From assembly GCF_002019635.1 (NCBI RefSeq), contig NZ_KV917371.1:2090001-2154000 (forward strand): a stretch of 64,000 nucleotides of DNA, given 5' to 3'. The DNA comes from Metabacillus halosaccharovorans (lineage in GTDB: Bacteria > Bacillota > Bacilli > Bacillales > Bacillaceae). The first letter of the stretch is position 1, and each line of letters opens with the position of its first letter. A model generated the notes under the pieces. It was given only the letters and a program-made list of their open reading frames with translations, had not been told where the DNA came from and ran no database searches. Below, in pieces: positions 1 to 64,000 of the stretch. The translations under genes were made by a program, and so were the position numbers.

Positions 1-924
1 GTACCAGGATTTCATGTTGAGATTGAAAACAAACAATTTATTGAATTAGTGAACAAAAATAAAATTGCTGTTATTGGTCAAAGCGGGAATCTTACTCCTG
101 CGGATAAAAGCTTATATGCATTGCGAGATGTAACCGCTACAGTAAACAGTATACCTCTCATAGCAAGCTCTATTATGAGTAAAAAAATTGCTGCAGGAGC
201 AGATGCTATTGTTCTTGACGTCAAGACAGGTGCAGGTGCTTTTATGAAAGATCTTGATGACTCAAAAGAATTAGCAAAGGCAATGGTCGATATCGGAAAC
301 TTAGTTGGCCGCAGAACAATGGCCATCATCTCTGATATGAGTCAACCACTCGGATTTGCAATCGGCAATGCGTTAGAAGTAAAAGAAGCAATCGATACTT
401 TAAGCGGCAAAGGTCCAAAAGACTTAGAAGAACTTTGCTTATCACTTGGAAGCTATATGGTACTCTTGGCTGAAAAAGCTCAGTCTTTAGAAGAAGCCAG
501 ATCTATGCTTATTGAAGTTATGAACAATGGCAAAGCGAGAGCGGCAATGAAAACGTTCCTTGAGGCCCAGGGTGGAGATGGATCAGTTGTAGATAAACCT
601 GAAACGCTGCCACAAGCAACATATAAAATTGAACTTGAAGCAAAACAAGATGGCTATTTATCTGAAATGATTGCAGACTCAATTGGAACAGCCGCCATGC
701 TACTAGGGGCAGGACGCGCAACAAAAGAATCCCAAATTGACCTGGCCGTCGGGCTTGTCTTAAACAAGAAAATTGGCGATACAGTTAAAAAGGGTGAATC
801 CTTAGTGACAATCCATAGTAATCGCGAAAATGTAGAAGATGTAAAAGAAAAGCTTTATGCAAGTATTTCAATTAGTGACCAAAAGGTAGAAGCACCGAAA
901 TTAATTTATGCAACTGTTGAATAG
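1..924 (+). CDS. pdp: Pyrimidine-nucleoside phosphorylase, C-terminal part (truncated by window edge)
   Basis: Phosphorolysis of uridine, deoxyuridine and thymidine to the free base and (deoxy)ribose-1-phosphate, in cytosolic pyrimidine salvage. The reading frame is open from base 1 with no start codon, so the gene begins upstream; about 307 codons are present of a family length near 433. Visible family segments are [34 protein letters not shown] and [10 protein letters not shown] (active-site Lys region), followed by the C-terminal biotinyl-like fold near [10 protein letters not shown]. The gene ends at TAG 922-924 and is followed by a terminator. In B. subtilis pdp also lies directly upstream of dacF, which supports the call. 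The alternative, deoA-type thymidine phosphorylase, is the same family. Confidence 0.96.
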
Positions 925-934
925 TTACTAGGAG

Positions 935-961
935 ACCACAGCCGGAGGCTGTGGTTTTTTA
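935..961 (+). terminator. Rho-independent terminator of pdp
   Basis: Perfect 9-bp stem (accacagcc / ggctgtggt) with a 3-nt loop, followed directly by a run of T. It lies 10 nt after the pdp stop. Confidence 0.93.
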
Positions 962-1116
962 GTTGGATATTGCATAGAAAAGAGAAGTGACGCAAACAAA
1001 GGCTACGACTTCATATAAATTACTTTCTTCACTAAATCTCAACTCCTCTGGAACTACGAGTAATACCACTTATTGTATTGAAATGTAAGCAACCTCAAAA
1101 AATTCTTCCAACCCTT

Positions 1117-1144
1117 GTATATTTTCCCTCCTACTGGAAAAAAT
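1117..1144 (+). promoter_or_regulatory. Candidate sigma F promoter of dacF
   Basis: GTATA (1117-1121), 14-nt spacer, GGAAAAAAT (1136-1144). This fits the GywTA / GGnrAnAnT sigma F pattern except for a spacer one base short. dacF is a known sigma F-dependent gene in B. subtilis. The predicted start would lie about 25 nt before the dacF start codon. Inference from motif and context. Confidence 0.55.
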
Positions 1145-1174
1145 GGAAAGTATAAAGAATGGAGGGCTTATGAA

Positions 1175-2338
1175 ATGAAACGAGTGATATCGTGTTTAAC
1201 GCTTATAACAATGCTGCTTTCTGTAACACCAATGGCTTTAGCTAAAGAATCAACAACTGTCGAGCTTGCAGATAAAGCGAAGTCTGCTGTTTTAATTGAA
1301 CGGGATACCGGAACCATTTTGTATGATAAAAACAGTGATGAAAAACTTCCTCCAGCAAGTATGACAAAAATAATGACAATGCTTCTTATTATGGAAGCGC
1401 TAGATAAAGGACAAATTAAATGGGATGAAAAGGTCCGTACAAGTGAATATGCTGCTTCAATGGGAGGATCACAAATCTTTCTTGAGCCTGGAGAAGAAAT
1501 GACTGTGGAGCAAATGCTAAAAGGAATTGCAATTGGATCAGGTAATGATGCTTCCGTTGCAATGGCTGAAAAAATCGCAGGATCTGCTGATGAATTCGTC
1601 AATATGATGAATAAAAAAGTAGAAGAACTTGAATTGAAAAATACACATTTCAAAAACCCAACAGGTTTACCGGAACCAGATCATTATAGTTCAGCTCATG
1701 ATATGGCTTTAATGGCGAAAGAATTATTAAAATATGAAGAAATTACGAACTTTACTGGTAAATATGAAGACTATTTACGTGAAGGAACAGATAAAAAATT
1801 CTGGCTTGTGAACACAAATCGGCTTGTAAAGTTTTATCCTGGAGTAGATGGAGTGAAAACAGGCTTTACAAATGAAGCGAAATATTGTTTAACAGCAACT
1901 GCAAAAAAAGACAATATGCGTGTTATCGCAGTAGTATTTGGAGCAGATACTCCTAAAGATCGTAATGCACAAGTTACAAAAATGCTTGACTATGCGTTTA
2001 GTCAATATCAAACACATCCTTTATTCGAAAAAGATCATGTGTTATCACAATTGAAAGTTAGCAAAGGCAGTGAAAAAGAAGTAAATCTTATGACGTCAGA
2101 GCCTATTTCTGTTTTAACGAAAAAAGGTGAAAAGGTCGATGATGTGACACAAGAAATTTTAATGAAAAATGATATTAAAGCTCCTGTGAATAAAGGAGAT
2201 GAGCTTGGAACTCTCCAATTAAAGAAAGACGGCAAATTGATTGCAGAGAGTAAACTTGTTGCAGAAAAGGATATTGACGAGGCGAGCTGGTGGACAATGT
2301 TTAAGAGAGTAATGGGCGACTTTACAAAGGCTGGCTAA
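1175..2338 (+). CDS. dacF: D-alanyl-D-alanine carboxypeptidase DacF (penicillin-binding protein)
   Basis: Serine DD-carboxypeptidase of the S11 family that trims peptidoglycan side chains during spore cortex formation. A 387-residue protein matches the family (about 389). ATG 1175 is chosen because GGAGGG lies at 1161-1166 and it opens a normal signal peptide (MKRVISCLTLITMLL...ALA-KE). The frame is open further upstream, but that extension has no ribosome site. Active-site motifs are SMTK (near residue 66), SGND (near 126) and KTGFT (near 228). A C-terminal PBP5-like beta domain and an amphipathic tail (WWTMFKRVMGDF) suggest peripheral membrane anchoring. It lies directly upstream of spoIIAA, as in B. 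subtilis, where it can be co-transcribed late under sigma F/G control. Confidence 0.95.
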   Translation: MKRVISCLTLITMLLSVTPMALAKESTTVELADKAKSAVLIERDTGTILYDKNSDEKLPPASMTKIMTMLLIMEALDKGQIKWDEKVRTSEYAASMGGSQIFLEPGEEMTVEQMLKGIAIGSGNDASVAMAEKIAGSADEFVNMMNKKVEELELKNTHFKNPTGLPEPDHYSSAHDMALMAKELLKYEEITNFTGKYEDYLREGTDKKFWLVNTNRLVKFYPGVDGVKTGFTNEAKYCLTATAKKDNMRVIAVVFGADTPKDRNAQVTKMLDYAFSQYQTHPLFEKDHVLSQLKVSKGSEKEVNLMTSEPISVLTKKGEKVDDVTQEILMKNDIKAPVNKGDELGTLQLKKDGKLIAESKLVAEKDIDEASWWTMFKRVMGDFTKAG

Positions 2339-2370
2339 TGTTGACGAAATACCACTAGTTTTGTCATCGG

Positions 2371-2400
2371 GCAGGAAAATCAAAGTTCAATCAAGAATTG
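2371..2400 (+). promoter_or_regulatory. Sigma H promoter of the spoIIA operon
   Basis: GCAGGAAAA (2371-2379) matches the sigma H -35 consensus RnAGGAwWW exactly. After a 12-nt spacer, CAAGAATTG (2392-2400) contains the GAAT core of the -10. The spoIIA operon is classically transcribed by sigma H at the onset of sporulation. Confidence 0.82.
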
Positions 2401-2435
2401 ACTCTTTATCCAGAATTTAAGGAGGGGTAAAAACC

Positions 2436-2789
2436 TTGAGTCTAGCGATTGAACTTGATGTGAAAGAATCTGTACTTTGTATAAGACTCTCAGGTGAACT
2501 TGATCATCATGCAGCAGAAGAATTACGTACAAAAGTGACAGACACTTTAGCTGCAAATCAAATTCAGCATATTGTATTAAATCTTGGACAACTATCGTTT
2601 ATGGATAGTTCAGGATTGGGTGTTATCTTAGGAAGATATAAACAAATTAAAGCAACCGGTGGAGAAATGGTTGTATGTGCAATTTCTCCGGCAGTCAAAC
2701 GATTATTTGATATGTCAGGTTTATTTAAAATTATTCGATTAGAAGAGAATGAGCACAAAGCGCTCCAGACTTTGGGGGTGGCATCATGA
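2436..2789 (+). CDS. spoIIAA: Anti-sigma F factor antagonist SpoIIAA
   Basis: STAS-domain protein. In its unphosphorylated form it displaces sigma F from SpoIIAB in the forespore. It has 117 residues, the exact family length. The phosphorylation site is Ser58 in MDSSGLG (residues 56-62). SpoIIAB phosphorylates it, and the membrane phosphatase SpoIIE (outside this window) reactivates it. The start is TTG 2436 behind AAGGAGGGG (2419-2427). The TGA stop overlaps the spoIIAB start by four bases (ATGA), so the two are translationally coupled. Confidence 0.98.
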
Positions 2790-3226
2790 AAAACGAAATG
2801 AACCTTCAATTTTCAGCGCTAAGTCAAAATGAATCATTTGCAAGGGTTACAGTAGCTGCTTTTATTACTCAGTTAGATCCGACAATGGATGAATTAACAG
2901 AGATTAAAACGGTGGTTTCGGAGGCAGTTACAAATGCCATTATCCACGGATATGATAATGATCCAAATGGTATTGTGTATATTTCTGTCACGTTAGAGGA
3001 TGAAATGGTTCAATTAACAATCCGTGACGAAGGAATGGGGATTGTTGATGTTGAAGAGGCAAGACAGCCTCTCTATACAACAAAGCCTGAACTAGAAAGA
3101 TCCGGGATGGGGTTTACGATCATGGAGAACTTCATGGATGAAATTTCAGTTGAGTCCTCTGAATCAAATGGAACAACTGTTAGACTGGTAAAACACTTAT
3201 CGAAAAGTAAAGCTTTATGCAATTAA
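2786..3226 (+). CDS. spoIIAB: Anti-sigma F factor / serine kinase SpoIIAB
   Basis: GHKL-fold protein that binds sigma F and holds it inactive, and that phosphorylates SpoIIAA on Ser58. It has 146 residues. Visible motifs are the N box [11 protein letters not shown] (residues 48-58), G1 box RDEGMGI and G2 box SGMGFTIM, which form the ATP site. It overlaps spoIIAA by four bases and lies 13 bases before sigF, as in the conserved operon. Translational coupling fits the need for matched stoichiometry of the three switch proteins. Confidence 0.98.
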
Positions 3227-3239
3227 AGGGAGACTTGCT

Positions 3240-4001
3240 ATGGATGTGGAGGTCAAGAACGATCAATCGAATACACAGTTAAAGGATCATGAAGTTAAGG
3301 AATTAATTCGTCGTAGTCAAGAAGGTGACCAAGAAGCACGAGATTTAATTATCCAAAAAAACATGAGATTAGTATGGTCTGTTGTCCAGCGTTTTTTAAA
3401 TCGTGGATACGAACCTGATGACTTATTTCAAATTGGCAGTATCGGATTACTAAAATCTGTTGATAAATTTGATTTATCTTATGATGTTAGATTTTCGACG
3501 TATGCTGTACCGATGATTATTGGTGAAATTCAACGTTTTATTCGCGATGATGGTACAGTAAAAGTGAGCCGTTCCTTAAAGGAACTAGGAAATAAAATCA
3601 GACGGGCACGAGATGAATTATCTAAAACAATGGGAAAAGTACCAACGGTTGCTGAAATAGCCTCCTACCTAGATATTGCTCCTGAAGATGTTGTACTTGC
3701 ACAGGAAGCTGTAAGAGCACCTTCATCTATCCATGAAACTGTTTATGAAAATGATGGAGATCCCATTACATTACTAGATCAAATAGCTGACAATACGGAA
3801 ACAAAATGGTTTGATAAAATTGTATTGAAGGACGCCATTCGAGATTTAGATGAGCGAGAGAGACTTATTGTGTTCCTGAGATATTATAAAGATCAAACAC
3901 AGTCAGAGGTAGCTGATCGGCTCGGAATCTCTCAAGTGCAAGTATCCAGACTTGAGAAAAAGATCTTGCAGCAAATGAAAGACAAAATGAATCAAATATA
4001 A
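3240..4001 (+). CDS. sigF: RNA polymerase sporulation sigma factor SigF
   Basis: First compartment-specific sigma factor of the forespore. The 253-residue protein has region 2 with NMRLVWSVVQRF and DLFQIGSIGLLKSVDKFD, the -10 recognition stretch RFSTYAVPMIIGEIQRFIRDDG, and region 4 with a helix-turn-helix at QSEVADRLGISQVQVSRLEKK. It is the last gene of spoIIA and is followed by a hairpin terminator. Its likely targets in this window include the dacF promoter. Confidence 0.98.
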   Translation: MDVEVKNDQSNTQLKDHEVKELIRRSQEGDQEARDLIIQKNMRLVWSVVQRFLNRGYEPDDLFQIGSIGLLKSVDKFDLSYDVRFSTYAVPMIIGEIQRFIRDDGTVKVSRSLKELGNKIRRARDELSKTMGKVPTVAEIASYLDIAPEDVVLAQEAVRAPSSIHETVYENDGDPITLLDQIADNTETKWFDKIVLKDAIRDLDERERLIVFLRYYKDQTQSEVADRLGISQVQVSRLEKKILQQMKDKMNQI

Positions 4002-4005
4002 AGAG

Positions 4006-4070
4006 GAAGAATAATTGATTATCACTCCATTTTCATTTTTGGAGGATAATGAGTATTCTTCTTTTTTTTT
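4006..4070 (+). terminator. Terminator of the spoIIA operon
   Basis: Imperfect long hairpin: gaagaataattgattatc... pairs with ...gataatgagtattcttc (arms around 4007-4027 and 4041-4061), followed by nine T at 4062-4070. It begins 5 nt after the sigF stop. Confidence 0.85.
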
Positions 4071-4136
4071 GTACTTTTTCAACCGCTTTTTCTCCTTTAA
4101 AAACCAATGGTAATTGTTGGACTTTCTTACAGGACT

Positions 4137-4166
4137 GCATGATTAAAATTAAGGCAATGCATACTA
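4137..4166 (+). promoter_or_regulatory. Sigma G promoter of the spoVA operon
   Basis: GCATG (4137-4141), 18-nt spacer, CATACTA (4160-4166). Both boxes fit the sigma G consensus (gHATR / CATnnTA). The spoVA operon is a known forespore sigma G regulon member. The leader to spoVAA would be about 80 nt. Confidence 0.78.
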
Positions 4167-4252
4167 CATATACAATCAAATGTTTTACTTGTTTCAAGGA
4201 GTAATGTAAAGGAAAGGTTTCAACAATCACAATCATTAGGAAGTGAACCTTG

Positions 4253-4879
4253 ATGGATAAGACGGTATATATCAGACTTCGTCACCGAATTCAAGTACAT
4301 CCTAACGATGTCATTACTATTGGAAAAATTGCACTCATCGTAGGCGATAAGGAGTTGACAGATAAACTAAAGAAAATTGTCATTCATAAAGTCCAATTAA
4401 GGGATAAAAATATGGTTGTTATCGATATTATGCATGTCTTAAAGGAAATAAGAAAATTTGATCGCCAAGTTGATATTCAGGCATTGGGATCAAACCAGAC
4501 CATTGTTGAAATTATGTACAAAAAGAAGAAACTATCACCTTTATTATTTTGTATCGTCTGGCTTTTGCTCTTTATTGGAGCCGGGTTGGCGATTATGAAT
4601 TTCCACGAAGATGTGAGCATGCAGGCTGTCCACCAACGTATATACAAGATTGTAACAGGAAGAGAGAATGACCAGCCGCTAATCCTGCAGATACCTTATT
4701 CACTAGGTCTCGGATTAGGAATGATATTGTTTTTCAATCACTTATTTAAAAAGAGAATTAATGAAGAACCAAGTCCCTTAGAGGTAGAAATATTTAATTA
4801 TCAACTTGATTTAGATCAGTATGTTGCGATGAATGAAAATAAAGAAAATATAAATACAAATGATCATGATAATAAATAG
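4253..4879 (+). CDS. spoVAA: Stage V sporulation protein SpoVAA
   Basis: First gene of the spoVA operon, whose products move Ca-dipicolinate into the forespore and release it at germination. The protein has about 208 residues: a soluble N-terminal region, two membrane segments (near [21 protein letters not shown] and [14 protein letters not shown]), and the conserved C-terminus [28 protein letters not shown] 4253 is preferred with AGGAAG at 4238-4243; a TTG one codon earlier (4250) is possible. The end overlaps spoVAB by 20 bases. Confidence 0.95.
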
Positions 4880-5288
4880 TCTCATTCTCATTATAATCGG
4901 ATTATCCGGGGGACTAGTTGTCGGTTCAGGCTTTGTAGCATTTTTGGCTGTTTTAGGGATTATTCCCAGACTAACACAGTTAACAAAGACCTATCAGTTT
5001 ATCCATGTCTATGAGTGGGCAATTATATTAGGCACTGTTTTGGTAGGTTGGGCTAGTTTAAGAAATAGTTTGTTGTTTCAATCAGAGCTTTGGTTAATTC
5101 CAATTGGTCTTTTTTGTGGAATATTTATAGGAATGTTGGCGGCAGCCCTTACAGAAGTATTAAATGTTTTCCCTATTCTTGCTAAAAGGGTCGGGCTTGG
5201 TGAAAAGATTCTGGTTTTGTTAATGGCTATTGTGTTTGGTAAGATTGCCGGTTCATTATTTCATTGGATGTATTTTGTGAATCATTAA
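4860..5288 (+). CDS. spoVAB: Stage V sporulation protein SpoVAB
   Basis: Membrane protein of 142 residues or slightly fewer, with about four hydrophobic helices. The conserved family core [15 protein letters not shown] and the tail [14 protein letters not shown]...[13 protein letters not shown] are present. It belongs to the spoVA dipicolinate channel operon; its own biochemical role is not established. Two in-frame ATG codons (4860 and 4866) overlap the end of spoVAA. Neither has a clear ribosome site, so translation probably depends on coupling. Confidence 0.94.
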
Positions 5289-5298
5289 GGAGGTCTGA

Positions 5299-5754
5299 AT
5301 GAATATGGCGAAAATGAAAGAAGATTATAAGAATAAAATTAAAGATTATCAACCAAAGCCACCATATTTTATTAATTGCCTAAAGGCGTTTTTAATAGGT
5401 GGATTTATTTGTTTATGTGGCCAAGGAATTCAAAATTTTTATATGAATGTTTTTCACTTTTCAGAAAAAGATGCAGGAAATCCGACTGTTGCCACGTTGA
5501 TTTTAATATCTGCTTTATTAACAGGGTTTGGTATCTATGATAAGCTTGGACAATTTGCAGGAGCAGGATCTGCTGTACCTGTTACAGGGTTTGCTAACTC
5601 AATGACAAGTGCAGCAATTGAGCATAGAAGTGAAGGTGTTGTATTAGGAGTTGCAACCAATATGTTCAAGTTAGCAGGAAGTGTCATCGTTTTTGGTGTT
5701 GTGGCTGCCTATATCGTCGGAATGATTCGCTATTTTTATGGACTAGCATTTTAA
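5299..5754 (+). CDS. spoVAC: SpoVAC, dipicolinate channel protein
   Basis: Polytopic membrane protein of 151 residues. SpoVAC of B. subtilis behaves as a mechanosensitive channel in the inner spore membrane. The family stretch GQFAGAGSAVPVTGFANSMTSAAIEHRSEG is intact, and at least three or four helices are visible. The start ATG 5299 follows a perfect AAGGAGGT (5287-5294). It is a paralogue of spoVAEB further down the same operon ([15 protein letters not shown] there). Confidence 0.96.
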   Translation: MNMAKMKEDYKNKIKDYQPKPPYFINCLKAFLIGGFICLCGQGIQNFYMNVFHFSEKDAGNPTVATLILISALLTGFGIYDKLGQFAGAGSAVPVTGFANSMTSAAIEHRSEGVVLGVATNMFKLAGSVIVFGVVAAYIVGMIRYFYGLAF

Positions 5755-5769
5755 GGTGGGGTGGAAAAA

Positions 5770-6792
5770 TTGAAACTAACTGGAAAGCAAACATGGCAAT
5801 TTGAGAATCCTTTATTTGTCCATTCAAGTGGAACCGCTGTTGGTCCAAAAGAAGCAGATGGACCACTTGGCCAGTATTTTGATATAAAGCATAAAGAACT
5901 TCACTGTGGTGAAGATAACTGGGAACTAGCAGAACGAAGGTTAATGGAGCAGGCAGTTGAGCAATGTCTTACAAAAGGAAATAAAACAATAGATGAAATT
6001 GATTTATTTTTAGCAGGAGATTTGCTGAATCAAAATGTAACGGCAAATTATGTAGCAAGACATCTCAGTCTTCCCTTTCTATGTATGTTTGGTGCTTGTT
6101 CAACATCAATGGAAACAGTCGCAATGGGATCAGCTTTAGTTGATGGAGGCTTTGCTAGTCAAGTAATTGCTGCAACAAGTAGTCATAATGCCACAGCAGA
6201 GAGACAGTTTCGCTATCCAACGGAATACGGTGGGCAAAAGCCTGATACTGCAACCTTTACTGTAACTGGTTCAGGTGCAGTACTAATTAATAAAGAAGTA
6301 AGTAATATTAAAATTACCTCTGCGACAATTGGAAAAGTAGCAGATTTAGGGATTAAGGATCCGTTCGATATGGGTTCTGCCATGGCACCGGCAGCAGCGG
6401 ATACCATTGCACAACATTTAAAAGATTTAAATAGAACTCCAGATGATTATGACCTTTTTTTAACAGGAGATCTATCCGGTGTTGGCAGTCCAATTGTAAA
6501 AGAGTTATTAAAGGAAGAAGGCTACGATGTTCATGATAAGCATAATGATTGCGGCTTAATGGTCTATCGCCCGGATCAAAAAGTATTTGCTGGTGGTAGT
6601 GGATGCGGTTGTTCTGCTGTCGTAACATATTCACATATCTTTAACGAACTTAATGCAGGTAATTTAAAGCGAGTTTTTGTTGTAGCAACGGGTGCATTAC
6701 TTAGCCCAACAATGATTCAACAGAAAGAATCGATTCCAACAATAGCACATGGAGTTGTTTTCGAAAGAGCGGATGGAGGAGTGAATAGCTAA
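5770..6792 (+). CDS. spoVAD: SpoVAD, dipicolinate-binding protein
   Basis: Thiolase-fold protein that binds dipicolinic acid on the spore inner membrane. It has 340 residues. TTG 5770 ([17 protein letters not shown]) is chosen over GTG 5761: AAGGTGGGG at 5753-5761 is the ribosome site and would overlap the GTG, and the family starts with MKLTGKQ. Conserved motifs are [37 protein letters not shown] and [11 protein letters not shown]. The stop overlaps the start of spoVAEB by one base. The enzyme-like fold is thought to serve binding rather than catalysis. Confidence 0.96.
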
Positions 6793-7142
6793 TGGAATAT
6801 TTATTAGCATTCGTTGTCGGAGGAGCTATTTGTGTAATAGGTCAAATCCTTTTAGATGTATTTAAACTAACCCCGGCTCATGTCATGAGTTCCTTTGTAG
6901 TATCAGGGGCAATATTAGATGGATTTGGACTTTATGATAAATTAATAAAGTTTGCCGGAGCGGGGGCAACTGTACCTATTACTAGTTTTGGACACTCCCT
7001 TCTACATGGAGCAATGGAACAGGCTAAGGAGCATGGATTTATTGGAATTGGAATTGGAATATTTGAATTAACTTCAGCAGGTATTTCAGCAGCAATTTTA
7101 TTTGCATTCCTTATGGCACTTATCTTTAAACCGAAAGGATAG
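6792..7142 (+). CDS. spoVAEB: SpoVAE (SpoVAEB) membrane protein
   Basis: Membrane protein of 116 residues related to Spo[43 protein letters not shown] is the shared core. Three or four transmembrane helices are visible. ATG 6792 overlaps the spoVAD stop codon by one base (TAATG). It is part of the channel complex for dipicolinate uptake and release. Confidence 0.95.
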
Positions 7143-7148
7143 GTTACA

Positions 7149-7715
7149 TTGGCAGAAAAAGCGAGGGTCATTATTGTTACTGATGGAGATGAATATGCAG
7201 CAAGAACAATTGAATATGTAGCAGCTCAAATAGGGGGAAGAACCATTTCGCAAACCCAGGGAAATCCTACTATTCTTAGTGGTAGCCAAATAGTTGAGCT
7301 TATACTTCAGGCAAAAAATGACCCTGTCTTTGTCATGTTTGATGATTGTGGATTATTAGGTGAAGGCGCTGGTGAAGTAGCTTTAAAATATGTTGCAGAA
7401 CATCCCAAAATAGAGGTCCTAGGTGTCATTGCAGTAGCGTCCAAAACACATCAAACAGAGTGGACGAGAGTTGATGTTAGCATTGACAGATTTGGTGAAT
7501 TAACCGAATACGGTGTAGATAAAAGTGGACTTAAAGATCTTGAACTTGGAAGAATAAGCGGTGATACGGTGTATTGTTTAGATCAATTAGAGGTACCAGT
7601 TATTGTTGGAATTGGGGACATTGGCAAAATGGCTAGAAAAGATAGTGTGAAAATTGGATCACCAATTACAATGAAAGCTGTTGAATTAATACTAGAAAGG
7701 AGCGGTTATGATTGA
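7149..7715 (+). CDS. spoVAEA: SpoVAEA
   Basis: Soluble protein of 188 residues with SpoVAEA family features: [21 protein letters not shown] at the N-terminus, then [13 protein letters not shown] and [19 protein letters not shown]. The start is TTG 7149 with AAAGGATAGG just upstream. No signal peptide is seen. The stop overlaps the TTG start of spoVAF by four bases. It is a sigma G operon member found on the spore inner membrane in B. subtilis; its precise role is unknown. Confidence 0.93.
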
Positions 7716-9190
7716 CTTCAGAGACAGAAGCTAAACAGTATCCGATAACGGGAAACTTAGCAGAAAGTGAAAAATTTTTCACCGAACATGTTGGACTTAA
7801 TACAAGCTTTGATTTAGGTGTAAGGAAGTTGACCATACTAGACTTTCAAGTAAATATATATTATTTAAATGGTCTATGTGATACGAATTACATTACTCAA
7901 ATATTAAAGAATGTATCATTAATAAATGATAGTGAAGTAAATCATATAAAATTCAAGGAAATTTTAGAAAATAGAATTGTTAACCAATCAGTCCAAAAGA
8001 TAAGAACATTGGATGAAGTGGTTGACCAAGTACTTTCAGGGTTAATCGTTTTCCTTATGGAAGGTTCGGACTATGGCTTGGTTGTTGATGTAAGAAGCTA
8101 TCCCGGCAGACAACCTCAAGAGCCTGATACAGAAAAAATTGTCCGTGGAGCAAGGGACGGGTTTGTCGAAAATATTATTGTTAACACAGGCTTAATCCGC
8201 AGAAGGATTAGAGATGAACGTTTGCGTTATGAAATGATGAAAATTGGTGAACGCTCGAAAACAGATGTTTGTCTTGCTTACATCAAAGATGTGGCCGACC
8301 CCGGACTAGTTAAAACCATTAAAAAAGAACTTGATACAATCAAAGTTGATGGAATTACAATGGCTGATAAAACAATCGAAGAATTTTTAGTCAAGCAGGG
8401 CTATAATCCGTATCCCTTAGTAAGGTATACAGAAAGACCGGATGTTGCGGCTAATCACTTATTAGAAGGGCATGTATTAATTATTGTGGATACATCGCCG
8501 AGTGTCATTATCACTCCTACTACATTCTTTCATCATGTTCAGCATGCGGAGGAATATCGCCAAGCACCAGCAGTAGGTACGTTTTTACGATGGGTCAGGT
8601 TTTTAGGAATCATAGCATCCATTTTCCTTTTACCATTATGGTTTTTGTTTGTTCTGGAACCTTCTCTTTTACCTGTAAATATAGCTTTTATTGGACCAAA
8701 TGAAGAAAAAAATATTCCGATTGTGTTACAAATATTTTTAGCTGATTTTGGGATCGAGTTTTTAAGAATGGCTGCGATACATACACCAACATCTCTTTCA
8801 ACTGCAATGGGTTTAATCGCTGCTGCGTTGATCGGTCAAATTGCGATTGATGTTGGTTTATTCGTGCCGGAGGTAATCTTATACGTAGCTGTTGCTGCAA
8901 TTGGAACCTTTGCTACACCAAGTTATGAATTGAGTGTTGCAAATAAAATGGCGAGGTTAATTTTGTTAATTGCAGTTGCTGCTTTCAAATTAGAAGGCTT
9001 TGTTATTGGATGTACACTTTTTATCTTCTTACTTGCAAGAATAAAATCATTAAACACCCCTTACCTATGGCCGTTTCTTCCTTTTAATGCGATGGCCTTA
9101 TGGCAAATCATTATCCGTACATCTGTCCCGGGAGCTAAGCTTAGACCGAGTATTGTTCATCCTCAAAACGTAAAAAAACAACCGGAATAG
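7712..9190 (+). CDS. spoVAF: SpoVAF, GerA-family spore germination protein
   Basis: Homologue of germinant receptor A subunits, 492 residues. It has a long cytosolic N-terminal domain (about 1-290) with [23 protein letters not shown] and the GerA-type block [18 protein letters not shown], followed by about five membrane helices (residues 290-465) including [29 protein letters not shown] 7712 overlaps the end of spoVAEA and has AAAGGAG at 7697-7703. It is the last gene of the operon, followed by a terminator. In B. subtilis it forms an ion channel with the YqhR/FigP partner that boosts germination. Confidence 0.94.
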
Positions 9191-9261
9191 GGTAAAGTGA
9201 CATTGAAAGAACCCCTCTTTTATGATATTGTATGTTTAATTTCATGCAGAATTTTCAAAAC

Positions 9262-9298
9262 AGACAGTTAATGACCAGCTGGTGTTAACTGTCTTTTT
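9262..9298 (+). terminator. Terminator of the spoVA operon
   Basis: Perfect 10-bp stem agacagttaa (9262-9271) / ttaactgtct (9285-9294), then T-run 9294-9298. It lies 70 nt after spoVAF and before lysA. Confidence 0.9.
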
Positions 9299-9377
9299 CC
9301 TTGAATAATTAATCAAATAATTTACAGGCAAGATAAGTTAAACGTAAAAGCCTAGTTGTAGAAAGAGGGGATACATT

Positions 9378-10700
9378 TTGTTCTTACATGGTACTAGTAA
9401 GATAAATGAAAAAGGGCATTTAGAAATAGGCGGAGTGGATACCATTCAATTGGCAAAAGAATATGGTACACCTCTTTATATTTACGATGTAGCGTTAATA
9501 AGAGAACGTGCTCGAAGCTTTAAAGAAGCTTTTGAAAAAATGGGCGTTAAAGCACAAGTTGCTTATGCTAGTAAGGCATTTTCATCGATTGCCATGTTTC
9601 AGCTTATTGATGAAGAAGGTCTCTCATTGGATGTTGTATCAGGCGGTGAGTTATATACAGCCATTGCTTCAGGATTCCCTGCTTTAAAAATCCATTTACA
9701 TGGTAACAATAAAAGCAAAGCAGAACTTAAAATGGCATTAGACCACGGTGTAGGGTGTATTGTTGTAGATAACTTCTTTGAAATTGAACTTTTAAAAGAC
9801 CTCACCAAAACATCTGGACAAAAAATATCGGTCCTTCTACGAGTCACGCCAGGTGTTGAAGCACATACACATGATTATATTACAACAGGACAAGAGGATT
9901 CAAAGTTTGGATTTGGTTTATTAAATGGACAAATTGAAAAGGCGATCGAGACAGTATTGGATTCAAGTCATATTCAATTGCTGGGAATTCATTGCCATAT
10001 TGGTTCTCAAATATTCGATACTGCTGGATTTGTCCTAGCAGCTGAAAGAGTATTTATGAAAATCAAGGAATGGAAAAGCCAATTCTCATTTATCCCCGAG
10101 GTTGTGAACCTGGGTGGAGGTTTTGGAATTCGCTATACAGCAGAAGATGAGCCGCTTCCGGCAACTTATTATGTGGAAAAAATTGTTGAGGCTGTAAAAA
10201 ATCAAGTAAATGAAATGGGTATTGCAATGCCGGAGATTTGGATTGAACCAGGCCGATCACTAGTAGGTGATGCGGGAACAACATTGTATACAACTGGTTC
10301 AACAAAAACTGTTCCTAATATCAGAGAATATGTAGCGATTGATGGTGGGATGAGTGATAATATTCGTCCTGCTTTATATCAAGCAAAATATGAAGCAGTA
10401 TTAGCAAATCGGGCTTTAGAAAAGCATGATGTCCCAGTTTCAATTGCAGGAAAATGCTGTGAAAGCGGAGATATGTTAATTTGGGACCTTCCATTACCGG
10501 AAGTAAAATCAAATGATATTTTGGCTGTTTTCTGTACAGGTGCTTATGGTTATTCAATGGCAAATAATTATAACAGAATCCCTAGACCAGCAGTTGTTTT
10601 CGTTGAAAACGGTGAGGCACAACTTGTAGTGAAAAGAGAGAGTTTTGAAGATTTGATTGTCAATGACTTACCGTTACAATCAAAAGTAATTAATAAATAA
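9378..10700 (+). CDS. lysA: Diaminopimelate decarboxylase
   Basis: PLP enzyme of fold type III that decarboxylates meso-diaminopimelate to L-lysine, the last step of lysine synthesis. It has 440 residues, standard length. The PLP lysine is in VAYASKAFSS (near residue 62). Other family motifs are HGNNKS, HCHIGSQI, GGGFGIRY, EPGRSLVGDAG and the substrate-binding AGKCCESGD. The start is TTG 9378 with AGAGGGG at 9364-9370. The gene stands alone between two terminators, as in B. subtilis where it follows spoVAF. I saw no L-box riboswitch in the 80-nt leader. Confidence 0.98.
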   Translation: MFLHGTSKINEKGHLEIGGVDTIQLAKEYGTPLYIYDVALIRERARSFKEAFEKMGVKAQVAYASKAFSSIAMFQLIDEEGLSLDVVSGGELYTAIASGFPALKIHLHGNNKSKAELKMALDHGVGCIVVDNFFEIELLKDLTKTSGQKISVLLRVTPGVEAHTHDYITTGQEDSKFGFGLLNGQIEKAIETVLDSSHIQLLGIHCHIGSQIFDTAGFVLAAERVFMKIKEWKSQFSFIPEVVNLGGGFGIRYTAEDEPLPATYYVEKIVEAVKNQVNEMGIAMPEIWIEPGRSLVGDAGTTLYTTGSTKTVPNIREYVAIDGGMSDNIRPALYQAKYEAVLANRALEKHDVPVSIAGKCCESGDMLIWDLPLPEVKSNDILAVFCTGAYGYSMANNYNRIPRPAVVFVENGEAQLVVKRESFEDLIVNDLPLQSKVINK

Positions 10701-10710
10701 CGGTAACATA

Positions 10711-10744
10711 AAACGAGAGCAGTATGTCACTGCTCTCGTTTTTA
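10711..10744. terminator. Bidirectional terminator between lysA and ypuA
   Basis: Perfect 12-bp stem aacgagagcagt / actgctctcgtt with a 5-nt loop. A T-run follows on the + strand and an A-run precedes it, so it can serve both converging genes. Confidence 0.92.
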
Positions 10745-11626
10745 TGCTGACTGCTCATTGTTTGTGAAGATAGAAATGAAAGCATTCCACAGTGAAATGA
10801 AGAACTCTTTTACTTGTTCTAAGAAAGTTTGCCCCTCCTCAGAATTAAGGAAGTTTGATATTTTATCTCTTGCTTGGTCAAGTTGGTCACCTACTTGATT
10901 CCAATCAATATTAATATCCTTCATTTTGTTAAATAAATCAATTAAACTGTTGATCTGTTCTTCAGACAGAGTAATTCCTAATTCATTCGCTGCATTTTCG
11001 ATCATTGTACGTATGTCCGCATCTGTCTCAGGCATTCCATTTTGAGCAATTTCATCTTTGATTTTTGCCATTAAAGCAGATGCATTTTCCGCTCCAACCT
11101 CATCTCCAAGTTTGGCTGTTGTGACAAGTTCTTCATTAGCAACCTGTTTTACATCTTCAGGTATAGCTTCCTCGGAAGTAATCTCATATGCTTTTATCAA
11201 GCCTGTTAAAGCAGCAGTACCTGAAACTTCGAAAGGAGCTGTAACGTAAATAGATGCATCTTTAACACCGGCTGTCATAAGGGCATTTAAATACATTTCA
11301 TCTGTAACCCAGTTAATATTCTTTGTTTTTACTTCAAGCCCTGAACCGGACTCTTCAATTGTAATGCTTGTAGATGAAATTGCTTTCGTACCTATAGTAG
11401 CTTTTGGAATATAGTCACCTAAATATTGATGTTCTTCCTCATTAGACACAGTAATGATTTGATCATCTGATGTCGCATTCATTTCTTTTAAAATGGTTTG
11501 TTTTTGCTCTTCTGTTAAATTTTCTCCAAGAGTAATGGTCATATCCCCAACTACAGCATCAGCGTAGGTTAAAGATGGAAAAGCAAATAAAAGTAAAGCA
11601 ATGAAACCTATTATATATTTTTTCAA
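10742..11626 (-). CDS. ypuA: DUF1002 family secreted protein YpuA
   Basis: Exported protein of 294 residues and unknown function. It has a signal peptide MKKYIIGFIALLLFAFPSLTYADA with cleavage near residue 23, and DUF1002 hallmarks GDYIPKATIGTKAISSTSITI and DEMYLNALMTAGVKDASIYVTAPFEVSGTAALTG. The start is TTG (11626 reading down) with TAAGGAGGC on the - strand. ypuA lies next to lysA and ppiB in B. subtilis too, where it responds to cell envelope stress through sigma M. A C-terminal hydrophobic patch (FFISLWNAFISIF) could associate with the membrane. Confidence 0.93.
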   Translation of the reverse strand: MKKYIIGFIALLLFAFPSLTYADAVVGDMTITLGENLTEEQKQTILKEMNATSDDQIITVSNEEEHQYLGDYIPKATIGTKAISSTSITIEESGSGLEVKTKNINWVTDEMYLNALMTAGVKDASIYVTAPFEVSGTAALTGLIKAYEITSEEAIPEDVKQVANEELVTTAKLGDEVGAENASALMAKIKDEIAQNGMPETDADIRTMIENAANELGITLSEEQINSLIDLFNKMKDINIDWNQVGDQLDQARDKISNFLNSEEGQTFLEQVKEFFISLWNAFISIFTNNEQSA

Positions 11627-11664
11627 GATAATGCCTCCTTATTTAAAACAATGACTCTTCCCAT

Positions 11665-11693
11665 CTATTATAGTGCTTTTTTGTAAAAGTCAA
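11665..11693 (-). promoter_or_regulatory. Candidate vegetative promoter of ypuA
   Basis: On the - strand TTGACT (11693-11688) precedes TATAAT (11672-11667) by 15 nt, or TAATAG (11670-11665) by 17 nt. It lies about 40 nt upstream of the ypuA start. Confidence 0.5.
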
Positions 11694-11830
11694 TACATGG
11701 TTAATGGAAATTAAGAATTTCTTAATATTATTTAAATACGATCTATTTGGTATTCCTCCCTTGAGTATAGTAGAATAGGTAAGTATTCATGTCTATTAGA
11801 CGTACAAAACATATTGGAGGTTTCATACAT

Positions 11831-12265
11831 ATGAAAAAAGCGCAAATTACGATGGAAAACGGAGATATCATGACATTGGAACTTTACTCGAATGAAGCAC
11901 CAGGAACTGTAGCTAACTTTGAAAAGCTTGCTAATGAAGGTTTCTATAATGGATTAACTTTTCATCGTGTTATTCCTGGATTTGTAGCACAAGGTGGATG
12001 TCCGAATGGAACAGGAACAGGCGGTCCAGGCTATACAATTAAATGTGAAACACAAGGCAATCCACATAAGCATGAAGCAGGTTCACTTTCAATGGCACAT
12101 GCTGGGAAAGACACTGGTGGAAGCCAATTCTTTATCGTTCACGAGCCACAGCCTCACTTAAATGGGGTTCACACTGTATTTGGTAAAGTAGTTGATAATC
12201 TTGAAGCAGTTTATAAAATTAAACCGAATGATGTAATGAAAGAAGTAAAAGTTTTTGAAGAATAA
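11831..12265 (+). CDS. ppiB: Peptidyl-prolyl cis-trans isomerase B (cyclophilin)
   Basis: Cytosolic cyclophilin of 144 residues. Active-site motifs are [13 protein letters not shown], the GTGTGGPGY loop, [16 protein letters not shown] and [15 protein letters not shown] 11831 is chosen because TTGGAGG lies at 11815-11821 and the family begins here; the open frame upstream (from 11789) has no ribosome site. It is monocistronic, with a terminator 16 nt after the stop. It catalyses proline isomerisation during protein folding. Confidence 0.97.
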
Positions 12266-12280
12266 AATCTAACCTAAAAA

Positions 12281-12312
12281 AGGACTGTCTCAATTCCGGG
12301 ACAGTTCTTTTT
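12281..12312 (+). terminator. Terminator of ppiB
   Basis: Stem aggactgtct / gggacagttct with G-U pairs and a short loop, followed by TTTTT. Confidence 0.88.
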
Positions 12313-12377
12313 ATTTGTTCTATGATACATTTTAACATCATACCAATTTTTAAATTTCTAAAAAAGAAACATAAAGA

Positions 12378-12406
12378 TTGCAACATTCTCATTATACGGA
12401 TAAAAT
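12378..12406 (+). promoter_or_regulatory. Sigma A promoter of the rib operon
   Basis: TTGCAA (12378-12383), 17-nt spacer, TAAAAT (12401-12406). It lies about 30 nt before the first base-paired element of the FMN aptamer. Confidence 0.75.
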
Positions 12407-12435
12407 ATAATTTATAATTTCATATTTCGTATTAC

Positions 12436-12579
12436 ATTCTTCGGGGCAGGGTGAAATTCCCTACCGGCGGTGTTGAAGGGGATGACCCCTCTTAGTCCGT
12501 GACCCGTTAACTTAATTTGTTAACGGTGGATCTAGTGAGATTCTAGAGCCGACAGTGAAAGTCTGGATGGGAGAAGAAT
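12436..12579 (+). promoter_or_regulatory. FMN riboswitch (RFN element)
   Basis: Aptamer of about 144 nt closed by P1 attcttc (12436-12442) / gaagaat (12573-12579). The conserved RFN sequence blocks are present: GGGGCAGGGTGAAATTCCC, ACCGGCGGT, AGTCCGTGACCC, a variable hairpin (gttaac...gttaac), GGATCTAGTGAGATTCTAGAGCCGACAGT and the closing GTCTGGATGGGAGAAG. In B. subtilis FMN binding to this element causes premature termination of the rib transcript. A terminator lies at 12674-12708, consistent with that mechanism. Confidence 0.97.
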
Positions 12580-12673
12580 TGCGTGAATTTTTGCGGTGTA
12601 TTAAAGTCTGTGAAAAAATAGACATTTAATACTCTTATTTGACATACTCAAATATCAATTTCTGACATTTACC

Positions 12674-12708
12674 AAAGCCCCTAGTCTTTTTGACAGTGGG
12701 CTTTTTTT
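12674..12708 (+). terminator. Riboswitch-controlled terminator before ribE
   Basis: Stem aaagccc (12674-12680) / gggcttt (12697-12703), extended by a partly paired inner stem (gtc/gac), then seven T. It sits between the FMN aptamer and ribE. Two further small hairpins (12598-12632 and near 12636-12654) lie between aptamer and terminator and may take part in the switch. Confidence 0.85.
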
Positions 12709-12778
12709 GCTTTGCATAAAATAAGCAAAGCAATGTAAACGTAAATATGACATCTTTACACAGGAAGGGGGAAATTAA

Positions 12779-13426
12779 GTGTTTACAGGAATTATTGAAG
12801 AGATTGGCACAATTCAAAGTGTACAAAACTCTAAAGAAGCGATTGTATTCACAATAGGGGCGAAGCATATTCTTCACGATGTTTCTTTAGGTGATAGTAT
12901 TTCAGTAAACGGAGTCTGCTTAACAGTCACAGAATTTTCAGCTGAATCATTCTCTGTTGATGTGATGCCCGAAACAGTTAGGAGTACTTCTTTATCCCAA
13001 TTGAAAAAAAGGTCACCAGTAAACTTAGAGAGAGCGATGGCAGCTAATGGAAGATTCGGTGGTCACTTTGTTTCCGGTCATGTTGACGGTATCGGGAAAA
13101 TTACAAAAAAACATCAGGTGTCGAACGCGGTTTACTATGAAATACAGGTACCCGAAGAATTGACAAGTACATTGATCCATAAAGGTTCTATTACAGTGGA
13201 TGGTATTAGCTTGACAATTTTTGGGTTAGACAAAGAAAAAGTTGTTATCTCAATCATTCCTCACACTTTAGGGGAAACTATTTTAGGTACAAAAGGTGTT
13301 GGCGATATTGTGAACATTGAATGTGATATGGTTGGGAAATATATAAAAAAATTTGTTTCTCAGCAAGTGCACACGAAAGGTCCTTCATTAAGTAAATCAT
13401 TTTTGGAAGAGAATGGATTTGCTTAA
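12779..13426 (+). CDS. ribE: Riboflavin synthase, alpha chain
   Basis: Dismutation of two 6,7-dimethyl-8-ribityllumazine molecules to riboflavin. The 215-residue protein shows the internal duplication of two lumazine-binding barrels, with MFTGIIEEIG at the N-terminus, VNGVCLTV, GRFGGHFVSGHVDGIG in the linker and VDGISLTI in the second half. The start is GTG 12779 with AGGAAGGGGG at 12762-12771. It is the first gene after the FMN riboswitch. In B. subtilis ribD occupies that position, but here only about 70 nt separate terminator and ribE, so ribD is absent. Confidence 0.96.
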   Translation: MFTGIIEEIGTIQSVQNSKEAIVFTIGAKHILHDVSLGDSISVNGVCLTVTEFSAESFSVDVMPETVRSTSLSQLKKRSPVNLERAMAANGRFGGHFVSGHVDGIGKITKKHQVSNAVYYEIQVPEELTSTLIHKGSITVDGISLTIFGLDKEKVVISIIPHTLGETILGTKGVGDIVNIECDMVGKYIKKFVSQQVHTKGPSLSKSFLEENGFA

Positions 13427-13499
13427 AACAGGTTTAAATATAAGCTAACTAGCTGACTTAATGCCTTTAACATGTAACATCTATGAAAGGAGTTATATC

Positions 13500-14693
13500 A
13501 TGTTCCATACAATTGAAGAGGCGATAGCAGATTTAAGAGAGGGTAAAGTAGTCATTGTGGTTGATGACGAGGATCGTGAAAATGAAGGGGATTTTGTTTC
13601 ACTTGCAGATAGAGTGACTCCTGAAGCGATTAATTTCATGATAAAGCACGGCAGAGGGCTTGTGTGTGTTCCATTAACTGAAAAACAGGCAGCTAAGTTG
13701 GATCTCTCCCCTATGGTCACTCATAACACAGATCCACATGGAACAGCTTTCACAGTGAGTGTTGATCATAAAACAAATGCAACAGGAATTAGTGCGTTTG
13801 AACGTGCTGATACAGTAAGAGCACTTTTATCAGATGAATCTAAGCCTTCAGATTTTAAAAGACCAGGACATACCTTTCCGTTAATTGCGAAAGAAGGTGG
13901 AGTTCTCCGTAGAGCAGGCCATACAGAAGCAGCGGTAGATTTGTCTCTTCTATGTGGTGCCAAGCCTGGTGGAGTTATTTGTGAGATCATAAAAGAAGAT
14001 GGAACAATGGCAAGAGTACCTGATCTTCTCATCCTTGCTGAAGAGCTTGACCTAAAGATTATTACGATTAAGGACTTAATTCAATATCGCAACCGTAGAG
14101 AAAAGTTGGTGAAGAAAGAAGTTGAAATTGAATTGCCAACTGAATTTGGTTCTTTTAGAGCAATTGGTTATTCTAATGTATTAGATCAAAAAGAACATGT
14201 TGCGTTTGTAAAAGGTGAGATTAACCCTGAAGAGGATATTTTAGTAAGAGTCCATTCAGAATGTCTTACAGGAGATGTATTTGGTTCTTACAGATGTGAT
14301 TGTGGACCACAATTACATGCTGCACTCTCTCAAATTGAAAAAGAGGGTACAGGTGTATTACTCTACATGAGACAAGAAGGAAGAGGTATTGGTCTTATTA
14401 ATAAAATGAGAGCTTATAAGCTTCAAGAACAAGGGTATGATACCGTTGTAGCAAATGAAAAGTTAGGATTTGGTCCAGATCTAAGAGATTATGGCATTGG
14501 TGCTCAGATACTTAAAGATTTAGGAATTGAAAAAATGAAGCTCTTAACAAATAATCCTCGTAAAATTGCTGGACTTGAAGGCTATGGCTTAACGATTATA
14601 GACAGAGTACCAATTGAAATGCCTGCAAGAGAAGAAAATGAGCAATACTTAAGAACAAAATTTGAAAAACTAGGTCATTACTTACATTTTTAA
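13500..14693 (+). CDS. ribBA: Bifunctional DHBP synthase / GTP cyclohydrolase II
   Basis: Fused enzyme supplying both precursors of lumazine. The N-terminal half (about 1-200) makes 3,4-dihydroxy-2-butanone-4-phosphate, with [24 protein letters not shown] and HTEAAVDL. The C-terminal half (about 205-397) is GTP cyclohydrolase II, with [15 protein letters not shown], the zinc site [16 protein letters not shown] and TNNPRK. It has 397 residues. ATG 13500 is chosen for its AAAGGAG at 13487-13493 and family fit (MFHTIEEAI); an earlier in-frame ATG at 13461 has no ribosome site. It belongs to the FMN-regulated operon. Confidence 0.97.
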
Positions 14694-14716
14694 ATAGAAA
14701 ATTGGAGGAATTAAGG

Positions 14717-15184
14717 ATGAAAAAAACATTTGAAGGTCATTTAATTGGAAGTGGATTAAAAGTTGCAATTGTGGTAGCGCGTTTTAATGAATTTATTACT
14801 TCAAAGCTACTAGGAGGAGCGGAAGATGCTTTAAAAAGACATGGTGTCGAAGAATCTGATGTAACCGTAGCTTGGGTTCCAGGTGCATTTGAATTACCAT
14901 TAGTAGCAAAAAAATTAGCTGAGTCCGGCAAATATGATGCAGTTATTACTTTAGGTACTGTCATTCGCGGTGCAACGACTCACTATGATTATGTTTGCAA
15001 CGAAGCTGCAAAGGGAGTTTCACAAGCATCATTAACAACAGGTGTACCGGTAATTTTCGGTGTATTAACAACTGAATCAATTGAGCAAGCAGTTGAAAGA
15101 GCAGGAACAAAAGCTGGTAATAAAGGCTATGAAGCTGCTGTAACAGCAATTGAAATGGGAAATTTATTAAAGACTCTTGATTAA
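14717..15184 (+). CDS. ribH: 6,7-Dimethyl-8-ribityllumazine synthase
   Basis: Condenses 5-amino-6-ribitylaminouracil with dihydroxybutanone phosphate. The protein forms 60-mer capsids that enclose riboflavin synthase in Bacillus. It has 155 residues. Active-site motifs are [33 protein letters not shown] (catalytic His) and [13 protein letters not shown] 14717 is used, with TTGGAGGAA at 14703-14711. It is the third gene of the operon, 23 nt after ribBA. Confidence 0.97.
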
Positions 15185-15200
15185 TTTTCCAAAAAAGGTG

Positions 15201-15229
15201 TTTAAAATCGTCGAAAAACTGTTTATAAT
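15201..15229 (+). promoter_or_regulatory. Possible internal promoter before ribT
   Basis: TTTAAA (15201-15206), 17-nt spacer, TATAAT (15224-15229), within the 217-nt ribH-ribT gap. A small stem accttg...caaggt follows near 15300-15327. This could let ribT be expressed apart from the FMN-controlled genes. Confidence 0.4.
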
Positions 15230-15392
15230 GATTGAGAACAATGTATAATTTTGAATCATATATATAATTGTATTTATTTGTGAATTTGGCTAAAGTCAAA
15301 CCTTGTTTATACCTTAAAGCAAGGTAAACCAGCTAATTTTTGTACGGTTTTAAACACTTTTGCTTTCATATTGAAGGCTAATTCGTTAATGA

Positions 15393-15758
<366 letters not shown>

Positions 15759-15771
15759 TTGTTAAATGAAG

Positions 15772-15848
15772 AGGGTCAGACTTCCTTATCATTTCTCAAT
15801 ACCTTCATATTAGATAGAAGGTAGGAGAAAGTCCGGAGGTCTGACCCT
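15772..15848. repeat. 77-nt inverted-repeat hairpin between ribT and ypuF
   Basis: Arms agggtcagacttcc (15772-15785) and ggaggtctgaccct (15835-15848) pair over 14 bp with one G-U. The inner sequence pairs further (tttctc...accttc / gaaggt...gagaaa) around a short apex. It ends inside the ypuF stop codon. It may act as a bidirectional terminator, or be a REP/MITE-like repeat; no second copy is in this window. Confidence 0.6.
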
Positions 15849-16399
15849 TACAAATTTGGATTATTCTCTGTATGAACAGCTCGATTTTTTTTTCTTTTTT
15901 CTAATTCAACTAAACGTTCTTTAATGACGTCAGTTCGATTTCGTCTCATATGTTTATGAATTAGATCGAGGTTTCTTAAGTTACTTTCAATTCCCCATTC
16001 CATTCCCTCTTTACGGCAAATTAACAGGCACTCTTTCATTAGGTTTTTATTTATTATTGGAAGGTTTATACTTTTATATGGAAGTTGATGTTGTATATCC
16101 TCTTTTCTATTCACAAGTAAATTAAGAAGCTGATCACTATGTAACCCTAATTGTTCGATATGGTCTTTTTCTTTTTCTATAATCTTAATGGCATTTGAAA
16201 TCATTTTTAAAGCTCCACTAAAATTTTCTCTTCTTTGGTGATAAAGCGCAACGGCGATTTGAATTAACCCAACCCAATATTTCTTTCTATTATTTAGTGC
16301 ATCTTTTTTCCAGTGTTCTTCAAGAACTTCATGACATTCAAAATAATCTCGATCACAATGAAAATGGACAAGATATTCTATATATGCTCGGTCAAACAT
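15848..16399 (-). CDS. ypuF: DUF309 family protein YpuF
   Basis: Protein of 183 residues and unknown function. The DUF309 signature is visible near the N-terminus: FHCDRDYFECHEVLEEHWK, then GLIQIAVALYHQRRENFSGALKM. The pattern suggests an all-helical fold. It has no signal peptide and a basic, helical C-terminus. ypuF also lies between the rib operon and scpA in B. subtilis. The start is ATG at 16399 reading down, with GAAGGTG upstream on the - strand. Confidence 0.9.
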   Translation of the reverse strand: MFDRAYIEYLVHFHCDRDYFECHEVLEEHWKKDALNNRKKYWVGLIQIAVALYHQRRENFSGALKMISNAIKIIEKEKDHIEQLGLHSDQLLNLLVNRKEDIQHQLPYKSINLPIINKNLMKECLLICRKEGMEWGIESNLRNLDLIHKHMRRNRTDVIKERLVELEKRKKNRAVHTENNPNL

Positions 16400-16490
16400 T
16401 GTACGTTAACACCTTCAATCCCATCATTTCTTAATGACAGTGTAACATAAAACAAGAAATGAATTTATATATGACTCGTTAAAAAGTTTA

Positions 16491-16516
16491 GAGGTTGCTG
16501 AGAAATCAGCAACCTC
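16491..16516 (-). terminator. Terminator of the YjcZ-type gene
   Basis: Perfect 11-bp stem gaggttgctga / tcagcaacctc with a 4-nt loop. On the - strand it is followed by TAAACTTTTT, and it lies 10 nt after the YjcZ stop. Confidence 0.8.
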
Positions 16517-16525
16517 ATTTTGCTA

Positions 16526-16618
16526 TTATAACCAAGCAGCACCTACGATAATTAACAAAATGAACAATACAACAATTAACGCAAAGCCTGCACCGTAGTT
16601 AAAACCTTGATCACCCAT
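16526..16618 (-). CDS. YjcZ-family small sporulation protein
   Basis: A 30-residue protein, MGDQGFNYGAG followed by the hydrophobic helix FALIVVLFILLIIVGAAWL. This glycine-rich head plus single membrane helix is the YjcZ/YhdX family of small spore proteins. The start ATG (16618 reading down) has TGAAGGAGG just upstream; the longer open frame to 16750 has no start signal and is not used. A sigma K-type promoter precedes it, which supports late mother-cell expression. The function is unknown; family members are spore coat or spore membrane associated. Confidence 0.88.
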   Translation of the reverse strand: MGDQGFNYGAGFALIVVLFILLIIVGAAWL

Positions 16619-16658
16619 GTTTTTGAATCCTCCTTCATGTTTAGCTTTTATACACTTG

Positions 16659-16685
16659 TAATATATGAGTGAAAGATTAAATTGT
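16659..16685 (-). promoter_or_regulatory. Sigma K promoter of the YjcZ-type gene
   Basis: On the - strand AC (16685-16684), 16-nt spacer, CATATATTA (16667-16659), matching AC-N16/17-CATAnnnTA exactly. It lies about 40 nt upstream of the start codon. Confidence 0.72.
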
Positions 16686-16764
16686 ATAGGCAGAAGTCTA
16701 TCTTTTGAAGTTTTTAGTTTTTTTTGAAGGTCTTGCCAGTAACCATACAAACGATAAATAACTA

Positions 16765-16793
16765 TTGGACATGTTAAGAATTTAATCTATACT
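16765..16793 (+). promoter_or_regulatory. Sigma A promoter of scpAB
   Basis: TTGGAC (16765-16770), 17-nt spacer, TATACT (16788-16793), about 37 nt before the scpA start. Confidence 0.8.
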
Positions 16794-16829
16794 ATATGGT
16801 GGCTAGTAGTAAGAATGGTGGGATAGATA

Positions 16830-17576
16830 TTGAAGTATCACGTAAAAATAGACGCATTTGAAGGACCTTTAGATTTATTACTTCATTTAATAAACCGTTT
16901 AGAAATTGATATATATGATATTCCTGTGTCAGAGATAACAGAGCAGTATATGTTATATATTCATACAATGCAAGAGCTCCAGCTTGATATTGCATCCGAA
17001 TATTTAGTTATGGCAGCAACATTATTGTCGATAAAGAGCAGAATGTTGCTTCCGAAACAAGAAGAAGAACTTTTTGAGGATGAATATGGAGAAGAGCCTG
17101 AGGAAGATCCGCGCGATGAGTTGATGAGGCGATTAATTGAGTATCGTAAATATAAAGAGGCTGCAGAGGATCTTAGATCACTAGAAGAAGATCGTTCACA
17201 AGTTTATACAAAGGCTCCAAGTGATTTAAGTGAATTTGTGACTGAATCTACGGCTCATATGGAATCTTTAAATGTATCCATTTATGATATGTTAGGTGCT
17301 TTTCAAAAAATGTTACGGAGAAAGAAAATTCAAAAGCCGGTTCAAACCAAAATTGCACGTCAGGAGATTCCGATTGAAAAAAGAATGGAAGAAATATTAA
17401 CTGATTTAAGGTCAAAACCAGGCCGAAGAAAATTTCAAGATTTATTTCCTTCTAATAGTAAAGAGCACTTAGTTGTGACTTTTTTGGCAATTTTAGAACT
17501 AATGAAGACACATTCTATTGTTATCGAGCAAGAGAATAATTTTTCAGATATTTTTATTATGGGGAGTGAAACTTAA
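16830..17576 (+). CDS. scpA: Segregation and condensation protein A
   Basis: Kleisin subunit that bridges the SMC heads in the bacterial condensin and helps chromosome segregation. It has 248 residues. The N-terminal domain begins [21 protein letters not shown] and contains the SMC-binding helix ending in [20 protein letters not shown]. An acidic linker ([21 protein letters not shown]) follows, then a C-terminal winged helix ([19 protein letters not shown]). The start is TTG 16830 behind GGTGGGA (16817-16823). Its stop codon directly abuts the scpB ATG. Confidence 0.97.
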
Positions 17577-18170
17577 ATGGCCTTAGGTGTGATTGATTGG
17601 AATTCAATCGTAGAAGCATTATTATTTGCTTCCGGCGACGAGGGTCTTTCCCTGAAACAATTAAAGATGGTTTTAGAGGTAGAAGAACAGGAAGTCGTGG
17701 ATATCATGAAAGAACTTGTTGAAAGTTATAAAAAGAAAGACCGGGGTATTGAGCTTGTAGAAGTTGCAGGTCAATATCAACTTACAACAAAAAAAGAACA
17801 TGCTATGTATTTAAAAAAATTAGTTGAATCACCTGGAAATGGCTCACTTTCACAGGCTGCATTAGAGACATTAGCGATTGTGGCATATAAACAGCCAATC
17901 ACTAGAGCAGAAATTGAAGAAATTCGCGGTGTGAAAACAGAGAGACCAATTCAAACACTGGTAACCAAAATCCTTATTAAAGAAGTCGGGAGAGCTGAGG
18001 GAACAGGACGTGCAATATTGTATGGAACAACTAAAGAATTCCTGGAATATTTTGGATTGAAGTCAATAAAGGAACTCCCGCCACTTCCGGAAAAAGATAA
18101 CGAATTTGAACAAGAGGAAGCAGATCTTTTCTTTGAAAAGTTTAACGAAACATTAGAAGACTTGAACTAA
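17577..18170 (+). CDS. scpB: Segregation and condensation protein B
   Basis: Dimeric winged-helix partner of ScpA in the SMC-ScpAB complex. It has 197 residues. Two winged-helix domains are visible; the second contains the family signature [25 protein letters not shown], followed by [17 protein letters not shown] 17577 starts immediately after the scpA stop, so the pair is likely co-translated. A strong terminator lies 5 nt after its stop. Confidence 0.97.
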
Positions 18171-18174
18171 TTTT

Positions 18175-18212
18175 GACTGACCTGAAAATACTTTTAGGTC
18201 AGTCTTTTTTTT
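18175..18212 (+). terminator. Terminator of scpAB
   Basis: Perfect 9-bp stem gactgacct / aggtcagtc, then nine T. Confidence 0.93.
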
Positions 18213-18253
18213 GTCTGATTCACAGGGGGACAGTCGCAATTTTCATTTTTCAT

Positions 18254-18281
18254 TCATAAGCTTTGTCCACGTGCATAAACT
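18254..18281 (+). promoter_or_regulatory. Candidate sigma E promoter of dacB
   Basis: TCATAAG (18254-18260), 13-nt spacer, CATAAACT (18274-18281). The -10 fits sigma E (CATAnnnT). The -35 keeps the ATA core and the spacer is at the short limit. dacB-spmAB is a sigma E operon in B. subtilis. Confidence 0.5.
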
Positions 18282-18317
18282 TGTACAAAACGAACGAGTA
18301 AGGGACGTGGTTGCTTT

Positions 18318-19469
18318 ATGCTGCACATGAAGAAAATAACAACAGTGTTTTTCATCATTATCTTATTACTTGCATGTATACCCAAGCAGACCTACGGTAT
18401 TGGTGTAAGTGCTCATACTGCCATTTTAATAGATCAAGAATCTGGAAGGGTCTTATATGAAAAACAAGCACATCAAAAAATGAGAATTGCAAGCATTACA
18501 AAAATAATGACTGCAATCCTTGCGGTTGAATCCGGTAAATTAAACGAAATGGTCACAGTAAGTGAGAGAGCACTCCAGGCAGAGGGATCTTCTGTTTATT
18601 TGCAAAAAGGGGAAAAAATTAAACTCGAGGATTTGGTGTACGGACTTATGCTCAGATCTGGAAATGATGCTGCTGTAGCGATCGCTGAACATGTTGGGGG
18701 TAGTCTGGAAGGGTTTGTGATAATGATGAATCAAAAGGCTGAAGAAATTGGAATGACAAACACGGTATTCGCAAATCCTCATGGATTAGATGATCATGAA
18801 AATCATTATTCAACCGCTTATGATATGGCGATATTAACAAAGTATGCTATGCAAAATGAAGTTTACCAAAAGATATCGGGTACTGAAACACACCGGGCAC
18901 CAAATCCTAACGAAAAATGGGACAGAGTCTGGCATAATAAGAACAAACTTTTAACAACCCTTTATGAATACAGTACCGGCGGAAAAACAGGATATACTGT
19001 TAGGGCTAAAAGAACATTGGTTTCAACTGCATCAAAAGATGGATTTAACACCATCGTTGTCACGTTAAATGATCCGGATGACTGGAAGGATCATATGAAT
19101 CTACACAATTTTGCTTTTAACAATTATGAGCTAGTCAAGTTAAAGAATGAAGGTACACTAGATGGGATTGAACACGAATTTTATAAGAAGAATGTATTCA
19201 TAGATCGAAATGTTCTTTATCCCTTAAGCAAAGAAGAGCAAGAAAAGGTGAAGATTGATATTTCATTACAAAAACCCAAAAAAGATTGGGAGGATGTAAA
19301 AAAGGTACCAAATGTTGTAGGTGAAATGACAATTAAAATTGATGAAAAGTCAATTGCCAACATTCCTATCTACTTTGAAAATGGAAATGTGGAAAAACCA
19401 AAAGGCTCATTCTGGGACATGTTTAGAAATATCTTTTTTGCATCTGTTGGGGTAAAACGTTATGGTTAA
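18318..19469 (+). CDS. dacB: D-alanyl-D-alanine carboxypeptidase DacB (PBP5*)
   Basis: Sporulation-specific DD-carboxypeptidase that limits cross-linking of the spore cortex. It has 383 residues (B. subtilis 382). It has a signal peptide ([24 protein letters not shown]). S11 motifs are SITK ([10 protein letters not shown]), SGND ([14 protein letters not shown]) and KTG (GGKTGYT). The C-terminus ends in an amphipathic anchor [15 protein letters not shown] 18318 is used; ATG 18327 is an alternative. Its last 8 bases overlap spmA. Paralogue of dacF in this window. Confidence 0.95.
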
Positions 19470-20049
19470 TATCATTTGGGTGATGTTGACGGTTATCGGC
19501 ATTGTTTTTGCGATGTTTAATGGAACGATGGACGAAGTAAATGAAGCCATATTTAAAGGAGGAAAAGAAGCTGTTACGATTGCAATCGGTTTTATTAGTG
19601 TTTTAGTCTTTTGGCTTGGGCTGATGAAAGTTGCAGAAAAGGCTGGCTTATTAGAGAAGTTGGGTAATTTATTTAAGCCAATTGTAACAAGATTATTTCC
19701 TGAAGTGCCACCTGAACATCCTGCAATGGGATATATGCTTTCAAATATGATGGCAAACCTTTTTGGTTTGGGAAATGCTGCTACACCTTTGGGTATTAAG
19801 GCAATGGAACAGTTAAAAGTATTAAATGGTGGATCTGACAAAGCGAGTAGGTCCATGATCACATTCTTAGCCATAAATACGTCAAGCTTAACATTAATTC
19901 CAACAACGGTTATTGCAATTATGATGACCTATGGATCTTCATCACCTACCAGTATCGTTGGACCTACATTGATTGCAACATTTCTTTCAACATTAGGAGC
20001 TATTCTAATAGATCGTTTCTTTTATTATAGGAGAAAGAGAAAAGGGTGA
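19462..20049 (+). CDS. spmA: Spore maturation protein A
   Basis: Polytopic membrane protein of 195 residues with a nucleoside-recognition (Gate) domain, needed with SpmB for spore core dehydration. The Gate stretch is [23 protein letters not shown]. About five helices are visible (for example [26 protein letters not shown] and [17 protein letters not shown]). It overlaps dacB by 8 bases and is followed by spmB within a few bases: a compact mother-cell operon. Confidence 0.95.
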
Positions 20050-20055
20050 TTGAAT

Positions 20056-20586
20056 ATGGGACTCATTGGCGTTATATCATTATGGATCATACCAGTTATC
20101 ATAGGATTTATTCTGATTTATGGAACAATCAAAAAGGTACCGACATATGAAACCTTCGTAGAAGGTGGTAAGGAAGGAATCAGTATCTCTTTTTCAATCA
20201 TACCTTATCTAGTAGGTATGTTAGTTGCCATTTCCGTTTTCCGTGCATCAGGAGCGTTAGAGTTTCTAATGAATTTTATGAAACCTGCTTTGGAAGTTTT
20301 GAATATTCCTGCAGAAATTGTACCATTGGCATTTATACGGCCAATATCAGGAACGGCTGCGTTGGGATTAACTTCTGATATTATTGCAACATATGGACCG
20401 GATTCTTTTATAGGCATGTTGGCTGCGACAATGCAAGGTAGTACAGATACGACATTATATGTGCTCACAGTTTATTTTGGAGCGGTAGGAATCAGGAAAA
20501 TGGGAGATGCTTTAAAGGTTGGGTTGTTGGCAGACTTAGTCGGGATAATCGCAGCAATTGTCATTGTCACAATTATGTTTTCATAG
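20056..20586 (+). CDS. spmB: Spore maturation protein B
   Basis: Membrane partner of SpmA, 176 residues, with the Gate-domain features FIRPISGTAALGLTSDIIATYGPDSFIGMLAATMQGSTDTTLYVL. ATG 20056 is preferred because AAAGGGTG (20041-20048) gives normal spacing; a TTG two codons earlier would lie too close. It is the last gene of dacB-spmA-spmB, with a terminator 11 nt after the stop. Confidence 0.95.
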   Translation: MGLIGVISLWIIPVIIGFILIYGTIKKVPTYETFVEGGKEGISISFSIIPYLVGMLVAISVFRASGALEFLMNFMKPALEVLNIPAEIVPLAFIRPISGTAALGLTSDIIATYGPDSFIGMLAATMQGSTDTTLYVLTVYFGAVGIRKMGDALKVGLLADLVGIIAAIVIVTIMFS

Positions 20587-20596
20587 TAGATTATAA

Positions 20597-20624
20597 AACT
20601 TGGTGGATGCCAAGTTTTTTTTTC
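20597..20624 (+). terminator. Terminator of dacB-spmAB
   Basis: 7-bp stem aacttgg / ccaagtt, then nine T (20615-20623). Confidence 0.9.
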
Positions 20625-20630
20625 GTTTAT

Positions 20631-20850
20631 GAAATTATAAAATTCTTGAACTGTGGATAAGCGCTTCGACATCCAGCTCCAGCGCCTAGCCCCGAAGCAC
20701 AGGACGTGCAAGTGCAGTCATTGCGACAGTACGTCGCGTTATTGACTGCCTCGAGGTCATAAGCCACAAATGAATTGAAGACAAAGAACGTCTTCTATTC
20801 ATTTGCGTCTTATTTGCCCGAGGCTGATCAAGGCGCCAGCGCTTTTGTTC
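20631..20850. repeat. Full-length dispersed palindromic repeat (family A, copy 1)
   Basis: About 220 bp in the spmB-rluB gap. Its left 56 bp (gaaattataaaattcttgaa...atccagctccagcgc) recur at 42251-42312 with few changes, and so does its right end agcgcttttgttc. Inside are two hairpins: gcagtcattgcgac / gtcgcgttattgactgc (near 20715-20748) and caaatgaattgaagac / gtcttctattcatttg (near 20767-20805). Outer segments gcgcct...agcc and ggct...aggcgc also pair. The direct repeat ccagcgc at 20679-20685 and 20836-20842 brackets the segment missing from the short copy. It is noticeably G+C richer than its surroundings. Confidence 0.8.
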
Positions 20851-20896
20851 TTTTATAAAGAGAGAAATGAATTATTTTTTCACATCAAAACGTAAA

Positions 20897-20926
20897 TTAC
20901 AACATCTGAAAAAATTATGGTATGAT
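20897..20926 (+). promoter_or_regulatory. Candidate promoter of rluB
   Basis: TTACAA (20897-20902), 18-nt spacer, TATGAT (20921-20926). Confidence 0.5.
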
Positions 20927-21020
20927 GAGTAAGCACATTTTGACAATCAATAATGGTATTTTATTGTCGATACTTGTGAAAAAATAGAGAAAACAGTAAT
21001 ATGTTATCGAGGTGACAGAA

Positions 21021-21755
21021 ATGGAACGCTTACAAAAAGTAATTGCTCATGCTGGTATAGCTTCTAGACGTAAAGCAGAGGAATTAATAGTAGATGGAAA
21101 AGTAAAAGTAAACGGAAAAGTAGTGAAAGAATTGGGGATAAAAGTAACAGATCAGGATCGGGTTGAAGTCGAGGGTATCCCACTTGAACGTGAAGAACCT
21201 GTTTATTTACTTCTTTATAAACCAACAGGAGTAATTTCAGCTGTAAAAGATGATAAGGGCAGAAAGGTTGTTACTGACTTTTTTCCATATATTAAGCAAA
21301 GAATTTATCCTATTGGCAGGCTGGATTACGATACTTCCGGTATTTTATTATTAACCAATGATGGTGAATTTGCGAATATTCTCATGCATCCCCGCTATGA
21401 GGTGGAAAAATCCTATGTAGCAAAAGTTAAGGGAATCCCAGCCAGAGATAAAATAAAGCTATTGGAACGTGGAATTCAACTTGAAGATGGGAAAACAGCT
21501 CCTGCACAAGTAAAAGTATTATCAGTTGACAAAAAGAAACAAACAAGCATCATTGAATTAAGGATCCATGAAGGACGAAATCGCCAAGTCAGACGTATGC
21601 TTGAAGCAATTGGACATCAGGTAGTAAAGTTGAAAAGGGAAAAATTTGCATTTCTCAATTTGAACGGTTTAGCAACTGGAGATTCCAGAGAACTATCACC
21701 TCACGAAGTGAAACAGCTTAGAGCACTTGCCCAACATGGGAAACAGACTCAGTAA
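21021..21755 (+). CDS. rluB: Ribosomal large subunit pseudouridine synthase B
   Basis: RsuA-family pseudouridine synthase that modifies 23S rRNA in the position 2600 region. It has 244 residues. An N-terminal S4 RNA-binding domain (MERLQKVIAHAGIASRRKAEELI) is followed by the catalytic domain with GRLDYDTSGILLLTNDGEFA (catalytic Asp) and HEGRNRQVRRMLEAIGH. ATG 21021 is preferred, with GAGGTGA (21010-21016) as ribosome site; GTG 21012 in the same frame overlaps that site. It sits upstream of the res operon as in B. subtilis. Confidence 0.95.
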   Translation: MERLQKVIAHAGIASRRKAEELIVDGKVKVNGKVVKELGIKVTDQDRVEVEGIPLEREEPVYLLLYKPTGVISAVKDDKGRKVVTDFFPYIKQRIYPIGRLDYDTSGILLLTNDGEFANILMHPRYEVEKSYVAKVKGIPARDKIKLLERGIQLEDGKTAPAQVKVLSVDKKKQTSIIELRIHEGRNRQVRRMLEAIGHQVVKLKREKFAFLNLNGLATGDSRELSPHEVKQLRALAQHGKQTQ

Positions 21756-21846
21756 TTTTCACATAAACTTCAAAATATAGATTATTCCAAGGATTTGGAT
21801 AGTGTTATAATGACCTAGAATGTTCAAGAAGTAGGGGAGTATGTAA

Positions 21847-22368
21847 ATGAAAAAAAAACGTTTACTTATGCGCTCTATCATATTAATTTTATTAATTGGT
21901 GCATTGGGATATACGCTGTATTCAAACTTTTTTGTTAGTAAGGAAAAGGTGAAAGAAGGTTCAAAAGCTCCAGACTTTGTTTTAACAGATTTAGAAGGAA
22001 ATGAGCATCAGCTTTCTGACTATAAGGGAAAAGGCGTTTTCTTGAATTTCTGGGGAACTTGGTGTAAGCCTTGTGAGCGGGAAATGCCTTATATGGACAA
22101 CCAGTACGAGTATTATAAAAATCATGGAGTTGAGGTTTTGGCTGTCAATATTGCTGAATCGAATATTGCAGTTCAGAGCTTCGTAAACAAACATGAATTA
22201 ACCTTTCCTATACTTCTCGATAAGGACCGTCAAGTGTTAAACGCTTACGGAGTCGGCCCATTACCGACGACCTTTATGATCAATCCTGAAGGGGAAGTTG
22301 TTGATATTACTTCAGGAACCTTAACAGAAAGAATGATCAGAGATTATATGGAACAGATTAAACCTTAA
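21847..22368 (+). CDS. resA: Thiol-disulfide oxidoreductase ResA
   Basis: Membrane-anchored, extracytoplasmic thioredoxin-like protein that reduces the haem-binding cysteines of apocytochrome c. It has 173 residues: an N-terminal anchor ([24 protein letters not shown]) and a redlike fold with WGTWCKPC (CxxC near residue 74) and the cis-proline GPLPTTF. B. subtilis ResA has CEPC, so the residue between the cysteines differs. A possible -10 (TATAAT at 21806-21811) precedes the gene, with a weak -35. First of resABCDE. Confidence 0.95.
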
Positions 22369-22385
22369 AATGGGGAGTTTTCAGC

Positions 22386-24008
22386 ATGAATAAGGTCAAT
22401 TGCGAGTGTGGTCACGCAAATCCGGAAGGTACTATTTTATGTGAATCATGTGGAAATCCGCTGGGAGATAAAGAGAAAAAAGATACTAAACACTTATTGG
22501 ATATGAAGTACGAAGGTTCTGCTAGACGGTCTCAAACGTATAAGAGGACCTTTGTTGATAAAATTTGGAATTTCTTTTCATCAGTAAAAGTTGGTGTATG
22601 GTTAATTTTTCTAACTTTGCTTGCTTCGGCATTAGGTACCGTTTTCCCACAAGAAATGTACATACCGCCTTCTGTGACAGCAAGTCAATTTTATAAAGAT
22701 GAATATGGAATACTCGGTCAACTATATTATGAGCTTGGTTTTCATAATCTATACGGCTCATGGTGGTATATGATATTAGTTGCATCGATTGGTATTTCTC
22801 TTGTCATTGCTAGTTTGGACCGATTTGTACCGTTACATAGAGCATTAAAAAATCAAGGTGTATCAAGACACCATACTTTTATGAAGCGCCAACGATTATA
22901 TAGCTCAACTAAAACAAATGAATATGATCTCGAACTAGTAAGAGAACGTCTTGCTTCCCGTCGTTATCATGTGCGGGAGGAAAATGGGAACCTTTTAGCT
23001 GAAAAAGGCCGTTTTTCCAGATGGGGCCCATATGTAAATCACTGTGGACTTATTATTTTTTTAATTGGAGCAATGCTGCGGTTCGTACCAGGCATGTATA
23101 TTGATGAAGTTCTTTGGGTTAGAGAAGGTGAAACTGCTGTTATTCCAGGTACGGAAGGACGCTACTATTTAGAAAACAAAGACTTTATTATGGAAGTTTA
23201 TGAGAAAGATAAAGAAGATGAAGTGTTTGAAGAAGCGATCACCCGAGTAGGTGATGGAAGCGTTGTGAAAAATTTCCAATCTAACGTTATCCTCTATGAA
23301 AGAGAAGGGGAAATTGTTCACGGTGCAGAGCCGAAGTTAAACAAAGTAAAAGAAGAAGAGATAAGAGTAAATGAACCGTTAAAATTCGATTCCTATTCTC
23401 TCTATCAAGTTGACTATAAATTAAATGAATTAAATAAAATGACGTTTAGTTTACTAAATAAGGAAACAGAGGAAAGCTTTGGTCAAATTCAAGTAGATCT
23501 TTTAGACCCTCAAAAAGAATATGATCTTGGGAATGGAATTAAAGTGGAAATATCCACATACTTACCTGACTTTTATTTTGACGAAGAAGGGGTTCCTGCA
23601 ACTAAAACAAGAATTCCGAATAATCCTGCATTTGTTTTCAAAATGTATACACCTCAGACGCCAGAAGGTGAATCAAGTTTCGTAGCAATTCAGCAAACAA
23701 TTGAGCCATCTGGTGAAAATCAGTACAAGATGAAATTTGAAGGCATTGAAACAAAAGACTTAACTGCTTTGACAGTGAGAAAAGATTTAACCTTGTGGAT
23801 TCTTGCTCTAGGTGGAGCTATATTCATGATAGGTGTGATACAAGGTATGTATTGGAATCATCGTCGCATATGGATAAAACAACATAATGAAGAAATTTTA
23901 ATAGCAGGACATACAAATAAAAATTGGTATGGATTAGCTAAAGAGATTGAGATCGTTGTCGAAGGTACCTCACTTTCTGCACCGAAAGATCAAAAGGAAA
24001 AAGAATAA
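22386..24008 (+). CDS. resB: Cytochrome c biogenesis protein ResB
   Basis: Subunit of the system II haem delivery and ligation complex, with ResC. It has 540 residues. The N-terminus carries a short zinc-ribbon-like motif (CECGHANPEGTILCESCG). It is followed by transmembrane helices (VKVGVWLIFLTLLASALGTVFP and SWWYMILVASIGISLVIASLDR), RFSRWGPYVNHCGLIIFLIGAML, a large extracytoplasmic domain (about 240-465) and a last helix LWILALGGAIFMIGVIQG. It lies 17 nt after resA and 18 nt before resC. Confidence 0.96.
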   Translation: MNKVNCECGHANPEGTILCESCGNPLGDKEKKDTKHLLDMKYEGSARRSQTYKRTFVDKIWNFFSSVKVGVWLIFLTLLASALGTVFPQEMYIPPSVTASQFYKDEYGILGQLYYELGFHNLYGSWWYMILVASIGISLVIASLDRFVPLHRALKNQGVSRHHTFMKRQRLYSSTKTNEYDLELVRERLASRRYHVREENGNLLAEKGRFSRWGPYVNHCGLIIFLIGAMLRFVPGMYIDEVLWVREGETAVIPGTEGRYYLENKDFIMEVYEKDKEDEVFEEAITRVGDGSVVKNFQSNVILYEREGEIVHGAEPKLNKVKEEEIRVNEPLKFDSYSLYQVDYKLNELNKMTFSLLNKETEESFGQIQVDLLDPQKEYDLGNGIKVEISTYLPDFYFDEEGVPATKTRIPNNPAFVFKMYTPQTPEGESSFVAIQQTIEPSGENQYKMKFEGIETKDLTALTVRKDLTLWILALGGAIFMIGVIQGMYWNHRRIWIKQHNEEILIAGHTNKNWYGLAKEIEIVVEGTSLSAPKDQKEKE

Positions 24009-24026
24009 GATAAAGGAGGGAGAATT

Positions 24027-25202
24027 TTGGCATCACTTAGTAGTACATTTCTTGAAATAGCTTTTATTATTTATTTAATTGCCATTTTCTTATTCGGCGG
24101 TTCAATTCGAGATAAGCGCAATAAATCAGAGAACATAAGTAAGTGGACAATTGCTGCAATGGCAACTACTATATTAGGGTTTGTATCACAACTTGCCTAC
24201 TTTATTACAAGGTGGATTGCATCAGGACATGCACCAGTCAGTAATTTATTTGAATTTACGACAGCGTTCGGTATGATGCTTGTTCTGGCATTTATTATTT
24301 TGTTCTTTATATATAAAGTAGCCATTTTAGGTTTGTTTACTCTTCCAATCGTTGTATTAATTATTGCTTACGGTAGTATGTTTCCAAATGATATAAGTCC
24401 GTTAATACCATCATTACAAAGTCATTGGTTGTATATTCATGTAACAACAGCTGCATTGGGACAAGCTATCTTGGCCATAAGTGCTGTTGCCGGAATAATC
24501 CATCTAGTAACAGTTGTTGATCAAACAAAATCGTCAAAGAAAACGTTTTGGCTGGAATTTATTATGTATGTATTAGTTGTGACGTTAGGCTTTATTATTG
24601 TCACTAGCACATTTAGAGGTATGGATTATCAAGCTGATTTTAACTGGATTGATAAAAATGATCAAGAAGCAGTTATGACTTTCAATTTACCAGCTTTAGT
24701 TGGCCCGCATAAAGGGGAACTCATAACAGATGGGAAATTTGAGCCTTTAGTCGAAATGCCTGCAATCATTTCTGCAAGCAAGCTTAACACGGTCATTTGG
24801 TCAGTAGTTGTTGGGTCTTTTCTATATGGTCTCCTCCGTCTGATTTTACGTAAACGATTGGGGGCAGTAATTAAGCCATTTACCAAAAATGTAAACCTTG
24901 ACCTTGTCGATGAAATTGGGTATCGTTCTGTTGCAATAGGCTTTCCTGTTTTTACCTTGGGAGCATTAATATTTGCAATGATTTGGGCGCAAATTGCATG
25001 GACAAGATTTTGGGGATGGGATCCAAAAGAAGTATGGGCACTGATTACTTGGTTATTTTATGCAGCCTATTTACATCTCCGTTTGTCCAAGGGATGGCAC
25101 GGTGAAAAATCAGCATGGCTGGCTGTTGTCGGCTTTGCCATTATTATGTTTAACCTAATTTTTGTTAACTTAGTAATTGCAGGCTTACATTCGTACGCAT
25201 AA
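24027..25202 (+). CDS. resC: Cytochrome c biogenesis protein ResC
   Basis: Polytopic membrane protein of 391 residues with the haem-handling WWD motif [25 protein letters not shown]. About eight helices are visible. It works with ResB in transport of haem and attachment to cytochrome c outside the membrane. The start is TTG 24027 with AAAGGAGGG at 24012-24020. A hairpin with a poor T-run lies between it and resD, so resDE may be transcribed both by read-through and from their own promoter. Confidence 0.96.
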
Positions 25203-25280
25203 ACGTGCAAAAAGCTTCAACTTATTTCAAAAGTAGATAAAAATGTGTGACTAGCGTACAATTAGTATAAACACTGCTAT

Positions 25281-25318
25281 CAAAGCCTTCACTCTATGCA
25301 GTGAAGGCTTTGTGTTTG
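25281..25318 (+). terminator. Hairpin terminator between resC and resD
   Basis: Perfect 13-bp stem caaagccttcact / agtgaaggctttg with a 6-nt loop. The tail tgtttgta is weak, so termination may be partial. Confidence 0.75.
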
Positions 25319-25420
25319 TATGTAGGGCTTATTTTAAAAGGACCATGTCAAGACTTTATTCTATACATAATGAAATCATCACCCTTAGAAAAAACTTACT
25401 TATGAAGGAGGGTTCTTATT

Positions 25421-26143
25421 ATGGAAGAGAACCAATTTGCCAGAATTTTAGTTGTAGATGATGAGGATCGCATTCGTCGATTACTTAGAATGTATCTAGA
25501 AAGAGAAAATTATGAAATTGAAGAAGCTGAAAATGGTGATGAAGCTTTAGAGCTCGCATTAAATAATGAATATGATTTGATTATGCTAGATGTCATGATG
25601 CCGGGTATTGATGGAGTAGAAGTGTGTAAGCAATTACGTGATAAAAAAGCAACCCCAATTATTATGCTGACTGCAAAAGGGGAGGAGGCAAATCGTGTTC
25701 AAGGTTTTGAAGCCGGTGTAGATGATTATATTGTCAAACCTTTTAGTCCAAGAGAGGTTGTTCTCCGAGTAAAGGCATTACTTAGAAGATCTTCCCAAAC
25801 GTCATTCTTAAAAACCGAAACAACAGCCAAAAATGTGATTGTGTTTCCTCATTTATCAATTGATCATGATGCACACCGTGTAACAGCAGATGGAACAGAG
25901 GTCAGTTTAACACCTAAGGAATACGAGTTATTATACTTTTTAGCAAAAACTCCTGATAAGGTTTATGATCGTGAAAAGTTATTAAAAGAAGTGTGGCAAT
26001 ATGAATTTTTTGGTGATTTACGAACAGTAGATACCCATGTAAAGCGATTGAGAGAGAAATTAAGCAAAGTTTCACCTGAGGCTGCAAAAATGATTGTAAC
26101 AGTTTGGGGAGTCGGATATAAATTTGAGGTAAGCAATACATGA
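25421..26143 (+). CDS. resD: Response regulator ResD
   Basis: OmpR-type regulator of aerobic and anaerobic respiration genes. It has 240 residues. The receiver domain (about 8-122) has the phosphorylation site Asp57 ([10 protein letters not shown]), an acidic pair DDED and Lys in IVKPFSPRE. The DNA-binding winged helix (about 140-238) has [13 protein letters not shown] and [17 protein letters not shown] 25421 lies behind GAAGGAGGG. It overlaps resE by four bases. Confidence 0.97.
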
Positions 26144-27945
26144 TTTTGTGGCGAAGTGTAGTTGGAAAGTTATGGGGAACGATTCTTTTGCTCGTTTCCT
26201 TTGTTTTATTTGTCTTAACGATTTTAATGCTTGAGTTTATCGAAAATTATCATGTAGATAAAGCTGAGGATGAGCTCACACAACTTGCTACTAAAGTGTC
26301 TCTGATTATTGAAAGTCATGAAGATCAGGAGCTTGCAAAGTCCATTTCATGGGAATTAGCTGATGAACTTACTCATATTATTATTGTAGAAAACGAAAAT
26401 AACGTTTCGAACTCACCTATTAAAGATGAAGAATTACCTCATTTAACAATGAAAGACATTGAAGAAGATGATGAGCTTTCACTACCATTAACAAAGCAGC
26501 AAAAAATCAGTAAACGAACAAATCTTGAGCAGCCAAATGATGTTTTTGCTAATGGGGAAGATGAAGTTCTTATTGTAGGAGTACCTTATGAGGTGTCAGA
26601 AACCAAGACAGGTGCTGTGTTTATTTCTCAATCTCTTAAGGCCGTACATGAAACAACAAAAGAAACGACAAAATACATTATTCTTGCGGCTGGAATTGCC
26701 ATTATTTTAACAACGATTTTTGCATTTTTCTTATCAACAAGGATTACTTATCCATTAAGAAAGATGAGAGAGGTAGCTCAAGAGTTAGCAAGAGGGAAAT
26801 TTGAATCAAAAGTTCCGATCATGTCGAATGATGAAATTGGGGAATTGGGTGTTGCTTTTAATCAAATGGGGAAGCAGCTCAAGTTTCATATTAATGCTCT
26901 TAGCCAGGAAAAAGAACATTTAACAAACATTTTAAGCAGTATGGCTGATGGTGTTATTACATTAAATATTGACGGAACTATATTAGTAACGAATCCACCT
27001 GCAGAAAGATTCCTTACATCTTGGTATTATGAACAAGGCATAAACGTAGAATCTGGTGGGGAGCTTCCCTCTGATATGAAAGCGTTGTTCCAAAGAGTAG
27101 TGAGTACTGAAAAAGAACAAATGCTTGAAATCATCATTCAAGGAAGAAGCTGGGTTATCTTAATGACTCCTTTATATAATCAATCACATGTTCGTGGGGC
27201 TGTTGCTGTGCTTCGCGATATGACGGAAGAGCGGCGACTGGATAAACTTCGTAAAGATTTTATTGCAAATGTGAGTCATGAACTAAGAACACCAATCTCG
27301 ATGCTGCAGGGGTATAGTGAAGCAATTGTCGATGATATTGCCAGCACAGAAGAAGAGAAAAAGGATATTGCAAAAGTAATTCATGATGAATCTTTGCGAA
27401 TGGGAAGATTGGTAAACGACCTGCTTGATTTAGCAAGAATGGAAGCAGGCCATATTACGTTAAATTTAGAAGAAATATCATTGAATGATTTTGTTGAAAA
27501 GGTTGGTCGAAAGTTTCAAGGGCTTGCAAAAGAAAAAGACATTTCACTTTTAACAGAAGTTCACATTAAAGAACCTATAAAAGTAATTGATCCGGATCGA
27601 ATTGAGCAAGTTTTAACAAATTTGATAGATAATGCAATACGCCATACAGGAGAAAATGGTTCAGTTGTCATTGAGGTTAAAGATCATACAGACGGTGTGA
27701 TAATAGATGTTAGAGATTCCGGCTCTGGAATTCCTGAGGAAGATCTTCCATTTGTTTTTGAAAGGTTCTATAAAGCAGATAAAGCAAGAACAAGAGGAAG
27801 AGCCGGAACAGGTCTGGGCTTAGCGATTGTAAAAAATATTATTGAAGCACATAAAGGTAAAATAAGTGTTCATAGTAAAATAGACGAGGGAACGACATTT
27901 AGCTTCTTTTTACCTCGAAAAAAGCTGGAATCTGAATATAATTGA
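26140..27945 (+). CDS. resE: Sensor histidine kinase ResE
   Basis: Membrane kinase partner of ResD, 601 residues. It has a first helix (about 12-32), an extracytoplasmic loop, a second helix (about 178-200), HAMP (201-255), PAS (about 260-365), a DHp domain with the phospho-acceptor His380 ([16 protein letters not shown]), and a catalytic domain with the N box [35 protein letters not shown] and [16 protein letters not shown] 26140 overlaps the resD TGA. A terminator follows. Confidence 0.97.
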
Positions 27946-27990
27946 CGAACAATCTTGTTCCATGCGAAACAACTAAACACATGATATATG

Positions 27991-28028
27991 AAGCTTATTA
28001 TCAAAATTTTGTTGATAATAAGCTTTTA
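27991..28028 (+). terminator. Terminator of the res operon
   Basis: Perfect 14-bp stem aagcttattatcaa / ttgataataagctt, followed by TTTTA. Confidence 0.85.
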
Positions 28029-28112
28029 TAAAATCAGCTGAAATTCTAAAAGACGGGTAATATAGAGATTTCCTATTAATGGAATTCCACAAAATTATGG
28101 AGTGTGATAATC

Positions 28113-28691
28113 GTGAATTTGTATACACGGACTGGAGATAGCGGAAAAACAAGTATTATTGGTGGAAGAGTTGATAAGGATCATTTACGCGTAGAAGCAT
28201 ATGGAACAATAGATGAAGCGAATAGCTTTATTGGTCAAGCCATGACATTACTTACGGATCCAATATTTCAAGATATTTATCAGGAGTTAGAGAAAATTCA
28301 ACATGAGTTATTTGATTGTGGAGGAGATTTAGCAGTTGTAAAAGAAAAGTATCCATATAAAGCAAAAGAAGAGATGGTTACTTTACTGGAAGAGCGTATC
28401 GACCATTATGTAAAAGAAGCTCCACCGCTGGAAAAATTTATTTTACCAGGTGGAAGTAATGCTGCTGCTGTCATTCATATCGCAAGAACTGTCACAAGAA
28501 GAGCAGAAAGATGTACGGTTTCACTCCAAAAAGAAATGGATATTAATGGTGAGGTCCTCAAATATTTAAACAGGTTATCAGACTATCTTTTTGCTGTTGC
28601 TAGAGTAATAAATTTCCGTTTAGGTGTAAAAGATGTGGAATATGAACGAAGTGCACTTGTTTTTAAAACAAATCCGAAAGATAAACAGTGA
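28113..28691 (+). CDS. pduO: PduO-type cob(I)alamin adenosyltransferase
   Basis: Transfers the adenosyl group of ATP to cob(I)alamin, giving adenosylcobalamin. It has 192 residues. Signature motifs are YTRTGDSGKTS (ATP loop), YGTIDEANSFIG, FDCGGDLA, FILPGGSNAAA and ARTVTRRAERC. GTG 28113 (MNLYTRTGD) is chosen: GGAGTG at 28099-28104 gives normal spacing and the family starts here. An in-frame GTG at 28104 overlaps that site. The closest B. subtilis relative is YvqK, encoded elsewhere; there sigX directly follows resE, so this gene is an insertion relative to that order. Its product is the cofactor of the CarH-like regulator at 37882. Confidence 0.93.
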   Translation: MNLYTRTGDSGKTSIIGGRVDKDHLRVEAYGTIDEANSFIGQAMTLLTDPIFQDIYQELEKIQHELFDCGGDLAVVKEKYPYKAKEEMVTLLEERIDHYVKEAPPLEKFILPGGSNAAAVIHIARTVTRRAERCTVSLQKEMDINGEVLKYLNRLSDYLFAVARVINFRLGVKDVEYERSALVFKTNPKDKQ

Positions 28692-28732
28692 AAAATACCA
28701 TCTGTTTTTTATAAACAATAGATCATAACTAT

Positions 28733-28769
28733 AATCGCCGGGATCATAAATGATTCCAGCGATTTTTTA
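28733..28769 (+). terminator. Terminator of the adenosyltransferase gene
   Basis: Two-part stem aatcgc...ggatca / tgattcc...gcgatt, then six T. Confidence 0.85.
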
Positions 28770-28872
28770 ATGGAAATTAGACTAATAGATTTACCTCCAA
28801 TATGGTAAAGTAGAAGTTAGTGGTTGTCGATTATTACATATATATTTCAAATATATTTCAACTTACAAGAAG

Positions 28873-28898
28873 TGCAACTTTACTATATTTTTTTCGAC
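28873..28898 (+). promoter_or_regulatory. Sigma X autoregulatory promoter
   Basis: TGCAAC (28873-28878), 16-nt spacer, CGAC (28895-28898). It matches the ECF sigma X consensus TGTAAC-N16-CGAC with one mismatch, 26 nt before the sigX start. ECF sigma operons are normally self-activated. Confidence 0.75.
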
Positions 28899-28923
28899 TA
28901 AATAAATGAATGGAGGGTTATTC

Positions 28924-29475
28924 ATGGAGGATACCTTTCACCAACTATATGAAAAATATCATCACGATCTTTTTCAGTTTTTGTTTTATATGGTGAAAAG
29001 TCGTGAACAAGCGGAGGATTTAGTTCAAGAAGTTTATATTCGTGTCCTGAAATCATATGATCGTTTTGAAGGTAGAAGCAGCGAGAAAACCTGGCTAATT
29101 TCAATTGCAAGACATGTTGCAATTGATTGGTTTAGAAAGCAAAAAACGATTCGGCAAAGAATATTAGAACGTTTTGAATGGGACCAACATCAAATTGAAG
29201 ATGATGGACAGCCGCTTCCTGAAGAAGTTGCTATACAAAATGAACAGGTTCAATGGATATATCGTGCATTGAATGCTTGTTCCATTGACCAACGTGCTGT
29301 TATTATTTTGAGATATATTCAAGAGATGTCAATAACTGAAACAGCGGATGTTTTAGGTTGGTCTGTGAGTAAAGTAAAAACAACTCAACATCGGGCGATT
29401 AAACAATTACAAAAACAGATGATCAACCTTACGGAAAAGGAGGGACTTTCGATTGAAAAAACGGGAGTGGAATGA
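28924..29475 (+). CDS. sigX: ECF RNA polymerase sigma factor SigX
   Basis: Extracytoplasmic-function sigma factor. In B. subtilis it controls cell-surface charge genes (dlt, pss) and resistance to cationic peptides. It has 183 residues. Region 2 shows LVQEVYIRVLKSYDRFEGRSSEKTWL and IARHVAIDWFRKQ; region 4 shows SITETADVLGWSVSKVKTTQHRAIKQL. ATG 28924 has GGAGGG at 28912-28917; the in-frame upstream ATG 28906 lies before that site. It overlaps rsiX by 23 bases. Confidence 0.95.
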   Translation: MEDTFHQLYEKYHHDLFQFLFYMVKSREQAEDLVQEVYIRVLKSYDRFEGRSSEKTWLISIARHVAIDWFRKQKTIRQRILERFEWDQHQIEDDGQPLPEEVAIQNEQVQWIYRALNACSIDQRAVIILRYIQEMSITETADVLGWSVSKVKTTQHRAIKQLQKQMINLTEKEGLSIEKTGVE

Positions 29476-30640
29476 AGAGCAACTTCAACAACTTTTACAA
29501 CAATTACCCTCTGTTAGAGATAAACAAAGTAAAAAAGAATTATATCAAAATATCTATTACAAAAATCAATATAAAAAGAAACGGCGAATTTGGGTTGCTC
29601 CAACTGTTGCCACAATTGCCGTATTATTTATTTTAACTTTAATATCACCATTGCTCTTTCAAAGTATTACAAGTACAAATGAGGAAAGTGCTATGGATAT
29701 GGCATCAACCTCTTCCTCAGAGTCAACAAAAGCTGAAAACAATTCCGGGCAAGAACTTCAAATGGCGGAATCATCACTTGCAGAAGATCGGGATAATGAA
29801 AATGTTGAAAATAGCAGAAAGGAAATTGAACAAGAAACATTTGTAACAGATGCAGATAATTCTGCGAATATTATAACAGTTGGATTAACCGATGAGAGTT
29901 TACAAAACATCATCCCGGTCAGTTTCAAGGAGGAAGCAGGAAAGGAAGAACTTGATCAAATAGAAACGTTCAATCCAGACAAATTTGCAGAAAAACTTGG
30001 ACCTTTAAGGATAGTATTGACAAATACAGATCTCGAGGAAGAAAACAATGATGAAATTATAATTAATTATAAATCTGATAATGGTAGTATCACAGGATCT
30101 GGTTCTGAAGTTGCTTATAAAGAGTCTATAATTGAAACATTTAGATGGCTGGGGTATAAAAAGGCAAACTTGTTCACAAATGGTGTAGAGGGAATTGAAT
30201 TTAGCAATTATGGTCAAGAAGAGGAATTAGAAATTACAGAAACGAGAAATAAAGCATATCTTGTATATCAGTATGATGAGTCAAAAGCAAAATTACTTGT
30301 CCCGTCCCCGGAATCGCTTCCGACAATTGAAGAGGCAATAGACATAATGAAAAAGGGAATTGACGAGCAGGAACTAAAACCCTCTATCCAGGAACATATA
30401 GGGGAAATTAACATTAAAGAAGATGGAGAGCGACTAGAAATTGACTTTACGCAAAATGCAAATGTCGAAAATAATGAAGAAAGCATAATTATGTTAGAAT
30501 CTATTTTATTAACTGCTAAAGATTTTGGATATAAAACCGTTCAATTCAAAGGTACAAAAGAAAAAGAAATTGGTGTAATGGATGTTTCAAGACCATTAGA
30601 AGTACCTTTTTCACCAAATCCTATAGATGAGAATGATTAA
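29453..30640 (+). CDS. rsiX: Anti-sigma X factor RsiX
   Basis: Membrane-bound anti-sigma factor of 395 residues (B. subtilis 368). It has a basic cytosolic N-terminus (about 1-45), a single helix VAPTVATIAVLFILTLISPLLF, an S/T/E-rich extracytoplasmic stretch (about 75-130) and a GerMN-like outer domain. The start is TTG 29453 within the end of sigX, with AAAAGGAGGGA at 29436-29446. Translational coupling keeps inhibitor and sigma factor balanced. Confidence 0.92.
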   Translation: MKKREWNEEQLQQLLQQLPSVRDKQSKKELYQNIYYKNQYKKKRRIWVAPTVATIAVLFILTLISPLLFQSITSTNEESAMDMASTSSSESTKAENNSGQELQMAESSLAEDRDNENVENSRKEIEQETFVTDADNSANIITVGLTDESLQNIIPVSFKEEAGKEELDQIETFNPDKFAEKLGPLRIVLTNTDLEEENNDEIIINYKSDNGSITGSGSEVAYKESIIETFRWLGYKKANLFTNGVEGIEFSNYGQEEELEITETRNKAYLVYQYDESKAKLLVPSPESLPTIEEAIDIMKKGIDEQELKPSIQEHIGEINIKEDGERLEIDFTQNANVENNEESIIMLESILLTAKDFGYKTVQFKGTKEKEIGVMDVSRPLEVPFSPNPIDEND

Positions 30641-30668
30641 GAGACTTAGGAGCTGAGTCTCTTTTTTT
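30640..30668 (+). terminator. Terminator of sigX-rsiX
   Basis: Stem agagactta / tgagtctct (one mismatch) and T-run 30662-30668. It starts at the last base of the rsiX stop. Confidence 0.85.
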
Positions 30669-30811
30669 AGATATCCGGGTTATCTTTTCAAAAGAAAAAT
30701 ATAGTATATGCTCCTCCAAAATGGTAAATCCTTAAATTTGTACTTTGTTTTTCCATAGTGACAAGCTAAGTAACGTAAGGAAATAGAAAATAACAAAAAT
30801 GGGGGACAAGA

Positions 30812-31702
30812 ATGCAATCCAGGCAAAATCTTTTTGTATGTACGATTTGTATTTTCATTGGTCTATTTTTAGTTGTTACTAATAGTGCAAGGGCAGAGTC
30901 GCACATAAAGGAACTCGAGGACACATGGATTCAACCTGTTCAAGGAACAATAACTGATACATTTGGCACTCGTAATGGAAAACATAAGGGAATTGATATT
31001 GCTGCACCTGAAGGAGCACAAATTATCTCAGTGTCTTCAGGTTTGGTAGTGAAATCATATTACTCAGACACATACGGACATGTTGTATTTATCAAACATC
31101 CTGAAGGTTATGAAACAGTCTATGCACATTTAAGGGAAAGAAATGTTCAACAAGGAGAAAAAGTAACAAAAGGACAGATACTGGGTATAATTGGAAATAC
31201 AGGAGTCTCAACAGGAACACATTTGCACTTTGAAGTACATAAAGGGGAATGGACTTTTGAAAAGGAACATGCAGTAGATCCATTGTTTGTATTTGAAGAG
31301 GATGTAAAGCAAACTGTTTATGCTGAAGATAGTGCTATTGATTCAGTTGAAACAAATGCGCAAGGCGGTTTGTCAGAAACGACAACCGATAAACAAGAAG
31401 AAAACTCACAAAAAAATGTGATTACAGTTGTGAAAGGCGATACGTTGTGGAGGTTATCAAATACATTTAATGTATCCGTTTCATCAATAAAAAAATGGAA
31501 TAATCTAAAGAATGACGTGATTTTTCCAAATCAGGAACTGACTATTTTTATAAAAAACAGTGCAAATTATGTGGTGCAGCCCGGTGATACAATACAATCA
31601 ATTGCAGCAGAATTTAGTACAAGTCCAGAGGCAATCAAAAAGATTAATGATATAACTTCGGAAAAGATCTATCCGGAGCAGGTATTAGTCATAAATAAAT
31701 AA
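30812..31702 (+). CDS. Secreted M23 peptidase with two LysM domains
   Basis: Probable peptidoglycan endopeptidase of 296 residues. It has a signal peptide (about 1-28, NSARA). The M23/LytM domain (about 40-155) keeps the zinc ligands His58 and Asp62 (GKHKGIDI) and His139 (HLHFE), plus the catalytic His106 (YAHL). After a polar linker come two LysM wall-binding repeats, about 203-246 (VVKGDTLWRLSNTF) and 252-295 (VVQPGDTIQSIAAEF). ATG 30812 has GGGGGAC upstream. It is monocistronic between two terminators. It resembles SpoIIQ/YunA-type peptidases, but the B. subtilis counterpart at this locus is not one I recognise. All zinc ligands are present, so it is likely active. Confidence 0.9.
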   Translation: MQSRQNLFVCTICIFIGLFLVVTNSARAESHIKELEDTWIQPVQGTITDTFGTRNGKHKGIDIAAPEGAQIISVSSGLVVKSYYSDTYGHVVFIKHPEGYETVYAHLRERNVQQGEKVTKGQILGIIGNTGVSTGTHLHFEVHKGEWTFEKEHAVDPLFVFEEDVKQTVYAEDSAIDSVETNAQGGLSETTTDKQEENSQKNVITVVKGDTLWRLSNTFNVSVSSIKKWNNLKNDVIFPNQELTIFIKNSANYVVQPGDTIQSIAAEFSTSPEAIKKINDITSEKIYPEQVLVINK

Positions 31703-31733
31703 TAAAAATAATGAAAAGTTAGTTTTTTTCGAA

Positions 31734-31830
31734 AAAAAAGATGGCTTGAAACCGATCCTACATTCCTCTTATAGAGAATTTAGCAGCTTTATAAGGGAAG
31801 GATGAATCAGTTCTATAAGCCATCTTTTTT
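31734..31830. terminator. Long bidirectional hairpin between the M23 peptidase gene and fer
   Basis: Perfect 14-bp arms aaaaaagatggctt (31734-31747) and aagccatctttttt (31817-31830). The inner part pairs again (atcc...ttcctcttata / tataagggaaggat). T-runs occur on both strands, so it can terminate both converging genes. Confidence 0.82.
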
Positions 31831-31838
31831 ACAAACAA

Positions 31839-32136
<298 letters not shown>

Positions 32137-32391
32137 TACTGATTAAATGAGTGAATTCCATTGAATACCATCATTCTCTCTTTGCCCTACATAGTATTGT
32201 AAATCGGATTTTTCGACTTTTCAATAAAAAACTCTTCTGTTACTCCATTGAAGTCCTTAAATTTCACATCTTTTTGACAAATGTATTCCTAATAGATGTG
32301 TGTTTACGAGTAATTATGGTAAACGAATGTCCATAAATTTGTTAAAATAGAGAATGTAATCGAATATTGTCAAACATTGTAGGGTGGTATA

Positions 32392-33453
32392 ATGAAGATA
32401 GATTATTTTCATACAGTTTTGCTTAATTGTGTAAACCAACTTAATGGAGAAAGAACAGTCTCCGCTATTTATCATTTACTTAAAGGGAAAAAATCTTCAC
32501 AAACGATTCAAGATGGCAAACTTTTTAATCTTACTCATTTGTTTGGAATAATTCCTAAGCTATCTAGGAAGCAAATCGATGCGGCATGGGAACTACTCAA
32601 TCAAGAAGAACTTATTGACATCTTGCCCGATAATCTATGCTTCATAACACCTAAAGGGAAAGAAGTACTTTTGAAAAAACTTGAAGAAAAACCAATACCT
32701 TCTTCACTCGATGGATGGCAATATGGTGATGTAAGCAGAGTTTTTTGGAAAAGATTGTCTTTGTTAATTCAAGTAGTGTCAAACTTGACATACGGAAGGA
32801 AAGGGTATTTACCTATAACAAAAAACCAGGAAGACCTCCAATGGGTAAAGGGATTTTTAAGACAGAGCAATGTACAAAGGGAAGTTTTAACGGAAAAGCT
32901 ATATAAAGAACTTGAAACTGTTCTGAAACTACACTCTTCTAAAGAAGCAACAATTGTTGTTCAAAGACTGACATCCTGTAAGAAAATCGGGCTAACTTTT
33001 GAACAAATAGCATATAAGCATGATGAGGATCCATTTTATGTGTATTTGGTGTTTTGGAATATCATCCATTCCATTATAAAATTGCAACAAAGCCGGGAAA
33101 ATAGCTTTGAAATTTTAAATACTATTATTAAGGATAAAGCTAATCAGGCTGCACTGACGACCTCAACTAAAGTGACAAGATCATTTGTTTTACAGGGAAA
33201 GAACATCACAGAAATAGCTACTATGAGGAAATTAAAAGAAAGTACAATCGAGGATCATATTGTTGAATTGACTTTACATGATCCTCATTATTATCCGTCA
33301 TTTTTTTTGCAGGAAAATGACTACAGTAAAATAATGAAAGCAATTGAGGAGTTACAAACACATCAGCTAAAAAAAGTTAAAGAATATTTAGGTCATAAAT
33401 ATAGCTATTTTCAAATCAGGCTGGCGTTTGCTTTAAATGGGAGGAGAAAATGA
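32392..33453 (+). CDS. ypbB: YpbB, helix-turn-helix protein encoded with RecS helicase
   Basis: Protein of 353 residues and uncertain function, always upstream of the RecQ-like helicase in Bacillus. The C-terminal part contains a helicase-associated helix-turn-helix (HTH_40 type): [32 protein letters not shown] (about 265-297). That domain is fused to RecQ in other bacteria, so YpbB plausibly assists RecS. No membrane segment is seen. ATG 32392; its stop overlaps the recS start (ATGA). Confidence 0.88.
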
Positions 33454-34940
33454 TTGAGCAATTAGAGGACGTCCTTCACATACATTTTAATCTCAAGCAT
33501 TTTCGAACAGGTCAGAAAGAGATTATTGAAGCTGTTATACAAAGAAAAGATGTTATAGCAATGCTTCCGACCGGTGGAGGAAAATCGCTTTGTTATCAAC
33601 TGCCGGGCTATATACTACAAGGACCAATTCTTATCATCTCACCTTTGCTGTCTCTTATGGAAGATCAGGTAGAGCAAATCAAGCAGAGGGGTGAAAAGAA
33701 CGTTGTAGCTTTAAACAGCTCAGTTTCTTTTATGAAAAGAAAACAGATTTTAAAGCAACTAAGGAAGTACCGGTACATCTATGCTTCTCCGGAAATTCTA
33801 CAAATTGATTATGTGATAGAGGCATTAACAGAAGCAAATATATCACTTTTTGTAGTGGATGAGGCTCATTGCATTTCACAGTGGGGGCATGATTTTAGGC
33901 CGGATTATTCTAAACTGGGTGAACTAAGGGAGAAGCTTCATAATCCTCCTTGCTTGGCATTAACAGCAACAGCTACTAAGCAGGTTTTAGAAGATGTCCG
34001 GCAAATTCTTCGTTTAAATCATGATGTTAATACATTCATTTACTCTATCAACCGTCCAAATATTGCTATGTCGGTTGAAAAGCATCAAACCATCGATGAT
34101 AAGATAAATCGATTACAACAAATCGTGTATACTTTAAAAGGTCCGGGAATTATTTATTGTTCAAGCAGAATTTGGACGGAGAGACTGGCACATATATTAT
34201 TTGAATCCGGAATGGAGCAGGTTGCTTATTATCATGGTGGTATGGATCAAGAACAACGGATATTAATTCAACAACAATTTCTGTATGATCAATTAAACAT
34301 TGTATGTTGTACAAATGCTTTTGGTATGGGGATAAACAAAGGGAATATTCGTTATGTTATACATTTTCATTTTCCCTCTCAGTTAGAGTCTTATATGCAG
34401 GAAATCGGGAGAGCAGGTCGTGACGGACATAAAAGTGTTGCTATCACATTAATAACCGATACGGATTATGAAATACCTAAGTCATTAGTTGAATCAGAGT
34501 TTCCTTCCTATGATGACTTAAGCAGAACGATTCACTTTTTACAAAACAAGCACGAACCTTCCTTTGAATTTATCCAACAGTGGTGTGGTCTCACGGAAAC
34601 GCAATGGAGATATGTAGAACATGCTTATGAAAATCTTTCAAATTTTTCCATGGATACTGAACAAATTATATCAACCATTTGGAAGAAAATTGAACATAGA
34701 ATAGTAATAAAACAACAAAAGTTATCAGAAATGTGTAATTGGTTAAGGGATGAAGGATGTAGACGAAAAAAACTTCTTGCCTATTTTGATGATATCCTGA
34801 CCGATCAAGTGAAAAATTGTTGTGATGCTTGTGGGATTGATTTTCACTGCTATCATGAAGAACAAAATAAGGATAATGAAAAGCTAGATTTAAATTGGCA
34901 AGAAGAATTAAAGTTGATTTTTGGCAAGGCGAGTGATTAA
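33450..34940 (+). CDS. recS: RecQ-family ATP-dependent DNA helicase RecS
   Basis: 3'-5' DNA helicase of 496 residues, the short RecQ paralogue (YpbC/RecS) of Bacillus. Motif I is [15 protein letters not shown], motif [19 protein letters not shown], motif [11 protein letters not shown], motif [19 protein letters not shown] and motif [15 protein letters not shown] zinc site follows ([12 protein letters not shown]...CCDAC). It lacks an HRDC domain. It is translationally coupled to ypbB and followed 4 nt later by ypbD. Confidence 0.95.
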
Positions 34941-34943
34941 GAT

Positions 34944-35534
34944 TTGTTTAAAAACCAGAATGAGCTAATAAAACAATTAACAGATAAGCAAATTGTTCAA
35001 AATTTGTATTTTACGCAATTATTACTGATTTGTTTTTCTTTTGTCTTGGGAATATTCCTATTTCATGATGTATATGAATTCTTTCAACTATTTCATAAAC
35101 GAGATCTGCAATTTATCTATTATGGAATGGGTACTGCTTTATTCGTTATTATCGTAGATTTTATCATCTTTAAACTGGCACCAAAGAACCTTGTTGATGA
35201 TGGGGGTATAAATGAAAAAATCTTTCAAAAAAGGTCTGTTCCACATATTATTTTCTTAACTGCTTTAATTGCAGTCTCAGAAGAAATTTTGTTTAGAGGT
35301 GTCATTCAAACTCATTTTGGACTATGGATTGCCAGCCTCATTTTCGCTGTTTTGCATTTTCGATATCTTTCCAAGTGGCTCTTATTTATTATGGTTATAT
35401 CAATTAGTTTCTTATTAGGAGTTGTTTATGAAATAACGGAGAACCTCTATACAACCATTCTAGCTCATTTTTTGATTGATTTAATCTTTGCCATTCAAAT
35501 AAGGGTGCAATATGTGAGAGGTGAAAACATATGA
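34944..35534 (+). CDS. ypbD: CPBP (CAAX protease-like) membrane protein YpbD
   Basis: Intramembrane metalloprotease-like protein of 196 residues. The family motif EExxxR is present as SEEILFRG (about residues 112-119), with later conserved histidines in FAVLHFRYLS and LAHFLIDL. About five or six helices. The start is TTG 34944, only four bases after recS. The stop overlaps the ypbE ATG. The substrate is unknown; family members can be bacteriocin-immunity or anti-sigma proteases. Confidence 0.9.
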   Translation: MFKNQNELIKQLTDKQIVQNLYFTQLLLICFSFVLGIFLFHDVYEFFQLFHKRDLQFIYYGMGTALFVIIVDFIIFKLAPKNLVDDGGINEKIFQKRSVPHIIFLTALIAVSEEILFRGVIQTHFGLWIASLIFAVLHFRYLSKWLLFIMVISISFLLGVVYEITENLYTTILAHFLIDLIFAIQIRVQYVRGENI

Positions 35535-36223
35535 ATGATCTTGAAAAACGATCAGATCAAGCTGAAGGTTTAAGAACAAGGATGATCGACGAATACAAAC
35601 AAGAAAACGGGAAATATCCGCCACGAAGTGAGATTCATAAAGGTAAAGACAAAAAAACCAAACCAAAATTGAAATATCCTATTATTAGCATTTTGGCCTT
35701 ATTTTTTATCCTGCTTCCAATACTTATTTTGTCTTTAAACCTTTACTATGGCTCACAAGAAGATGAAAGCTCGACTGATAAATTGAATATAGGTGAAGAT
35801 AGAGTATATATTCCTAAAATTAAAGAGTCTGATAACCAATCAATTGAAACAGAACAATCACAGAACGAAAATGAGGTTATTGAGTCAGAAACTAAGGGAA
35901 ACTCTAACACAAGTGATGAAAATGAGGTTGCTGACGAATCTGCTCCTACTATCGAAACAAAAGAAAAACAAAACGAGTCAGAAACTGTCAATTCAACGAG
36001 TACCACTACCAATGAAGTGACTCAATCAGAGGGTAATGAAAAGGATAGTGAGAAGCAATATAGTGAGATTAAAACGCATAAAGTGGCAGCTGGCGAAACA
36101 CTGTTCAGCATAGCTATAAAGTATTATAATAACCGCTCCGGAGAAGAAATAATTAGACAGTATAATCAATTTTCCGGAAACGAGATATACGAAGGTCAAC
36201 TATTAAAAATTCCTATTAAATAG
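35531..36223 (+). CDS. ypbE: LysM-domain membrane protein YpbE
   Basis: Protein of 230 residues: a basic cytosolic N-terminus (1-48), one helix (YPIISILALFFILLPILILSLNLYYG), a long S/T/E/N-rich low-complexity spacer (about 75-178) and a C-terminal LysM domain (about 182-229, HKVAAGETLFSIAIKYYNN). It is predicted to be anchored in the membrane and to reach the cell wall. It overlaps the end of ypbD by four bases and ends the ypbB-recS-ypbD-ypbE run. Confidence 0.9.
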   Translation: MNDLEKRSDQAEGLRTRMIDEYKQENGKYPPRSEIHKGKDKKTKPKLKYPIISILALFFILLPILILSLNLYYGSQEDESSTDKLNIGEDRVYIPKIKESDNQSIETEQSQNENEVIESETKGNSNTSDENEVADESAPTIETKEKQNESETVNSTSTTTNEVTQSEGNEKDSEKQYSEIKTHKVAAGETLFSIAIKYYNNRSGEEIIRQYNQFSGNEIYEGQLLKIPIK

Positions 36224-36262
36224 AAAAGTACCTAATGATATAGCTCATAACTGTATGGACGA

Positions 36263-36301
36263 CCTCATACAATGTAATACATAATATTTCGTTGTATGAG
36301 G
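36263..36301 (+). promoter_or_regulatory. Stem-loop covering the ypbF ribosome-binding site
   Basis: Perfect 10-bp arms cctcatacaa (36263-36272) and ttgtatgagg (36292-36301). The right arm contains the first bases of the ribosome site GAGGGG (36299-36303), so the folded RNA would mask it. Alternatively it is a DNA operator palindrome. Confidence 0.5.
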
Positions 36302-36311
36302 GGAAGTGAGC

Positions 36312-36773
36312 ATGATCGAACCAAGTATTCAATTTCTAAGGAATCATACTGATGAGCCGACAAAACAGATGCTCGATCATTTGGTTGACCGTAAACGCAA
36401 ATTTGAAAAATATAAAATGAAATGTTTTAGAACTCAATTTTTCACGTTCATCTTAATAATGGGGTTCATCGTGTATCTTTATGCATTTATTATAAAACCA
36501 ACCGGTGGACAAATGGATGTGGTTCTTCATATGATATTCGATAATGAGATGCATATCTTTTTTATCCTGCTTATTGTAGCAGGTTATGCAACAGCACAAT
36601 ATTTTAAGAAAAAAGAAGACAAAGCAGAAACTGAGTATCATAATTTAAGATGTGAAGTGATTAGAAAAAGCACAGAACTTTGGCCACAGCCCGCACAGTG
36701 GCAAAATAGACATGAAGTTTTTACCATGATGAAAAAAGAGTTTGATATAAATTTATTTCATGAAAGCAAGTAA
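36312..36773 (+). CDS. ypbF: DUF2663 family membrane protein YpbF
   Basis: Protein of 153 residues with two transmembrane helices (FFTFILIMGFIVYLYAFII and MHIFFILLIVAGYATAQYF) and charged, coiled-coil-like flanks. The function is unknown. ATG 36312 is chosen because GAGGGGAAG (36299-36307) precedes it; an in-frame GTG at 36306 overlaps that site. It is conserved between ypbE and ypbG in Bacillus. Confidence 0.85.
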   Translation: MIEPSIQFLRNHTDEPTKQMLDHLVDRKRKFEKYKMKCFRTQFFTFILIMGFIVYLYAFIIKPTGGQMDVVLHMIFDNEMHIFFILLIVAGYATAQYFKKKEDKAETEYHNLRCEVIRKSTELWPQPAQWQNRHEVFTMMKKEFDINLFHESK

Positions 36774-36788
36774 TAAACCGATATTTCT

Positions 36789-36826
36789 CCCTTCTTTCGA
36801 ATTTCAGAAACGAAGGTTTTTTTTTT
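36789..36826 (+). terminator. Terminator of ypbF
   Basis: Stem ccttctttc / gaaacgaagg with one internal mismatch, then a run of ten T. Confidence 0.82.
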
Positions 36827-36920
36827 GTACTTTAAGATTGTTTAACTATAATAATGGATATTAGTATAAAAAAAGACATCGACTTCCTCCATTCTTGGCG
36901 GTAAGTCGTGTTTTTCTAAT
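36821..36920. repeat. Dispersed short hairpin repeat (family B, copy 1)
   Basis: Shares two blocks, in order and about 45 nt apart, with 63662-63754: ttttttgtactttaaga, and atcgacttcc...cggtaagt[c/t]gtgtt[t/c]ttct. The second block folds as cgacttcc / ggtaagtcg. In the other copy one stem pair changes to G-U, so the stem is kept. Confidence 0.6.
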
Positions 36921-36959
36921 ATATAATAGGTATATTGCATGTTCAAGAAGGAGAGAATT

Positions 36960-37754
36960 ATGTTGGAAATTATGCTGGTCATGTTAGTTATCGTAATGAG
37001 CTTTGCTATTCTGATGATAATCGTCATGTATTTGAAAGCAAAAGAAAATCGTGTAACGATTCATCATATTAAATTTGATACATTCCCGGCACATTTGGAT
37101 TCTTTGAAAATTTTCTTTATATCTGATATACATAGGAGAACGGTTTCAGATGAATTATTGAAAAAAATTCCAAGTCAAGTTGATGTTGTAATGATCGGTG
37201 GAGATTTAACTGAATCAGGTGTTCCGTTTTCCAGGGTGGAACAAAATATACGAGAACTAAAAAAGTTGGCTCCTGTTTATTTTGTGTACGGAAACAATGA
37301 TTATGAAGTAAACCAAAAAAAACTAGAAACGCTCTTAGAAAACAATAATGTATGTATTTTAAAAAATACATACAAAGAGCTTTCATCGTCATCAAACGGG
37401 AGAATAGTAGTATTAGGTGTAGAAGATATGAGCGGTGAGAGAGATCGATTAGATTTAGCATTGAATGATCCTAAGAAGACAGAAACGGACTTTCGAATAT
37501 TATTAAGTCATAATCCTGATATTTATCACAAAATTAGTCAAATCGATCGTATTTCCTTAGTGCTAAGTGGGCATACTCATGGTGGACAAATCCGCTTTCT
37601 TGGTTTTGGTTTATATAAAAAAGGAAGATTACATAAATTAAGGAATACAACCCTTTTAGTTAGTAATGGATATGGAACAACAGCATTACCACTAAGATTA
37701 GGAGCTCCAGCAGAGGCTCATTATTTGTATTTGACGAGAAAAGATCATAAATAG
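36960..37754 (+). CDS. ypbG: Calcineurin-like metallophosphoesterase YpbG
   Basis: Membrane-anchored metallophosphoesterase of 264 residues; substrate unknown. An N-terminal helix (MLVMLVIVMSFAILMIIVMYL) is followed by the catalytic domain with ISDIH (D-x-H), IGGDLTE (GD), YGNNDYE (GN[H/N]D) and the distal SGHTHGGQ. ATG 36960 has AAGAAGGAGAG at 36945-36955; the frame is open slightly upstream but without a ribosome site. Confidence 0.92.
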   Translation: MLEIMLVMLVIVMSFAILMIIVMYLKAKENRVTIHHIKFDTFPAHLDSLKIFFISDIHRRTVSDELLKKIPSQVDVVMIGGDLTESGVPFSRVEQNIRELKKLAPVYFVYGNNDYEVNQKKLETLLENNNVCILKNTYKELSSSSNGRIVVLGVEDMSGERDRLDLALNDPKKTETDFRILLSHNPDIYHKISQIDRISLVLSGHTHGGQIRFLGFGLYKKGRLHKLRNTTLLVSNGYGTTALPLRLGAPAEAHYLYLTRKDHK

Positions 37755-37774
37755 CTTTTATCATATATGTGGAC

Positions 37775-37810
37775 AACAACCATGCTTTCTTAAGCATGGT
37801 TGTTCAATTG
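37775..37810 (+). terminator. Hairpin terminator of ypbG
   Basis: Perfect 13-bp stem aacaaccatgctt / aagcatggttgtt, 4-nt loop, with a modest T-rich tail. Confidence 0.75.
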
Positions 37811-37820
37811 TTATACAAAG

Positions 37821-37849
37821 TTTACACAAAATAAAACATTCGATATAAT
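37821..37849 (+). promoter_or_regulatory. Sigma A promoter of the B12-dependent MerR gene
   Basis: TTTACA (37821-37826), 17-nt spacer, TATAAT (37844-37849), 32 nt before the start codon. Two TACA-containing half-sites 9 bp apart (TTATACAAAGTTTACACAAA, 37811-37830) cover the -35, a possible autoregulatory operator. Confidence 0.7.
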
Positions 37850-37881
37850 TTTGTTTATAGATTTTTTATGGGGGATTAATT

Positions 37882-38850
37882 GTGTCAAATCATGAAGGAA
37901 AATACAATATAAAGGCAGTTTCAAAGATGCTTGGCATTCAAGCTGGAACATTAAGAGCCTGGGAAAGAAGATATAACATGATTGCGCCAGTCAGAAATGA
38001 ATCCGGACATCGTTTATATACTGATGAGCATATAAAAATACTTAAATGGTTGATTAGTAAAGTAAATAATGGTTTCTCTATAAGTCAAGCTGTAAATTTA
38101 CTTGAAACAAACCAAGTTCTATTAGACGATAATGTTGGAATAGTTGACGGAGAAGAACCGATAGATCGATCATTGAACTTAATGGACGAGCTTCTCCAAG
38201 CGCTTCTTCAATTTGATGAAAATAAGGCACATGACCTTTTAAATGAAGCATTTAGTCTCTATTCAGTGGATAAGGTTGTTATTGACATATTAGGGACACT
38301 ATTGGTGAAGATTGGTGACAAATGGGAGACAGGGAAAATTACGTCTGCCCATGAACATTTTGCTTCTTCTTTCTTACGATCTCGTATAGGAATGATCTTA
38401 CACACATTACCAATAGCTGGTTTCCTGCCGAAAGTAATTGCTGTTTGTGGACCTGATGAATCACATGAATTAGGTTTGTTAATTTTCACATTATTTTTAA
38501 GAAGGAAAGGCTTTGAAGTCATATACCTTGGCGGCAGTATTGCAGAGGGAGATATCGATATCGTCTTAAAAGAAGTGAAACCGGATTTCTTATTTTTATC
38601 TTGTACTTTGGTTAAAAATGTGAAGAAAACATTGGACCTTATTGATCATCTTTCAGAAGAGTTTCACCAATTAAAAATAGGAATTGGAGGCAAGGCTTTT
38701 AGTAAAGTAACAGCCCCTATCCTTGAACCATATATCAGGTATTTAGTAGGTGATGACAAACCACAATGGGAAAGGTGGTTAAAAGAGAGACTAGAAATAA
38801 ATGACAAAGAAAAGACACATCGTCATCTACACGGTCAGAAAAATTTTTGA
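37882..38850 (+). CDS. CarH/LitR-type MerR regulator with B12-binding domain
   Basis: Transcription regulator of 322 residues. The N-terminal MerR helix-turn-helix (about 7-75) reads YNIKAVSKMLGIQAGTLRAWERRYNM. A four-helix cap carries the W-x9-EH motif (Trp148...Glu158-His159) that CarH uses at the upper face of adenosylcobalamin. A Rossmann cobalamin-binding domain (about 183-300) has E-x-H-x2-G with His195 as the lower cobalt ligand. In the CarH/LitR family the tetramer represses DNA in the dark and light breaks the Co-C bond. The start is GTG 37882 with GGGGGA upstream. No carotenoid gene is nearby, so the target is unknown; autoregulation is likely. It is not present between ypbG and mecB in B. 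subtilis. Confidence 0.9.
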   Translation: MSNHEGKYNIKAVSKMLGIQAGTLRAWERRYNMIAPVRNESGHRLYTDEHIKILKWLISKVNNGFSISQAVNLLETNQVLLDDNVGIVDGEEPIDRSLNLMDELLQALLQFDENKAHDLLNEAFSLYSVDKVVIDILGTLLVKIGDKWETGKITSAHEHFASSFLRSRIGMILHTLPIAGFLPKVIAVCGPDESHELGLLIFTLFLRRKGFEVIYLGGSIAEGDIDIVLKEVKPDFLFLSCTLVKNVKKTLDLIDHLSEEFHQLKIGIGGKAFSKVTAPILEPYIRYLVGDDKPQWERWLKERLEINDKEKTHRHLHGQKNF

Positions 38851-38914
38851 ACCATCTCATCTAAAAATCATACTATGATCTATATAGAGCGGTCTCACGG
38901 CAGGAGGGTATGGG

Positions 38915-39505
38915 ATGCGGCTAGAGCGACTGAACTATGATAAAATAAAAATCTTTTTAACAACAGATGACTTACGAGACAGAGGATTAACTAAAGATGA
39001 TCTGTGGAAGGATTCATTGAAAGTTCATCAATTATTCAGGGACATGATGAATGAAGCCAGTGTTGAACTGGGTTTTGAGGTGAATGGACCTATTGCAGTT
39101 GAAGTATATTCGCTTCATGCTCAAGGGATGGTCGTCATCGTCACAAAAGCCCTTGAAACCGAGGAGCTTGACAATGATTTTTCGGATGAATATATTGAGA
39201 TGCAGGTAAAAGTGGATGAAAGTTTTGATATTATTTTCGAATTTGAAACATTCGAAGCGTTAATTCAACTTTCACGTTACACAAATCGTCAAAACATTCA
39301 TGACGGTATGGTTATTTACTTTCAAGAACGTTATTACTTATTGTTAAATGATGAACAGCCAGTTGATATTGATGATCTTGTTTCGATCTTAGCTGAATAT
39401 GGAAGTCCCTCAACTTTAACAGTCCATAGATTAAAAGAATATGGTAAAATTATTGTAGAGGAAAACGCAATGAAGGAAATATATCATTACTTTTTGGATA
39501 AATAA
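38915..39505 (+). CDS. mecB: Adaptor protein MecB (YpbH)
   Basis: ClpC adaptor, paralogue of MecA, 196 residues. The N-terminal substrate-binding region starts MRLERLNYDKIKIFLTTDDLRDRGL. An acidic linker follows, and the C-terminal ClpC-binding domain (about 95-196) contains FEFETFEALIQLSRYT and GMVIYFQERYYLLL. ATG 38915 lies behind GGAGGG (38903-38908). MecB can target ComK and other proteins to ClpCP. A long terminator follows. Confidence 0.92.
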   Translation: MRLERLNYDKIKIFLTTDDLRDRGLTKDDLWKDSLKVHQLFRDMMNEASVELGFEVNGPIAVEVYSLHAQGMVVIVTKALETEELDNDFSDEYIEMQVKVDESFDIIFEFETFEALIQLSRYTNRQNIHDGMVIYFQERYYLLLNDEQPVDIDDLVSILAEYGSPSTLTVHRLKEYGKIIVEENAMKEIYHYFLDK

Positions 39506-39516
39506 ATCATTGAAAT

Positions 39517-39581
39517 GGTGAGTTTAACCTCTGGTCTCTCTAAGAAGAACAATGAGACCACATTGGTTAAATTCACCTTTA
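39517..39581 (+). terminator. Terminator of mecB
   Basis: Long stem ggtgagtttaacc (39517-39529) / ggttaaattcacc (39565-39577) with an inner stem tggtctc / gagacca, followed by TTT. Confidence 0.85.
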
Positions 39582-39694
39582 ATTATATAACATAAAGTTT
39601 TGTTGTTACGATTAAATCAATGTTTTATTTTCTTTCTGGTATGGTATCGTTTTCATATTTGAGATGAAATTATATTAATTATCGTTTTTCTGCT

Positions 39695-39722
39695 TTGCAT
39701 AAGTGTCTTGAAAGTGTATACT
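39695..39722 (+). promoter_or_regulatory. Sigma A promoter of gudB
   Basis: TTGCAT (39695-39700), 16-nt spacer, TATACT (39717-39722), about 60 nt upstream of the start. Confidence 0.65.
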
Positions 39723-39780
39723 ATGTCATGAAAGGTGGACATTCTTTCATTTACTGATTAGATTTAGGAGGTTAACTTTA

Positions 39781-41052
39781 ATGGTAGCCGAGAAAAACAC
39801 CGATGCACAAAATGATAAATTAGATGTGTTAAAATCAACTCAAACGGTGATACATAATGCTCTTGACAAACTTGGATATCCTGAAGAAGTATATGAATTA
39901 TTGAAAGAACCAATTAGATTAATGACAGTGAAGATACCGGTTCGTATGGATGACGGATCTGTGAAGATTTTTACGGGTTACAGAGCTCAACATAATGATG
40001 CAGTTGGCCCGACAAAAGGTGGAATAAGATTTCATCCGAATGTGACAGAAAAAGAGGTAAAAGCACTCTCAATTTGGATGAGTTTAAAATGTGGTATCGT
40101 TGACTTACCGTATGGTGGAGGTAAAGGCGGTATTGTTTGTGACCCAAGAGACATGTCATTTAGAGAATTAGAACGTTTAAGTCGCGGTTATGTCCGAGCA
40201 ATTAGTCAAATTGTTGGTCCTACAAAAGATATTCCTGCCCCTGACGTTTTTACAAACTCCCAGATTATGGCGTGGATGATGGATGAATACAGCCGTATAG
40301 ATGAATTTAATTCTCCTGGATTTATCACAGGTAAACCACTTGTCTTAGGAGGATCACATGGTCGTGAGTCTGCTACTGCCAAGGGTGTAACGATATGTAT
40401 TCGTGAAGCTGCAAAGAAAAAGGGAATTAACCTTGAAGGTGCAAGAGTTGTTGTTCAAGGCTTTGGGAATGCTGGCAGCTATCTATCTAAATTCATGCAT
40501 GATGCAGGAGCTAAAATCGTTGGGATTTCAGATGCATATGGTGGTTTGCATGACCCGGATGGATTGGATATTGATTATCTCCTAGATCGTCGTGACAGCT
40601 TTGGAACAGTAACAAAGCTTTTTAATGATACGATTACAAATAAAGAGCTACTTGAGCTTGATTGTGATATTTTAGTACCTGCAGCAATTGAAAATCAAAT
40701 TACAGAGGATAATGCAGCAAATATTCGTGCAAGTATTGTTGTAGAAGCAGCCAATGGTCCAACCACTCTTGAAGCAACAAAAATACTTTCTGACAGAGGA
40801 ATATTGCTAGTTCCAGATGTCTTAGCAAGTGCAGGCGGTGTAACCGTTTCTTACTTTGAGTGGGTACAAAATAATCAAGGGTATTATTGGTCTGAGGAAG
40901 AAGTAGATGAAAAACTTGAACACGTGATGGTTAAGTCATTTAATAATATTTACGAGACAAGTCAAAATCGCAGGGTCGATATGCGTTTAGCTGCCTACAT
41001 GGTAGGAGTAAGAAAAATGGCTGAAGCGTCAAGATTTAGAGGCTGGATTTAA
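39781..41052 (+). CDS. gudB: NAD-specific glutamate dehydrogenase GudB
   Basis: Oxidative deamination of glutamate to 2-oxoglutarate. It has 423 residues. Motifs are GPTKGGIRFHP (substrate Lys), PYGGGKGGI (catalytic Lys), PAPDVFTN and the Rossmann GFGNAGSYL. The region NVTEKEVKALSIWMS has a single VKA. The 9-bp duplication that inactivates gudB in laboratory B. subtilis is absent, so this enzyme should be active. ATG 39781 has AGGAGG upstream. Its neighbour ypdA is the same in B. subtilis; RocG is the only close alternative. Confidence 0.95.
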   Translation: MVAEKNTDAQNDKLDVLKSTQTVIHNALDKLGYPEEVYELLKEPIRLMTVKIPVRMDDGSVKIFTGYRAQHNDAVGPTKGGIRFHPNVTEKEVKALSIWMSLKCGIVDLPYGGGKGGIVCDPRDMSFRELERLSRGYVRAISQIVGPTKDIPAPDVFTNSQIMAWMMDEYSRIDEFNSPGFITGKPLVLGGSHGRESATAKGVTICIREAAKKKGINLEGARVVVQGFGNAGSYLSKFMHDAGAKIVGISDAYGGLHDPDGLDIDYLLDRRDSFGTVTKLFNDTITNKELLELDCDILVPAAIENQITEDNAANIRASIVVEAANGPTTLEATKILSDRGILLVPDVLASAGGVTVSYFEWVQNNQGYYWSEEEVDEKLEHVMVKSFNNIYETSQNRRVDMRLAAYMVGVRKMAEASRFRGWI

Positions 41053-41071
41053 AACTAGGTTTTTAGAAGTG

Positions 41072-41176
41072 GAGACGAGACTTTAGAATGTCTAGCTACT
41101 TTATTTAATTTTGGATCATTAATTTGTTCCAAAAATTGAATAAAGCCTGATGTTACTAACAGTCTGTCTCTTTTTT
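41072..41176 (+). terminator. Long composite terminator of gudB
   Basis: Outer stem gagac (41072-41076) / gtctc (41166-41170). Strong inner stem ctttatttaattttgga (41099-41115) / tccaaaaattgaataaag (41128-41145). T-run 41170-41176. Confidence 0.82.
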
Positions 41177-41243
41177 GTTTTTTTAGATAAGCTACTACAC
41201 AGCGCCATGAGTTTAACATAATAGGGTACTGGAGGGAATTGTC

Positions 41244-42209
41244 TTGATTAATGAGGAAACGATTATTGTAGGTGGAGGGCCATGTGGGTTATCAGCAGCA
41301 ATAGCTCTTTCAAAGCTTGGCAAAAAACCATTAGTTATTGAAAAAGGCAATATTGTAAATGCGATCTATCACTATCCAACACATCAAACTTTCTTCAGTT
41401 CTAGTGAAAAACTAGAAATTGGAGAAGTTCCATTTATTACTGAAAATCGTAAGCCGGTTAGAAATCAAGCATTAGCATACTACCGGGAAGTTGTTAAAAG
41501 GAAAGAAGTAAGAGTTAATGCTTTTGAACAAGTAGAGATGGTCGAGAAAAAAGACGAACAACAATTTGTTGTAAAAACTAATAAAAAAACTTATGAAGCA
41601 AAACAAATTGTCATAGCAACTGGCTATTATGATCATCCAAACTATTTACATATTCCAGGTGAAAACTTGCCAAAGGTTTTTCATTATTTTAAAGAGGCAC
41701 ACCCTTATTTTGACAAAGATGTAGTCGTCATTGGTGGGAAGAATTCGAGTGTTGACGCTGCTTTGGAGCTTGTAAAAGCGGGAGCAAGAGTAGCTGTTTT
41801 ATACCGTGGAAGTGAGTATTCACCAAGTATTAAACCATGGATTTTGCCGGAATTCGAATCTCTTGTGAGAAACGGTACGATAACGATGGAATTTCATGCA
41901 AACCTCCTTGAAATACTTGAAGATTCAGTTGTATATAAAGGGATTGAGGGAACAAAAACGATCAAAAATGATTTTGTTTTTGCTATGACTGGATACCATC
42001 CCGATCACAATTTCCTAAAAAAAATGGGAGTGACAATAGATACAGAAACAGGAAGACCCTTATATAACCCTGAAACGATGGAAACAAATATAAAGGGGAT
42101 ATTTATCGCAGGTGTAATTGCAGCAGGAAATAACGCGAATGAGATTTTTATTGAAAATGGACGTTTTCACGGTGAATTAATTTATGATGCTTTACGTAGT
42201 AATAAATAA
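41244..42209 (+). CDS. ypdA: Bacillithiol disulfide reductase YpdA
   Basis: FAD/NADPH oxidoreductase of 321 residues that reduces bacillithiol disulfide. The FAD dinucleotide fold is IIVGGGPCGLSAAIALSKLG with the conserved Cys14; the NADPH fold is VVVIGGKNSSVDAALELVKAG. It also has ATGYYDHP and the C-terminal GIFIAGVIAAGNNANEIFIENG. The start is TTG 41244 behind GGAGGGA. It suggests bacillithiol as the low-molecular-weight thiol of this organism. Confidence 0.94.
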   Translation: MINEETIIVGGGPCGLSAAIALSKLGKKPLVIEKGNIVNAIYHYPTHQTFFSSSEKLEIGEVPFITENRKPVRNQALAYYREVVKRKEVRVNAFEQVEMVEKKDEQQFVVKTNKKTYEAKQIVIATGYYDHPNYLHIPGENLPKVFHYFKEAHPYFDKDVVVIGGKNSSVDAALELVKAGARVAVLYRGSEYSPSIKPWILPEFESLVRNGTITMEFHANLLEILEDSVVYKGIEGTKTIKNDFVFAMTGYHPDHNFLKKMGVTIDTETGRPLYNPETMETNIKGIFIAGVIAAGNNANEIFIENGRFHGELIYDALRSNK

Positions 42210-42243
42210 TAAAGAGAGAGTACATTGCTCTCTCTTTATTTAT
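42209..42243 (+). terminator. Terminator of ypdA
   Basis: Perfect 12-bp stem ataaagagagag / ctctctctttat, then TTTA. It starts at the last base of the stop codon. Confidence 0.88.
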
Positions 42244-42250
42244 GGTCTAG

Positions 42251-42312
42251 GAAATTATAAAATTCTTGAACTGTAGATAAGTGCGCGACATCCAGCTCCA
42301 GCGCTTTTGTTC
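42251..42312. repeat. Short, internally deleted copy of dispersed repeat family A
   Basis: 62 bp matching the left end (gaaattataaaattcttgaactgt[a/g]gataag...gacatccagctccagcgc) and right end (agcgcttttgttc) of the 220-bp element at 20631-20850. The junction lies exactly in ccagcgc, which occurs twice in the long copy 157 bp apart. This is the expected product of deletion between direct repeats, or the minimal form of the element. Confidence 0.8.
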
Positions 42313-42321
42313 TGGTCATTT

Positions 42322-43293
42322 TTAAGTTGAAAAAATAGCTTCTAATTCCTCTCTCTCAGTTGATGTTTCAAGAGCAATCATTAATTTAATTCTAGCTTTT
42401 TGACCGTTTAAACCATTGCTGAAAATTAAGCCCATGTCTTTTAATTGTCTACCGCCACCTTCATAGCCATAAACATCTTGTGCAATTCCATTAAAGCATC
42501 TGGAAACAACCACAATTGGTATGTTCTTATCCAGGAGGTTTTTAAGGCCGGGTAACATCATCGGTGGCAGATTTCCTTGTCCTAAAGCTTCGATTACTAA
42601 ACCATCAGGATTTAACTGCTCTATTCCTTTCAAAAGGCTACTATCCATTCCAGCAAAAGCTTTTATTAAAAATACATTTTTATTCAGTTTTGATACATGT
42701 AAAGCCCTAGTTAAAATGGGTTTGTGATGGAAGAATACCCCTGCTTTATTTACAATCCCAATTGGTCCGTATTGAGGACTTTGAAATGTAGCAATATTAC
42801 TGGTATGTGTTTTCGTCACATTTTTTGCCGTGTGAACTTCATCATTCATTACGACAAGTACGCCCATAGACTTTGCATGATCTGCAACAGCCACTTTTAT
42901 CGCTGAAAGTAAATTATAAAGTCCATCAGATCCCAATTCATTGCTGGATCTCATTGCACCTGTTAATACAACTGGTATTGTCAATGATAGGGTGACATCG
43001 AGAAAATAAGCAGTCTCTTCAAGAGTGTCAGTTCCATGCGTAATTACAACTCCATCTAAATGCCTTGTATTGCTTTCTTCTTCTATATATGTTTTAAGAT
43101 GCAGCATGTTTTCTGGTGTTATATGGGGTGAAGGTAAATGAAATAATTCAGTGGTTATTAGATTGATGTCTGGTAATTCTTTAAGATGATCCATAAGAGG
43201 ATTTGTTTCTCCCGGCTTCACTTCGCCGGTTTCATGGTCCTCTTCCATTGAAATAGTACCACCTGTATGAATAAGTAGTATGTTTTTGTTCAT
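42322..43293 (-). CDS. ansA: L-asparaginase
   Basis: Hydrolyses L-asparagine to aspartate and ammonia. It has 323 residues. Active-site threonines lie in IHTGGTISME (first) and VVITHGTDTLEET (second, with Asp). The flexible family loop LTGAMRSSNELGSDG and the Cys/Asn-rich C-terminal VVVSRCFNGI are present. No signal peptide is seen, so it is probably cytosolic. It is the only larger gene on the - strand in this part. The sequence is not especially close to the B. subtilis AnsA I know, so the symbol marks the activity rather than strict orthology. ATG at 43293 reading down, with GAAGGAG somewhat far upstream. Confidence 0.9.
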   Translation of the reverse strand: MNKNILLIHTGGTISMEEDHETGEVKPGETNPLMDHLKELPDINLITTELFHLPSPHITPENMLHLKTYIEEESNTRHLDGVVITHGTDTLEETAYFLDVTLSLTIPVVLTGAMRSSNELGSDGLYNLLSAIKVAVADHAKSMGVLVVMNDEVHTAKNVTKTHTSNIATFQSPQYGPIGIVNKAGVFFHHKPILTRALHVSKLNKNVFLIKAFAGMDSSLLKGIEQLNPDGLVIEALGQGNLPPMMLPGLKNLLDKNIPIVVVSRCFNGIAQDVYGYEGGGRQLKDMGLIFSNGLNGQKARIKLMIALETSTEREELEAIFST

Positions 43294-43467
43294 AGATGTA
43301 AAACTCCTTCAAAAAATAGTAAAAATCTTGTGTTTACGACATTCTGACATTTTCAATTTTACGATATCATGATACGATAAATAAAGTGAATTCTATCATA
43401 TTATTAAATTTGTTTAAATACTAAATAGTATGGATAATAAAGTTATTATTGGAAAAGAGGCCTGTGA

Positions 43468-44130
43468 ATGATTGCAATTATTTCTGCGGGCATTGCCCCA
43501 GGTCTTGCTTTATTAAGTTATTTTTATTTAAAAGATCAATATGAATCTGAGCCTATATCATTAGTACTGCGCTCGTTTATTTTCGGGGCTCTGCTCGTAT
43601 TTCCCATTATGTTTATCCAGTATGTATTGGATGTTGAAGCTGTCTTTTCATCCCAATTTTTATATACATTCGTAGCAGTTGGGTTTTTAGAGGAATTTTT
43701 TAAATGGTTTATCTTATTTTTTACTATTTATCAACATATTCATTTTAATGAGCACTACGATGGTATTGTTTATGGAGTTTCTGTTTCATTGGGATTTGCA
43801 ACTCTAGAAAATATATTATATTTATTTGCAAATGGGGTTGAACACGCATTTGGTCGGGCCATATTGCCGGTTTCGAGTCACGCTTTATTTGGTGTTATCA
43901 TGGGATATTATTTAGGAAAAGGAAAGTTTACGTCAAAAGAGAACCGTTTTAAATGGATCATTTTGTCATGCTCTATTCCCATCTTACTGCATTCAATTTA
44001 TGATTCTATCTTGTTAAGTTATCTTAACTGGAAATATATAATGGTTCCATTTATGTTATTTCTTTGGTGGTTCGCTCTTCATAAAGCAAAAAAGGCAAAA
44101 ATAAAAATAATAGATAATAAGCTGCCCTAG
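43468..44130 (+). CDS. prsW: Site-1 anti-sigma protease PrsW
   Basis: Membrane-embedded protease of 220 residues that starts degradation of the anti-sigma factor RsiW and so activates sigma W in B. subtilis. Visible motifs are [12 protein letters not shown] (catalytic Glu pair), [29 protein letters not shown] and [10 protein letters not shown] (conserved His-x-x-x-Asp). About seven or eight helices. ATG 43468 has AAGAGG upstream. It sits before sleB as in B. subtilis. Confidence 0.93.
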
Positions 44131-44147
44131 AGCAGCTTATTTTTTTT
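44117..44147 (+). terminator. Terminator of prsW
   Basis: Perfect 9-bp stem ataagctgc / gcagcttat, then eight T. The left arm overlaps the last codons of prsW. Confidence 0.9.
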
Positions 44148-44207
44148 GCTCTATTAAGAAATATATAATATCAGGTTTTATCTTGAAATCGGTTATTCGT
44201 TTTTAGA

Positions 44208-44237
44208 TGAATAAAATACCAAAGACTACAAAAAATA
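44208..44237 (+). promoter_or_regulatory. Candidate sigma G promoter of sleB-ypeB
   Basis: TGAATA (44208-44213) fits the sigma G -35. After 17 nt, AAAAATA (44231-44237) is a weak -10. sleB is a sigma G gene in B. subtilis. The motif alone is not decisive. Confidence 0.45.
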
Positions 44238-44274
44238 CATTCAAGCAACTACATCTATTTGAGGAGGCAGCAAC

Positions 44275-45513
44275 ATGAAAAACATGCGCATAATGATGAT
44301 GGTTGTCGTCATGACGTTTACTACTATCACATACCAGTTTATATTACACCATACCCCAGCGGCACATGCTTTTTCAGGACAAATTATACAAAGAGGTGCA
44401 ACGGGCAGTGATGTAATCGAATTACAAGCAAGATTACAGTATAACGGATATTATCATGGACCTATTGATGGTGTTTATGGATGGAGTACGTATTGGGCGG
44501 TAAAAAACTTTCAAGATATGTTTGGTTTAGAGGAAGTTGATGGACTGGTTGGACAGAAAACTAAGGATATGTTAGCAACATCCACAAAATTTTATAGTGA
44601 CTTTGTTTATGAACAAATTAATAAAGGACGAAGGTTTACTCATTATGGAGGAGTACCTTTGGATATTCAATCAGCACCAACTGATCAGGAAATAAAGAGA
44701 GCTAGACAAATTGCAGAGCAAAGAAAAATAGAATCGGAAAAGCAATACAAAGCACAAGCTAATAACCAACAGGCAAAACAACAAGAGCAGCAAAGACAGC
44801 AACAGGCCCAACAAAAACAACAACAAGAGCAGCAACAGCAGCAGGCCCAACAAAAACAACAACAAGAGCAGCAACAGCAGCAGGCCCAACAAAAACAACA
44901 ACAAGAGCAGCAACAGCAACAGACCCAACAAAAACAACAACAAGAGCAGCAACAGCAGCAGGCCCAACAAAAACAACAACAAGAGCAGCAACAGCAGCAG
45001 AACCAACAAGCAAAACAACAAGAGCAGCAACAACAACAGTCTCAACAGAATCAACAACAGAATAATAAAAATGAACAAGCCAAACAACCTTCACAACCGA
45101 ATAAAGATACTAATCAGCAACAAAATGATTCTACTGCTGTTAACATGCCAGGTGGATTTTCTCAAAATGATATTCAGTTAATGGCTAACGCAGTTTACGG
45201 AGAAGCAAGGGGAGAGCCGTATATTGGTCAAGTTGCGGTTGCAGCGGTTATTCTTAATCGTGTTAATAGCCCGACATTCCCAAATACTGTTTCAGGAGTA
45301 ATTTTTGAACCACTTGCATTCACTGCAGTTGCTGATGGACAAATTTGGCTAACACCAAATGAAAATGCTAAAAAAGCAGTACTCGACGCAATAAATGGAT
45401 TTGACCCTACGGAAAATGCAACCTATTATTTTAATCCAAATACAGCAACAAGTTCTTGGATATGGGGTAGACCACAAATTAAACGTATTGGGAAACACAT
45501 TTTTTGCAAATAG
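44275..45513 (+). CDS. sleB: Spore cortex-lytic enzyme SleB with an expanded glutamine-rich linker
   Basis: Germination-specific lytic transglycosylase that cleaves muramic-delta-lactam peptidoglycan in the cortex. It has 412 residues, about 100 more than in B. subtilis. It has a signal peptide (about 1-32, AAHA) and a peptidoglycan-binding domain (about 36-100, GATGSDVIELQARLQYNGYYHGPIDGVYG). The linker (about 145-290) contains five 13-residue Q-rich repeats. The catalytic SleB/CwlJ domain (about 294-412) has the active Glu in VYGEARGE and FNPNTATSSWIWGRPQIKRIG. ATG 44275 follows GAGGAGG. YpeB is encoded 15 nt downstream. Confidence 0.96.
   Translation: MKNMRIMMMVVVMTFTTITYQFILHHTPAAHAFSGQIIQRGATGSDVIELQARLQYNGYYHGPIDGVYGWSTYWAVKNFQDMFGLEEVDGLVGQKTKDMLATSTKFYSDFVYEQINKGRRFTHYGGVPLDIQSAPTDQEIKRARQIAEQRKIESEKQYKAQANNQQAKQQEQQRQQQAQQKQQQEQQQQQAQQKQQQEQQQQQAQQKQQQEQQQQQTQQKQQQEQQQQQAQQKQQQEQQQQQNQQAKQQEQQQQQSQQNQQQNNKNEQAKQPSQPNKDTNQQQNDSTAVNMPGGFSQNDIQLMANAVYGEARGEPYIGQVAVAAVILNRVNSPTFPNTVSGVIFEPLAFTAVADGQIWLTPNENAKKAVLDAINGFDPTENATYYFNPNTATSSWIWGRPQIKRIGKHIFCK
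44809..45003 (+). repeat. Five-copy 39-bp tandem repeat inside sleB
   Basis: Five contiguous units of 39 bp, each encoding QQKQQQEQQQQQ followed by A, A, T, A, N in turn. The unit begins caacaaaaacaacaacaaga. Units 1, 2 and 4 look identical; unit 3 has two changes (caa for cag, acc for gcc) and unit 5 ends aac. Less regular Q-rich sequence flanks both sides (about 44760-45110). Confidence 0.95.
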
Positions 45514-45528
45514 AAGGGGTGACAACTT

Positions 45529-46869
45529 ATGATACGTGGAATTTTAATTGGGATTTTATCAGTAGCTGTCCTCGGTTCGGCATATTGGGGATATAAAGAA
45601 CATCAAGAGAAAAATGCAGTTCTCATTCAGGCAGAAAACAATTATCAACGGGCATTTCATGATTTATCGTATCGGGTTGATCAGTTACATGACAAAATAG
45701 GTGCTACACTTGCGATGAATACAAGGCAGTCCCTATCTCCAGCACTTGCGGATGTTTGGCGAATAACTTCAGAAGCACAATCTGATGTAGGACAACTTCC
45801 ATTAGCATTAATGCCATTTAACAAGACTGAAGAATTTTTAGCAGGAATAAGTGATTTTAGTTATCGTGCAGCTGTTCGTGACCTTGAAAAAGATCCATTA
45901 ACAGAAAAAGAATATGAAACGTTAAAATCTATGTATACAAAAGCAGCTGATATTCAGAATGAGTTACGTAGTGTTCAAAACCTCGTATTAGATAATAATT
46001 TAAGATGGATGGATGTAGAACTTGCTTTAGCATCAGGACAAAAACAAGCAGATAATACAATTATCGATGGTTTAAAAACGGTGGAAGAAAATGTGAAGGG
46101 CTACTCAGAGACAGATTTTGGTGCAACTCAAACATCAATGAAGACCGAAAATGGCTTTGAAAAGTTGGGGGGAAAGGAAATAAGTAAGAAAGAAGCTAAA
46201 GAAGTAGCTAAAAAGTTTGTTGAAAATGAGGTAACTGATATTAAAGTAACCGAAAATGGGGAAGGTTCCGATTTTGGCTTTTATAGCGTGTCAATGGATG
46301 ATAAGGAGCAAAAAGTTGATATTAACATGGATATCACTAAAAAAGGCGGATATCCCATTTACTTAGTACAAAATAGAGAAATTAAAAATAAAGAGATAAG
46401 CCTTAATCAAGCAACCGATCATGCAACTGAATTTCTAAAAAAACACGGCTTTGAAGATTTGGATCTATTTGAAAGTGCACAATATGATAATATTGGTGTT
46501 TTCACATTTGTATCCATTCTAGATGGTGTAAGAGTCTACCCAGATGCAATTCGAATGAAGGTAGCTTTAGATAATGGTGAAGTAATTGGCTTTTCAGCTA
46601 GAGACTACCTAGCTGCTCATAAACAACGGGAAATTCCAAGTGCAAAAATTTCAAAAGACGAGGCTGCTAAAAAGCTTAATCCTAGTCTGGATGTTCAGGA
46701 AGACCGGTTAGCTATCATTGTAAATGAATTTGGTGAGGAAGTACTATGTTATGAATTTTTAGGAACAATTGAAAATGATACGTATCGGATATTTATTAAT
46801 GCTGACAATAACACAGAAGAAAAAGTGGAAATGTTGAAAAATCCAGAGCCGATTTTCCAAGAAATATAA
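45529..46869 (+). CDS. ypeB: Germination protein YpeB
   Basis: Protein of 446 residues needed for stable localisation of SleB at the inner spore membrane. It has an N-terminal helix (GILIGILSVAVLGSAYWGY), a helical YpeB domain (about 30-200) and two or three C-terminal PepSY-like repeats (for example about 218-285 and 300-370). It lies 15 nt after sleB with GAAGGGGTGACA as ribosome site. Co-expression in the forespore is expected. Confidence 0.95.
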   Translation: MIRGILIGILSVAVLGSAYWGYKEHQEKNAVLIQAENNYQRAFHDLSYRVDQLHDKIGATLAMNTRQSLSPALADVWRITSEAQSDVGQLPLALMPFNKTEEFLAGISDFSYRAAVRDLEKDPLTEKEYETLKSMYTKAADIQNELRSVQNLVLDNNLRWMDVELALASGQKQADNTIIDGLKTVEENVKGYSETDFGATQTSMKTENGFEKLGGKEISKKEAKEVAKKFVENEVTDIKVTENGEGSDFGFYSVSMDDKEQKVDINMDITKKGGYPIYLVQNREIKNKEISLNQATDHATEFLKKHGFEDLDLFESAQYDNIGVFTFVSILDGVRVYPDAIRMKVALDNGEVIGFSARDYLAAHKQREIPSAKISKDEAAKKLNPSLDVQEDRLAIIVNEFGEEVLCYEFLGTIENDTYRIFINADNNTEEKVEMLKNPEPIFQEI

Positions 46870-46879
46870 GAAAGCAGGG

Positions 46880-46911
46880 GGATGCCTATAAAAATGGGTA
46901 TCCTTCTTTTA
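46880..46911 (+). terminator. Terminator of sleB-ypeB
   Basis: 7-bp stem ggatgcc / ggtatcc (one G-U), followed by TTCTTTT. Confidence 0.75.
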
Positions 46912-47034
46912 GTTGTTATATCTTGTGTTATTTAAAAAACGATATTATACATATGTTTAATAATGAATTGTCTCTTGCACAACGGATTTGTCCATGCTTT
47001 AATAAGAAAGAGAGTACTTAGAGAGAGTGATAAT

Positions 47035-47694
47035 GTGCTGAAAATTGGGGATGCCATTACGTTAGAAACAAAAGGTGAAAAATTAGAAAGATTAAAATGT
47101 AAACTAGTTGAAAGAAAAGATAATAAGCTTTTTATTGATTATCCTATTAACCTGGATACTGGCCGTACGGCTTTTTTAATCATTGGAACTGAGCTGGTTG
47201 CCTCTTTTGTAACGAATGATAATGTTTATCGATTTCAGACAGAAGTAACAGGTCGAACGAAGGAAAATATTCCAATGATTTCACTAACATATCCAGGTGA
47301 TCATCAGCTTATTCGTATACAAAGAAGACAGTTTGTTAGAATTGACACAAACTTAGATGTTGCAATACACCCGATTGGGAATGAATTTCAGGCTTTCACA
47401 GCTGTAACTTCAGATATAAGTGCGGGAGGGACAGCTCTTCTTCTTCCTCGTACGACGAACCTTAAGAAAGATCAGGAGATATTAATATGGTTTGCTCTGC
47501 CTTTTCAAAAAGATCAAATGGAATATATAAGTGTTAAGGGGAAAATTATTCGGGTAATACCAGCAGAACATGAGTTATATGTGAAAGCTCCTATAGAATT
47601 TATAAATATTGACGAAGAGACAAGACAAATTTTGCTTCAATTTTGTTTTAATCAACAAATTCAGTTGCGTAGAAAAGGTCTTGTCGAAGAATAA
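47035..47694 (+). CDS. ypfA: PilZ-domain c-di-GMP-binding protein YpfA (MotI/DgrA)
   Basis: Flagellar-brake type protein of 219 residues. It has an N-terminal YcgR-like domain (about 1-95) and a PilZ domain (about 97-215) with the c-di-GMP motifs RRQFVR and DISAGG. In B. subtilis it binds MotA and stops the flagellar motor when c-di-GMP is high. GTG 47035 (MLKIGDAITLE) is chosen by family length and start. The frame is open to ATG 46963, which would add 24 residues unlike the family. The ribosome site (AGAGAG) is weak. Confidence 0.88.
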   Translation: MLKIGDAITLETKGEKLERLKCKLVERKDNKLFIDYPINLDTGRTAFLIIGTELVASFVTNDNVYRFQTEVTGRTKENIPMISLTYPGDHQLIRIQRRQFVRIDTNLDVAIHPIGNEFQAFTAVTSDISAGGTALLLPRTTNLKKDQEILIWFALPFQKDQMEYISVKGKIIRVIPAEHELYVKAPIEFINIDEETRQILLQFCFNQQIQLRRKGLVEE

Positions 47695-47745
47695 TATTCG
47701 GTATTTTTAACCATACTAGTAAGAAAATACCGGAGTTGAATCGTA

Positions 47746-47922
47746 ATGGAACGTGTTGAACGCATATTAATTAAATTAATAGTTATACAATTCATAGCAC
47801 TTGTTTGTGCGCAACTTTTAATTCAAAATTCGCATGTTCAACCTTATCTTTCCCGTGTTGTTCAGTATGAAGGTGTGAATAAAATTACGATAACTGAATG
47901 GCTAGAAACATTTAGCCAATAA
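47746..47922 (+). CDS. ypfB: Small membrane protein YpfB (DUF5359)
   Basis: Protein of 58 residues: MERVERILIK, one hydrophobic helix (LIVIQFIALVCAQLLI), then a short polar tail ending EWLETFSQ. It matches the YpfB family found between ypfA and cmk in Bacillus. ATG 47746 has CGGAG (47731-47735) upstream. Function unknown. Confidence 0.85.
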   Translation: MERVERILIKLIVIQFIALVCAQLLIQNSHVQPYLSRVVQYEGVNKITITEWLETFSQ

Positions 47923-47923
47923 A

Positions 47924-47960
47924 TGATGCAGGTGCCCTTTGACCTGCTTCATTTGTTTGT
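47924..47960 (+). terminator. Probable terminator of ypfB
   Basis: Stem tga..gcaggt (47924-47933) / acctgc..tca (47942-47951) with a mismatch, followed by TTTGTTTG. Moderate strength. Confidence 0.6.
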
Positions 47961-48107
47961 CTTTCTTTATGGGTATGATAGGGAGCTCTCGAGCTCTCGA
48001 ACATGATAATAACAGAAATCGTATAGAACAGTTAAATATGGATAACCAAATATGTTCTGATGATGCGACATGAAAACTACTAGACTAAAAACCTATTTGG
48101 AGGAACT

Positions 48108-48782
48108 ATGACATTGAAAAAGATCTCGGTAGCAATAGATGGACCAGCTGCAGCAGGAAAAAGTACAGTTGCAAAAATAATCGCAGAGGATTACTCATAT
48201 ATATATATTGATACTGGTGCGATGTATCGTGCACTAACATATATAGCATTACAGGAAAATGTGGACTGTAAAAATGAACAGAAAGTAGCAGATGTGCTCT
48301 CCAGAATTAAAATTGAGCTTTTCCCTTCAGAAGATGGACAAATAGTTAAGGTTAATTCTGAAGATGTTACCGAAGTGATTCGAACAAACGAAGTAACAAA
48401 TCATGTATCATATGTTGCTATGCATCCATTAGTTAGAGAAGAAATGTTAAAACGTCAGCGCCAACTAGCTTCACAAGGTGGAGTGGTAATGGATGGGAGA
48501 GACATTGGTACGCATGTATTACCAGATGCTGAATTGAAAGTCTTTTTACGGGCTTCTGTTGAAGAAAGAGCAAAAAGACGACATGATGAAAATCTAAAAA
48601 AAGGATTTGATTCTGATCTTGATAAACTTAAACAAGAAATTGCGAATCGGGATAAGCTTGATTCGGAAAGAGAGGTTGCTCCTCTTAGAAAGGCAGAAGA
48701 TGCAATTGAACTTGACACTACTGCTTTATCAATTCAACAAGTCGTGAAAAAAATAGAAGATTATATAGAAGAAAGGCTTTGA
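48108..48782 (+). CDS. cmk: Cytidylate kinase
   Basis: Phosphorylates CMP and dCMP with ATP. It has 224 residues. The P-loop is [44 protein letters not shown] and the R-rich lid RAKRRHDE with RDKLDSERE are family motifs. ATG 48108 lies behind TTTGGAGGAA. It is followed 4 nt later by plsC. A tandem agctctcg (about 47992-48009) lies in the 185-nt gap upstream; no clear promoter is seen. Confidence 0.97.
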
Positions 48783-48786
48783 TACC

Positions 48787-49362
48787 GTGTCATTATATCC
48801 TTTTGCAAGGTCAGTTGTTGCAGGTTTATTAAGACCAACATTCCGAATTAAAGTGGAAGGATTGGAGCATTTCCCTAAAGAAGGCGGAGTGTTGTTATGT
48901 ACAAATCATATAAGTAATTTTGACCCTCCTGTAGTAGGGGTAACAGCGCCGAGAAAAGTATTATTTATGGCAAAAGCGGAACTCTTTAATGTACCAGTCC
49001 TTAAGCAATTGTTATCTAATTTTGGGACATTCCCTGTAAAACGCGGTGGGGGAGATCGTGAAGCAATCCGTGCGGGTCTTAAAGTATTAAAAGAGGGTCA
49101 TGTTTTAGGTTTGTTTCCTGAAGGGACTAGAAGTAAAGATGGTAAATTAGGTAAAGGACAAGCTGGTGCCGGATTCTTTGCACTTCGTTCTACTGCTGCT
49201 GTTGTTCCATGTGCTATAATAGGACCATATAAATCATTTCGCACTCTTCGGGTTGTTTATGGTAAACCTATAAATATGGAAGAATTTCGAGAGAAAAAAA
49301 TAAACGCAGAAGAAATGACAAGTATTATTATGGAAGAAATAAATAAACTGCTTCAAAAATAA
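48787..49362 (+). CDS. plsC: 1-Acyl-sn-glycerol-3-phosphate acyltransferase
   Basis: Makes phosphatidic acid from lysophosphatidic acid at the membrane. It has 191 residues. Acyltransferase motifs are NHISNFD (HX4D, near 41-47), PVKRGGGDREAIRAG, FPEGTRSKDG and VVPCAIIG. An N-terminal hydrophobic helix anchors it. The start is GTG 48787, four bases after cmk. In B. subtilis plsC (yhdO) lies elsewhere, whereas other Bacillaceae have it between cmk and ypfD. Confidence 0.94.
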   Translation: MSLYPFARSVVAGLLRPTFRIKVEGLEHFPKEGGVLLCTNHISNFDPPVVGVTAPRKVLFMAKAELFNVPVLKQLLSNFGTFPVKRGGGDREAIRAGLKVLKEGHVLGLFPEGTRSKDGKLGKGQAGAGFFALRSTAAVVPCAIIGPYKSFRTLRVVYGKPINMEEFREKKINAEEMTSIIMEEINKLLQK

Positions 49363-49411
49363 AAGAAATGAAGTCTTCTTGCTTGACAAAAAGTAGCATT
49401 TATTAGAAGTT

Positions 49412-49441
49412 TAAAATGAAGGAATTTTTCATTTTATTTTA
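49412..49441 (+). terminator. Possible terminator after cmk-plsC
   Basis: Perfect 9-bp A/T stem taaaatgaa / ttcatttta, followed by TTTTA. An A+T-only stem gives limited stability. Confidence 0.45.
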
Positions 49442-49532
49442 GGGGAAGAAAAACTCTTTGTTTTTTAATAAAATGAAATCTTACATATAGTTAATCAAAA
49501 GTAGCGCAGGTTTTGACAAGGAGGTAATTGAG

Positions 49533-50681
49533 ATGGTAGAAGAATTAAACAGTGTTCAAGTGGAAACACCTGAAGTTGGTGATGTCGTAAAAGGAATCGT
49601 AACAAAGGTAGAGGAAAAACAGGTAATTGTAGAAATTGAAAATTGTAAGCATTCCGGTATCATTCCAATCAGTGAGCTTTCAAGCCTACATGTTGAAAAA
49701 GCTTCTGATGTCATAAGCGAAAATGATGAACTTGAATTAAAAGTATTAAAAGTTGAGGAAGAAGCACTGGTTCTATCAAAAAGAGCTGTTGATGCAGAAA
49801 AAGCATGGGATGAACTAGTGAGAAAGTTTGAAACAAAAGAAGTTTTTCATGCTGATGTTAAAGATGTTGTAAAAGGCGGTCTTGTAGTTGACCTAGGTGT
49901 CAGAGGGTTTATTCCAGCATCATTAGTGGAAGCTCATTTCGTAGAGGATTTCTCAGAGTATATGGGAAAAACTCTTTCTCTTATCGTAGTTGAACTAGAT
50001 AAAGAGAAAAACCGAGTAATTTTATCACATCGAGCAGTTATAGAAAAAGAGCAAAGTGAAAAAAAATCTGAGCTTTTAGATTCTATAAAAGTTGGATCTA
50101 CAATTGAAGGGACCGTTCAACGTTTAACTGATTTTGGTGCATTTGTAGATATCGGTGGTATTGATGGATTAGTGCACATTTCACAATTATCACATCAACA
50201 TATTGATAAGCCATCTGATGTTGTGCAGGAAGGACAGAAGGTTTCTGTGAAAATTCTTGCAGTTGACCGTGATAATGAAAGAATTTCGTTATCAATCAAA
50301 GAAACATTACCTGGACCATGGGCCAACATTAAAGAAAAAGTTCAGGTTGGTGATGTTGTTGATGGTGTAGTAAAACGTTTAGTTTCCTTTGGAGCGTTTG
50401 TAGAAATACTTCCAGGTGTTGAGGGGCTTGTACATATTTCACAAATATCTAACAAGCATATTGGTACTCCCCATGAAGTATTAGACGAAAATCAGCAAGT
50501 AAAAGTAAAAGTTTTGGATATTAATGAATCTGAACAAAGAATATCATTAAGTATCCGAGAGCTTGAAGAGACAACAAAAGCTTCAGATGAAGATGTTAGT
50601 CATTATCAAGCCCAGGAAGAGGCATCTTCAGGTTTCCAATTAGGAGAAATGATTGGAGATCAATTAAAAAAATTAAAATAA
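49533..50681 (+). CDS. ypfD: Ribosomal protein S1 homologue YpfD
   Basis: RNA-binding protein of 382 residues with four S1 domains starting near 15, 102, 187 and 272. The last two have the strongest motifs: GTVQRLTDFGAFVDIGG...GLVHISQLS and GVVKRLVSFGAFVEILPG...GLVHISQIS. It is shorter than the six-domain S1 of Gram-negatives. ATG 49533 follows AAGGAGGTAA. It lies 12 nt before fni. Confidence 0.95.
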   Translation: MVEELNSVQVETPEVGDVVKGIVTKVEEKQVIVEIENCKHSGIIPISELSSLHVEKASDVISENDELELKVLKVEEEALVLSKRAVDAEKAWDELVRKFETKEVFHADVKDVVKGGLVVDLGVRGFIPASLVEAHFVEDFSEYMGKTLSLIVVELDKEKNRVILSHRAVIEKEQSEKKSELLDSIKVGSTIEGTVQRLTDFGAFVDIGGIDGLVHISQLSHQHIDKPSDVVQEGQKVSVKILAVDRDNERISLSIKETLPGPWANIKEKVQVGDVVDGVVKRLVSFGAFVEILPGVEGLVHISQISNKHIGTPHEVLDENQQVKVKVLDINESEQRISLSIRELEETTKASDEDVSHYQAQEEASSGFQLGEMIGDQLKKLK

Positions 50682-51746
<1,065 letters not shown>

Positions 51747-51750
51747 ACAA

Positions 51751-51790
51751 AAAAGAGGAGACCTTTTTAATTAAGGTTCTCCTCTTTTTT
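51751..51790. terminator. Bidirectional terminator between fni and ypzI
   Basis: Arms aaaagaggagacctt (51751-51765) / aaggttctcctctttt (51773-51788), with A-run and T-run flanks suitable for both strands. Confidence 0.92.
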
Positions 51791-51824
51791 GTCTTACATT
51801 AATACAAAAGTTCGTCTTTTATTA

Positions 51825-51956
51825 TTATTTATTTCGTTTTCGAGCTGCTTCTGGTCCTTCTAAAGTTGTTGCTCCAGGATAATTTAATGATTGGTCACGA
51901 TCTGACTCAACTCGTTTACTTTCTCTTAGTTTTTTCTCCTGGCGGTCTTTACCCAT
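51825..51956 (-). CDS. ypzI: YpzI family small protein
   Basis: A 43-residue hydrophilic protein starting MGKDRQEKKLRESKRVESDR and ending ARKRNK. It closely resembles YpzI of Bacillus, a highly charged mini-protein encoded next to fni and yphA; function unknown. ATG (51956 reading down) has AAAAGGGGG on the - strand. It ends before the bidirectional terminator shared with fni. A long open frame on the opposite strand across this gene is judged spurious. Confidence 0.88.
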   Translation of the reverse strand: MGKDRQEKKLRESKRVESDRDQSLNYPGATTLEGPEAARKRNK

Positions 51957-52087
51957 TTATTTTTCCCCCTTTTCTATTTATAGTTCATTTTTTGTTGTTT
52001 TTCGTCCTTCTATGCTTGCTATTTTTTACTAATTTTCGATTAAAGCTAATGAGAAATAGACATAATGGGAATAGTAGGAGGAGTGAG

Positions 52088-52696
52088 ATGGAAGGAATTT
52101 TTTTTTATTGGATTATGTGGTTGGCTTGGATTTTCACAACATTCATGATGGATAAGAGCAAGAAACGTCTGCAAGTTAGTATATGTATTTTAGTCTCTAT
52201 ATTGTTAAGTAAATGGTATGTAGTTTTTTCAACTTATTCTATCAATATGACATTGTTATTATCTTTATTTTTGGGATATTATCTGGCTGTAAACGAAGGT
52301 AAATTTAAATTGATTTCTTTTTATTTAACTAGCTTAACAATTACATTTGCGTATGCAGGAATCATGTTGTTTAGGGTATATGATCCAGTATGGTTTATCT
52401 TAGATATTCGCTTTATCATTGGCGTTTTCATAAGTATATTAGCCATTTATTTAGGGCGTGCATCGTTACAGCGTTATTCATTGTATATTATTGCGCTCTG
52501 TCAAGGGGAAGTTCTTTATTGGATCGTATTAGGGCAATTTCATAATGAAATAACATTTGGGACAGAATCTTTTTTAGATATGTTATCAATAGGATGTTTC
52601 ATAATCTTTTTATGGAGTGGTATACAACATTTCACAATGGTGGTTGAGAACTCGATAGTAAAATTGCAAAAACCAACAAAGGAGAAACAAGGATAA
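52088..52696 (+). CDS. yphA: YphA membrane protein
   Basis: Integral membrane protein of 202 residues with about six or seven helices (for example FFYWIMWLAWIFTTFMM, MTLLLSLFLGYYLAV and FIIGVFISILAIYLG). ATG 52088 is chosen because AGGAGGAGTG (52076-52085) precedes it. Upstream codons in this frame overlap ypzI on the other strand and carry no start signal. It stands directly before the YIEGIA gene as in B. subtilis. Function unknown; linkage suggests a role in sporulation. Confidence 0.85.
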   Translation: MEGIFFYWIMWLAWIFTTFMMDKSKKRLQVSICILVSILLSKWYVVFSTYSINMTLLLSLFLGYYLAVNEGKFKLISFYLTSLTITFAYAGIMLFRVYDPVWFILDIRFIIGVFISILAIYLGRASLQRYSLYIIALCQGEVLYWIVLGQFHNEITFGTESFLDMLSIGCFIIFLWSGIQHFTMVVENSIVKLQKPTKEKQG

Positions 52697-52697
52697 A

Positions 52698-53594
52698 ATG
52701 AATGAATACACATTACCTGTTTTATTTGGTGTAATTGTTGGAGTTCTTACAAGGTTACATATGTTAAGAACTGATTACAGGCAATATCCAACATACTTGC
52801 ATGGGAAAATTATTCATGTAGCACTGGGCTTTATTGCTGCAGGCTTAGGAACAGTTGCCGTACCTTCTATTATGGAGGAAGATTTTACAGCAATCACATT
52901 TTTAACTGTTGCCGCGTCACAATTCCGTGATGTTAGGAATATGGAAAGAAATACGTTAACTGTGTTAGACGAATATGAGCTGGTTCCACGGGGAAATACA
53001 TATATTGAAGGAATCGCGATAGCGTTCGAAAGTAGAAACTACCTTGTTATTTTTACATCCCTTTTTACGACTTTTTCGTATTTAGTCGTAAATGTGTATG
53101 TAGCCATTATCGTTGGAATTGTCTGCTTTTTAATATGCCGTAAGTTAATGTCAGGAAGCAGAATAAAAGACCTGGTTGACATTGAATTTGTAGAACCGCA
53201 TTTTGAAGGTGCTGGATTATATGTAGATAATATTTATATTATGAATATTGGGATACCAGATAAACAAGAAGCAGTTTTAAAATATGGGATGGGTTTCGTC
53301 TTGACACCCAAAAATGAAAATTCTCGAACAACAATTGCGAATCTAGGACAGCGTCAAGCGATTTTACATGATGTGTCGACTGCAATGGGGGTTGTTCGGG
53401 ACTCTGGTGAGCCTTCTTTAGTTCCACTAGCAAAGCGTGACCTTGGTGATGGTCGTCTGGGAGTGTTTGTACTGCCACAAGACCGTGATGTTGATAAAGC
53501 TGTTCGAGTTATCGGAAATGTACCAACTCTTGAAAATGCCATTAGAATGCCGTCTGAAGCGAAAGCAAATCGTCGAGGAGGGAATTTTAGTTGA
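52698..53594 (+). CDS. yphB: YIEGIA family membrane protein YphB
   Basis: Protein of 298 residues named for its motif YIEGIA (near residue 103, in RGNTYIEGIAIAFESRNYL). The N-terminal half holds four or five helices, and the C-terminal half (about 160-298) is soluble, with DIGFVEPHFEG-like sequence (DIEFVEPHFEGAGLYVDNIY) and VFVLPQDRDVDKAV. It starts one base after yphA and overlaps the next small gene by four bases. The family is conserved in spore formers; its molecular role is not established. Confidence 0.88.
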   Translation: MNEYTLPVLFGVIVGVLTRLHMLRTDYRQYPTYLHGKIIHVALGFIAAGLGTVAVPSIMEEDFTAITFLTVAASQFRDVRNMERNTLTVLDEYELVPRGNTYIEGIAIAFESRNYLVIFTSLFTTFSYLVVNVYVAIIVGIVCFLICRKLMSGSRIKDLVDIEFVEPHFEGAGLYVDNIYIMNIGIPDKQEAVLKYGMGFVLTPKNENSRTTIANLGQRQAILHDVSTAMGVVRDSGEPSLVPLAKRDLGDGRLGVFVLPQDRDVDKAVRVIGNVPTLENAIRMPSEAKANRRGGNFS

Positions 53595-53779
53595 GTGCAC
53601 TAGAAAAATATATATTGGCTATTATAACAACCGATAAAACAAAGGCGGCAGGTGGGACAGCCATTTTTATATGCAAAACAACAGAAGAAATGAATTTTTA
53701 TGCTAAAAATCTCGAAGCAATACTTGATGGTATCGCACACGGTATTGGTGATGATATGTATGTCATCGTCAAGCACTAA
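53591..53779 (+). CDS. Capping complex subunit for YIEGIA
   Basis: Protein of 62 residues (MSALEKYILAIITTDKTKAAGG...GDDMYVIVKH) of the family named as the small partner of YIEGIA proteins. It looks like a compact alpha/beta fold with no signal peptide. TTG 53591 overlaps the yphB stop (TTGA) and follows GAGGAGGGA (53574-53582), so the two are translationally coupled and probably form a complex. A terminator follows. Confidence 0.85.
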   Translation: MSALEKYILAIITTDKTKAAGGTAIFICKTTEEMNFYAKNLEAILDGIAHGIGDDMYVIVKH

Positions 53780-53818
53780 GTTGTGGATTTAGGAAATGTT
53801 TGATAATATATAAAAGTT

Positions 53819-53853
53819 AAGCCCTTCTTGTTAATATAGAAGGGTTTCTTTTA
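53819..53853 (+). terminator. Terminator after the YIEGIA pair
   Basis: 10-bp stem aagcccttct / agaagggttt with one G-U, followed by CTTTT. Confidence 0.88.
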
Positions 53854-54142
53854 TAAGAATCAGACAAAGTTATGAAGAAAATGAAAGTGTTATCCAATTA
53901 TGACTTGGTAAAGCAAGTCAGGTTTTTAATAAGAGAAATAATTTGCATTGAAGTGATTGTTTATTATTCGTAAAATAAGCTAATGAATACATATATAGAG
54001 TTTCGGTGGATGGAATTTGGTTTGAGATGAAGAATTATCTCATGTTAAATGTAAGATCAATTCAGAACTTTTTATAGGAACATCACCATAATGTCGCTCT
54101 TATTTGCAAATTGAGTTTAAATAGTCAGGGAAGGTGTATTGA
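53854..54142. other. Intergenic region before der
   Basis: A 289-nt A+T-rich gap. It contains one short open frame (53872-53973, 33 codons) with no ribosome site and no family I know. No convincing promoter for der was found; AAGGTG at 54130-54135 is the der ribosome site. Confidence 0.4.
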
Positions 54143-55453
54143 ATGGCAAAACCAGTAATAGCAATTGTAGGAAGACCAAATGTAGGTAAGTCAACGATTT
54201 TTAATCGAATTGTCGGTGAACGTGTTTCAATCGTTGAAGATATACCTGGTGTTACAAGAGACAGAATCTATAGTTCCGGCGAATGGTTAAATTATCAATT
54301 TAATATCATTGATACAGGTGGAATTGATATTGGGGATGAACCTTTCTTAGCACAAATACGTCATCAAGCAGAAATCGCCATTGAAGAAGCGGATGTGATC
54401 GTGTTTCTAACAAATGTGCGAGAAGGGGTAACTGCTGCAGACGAAGAAGTTGCAAAAATTTTATATCGATCAAATAAACCGGTAGTTTTGGCTGTTAACA
54501 AAGTTGATAATCCGGAAATGCGTGCGAATATCTATGATTTTTATTCTCTTGGATTTGGAGAACCTTTTCCTATTTCAGGTTCCCATGGTTTAGGATTAGG
54601 GGACTTATTAGATGAAGTGGCTAAGCATTTTAAACATATTGGATCAGAAGATTATGATGAATCAACAATTAAATTTTCTCTAATAGGTCGGCCCAATGTA
54701 GGGAAATCTTCACTTGTTAATGCTATTCTAGGAGAAGACCGGGTAATTGTTAGCGATATTGCGGGAACGACCAGGGATGCAATTGATACTGTCTATAAAT
54801 ATGAAGGACAAGAGTTCGTTATTATTGATACAGCCGGTATGAGAAAAAAAGGAAAAGTTTATGAAACGACCGAGAAATATAGTGTTATGCGTGCATTAAA
54901 AGCGATTGATCGATCAGATGTTATTTTGGTTGTTATTAATGGTGAAGAAGGAATCATTGAACAGGATAAACATATTGCCGGGTACGCACACGAAGCTGGC
55001 AAGGCGGTTGTTATCGTTGTAAACAAGTGGGATGCTGTTGAAAAAGATGAAAAAACAATGAAGGAATTTGAGGCCAATATTCGTGATCATTTTAAGTTTT
55101 TAGATTACGCTCCAATTGTCTTCTTATCAGCAAAAACGAAAAAAAGAATTCATACATTAATGCCACACATCATATTAGCTAGTGAAAATCACTCAAGACG
55201 AGTACAAACAAATGTATTAAATGATGTTGTGATGGACGCCGTAGCGATGAATCCAACACCTACACATAAAGGGAAACGACTAAAGATTTTCTATACAGCT
55301 CAAGTGGCAGTAAAACCGCCAACTTTTGTGGTGTTTGTAAATGAGCCTGAGTTAATGCATTTTTCATATGAACGATTTTTAGAAAATAGAATAAGAGCAG
55401 CCTTTGAGTTTGATGGTACACCGATAAAGATCTTTGCAAGAGAAAGAAAATAA
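54143..55453 (+). CDS. der: Ribosome biogenesis GTPase Der (EngA)
   Basis: Essential double GTPase for 50S assembly, 436 residues. The first G domain (about 4-165) has [12 protein letters not shown] and NKVD; the second (about 176-345) has [19 protein letters not shown] and NKWD; the C-terminal KH-like domain is about 350-436. ATG 54143. In B. subtilis it also precedes gpsA. Confidence 0.97.
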
Positions 55454-55566
55454 TTAATTTATTATGATAAACTAAAAAGTGCATGTTGAAGAAATGTCGA
55501 TTCATTTCAACATGTACATTTGTGTTTGCATCTAGTCACCTATTTACAGATAAAGGGCGTGAGATT

Positions 55567-56598
55567 ATGGAGCAAATAACGGTATTAGGTGCAGGTAGCT
55601 GGGGAACAGCACTTGCTATTGTACTAGCTGATAATGGACATCATGTCAAACTTTGGGGCCATCGTCCTGAATTAATTGAGGAAATTAATGCTACCAAAAA
55701 GAATGAAAAGTACTTACCAGGTGTGGAACTTCCGTCAAATATTGAAGGGGTTTCCCATTTCAAAGAAAGTTTAATGGATGTAAATACAGTTGTTTTGGCA
55801 GTTCCAACGAAGGCGATTCGAGATGTATTGAAAGATATGCGACAAATCATAAAGAAACCTGTCACTATTGTTCATGTTAGTAAAGGGATCGAGCCGGATT
55901 CCTTACTTAGAATTTCAGAAATTATTGAATTGGAAATGCCTGAGGAATTATTAACAGATGTTGTGGTACTTTCGGGCCCGAGTCATGCTGAAGAAGTAAG
56001 CCAAAGGCATATCACAACAGTAACCTCGTCCTCCAAGAATATGAAAGCAGCGGAATACATACAAGATCTCTTTATCAATCAAAATTTTAGAGTATACACA
56101 AATCCCGATATAATTGGGGTGGAAATCGGCGGAGCACTTAAAAATATCATTGCATTGGCTGCAGGGATTACAGACGGACTCGGATATGGGGATAATGCCA
56201 AAGCGGCACTGATTACACGCGGTCTAGCGGAAATTGCCCGTTTAGGCAGTATAATGGGGGGGAATCCTCTCACTTTCTCAGGATTGACTGGAATCGGTGA
56301 TTTAATTGTCACTTGTACAAGTGTTCATTCAAGAAACTGGCGTGCCGGTAATTTGTTGGGTAAAGGCCACAATTTAGATGAAGTATTACAAAATATGGGG
56401 ATGGTTGTTGAAGGTGTTAGAACGACAAAAGCCGGATATCAATTAGCCAAAAAGTATAATGTGAAAATGCCGATAACTGAAGCTTTGTATGATGTCCTAT
56501 TTAATGGGAAGGCACCTAAGGAAGCCGTGGATGCTTTAATGGCACGTGTTAAAACTCATGAAATGGAAGACCTTGTAAATATTATGGAGAATCGGTAA
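55567..56598 (+). CDS. gpsA: Glycerol-3-phosphate dehydrogenase [NAD(P)+]
   Basis: Reduces dihydroxyacetone phosphate to sn-glycerol-3-phosphate for phospholipid synthesis. It has 343 residues. The nucleotide fold is VLGAGSWGTALAIVLADNG. Other motifs are HVSKGIEP, LSGPSHAEEV, EIGGALKNIIALAAGI (catalytic Lys) and GDLIVTCTSVHSRNWRAG. ATG 55567 is chosen by family start; the frame is open to 55483 across a hairpin (catgttgaa...ttcaacatg, about 55483-55513) that lies between der and gpsA. Confidence 0.97.
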   Translation: MEQITVLGAGSWGTALAIVLADNGHHVKLWGHRPELIEEINATKKNEKYLPGVELPSNIEGVSHFKESLMDVNTVVLAVPTKAIRDVLKDMRQIIKKPVTIVHVSKGIEPDSLLRISEIIELEMPEELLTDVVVLSGPSHAEEVSQRHITTVTSSSKNMKAAEYIQDLFINQNFRVYTNPDIIGVEIGGALKNIIALAAGITDGLGYGDNAKAALITRGLAEIARLGSIMGGNPLTFSGLTGIGDLIVTCTSVHSRNWRAGNLLGKGHNLDEVLQNMGMVVEGVRTTKAGYQLAKKYNVKMPITEALYDVLFNGKAPKEAVDALMARVKTHEMEDLVNIMENR

Positions 56599-57181
56599 TT
56601 GATGTGACATTCGCCAGTGATATTGCATAAAATACAAAGAAATAAAACAAAAGAACATAATATCCTATAAGGTATTTTCTACCTGCATAAAGTGGTTGGT
56701 AGGTTTTCATACCTCAGATTCCTAAAAGCCAGTTCATTAACTGAAATAACAAAGATTAATGGCGACAATAGGCATTAGAGGATACAAAAGCTTCCTCTTC
56801 CGCATAAAATGCATCGTAGTCAAATAAGAGTTGTTCTTATTGTTGGGTACTATTTAGTCGGTTTACCATTTGCTGAAGTAAAGATCGTCCCCTCTTTACT
56901 TCAGTATTTTTTAATGTCAGGAAATGCTGCAGTAGGCACTGTATAAAAGGCATAGGGAAATGGTGGCAATTTAGTTTTTCCATTACTACCAATTAGTCAG
57001 GTTATGTAATGGTATGATTAAAGTGAATTTTGGACAAGCAATTAGAAGTGTAATATAATCTACGATGAGTCAGCTGAATTTTTAAAAATACATAATGGTG
57101 CTTAAAAAAAGTGGTAGCTCAATTGAAATGTTAAGTTCAACTAAGACGTGATTTAAGCGTTGCCACAAAGGAGGAATCTTG
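56599..57181. other. Long gpsA-yphE gap with a possible gene remnant
   Basis: A 583-nt stretch without a recognisable gene. It holds a hairpin near 56669-56714 (aggta...ctacc / ggtag...tacct) and a 45-codon open frame (56809-56946) whose middle, IVGYYLVGLPFAEV, resembles a transporter helix. A perfect terminator lies inside that frame at 56873-56912. The frame has no ribosome site. It could be a decayed gene or a long untranslated or small RNA. Confidence 0.4.
56873..56912 (+). terminator. Orphan terminator in the gpsA-yphE gap
   Basis: Perfect 11-bp stem ctgaagtaaag / ctttacttcag with a 10-nt loop, then TATTTTTT. It lies 275 nt after gpsA, implying a long gpsA 3' UTR or a separate short transcript. 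Confidence 0.85.
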
Positions 57182-57382
57182 GTGAGTCCAGCATTAATGA
57201 AGATGTGGATTTCGTTTGCATCAATGGGATTCATGTTTATCTCTATCATACTTATTTATTTTAGTCGTTTTAAGCTGAAAGGTGTAATCAAAGCTATTGT
57301 GACAATTTTAGCCTACATCTTTATGATTCTAGCAGGAATCATTATTATCTTTGTCGTTTTTACAGGACCTGTTTCAGAATAA
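57182..57382 (+). CDS. yphE: DUF2768 membrane protein YphE
   Basis: Small membrane protein of 66 residues with two helices (MKMWISFASMGFMFISIILIYF and KAIVTILAYIFMILAGIIIIFVVF). GTG 57182 is preferred, since AAAGGAGG (57168-57175) then has normal spacing; TTG 57179 is closer. It is conserved before yphF and spoIVA in Bacillus; function unknown. Confidence 0.85.
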   Translation: MSPALMKMWISFASMGFMFISIILIYFSRFKLKGVIKAIVTILAYIFMILAGIIIIFVVFTGPVSE

Positions 57383-57409
57383 ATATATGTTAAAAGGAAG
57401 TTATTGACT

Positions 57410-58132
57410 ATGAAATTGTCAAATACGCTTGTTATCATAATAAGCTGTTTCTTATTGACAGGATGTTTATATCCTGAAGAAAAGCTTCAAAAAAATACAA
57501 TACCATATAATGATCAAATCCAAGCGGTACAAACCTCAATTGATCAATATCAGCAAGATACGAGTGGTCTATTGCCGATAAAAACAAGAGATATGTCAAC
57601 TCCGATTTATCAAAAGTATCCAATAGATTTTTCTGCTTTAACTCCAAAATATATGGCTGAACCGCCTGGAACTGCTTATGAAACGGGCGGTATTTATCAA
57701 TATGTTTTAGTTGATGTTGAAGAGGATCCAACTGTTAAATTAATTGATTTAAGAATGGCTGAAGAAATCCATGAGCTTAATGTGAAACTGAATGTTTATC
57801 GTCAGGCTAATGGGTATCCTCCTTTTAAAGATGTTATTACAGATGAAATTTATTCGTTAGATTATGAAAAACTTGGTTATAAGGAAGATCCAATGGTTGA
57901 GAGTCCTTATTCAGGTGAATTTTTGCCATTGGTCATTGATAAAAATGCACAGATTTATGTAGATTATCGAATTGACCTTAATAATGCCCTAAAAGATCAT
58001 GAACATAACTTTAAGCAAGGCGACGATATTAGAGAAATATTAGTTATGAAGTACCAATTTGTTCCTGCATATTCCCTTCCGTATACAATCGATGAAAAGG
58101 GAGAGCCTGTTTTTTTAACAGAAGATAATTAA
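57410..58132 (+). CDS. yphF: Putative lipoprotein YphF
   Basis: Exported lipoprotein of 240 residues with signal peptide and lipobox LLTGC (Cys near residue 19). The rest is soluble, with no domain I recognise beyond the YphF family. ATG 57410 has AAAAGGAAG at 57392-57400; TTG 57404 in the same frame lies too close. It is followed by a terminator and then spoIVA. Confidence 0.85.
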   Translation: MKLSNTLVIIISCFLLTGCLYPEEKLQKNTIPYNDQIQAVQTSIDQYQQDTSGLLPIKTRDMSTPIYQKYPIDFSALTPKYMAEPPGTAYETGGIYQYVLVDVEEDPTVKLIDLRMAEEIHELNVKLNVYRQANGYPPFKDVITDEIYSLDYEKLGYKEDPMVESPYSGEFLPLVIDKNAQIYVDYRIDLNNALKDHEHNFKQGDDIREILVMKYQFVPAYSLPYTIDEKGEPVFLTEDN

Positions 58133-58150
58133 ATGAAAATTTTAGTCATG

Positions 58151-58195
58151 AACCCTTCATAAGAGAATAAACTCTGAAAGAAGGGTTTTCTTTTT
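58151..58195 (+). terminator. Terminator of yphEF
   Basis: Outer stem aacccttc / gaagggtt, inner stem agag / ctct, then TTTCTTTTT. Confidence 0.85.
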
Positions 58196-58253
58196 CGCTT
58201 TTTCTAAACCAATTCTTAATAAGGCGATACTTGAAAAAATTTTCGAAACAAAG

Positions 58254-58283
58254 TCATAAATAAATAGGACAATGTCATACATA
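58254..58283 (+). promoter_or_regulatory. Sigma E promoter of spoIVA
   Basis: TCATAAA (58254-58260), 15-nt spacer, CATACATA (58276-58283), a close match to the sigma E consensus (kmATATT / CATACAnT). spoIVA is a well-known sigma E gene. Confidence 0.78.
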
Positions 58284-58346
58284 TATAGTGTCCTATTAGA
58301 AAACGGATAAGCTTTATCCCAAATTGTATGATCGGGAGGGGATCAC

Positions 58347-59825
58347 TTGGAAAAAGTAGATATTTTCAAGGATATCGCTGAACGAACCGGTGGCGATATA
58401 TATTTAGGTGTAGTTGGTGCAGTACGAACAGGTAAATCTACTTTTATTAAAAAGTTCATGGAATTAGTTGTACTACCTAACATTGACAATGAATCTGACA
58501 AAGCGAGAGCTCAAGATGAATTACCGCAAAGTGCTGCTGGTAAAACCATCATGACAACAGAGCCAAAATTTGTCCCTAATCAAGCTGTTTCCATTCATGT
58601 TGATGAAGGACTTGATGTCAATATTAGATTAGTAGATTGTGTCGGCTACACAGTACCTGGTGCTAAAGGTTATGAGGATGAAAATGGCCCTCGAATGATT
58701 AATACTCCATGGTATGAAGAACCAATACCTTTTCATGAAGCAGCAGAGATTGGAACGCGTAAAGTTATTCAAGAGCACTCGACACTTGGTTGTGTGATCA
58801 CAACTGATGGTTCTATCGGAGATATTCCGCGCAGAGACTATTTAGAAGCTGAAGCACGAGTAATTGAAGAGTTAAAAGAAGTCGGTAAACCGTTTATTAT
58901 GATTATTAACACGGTGCATCCGCATCATCCTGAAACAGAAGCCCTTCGTCAAGAATTAAATGAAAAGTACGATATCCCTGTATTAGCGATGAGCGTTGAG
59001 AGCATGAGAGAAACAGATGTAATCAACGTTCTTAGAGAATCGTTATACGAGTTCCCGGTATTAGAGGTAAATGTGAATCTACCTAGCTGGGTAATGGTAC
59101 TAAGGGAAGACCATTGGTTAAGACAGAGCTACCAAGAAGCGGTTAAAGATACTGTAAAAGATATTAAGAGATTAAGAGATGTTGACCGAGTTGTTGGACA
59201 GTTTAGTGAGTATGACTTCATTAACCGAGCTAGTTTGGCTGGTATTGAGATGGGGCAAGGTATTGCGGAGATTGATTTATATGCTCCGGATGACCTATAT
59301 GATCAAATCTTAAAAGAGGTTGTGGGAGTAGAAATTCGCGGGAAGGACCATTTACTTCAATTAATGCAGGACTTTGCATATGCTAAGGCCGAATATGATC
59401 AAGTGGCTGATGCTTTGCGAATGGTTAAGCAAACAGGGTATGGAATTGCAGCGCCAGCATTAGCTGATATGAGTTTAGATGAGCCAGAAATTATCCGCCA
59501 AGGTTCAAGGTTTGGAGTAAGACTAAAAGCTGTTGCTCCATCTATTCATATGATAAAAGTTGATGTGGAATCAGAATTTGCTCCAATTATCGGAACAGAA
59601 AAGCAATCAGAGGAGCTTGTCCGATATTTAATGCAGGATTTTGAAGATAATCCATTATCGATTTGGAATTCAGATATATTTGGAAGAAGCTTGAGCTCAA
59701 TCGTTCGTGAAGGCATCCAAGCAAAACTATCGTTGATGCCGGAAAATGCACGATATAAATTAAAAGAAACATTAGAAAGAATAATCAATGAAGGCTCCGG
59801 TGGATTAATTGCAATCATTTTATAA
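58347..59825 (+). CDS. spoIVA: Stage IV sporulation protein A, coat basement ATPase
   Basis: Morphogenetic ATPase that polymerises on the outer forespore membrane and forms the platform for the spore coat. It has 492 residues, the standard length. The Walker A is GAVRTGKST (near residue 24); Walker B lies in IRLVDCVGY; the sensor threonine lies in AGKTIMTTEPKF. The middle and C-terminal domains end in GSGGLIAIIL, the tail needed for SpoVM/SpoVID interaction. TTG 58347 follows GGGAGGGGATCA. Confidence 0.98.
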   Translation: MEKVDIFKDIAERTGGDIYLGVVGAVRTGKSTFIKKFMELVVLPNIDNESDKARAQDELPQSAAGKTIMTTEPKFVPNQAVSIHVDEGLDVNIRLVDCVGYTVPGAKGYEDENGPRMINTPWYEEPIPFHEAAEIGTRKVIQEHSTLGCVITTDGSIGDIPRRDYLEAEARVIEELKEVGKPFIMIINTVHPHHPETEALRQELNEKYDIPVLAMSVESMRETDVINVLRESLYEFPVLEVNVNLPSWVMVLREDHWLRQSYQEAVKDTVKDIKRLRDVDRVVGQFSEYDFINRASLAGIEMGQGIAEIDLYAPDDLYDQILKEVVGVEIRGKDHLLQLMQDFAYAKAEYDQVADALRMVKQTGYGIAAPALADMSLDEPEIIRQGSRFGVRLKAVAPSIHMIKVDVESEFAPIIGTEKQSEELVRYLMQDFEDNPLSIWNSDIFGRSLSSIVREGIQAKLSLMPENARYKLKETLERIINEGSGGLIAIIL

Positions 59826-59830
59826 TGATT

Positions 59831-59857
59831 AGACCTCTTAATAAGGGGTCTTTTTTT
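59831..59857 (+). terminator. Terminator of spoIVA
   Basis: 9-bp stem agacctctt / aaggggtct (one G-U), then T-run. Confidence 0.88.
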
Positions 59858-60138
59858 GTACAATCGAAAGGATATATTTATGAAGTTAATTGGACTAGTA
59901 AAACAGTAGTTTATTTTATCAGAACGTTCAGAAAAACGAATAATCTAACGGGAAATTTTACAGATTTAGTCAAAAAATAGAACGAATGGTCGTGTTGGAG
60001 TTGGAAAGCCTTGGTACCATTGGTTTTTTATTTTGTTTTCTCTTGATTCACATGAATGATTATGTTAATCTTTTTACAGAAATTCTTTTCTCTGTTGGTC
60101 GATTCTTCCTAAATATCCATTTATCATGATGAAAATGA

Positions 60139-60167
60139 TTGAATTATGTTGAAAAATCGTTTAAGAT
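60139..60167 (+). promoter_or_regulatory. Candidate sigma A promoter of hbs
   Basis: TTGAAT (60139-60144), 17-nt spacer, TAAGAT (60162-60167), about 108 nt before the hbs start. The rest of the 450-nt spoIVA-hbs gap is A+T rich with no gene that I can support. Confidence 0.5.
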
Positions 60168-60275
60168 AAGCGTGTTACGAATAAAATCATGAATTTATCA
60201 TGTATACAATTGATGAAAACTGTGAAGAAATGAAGACTAATAAGAGTTCCATCCCTTTGGGAGGAGGTGAAAGGC

Positions 60276-60554
60276 ATGAATAAAACAGAACTTATCAACG
60301 CAGTAGCAGAAGCTAGTGAATTATCTAAAAAAGACGCAACAAAAGCAGTTGATGCTGTTTTCGATACAATTTTAGATGCACTAAAAGATGGTGATAAAGT
60401 ACAACTTATCGGTTTCGGTAACTTTGAAGTTCGTGAGCGTGCGGCTCGTAAAGGTCGTAACCCACAAACTGGTGAAGAAATTGAAATTGCTGCAAGCAAG
60501 GTGCCTGCTTTCAAACCAGGTAAAGCATTAAAAGACGCTGTAGCAGGAAAATAA
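60276..60554 (+). CDS. hbs: HU family DNA-binding protein HBsu
   Basis: Main nucleoid protein, 92 residues. [29 protein letters not shown] forms the dimer core. The DNA-binding arm signature is [25 protein letters not shown] 60276 is preferred, with GGAGGAGGTG (60260-60269); an in-frame GTG at 60267 lies inside that site. In B. subtilis it is essential and also coats the spore chromosome. Confidence 0.98.
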
Positions 60555-60598
60555 GTTAATTTGTCATGTAATAACTATTACATACAAGCTTCTTTATG

Positions 60599-60626
60599 AA
60601 AGCCCCTTTTTATAAGGGGCTTTTCA
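60599..60626 (+). terminator. Terminator of hbs
   Basis: Perfect 10-bp stem aaagcccctt / aaggggcttt, then TTC and a short T tail. Confidence 0.88.
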
Positions 60627-60718
60627 TTTGGGATAAAATTATTATGTGATCATGCTCTTTTTTCCTCAAAATAAATATCTTAAACGGAAATTAACTAATA
60701 TTGCCCGCTTTGTCTACT

Positions 60719-60748
60719 TTGCTTTTCTTCGAGTGTATATGCTAGAAT
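60719..60748 (+). promoter_or_regulatory. Candidate promoter of folE-mtrB
   Basis: TTGCTT (60719-60724), 18-nt spacer, TAGAAT (60743-60748), 33 nt before folE. Confidence 0.5.
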
Positions 60749-60781
60749 CTGTATCAAATAAATGACCAGGAGGCTAAATCG

Positions 60782-61348
60782 ATGGTGCATGTTAATCATG
60801 AAAAAATTGAACAAGCCGTTATATTAATTCTTGAAGCAATTGGAGAAGACCCTTCAAGAGAAGGGTTGATAGATACACCAAAAAGGGTAGCTAAAATGTA
60901 TGCTGAAGTATTTAGTGGCTTAGGTGAAGATCCAAGCGAACACTTTAAAACGATTTTTGGAGAAGACCATGAAGAACTTGTTCTGGTAAAGGATATTCCA
61001 TTTTATTCAATGTGTGAGCATCACTTAGTTCCTTTTTTCGGTAAAGCACATATTGCTTATATTCCTAAAGGTGGAAAGGTAACAGGATTAAGTAAACTTG
61101 CTCGAGCAGTAGAAGCTGTTGCAAAAAGACCACAACTCCAGGAGAGAATTACGTCAACGATTGCTGATTCAATTATGAAATCACTTGAACCTCATGGAGT
61201 CATGGTAGTTATTGAAGCAGAACATATGTGTATGACGATGAGAGGTGTAAAGAAACCGGGATCACAGACAGTTACATCAGCGGTAAGAGGGATTTTTCGG
61301 AAGGATGAAACATCAAGGTCTGAAGTGCTGTCACTAATTAAAGGGTAG
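60782..61348 (+). CDS. folE: GTP cyclohydrolase I
   Basis: Converts GTP to 7,8-dihydroneopterin triphosphate, the first step of folate synthesis. It has 188 residues. The zinc site and catalytic residues are in [22 protein letters not shown] and [38 protein letters not shown] is typical. It is the mtrA position of the B. subtilis mtrAB operon, just upstream of mtrB. ATG 60782 follows CAGGAGGC. Confidence 0.97.
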
Positions 61349-61457
61349 TTATGCTTATCTATACCACGAACATTTTTATGAGCTTTCTCTAATAGAAAAT
61401 GGTATGATGTATAAGAGAATACATACAGTTAATCTGTAAAAACAGGCGGGTGTAAGG

Positions 61458-61682
61458 ATGAATCAAAAAAATGATTTTGTAGTAATTAAGGCAATTGAAG
61501 ACGGAGTTCATGTTATTGGCTTAACAAGAGGCTCTGATACAAGATTCCACCATTCTGAGAAACTTGACAAAGGTGAAGTGATGATAGCTCAATTCACAGA
61601 GCATACTTCTGCCATTAAAATAAGAGGTAAAGCTCAAATTCAAACGGCTATTGGAGAATTGGAAAGTGATTCTCGCAAATAA
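61458..61682 (+). CDS. mtrB: Trp RNA-binding attenuation protein TRAP
   Basis: Tryptophan-activated RNA-binding protein that forms an 11-subunit ring and binds (G/U)AG repeats. It has 74 residues. The core [51 protein letters not shown] is intact, with the tryptophan-pocket loop [12 protein letters not shown] and the RNA-contact Lys and Arg residues (KIRGKA). ATG 61458 lies 109 nt after folE. A candidate target lies 365 nt downstream, ahead of hepS. Confidence 0.97.
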
Positions 61683-61993
61683 ATATTCCTTGTATTATGG
61701 ACGTGATGACTGTTGGATACGCTTGTATTCTGATTGTTCTAATTCTAGTTTATACAAATGTAAAGAGTGTCATAGGATTTGTATCAGGGAGAGAGCAGGC
61801 GTTCTGTACAGTCTGAAATGTTTTTAAGCATTAGGAATAAACTATATTTAAAATAAAAATCCATTTTTGGTTATGATATAATAAAATATGTTTATTTTTA
61901 TTATTATATAAATAGTACATATAGATCTAATTTATATTTGTTCTAAAACCTAATAATTAAGTGGAGTAGAGGCCATTAAAATATAATTTAAAT

Positions 61994-62101
61994 TTGTCCC
62001 CTTTTCCACATATGGCAGGTTCTTACTAGTAGAGTAAACACATTTTAGCAGAGATCAGGCTAGTAAGTGATAGGATAGAGATAATGTTAATTCGGGGACA
62101 A
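61994..62101 (+). promoter_or_regulatory. Putative TRAP-binding array and SD-pairing segment before hepS
   Basis: At 62046-62078 triplets recur every 5 nt: TAG (62046), GAG (62051), CAG (62056), TAG (62061), then a gap filled by AAG at 62065, TAG (62071), TAG (62076). TRAP targets are NAG repeats with 2-3 nt spacers. The 8-mer ttgtcccc (61994-62001) is complementary to ggggacaa (62094-62101), just ahead of and partly within the hepS ribosome site. This resembles the trpE-type arrangement of TRAP-linked ribosome-site masking. Inference from pattern only. The rest of the 430-nt mtrB-hepS gap is A+T rich with no clear gene or terminator. Confidence 0.5.
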
Positions 62102-62112
62102 GGGTGATATAT

Positions 62113-62880
62113 TTGCAGGACTTAGTAGTACATTTAGCTAAATTAAAGAAAGATTTAGAGGAGAAGCTCGAACATCCTTTTTTAGTCAAGCATTTACCTT
62201 CACCCAAGATTGATGAAGATAAATTGCTACTGTTATGTGCGATTTTTGATGAGATGGATCTTTCTGATGAAGTAAAGAGAAGCTATATTATGACGGCTAT
62301 GTTTGTTCAAATTGCCCTTGATACACATGATGATGTTACAACGAATCTTCATAGTAATTCCGAAGAATTTGTACAGAGACAACTAACAGTCTTAGCTGGA
62401 GATTACTTTAGCGGGTTGTATTATTTGTTGCTTTCTGAAATTGAGGATATCAAGATGGTTCGAACGTTAGCAATGGCAATTAAAGAGATTAACGAACATA
62501 AAATTAGATTATATCATGAACATAATCTGAATTTACCCTCAATGATGAATAGTCTTCAAATTGTTGAAACCAGCCTGTTTCAACACGTAGCCAATCATTT
62601 TAAGCTTAATTCTCATAAGGCATTTAGTATAGACTTCCTAACTTATAAAAGACTATCTCATGAAAAATTTCAACATGCAAATGGAATAGTACGTAGTCCA
62701 TTTACGATTAATTATTTGACAGAAACGTGTAATGTGTATTTTGAAAAGTCTGTTTCTCTTCTTAATTCAGGATTTTTAAGAAGATCTGCCTTTAGGGAAC
62801 TGTTATCGGATCGACTTCATTCAATCCGTTTTCACGATGCATTACTACATGAGAAAAAGACAGTGGAAGAAGGTTTATAA
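62113..62880 (+). CDS. hepS: Heptaprenyl diphosphate synthase component I
   Basis: Small subunit of the enzyme that makes the C35 side chain of menaquinone-7, acting with HepT. It has 255 residues. Family features are [46 protein letters not shown] and [15 protein letters not shown] 62113 ([11 protein letters not shown]) is chosen for its AAGGGTG spacing and match to the family start; GTG 62104 overlaps that site. It is followed 2 nt later by menG. Confidence 0.93.
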
Positions 62881-62882
62881 GT

Positions 62883-63590
62883 ATGGGTCAGTCGAAAGAA
62901 GAAAGAGTCCATGGTGTATTTGAGAAGATTTATGAAAATTATGATCAGATGAATTCTGTCATTAGTTTCCAACGACACAAAGCATGGCGTAAGGAAACAA
63001 TGAAACGAATGAATGTTAAAAAGGGACAATCTGCTTTAGATGTTTGTTGTGGTACCGCAGACTGGAGCATTGCCTTAGCAAATGCAGTAGGACCCGAGGG
63101 TAGTGTAACAGGACTTGATTTTAGTCAAAATATGCTAAAGGTAGGTCAGCAAAAGGTACAACAGCTGGGGTTACAAAATGTAAATTTGATCCATGGAAAT
63201 GCAATGCAGCTTCCTTTTAAAGATCATAGTTTTGATTTTGTTACAATTGGATTTGGTCTCCGAAATGTTCCTGATTATATGCAAGTATTAAAGGAAATGA
63301 ATCGTGTATTAAAACCTGGTGGAAAGGCGGTATGTTTAGAAACCTCCAAACCAACTTTACCAGTATTTAAGCAATTCTTCTTTATTTACTTCCGCTATGT
63401 AATGCCGCTATTTGGGAAAGTTTTCGCAAAAAGCTATAATGAATATTCATGGCTCCAGGAATCCGCACGTGACTTCCCAGGAATGTCTGAACTAGCTACA
63501 ATGTTTAAGGAAGCGGGCTTCATTGACATACAAGTAAAAGCCTTTACAGGTGGTGTAGCAGCGATGCACCTTGGTAGTAAGCCAAAATAA
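62883..63590 (+). CDS. menG: Demethylmenaquinone methyltransferase
   Basis: SAM-dependent C-methyltransferase of the last menaquinone step, 235 residues. MenG/UbiE motifs are [25 protein letters not shown], the SAM site [37 protein letters not shown] and the tail [11 protein letters not shown]-like ([15 protein letters not shown]). It lies between hepS and hepT, as in the B. subtilis gerC locus. Confidence 0.97.
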
Positions 63591-63661
63591 GAGAATGAAT
63601 AACAATGATAGGTATGACCAATTCTTAAAAAGCGGGTTTAAGTAAGTGAATTAATAAACTC

Positions 63662-63754
63662 TTTTTTGTACTTTAAGAAAATTTCCTTTTATTTAAGGTT
63701 TAGAGTATTAAAGAAATCGACTTCCGTATTATTGACGGTAAGTTGTGTTCTTCT
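63662..63754. repeat. Dispersed short hairpin repeat (family B, copy 2)
   Basis: Second copy of the element at 36821-36920, in the 234-nt menG-hepT gap. The shared blocks are ttttttgtactttaaga (63662-63678) and atcgacttcc...acggtaagttgtgttcttct (63716-63754). The stem cgacttcc / ggtaagttg keeps pairing through a G-U change. Confidence 0.6.
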
Positions 63755-63824
63755 TGAAGTGGTCATTCATTATTACCGGGTACTCTTATCCACAACAATT
63801 AATCGGAGTTTAAGGTGAATTCGT

Positions 63825-64000
63825 ATGAAATTAAAAGCAATGTACTCTTTTTTAAATAATGACCTTAATATAATCGAACAAGAACTGGAAATAACAGCTG
63901 TTTCAGAATACCCTTTACTGCGGGAAGCAAATGTAGAATTACTAAAAGCAGGTGGGAAACGAATTCGCCCAGTATTTGTATTGCTGTCTTCTATGTTCGG
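63825..64000 (+). CDS. hepT: Heptaprenyl diphosphate synthase component II, 5' end (truncated by window edge)
   Basis: Catalytic prenyltransferase subunit. Only the first 58 codons are in the window: MKLKAMYSFLNNDLNIIEQEL, then YPLLREANVELLKAGGKRIRPVFVLLSSMFG. The GGKRIRP block is the first conserved region of trans-prenyltransferases; the DDxxD motifs would lie beyond the edge. ATG 63825 follows AAGGTGA (63812-63818). The hepS-menG-hepT order matches the B. subtilis gerC operon. Confidence 0.95.
   Translation, partial: MKLKAMYSFLNNDLNIIEQELEITAVSEYPLLREANVELLKAGGKRIRPVFVLLSSMF

Follow-up and report, generated by a model that had tools for sequence, protein, structure and literature searches.

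A clade-specific leader with two mutually exclusive predicted folds precedes hepS in Metabacillus

The stretch of Metabacillus halosaccharovorans DNA analysed here (the window, 64,000 nt) carries the genes spoIVA, an HU-type gene, folE, mtrB, hepS and menG in that order (Table 1). The mtrB gene, encoding TRAP, is intact and occurs as a single copy in this genome (G000), and among the named loci the MtrB proteins of M. niabensis (L002) and Bacillus sp. J37 (L003) are identical to that of the window; trpE lies ~8 kb downstream of mtrB. For hepS the most probable start codon is TTG 62113, which shares its reading frame with the listed GTG 62104. The name hepT for the ORF that begins at 63825 rests on position alone, its 58 residues being without a Pfam match. 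A GCAGG..CCTGC-T terminator follows mtrB in most genus genomes and by eye is not evident in the window, L092, L094 and L093 (61683–61800), such that read-through from mtrB into hepS may be possible in these four. Our comparisons covered 21 genomes of the genus (Metabacillus), 59 other genomes of the family, and 101 hepS upstream gaps of which seven are duplicate loci and 94 are distinct.

Table 1. Features of the window discussed in the text, in window coordinates.
Feature	Position	Strand	Details
FMN riboswitch	12433–12582		113.2 bits
mtrB (TRAP)	61458–61682		NCBIfam NF009724, 140.8 bits
Extended -10 box of hepS (predicted), TATGATATAAT	61872–61882	+	Pattern T(A/G)TGNTATA(A/C)T
Element A, GTGGAGTAGAGG	61961–61972	+	Partner of B in the predicted A:B hairpin
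Element B, TTGTCCCCTTTTCCAC	61994–62009	+	Shared strand, can pair with A or box C
Hairpin P2	62023–62066	+	Arms TTACTAG 62023–62029 and CTAGTAA 62060–62066
NAG array	62046–62078	+	TAG 62046, GAG 62051, CAG 62056, TAG 62061, AAG 62065, TAG 62071, TAG 62076
Box C	62075–62108	+	ATAGAGA block through GGGGACAA and hepS ribosome site AAGGGTGAT
Small upstream ORF	62084–62107	+	Seven codons and stop; stop inside hepS ribosome site; open in 20/21 genus genomes
hepS, heptaprenyl diphosphate synthase subunit 1	62113–62880	+	PF07307, 218.3 bits; likely TTG start
menG	62883–63590		Downstream of hepS

The extended -10 pattern is found in 99 of the 101 hepS upstream gaps, the two without it being Kurthia loci, while a consensus promoter scan gave no excess over shuffles. 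From this box to hepS the median distance is 68 nt in L009–L081, as against 148–336 nt in 20 of the 21 genus genomes (88 nt in L090), suggesting that the leader was lengthened in the Metabacillus group. An earlier reading made from the letters of this DNA alone (the sequence-only reading) had named a hepS transcript start downstream of 62080 as an outcome that would speak against it; the predicted -10 box points instead to an mRNA that probably starts near 61890. We note that L009, L010, L063 and L090, which are Metabacillus-like loci with short hepS leaders, have by eye a different block in common after the promoter, roughly TTTTNTGTYTTTGCTAGCATTTCGAAT.

Four conserved blocks recur in the mtrB–hepS gaps: A (GTGGAGTARAGG), B (GTCCCCTTTT followed by a CAC-like flank), the hairpin P2, and box C, which extends from ATAGAGA to the start codon. 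The sequence-only reading had singled out two complementary 8-mers, TTGTCCCC at 61994–62001 and GGGGACAA at 62094–62101, the second overlapping the ribosome site at 62100–62108, together with a set of NAG triplets between them, and all of these letters lie where it placed them. The upstream strand of this pairing recurs in relatives: GTCCCCTTTT is exact in 13 of the 21 genus leaders, and GGGGAC faces GTCCCC downstream in all 13. A degenerate form occurs in three more (L083, L089, L095), and B is missing in L082, L084, L085, L088 and L090, among which L088 keeps an A-like stretch and the other four lack A too. The CTAG arms of P2 are found in eight genomes, with a variant in L083. In 100 shuffled leader sets the most-shared 8-mer reached at most 8 of 21 leaders, compared with 13 of 21 for GTCCCCTTTT, a contrast to be read with the caveat that shuffling ignores relatedness. 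The complementarity of two 8-mers is by itself weak evidence, but the conservation of the upstream half among relatives, as judged from these alignments, is not.

Box C is more widely distributed than B. Across the 94 distinct loci, CAAGGGTGAT precedes hepS in 65 and the fuller GGG(G/A)A..CAAGGGTGAT in 54, and the top 10-mer of this box is present before hepS at 65 of 94 loci versus 12 of 94 before mtrB (before menG, a control region that takes in the end of hepS, it is 57 of 93). A GGGGAnACAAGGGTGAT-like box (62094–62108 in the window) recurs before hepS across Bacillaceae genera. As box C is conserved in other genera that lack B, its conservation is not creditable to any switch involving B. 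On the sequence comparison, box C appears to be old in Bacillaceae, with A, B and the longer leader a Metabacillus addition, and B therefore looks like a later complement to a ribosome site that was already conserved. On the HepS tree the B-bearing genomes form one group of 12 and one of 4, which meet B-less lineages at an unsettled fork, so that one gain followed by losses is not separable from several gains.

In the predicted folds, B pairs either upstream with A (GTGGAGTARAGG) or downstream with box C (GGGGACAAGGGTGAT), and the two pairings are mutually exclusive, sharing GTCCCCTTTT. The B:C pairing has two possible registers, the first being that of the two 8-mers above and the second joining 61999–62007 to 62096–62104, directly on AAGGG. 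We folded the full leaders of all 16 genomes that carry B, exact or degenerate (HepS identity 59–100%): the predicted best fold was B:C in the first register in eight (L001, L092, L094, L093, L098, L097, L099, L100) and A:B in six (L086, L091, L087, L083, L089, L095). In L096 B covers the ribosome site in a different register, and in L101 the states are almost level; hardly any B:C is predicted in six of the 16. RNAalifold, given 17 leaders (these 16 and L088), returned a single helix, from B to C in the second register (61999–62003 and 62005–62007 with 62100–62104 and 62096–62098), which covers AAGGG. When the RNA ends just after B, the A:B fold is predicted in all ten genomes tested of the 16, and in L096, L097 and L099, where the flank of B differs, an upstream TTAGAAAAG can pair with that flank instead. 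When the P2 stretch is folded in isolation, the hairpin is the predicted best structure in L001, L093, L098, L087, L086, L091 and L083 and not in L092 or L094.

These energies are in silico and the preferred state varies between species. In the window the predicted probability of B:C is 0.95, with AAGGG on average 40% unpaired; in M. litoralis (L086) it is 0.00, B being paired upstream, and AAGGG is 4% unpaired, held by other sequence. Such an A:B fold without a free ribosome site counts, at the level of prediction, against a simple on/off reading. A temperature sensor was considered and rejected, as the B:C probability in the window goes from 1.0 to 0.91 over 20 to 45 °C and 12 genomes lack a common melting pattern.

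Pair counts favour A:B and P2, although they lean towards structure because the alignment was fitted to structure: 88.5% of cells are paired across the 16 leaders, versus 47–68% with slid partners, and ten cells are changed on both sides, a count matched in 0 of 500 shuffles, which average 3.7. Both-side changes fall at one A:B pair and three P2 pairs; neither further pair types (300 of 500 shuffles as high) nor pairs changed on both sides (108 of 500) stand out. The B:C pairing is without compensatory changes because box C is invariant. Its duplex energy, compared over stretches of 99 to 236 nt, is moderate relative to shuffled leaders, with counts out of 300 of 9 for the window, 5 for L092, 4 for L096, 0 for L097 and 1 for L099, 17–45 for L093, L087, L094, L101, L083 and L100, and 64, 86, 61, 93 and 167 for L098, L086, L091, L089 and L095, respectively.

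It is conceivable that A:B is simply a protective hairpin, a stability or spacing element in a long leader, and that B:C is an accidental complement of the old ribosome site. A:B is after all the predicted best state in six of the 16 genomes, box C is conserved elsewhere without B, and 19 of the 21 genus genomes also have a hairpin of -14 kcal/mol or lower immediately ahead of the pyk ribosome site (loci L154–L174, including L159; weak in L154 and L173). In that pyk hairpin, however, the pairing is kept while the letters change, whereas GTCCCC is letter-identical in 13 hepS leaders and opposite GGGGAC in every one. We consider a mere stability element somewhat unlikely.

The leader appears to be specific to hepS. 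In 20 of the 21 genus genomes a covariance model built from the 16 leaders (97–155 bits) had a single strong match, which lay at hepS, the B-less L082, L084, L085 and L088 scoring 69–75 bits; the match in G004 is weak (E 2e-4) and also at hepS, and the best match elsewhere in any genome has E 0.03. For each genome this search took 138 candidates, out of some thousands from the first look, through to full scoring, and degenerate copies could escape it. A search with the A..B pattern found 14 places in 12 of the 21 genomes, ten of them at hepS, versus two matches in one genome for the reversed control. Of the remaining four, two are antisense within a coding ORF (L139, L145) and two lie between a pfkA-like ORF and pyk (L146, L141), where the match looks coincidental since the letters of the pyk hairpin vary across the genus. 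We therefore reject a mobile or repeated element. Six of the 21 genus genomes carry the exact B..C pattern, and the 59 other family genomes gave no match to it; because the pattern required TTGGGGAC, the window itself is not picked up. A known RNA family, of the riboswitch or T-box class, was likewise rejected, as none of 4227 Rfam families matched the leader at its gathering score (best, DUF805 RNA at 17.7 bits versus 51.1) and the only match in the leader is weak (E 1.1). A transcription attenuator was rejected as well, there being no terminator-like site in 61660–62160.

The sequence-only reading had assigned the leader to tryptophan-dependent translational control by TRAP. One half of that proposal stands, namely that the leader contains an upstream strand able to base-pair with the hepS ribosome site, which makes translational control likely, but the other half, TRAP as the regulator, is not supported. 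TRAP prefers its triplets in the order GAG > UAG > AAG > CAG, and we used a TRAP score of our own whose weights follow these preferences. The hepS array consists of seven NAG, including CAG and AAG (the AAG one base off the array slot at 62066), and its longest strict GAG/UAG run with 2–3 nt spacers is two, compared with seven in the trp leader of the same genome. Its score of 4.9 is reached in 16 of 2000 dinucleotide shuffles of the leader (61891–62092) and, when the purine-rich stretch 62020–62083 is shuffled on its own, in 334 of 2000. Among 204-nt pieces, 2 of 604 elsewhere in the window (both strands) and 1 of 864 in the 21 pyk loci reach it; the array is thus uncommon for a single leader and ordinary at genome scale. 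Two other plus-strand stretches, 37400–37458 and 26757–26794, outscore it as TRAP-like (5.7 and 5.1). In PMC3913778 a TRAP site is defined as 11 GAG/UAG repeats with 2–3 nt spacers, and the hepS array falls outside this definition.

Conservation argues in the same direction. TRAP is encoded in all 21 genus genomes, yet the seven-triplet register across the mtrB–hepS gaps is kept in three only (G000, G010 and G014, HepS identity at least 96%) and is broken by 82% HepS identity (L093), and the array is absent from half (eight) of the 16 genomes that have the surrounding leader in common. In those same three genomes the trp leader holds an 11-triplet site scoring 9.6 (0 of 500 shuffles as high for G000), the 11 being counted by the looser score. 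Of 19 trpE leaders, five have 11 triplets (the window, G010, G014, G012, G017), three have 8–10, ten have a chain that reaches or possibly reaches the 330-nt analysis limit, and that of L107 (G020) has two triplets within this limit. Moreover, the 3′ arm of P2 contains or borders TAG 62061 and AAG 62065, and TAG 62076 belongs to the conserved ATAGAGA box, so the array is partly other conserved sequence. As A, B and C are also present in eight genomes with leader scores of 1.2–2.7, the putative switch is independent of the array.

We accordingly reject a TRAP target as the main reading on register conservation, although the statistics of the window's subclade stand contrary to this. All eight subclade genomes have hepS leader scores of 3.3–4.9, seven of them equalled by under 5% of shuffles (out of 500: L001 5, L092 11, L094 5, L093 74, L098 13, L096 21, L097 4, L099 4), versus 0.9–2.7 in the other 13 genus genomes; the ten top-scoring of the 101 hepS leaders (eight distinct genomes) are exactly this subclade, and element A itself carries AAG/GAG/GAG with 2-nt spacers (61959, 61964, 61969). 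The best arrays nevertheless differ in position, those of L098 and L096/97/99 lying elsewhere in the leader. Anti-TRAP searches gave no match in the window's genome and, among the 21 genomes, one over the cut-off and one weak, and in the literature titles and abstract openings searched we found none linking TRAP to hepS. A TRAP input in one subclade is unlikely, and it is very improbable that tryptophan-activated TRAP on 62046–62078 shifts the B:C balance and so ties menaquinone side-chain synthesis to tryptophan.

The small upstream ORF offers another route to control, in which it would be translated and coupled to hepS, with A, B and C tuning access. Its ATG, frame and stop are kept in 20 of the 21 genus genomes, as MLxWGQG, and the ATG block is also present in genomes without B. 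On the other hand, GGGGACAAGGGTGA-like boxes in other genera lack the ATG (by eye, e.g. L012 and L030), a strong ribosome site before the ATG is not seen, and changes at codons 3 and 4 alter the amino acid, the Trp codon being Arg in the window and L087, so that no coding constraint is seen. Control through this ORF seems to us quite improbable, and a leader peptide reading its Trp codon was rejected, as that codon is lost in the window and L087.

What is conserved, then, is a leader with two predicted states and not the NAG array, its function being deduced. Our best reading, which we hold at about even confidence, is that it is a clade-specific two-state leader RNA controlling hepS translation. 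As the RNA emerges, A (61961–61972) would pair with B (61996–62009), leaving box C and the ribosome site free of B; alternatively, B would pair with box C, with P2 looped out and ribosome entry hindered. Either a metabolite or a protein might be the signal that shifts this balance, as might ribosomes translating the small ORF (62084–62107). What the sequence shows is the set of elements, how far each is conserved, the incompatibility of the two pairings, and the folds predicted for them; beyond this we infer that the switch may work in cells, that B:C may lower translation and that some signal may shift the balance. A bolder version, which we regard as decidedly doubtful, would make this a new class of cis-regulatory RNA in Metabacillus in which the competition between A:B and B:C responds to an isoprenoid- or quinone-linked signal and so controls how far the menaquinone side-chain operon is translated, the window's subclade having acquired an additional NAG/TRAP input.

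In the literature listings and abstract openings searched we found no description of RNA-level control of the menaquinone heptaprenyl side chain. The leader is compact, and the balance between its two predicted folds differs from one sister species to the next, which makes it a handy system for studying how a switch of this kind can be built onto an old conserved ribosome site and whether translation sets the supply of respiratory quinone.

The nearest known system is perhaps the TRAP control of trpE translation in Bacillus subtilis, which like the hepS leader involves mutually exclusive pairings, one of which places an upstream strand on the ribosome site; hepS moreover lies in the same neighbourhood as mtrB and trpE. 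The hepS leader differs in being without an 11-triplet array and without a conserved NAG register. It also resembles orphan leader RNAs and the platforms of translation-type riboswitches, in which hairpins likewise compete to act at a ribosome site and each genome has a single strong copy ahead of a biosynthetic operon. It has, however, no sharply conserved ligand-binding core that we could see, and among the genomes compared it occurs in only part of one genus.
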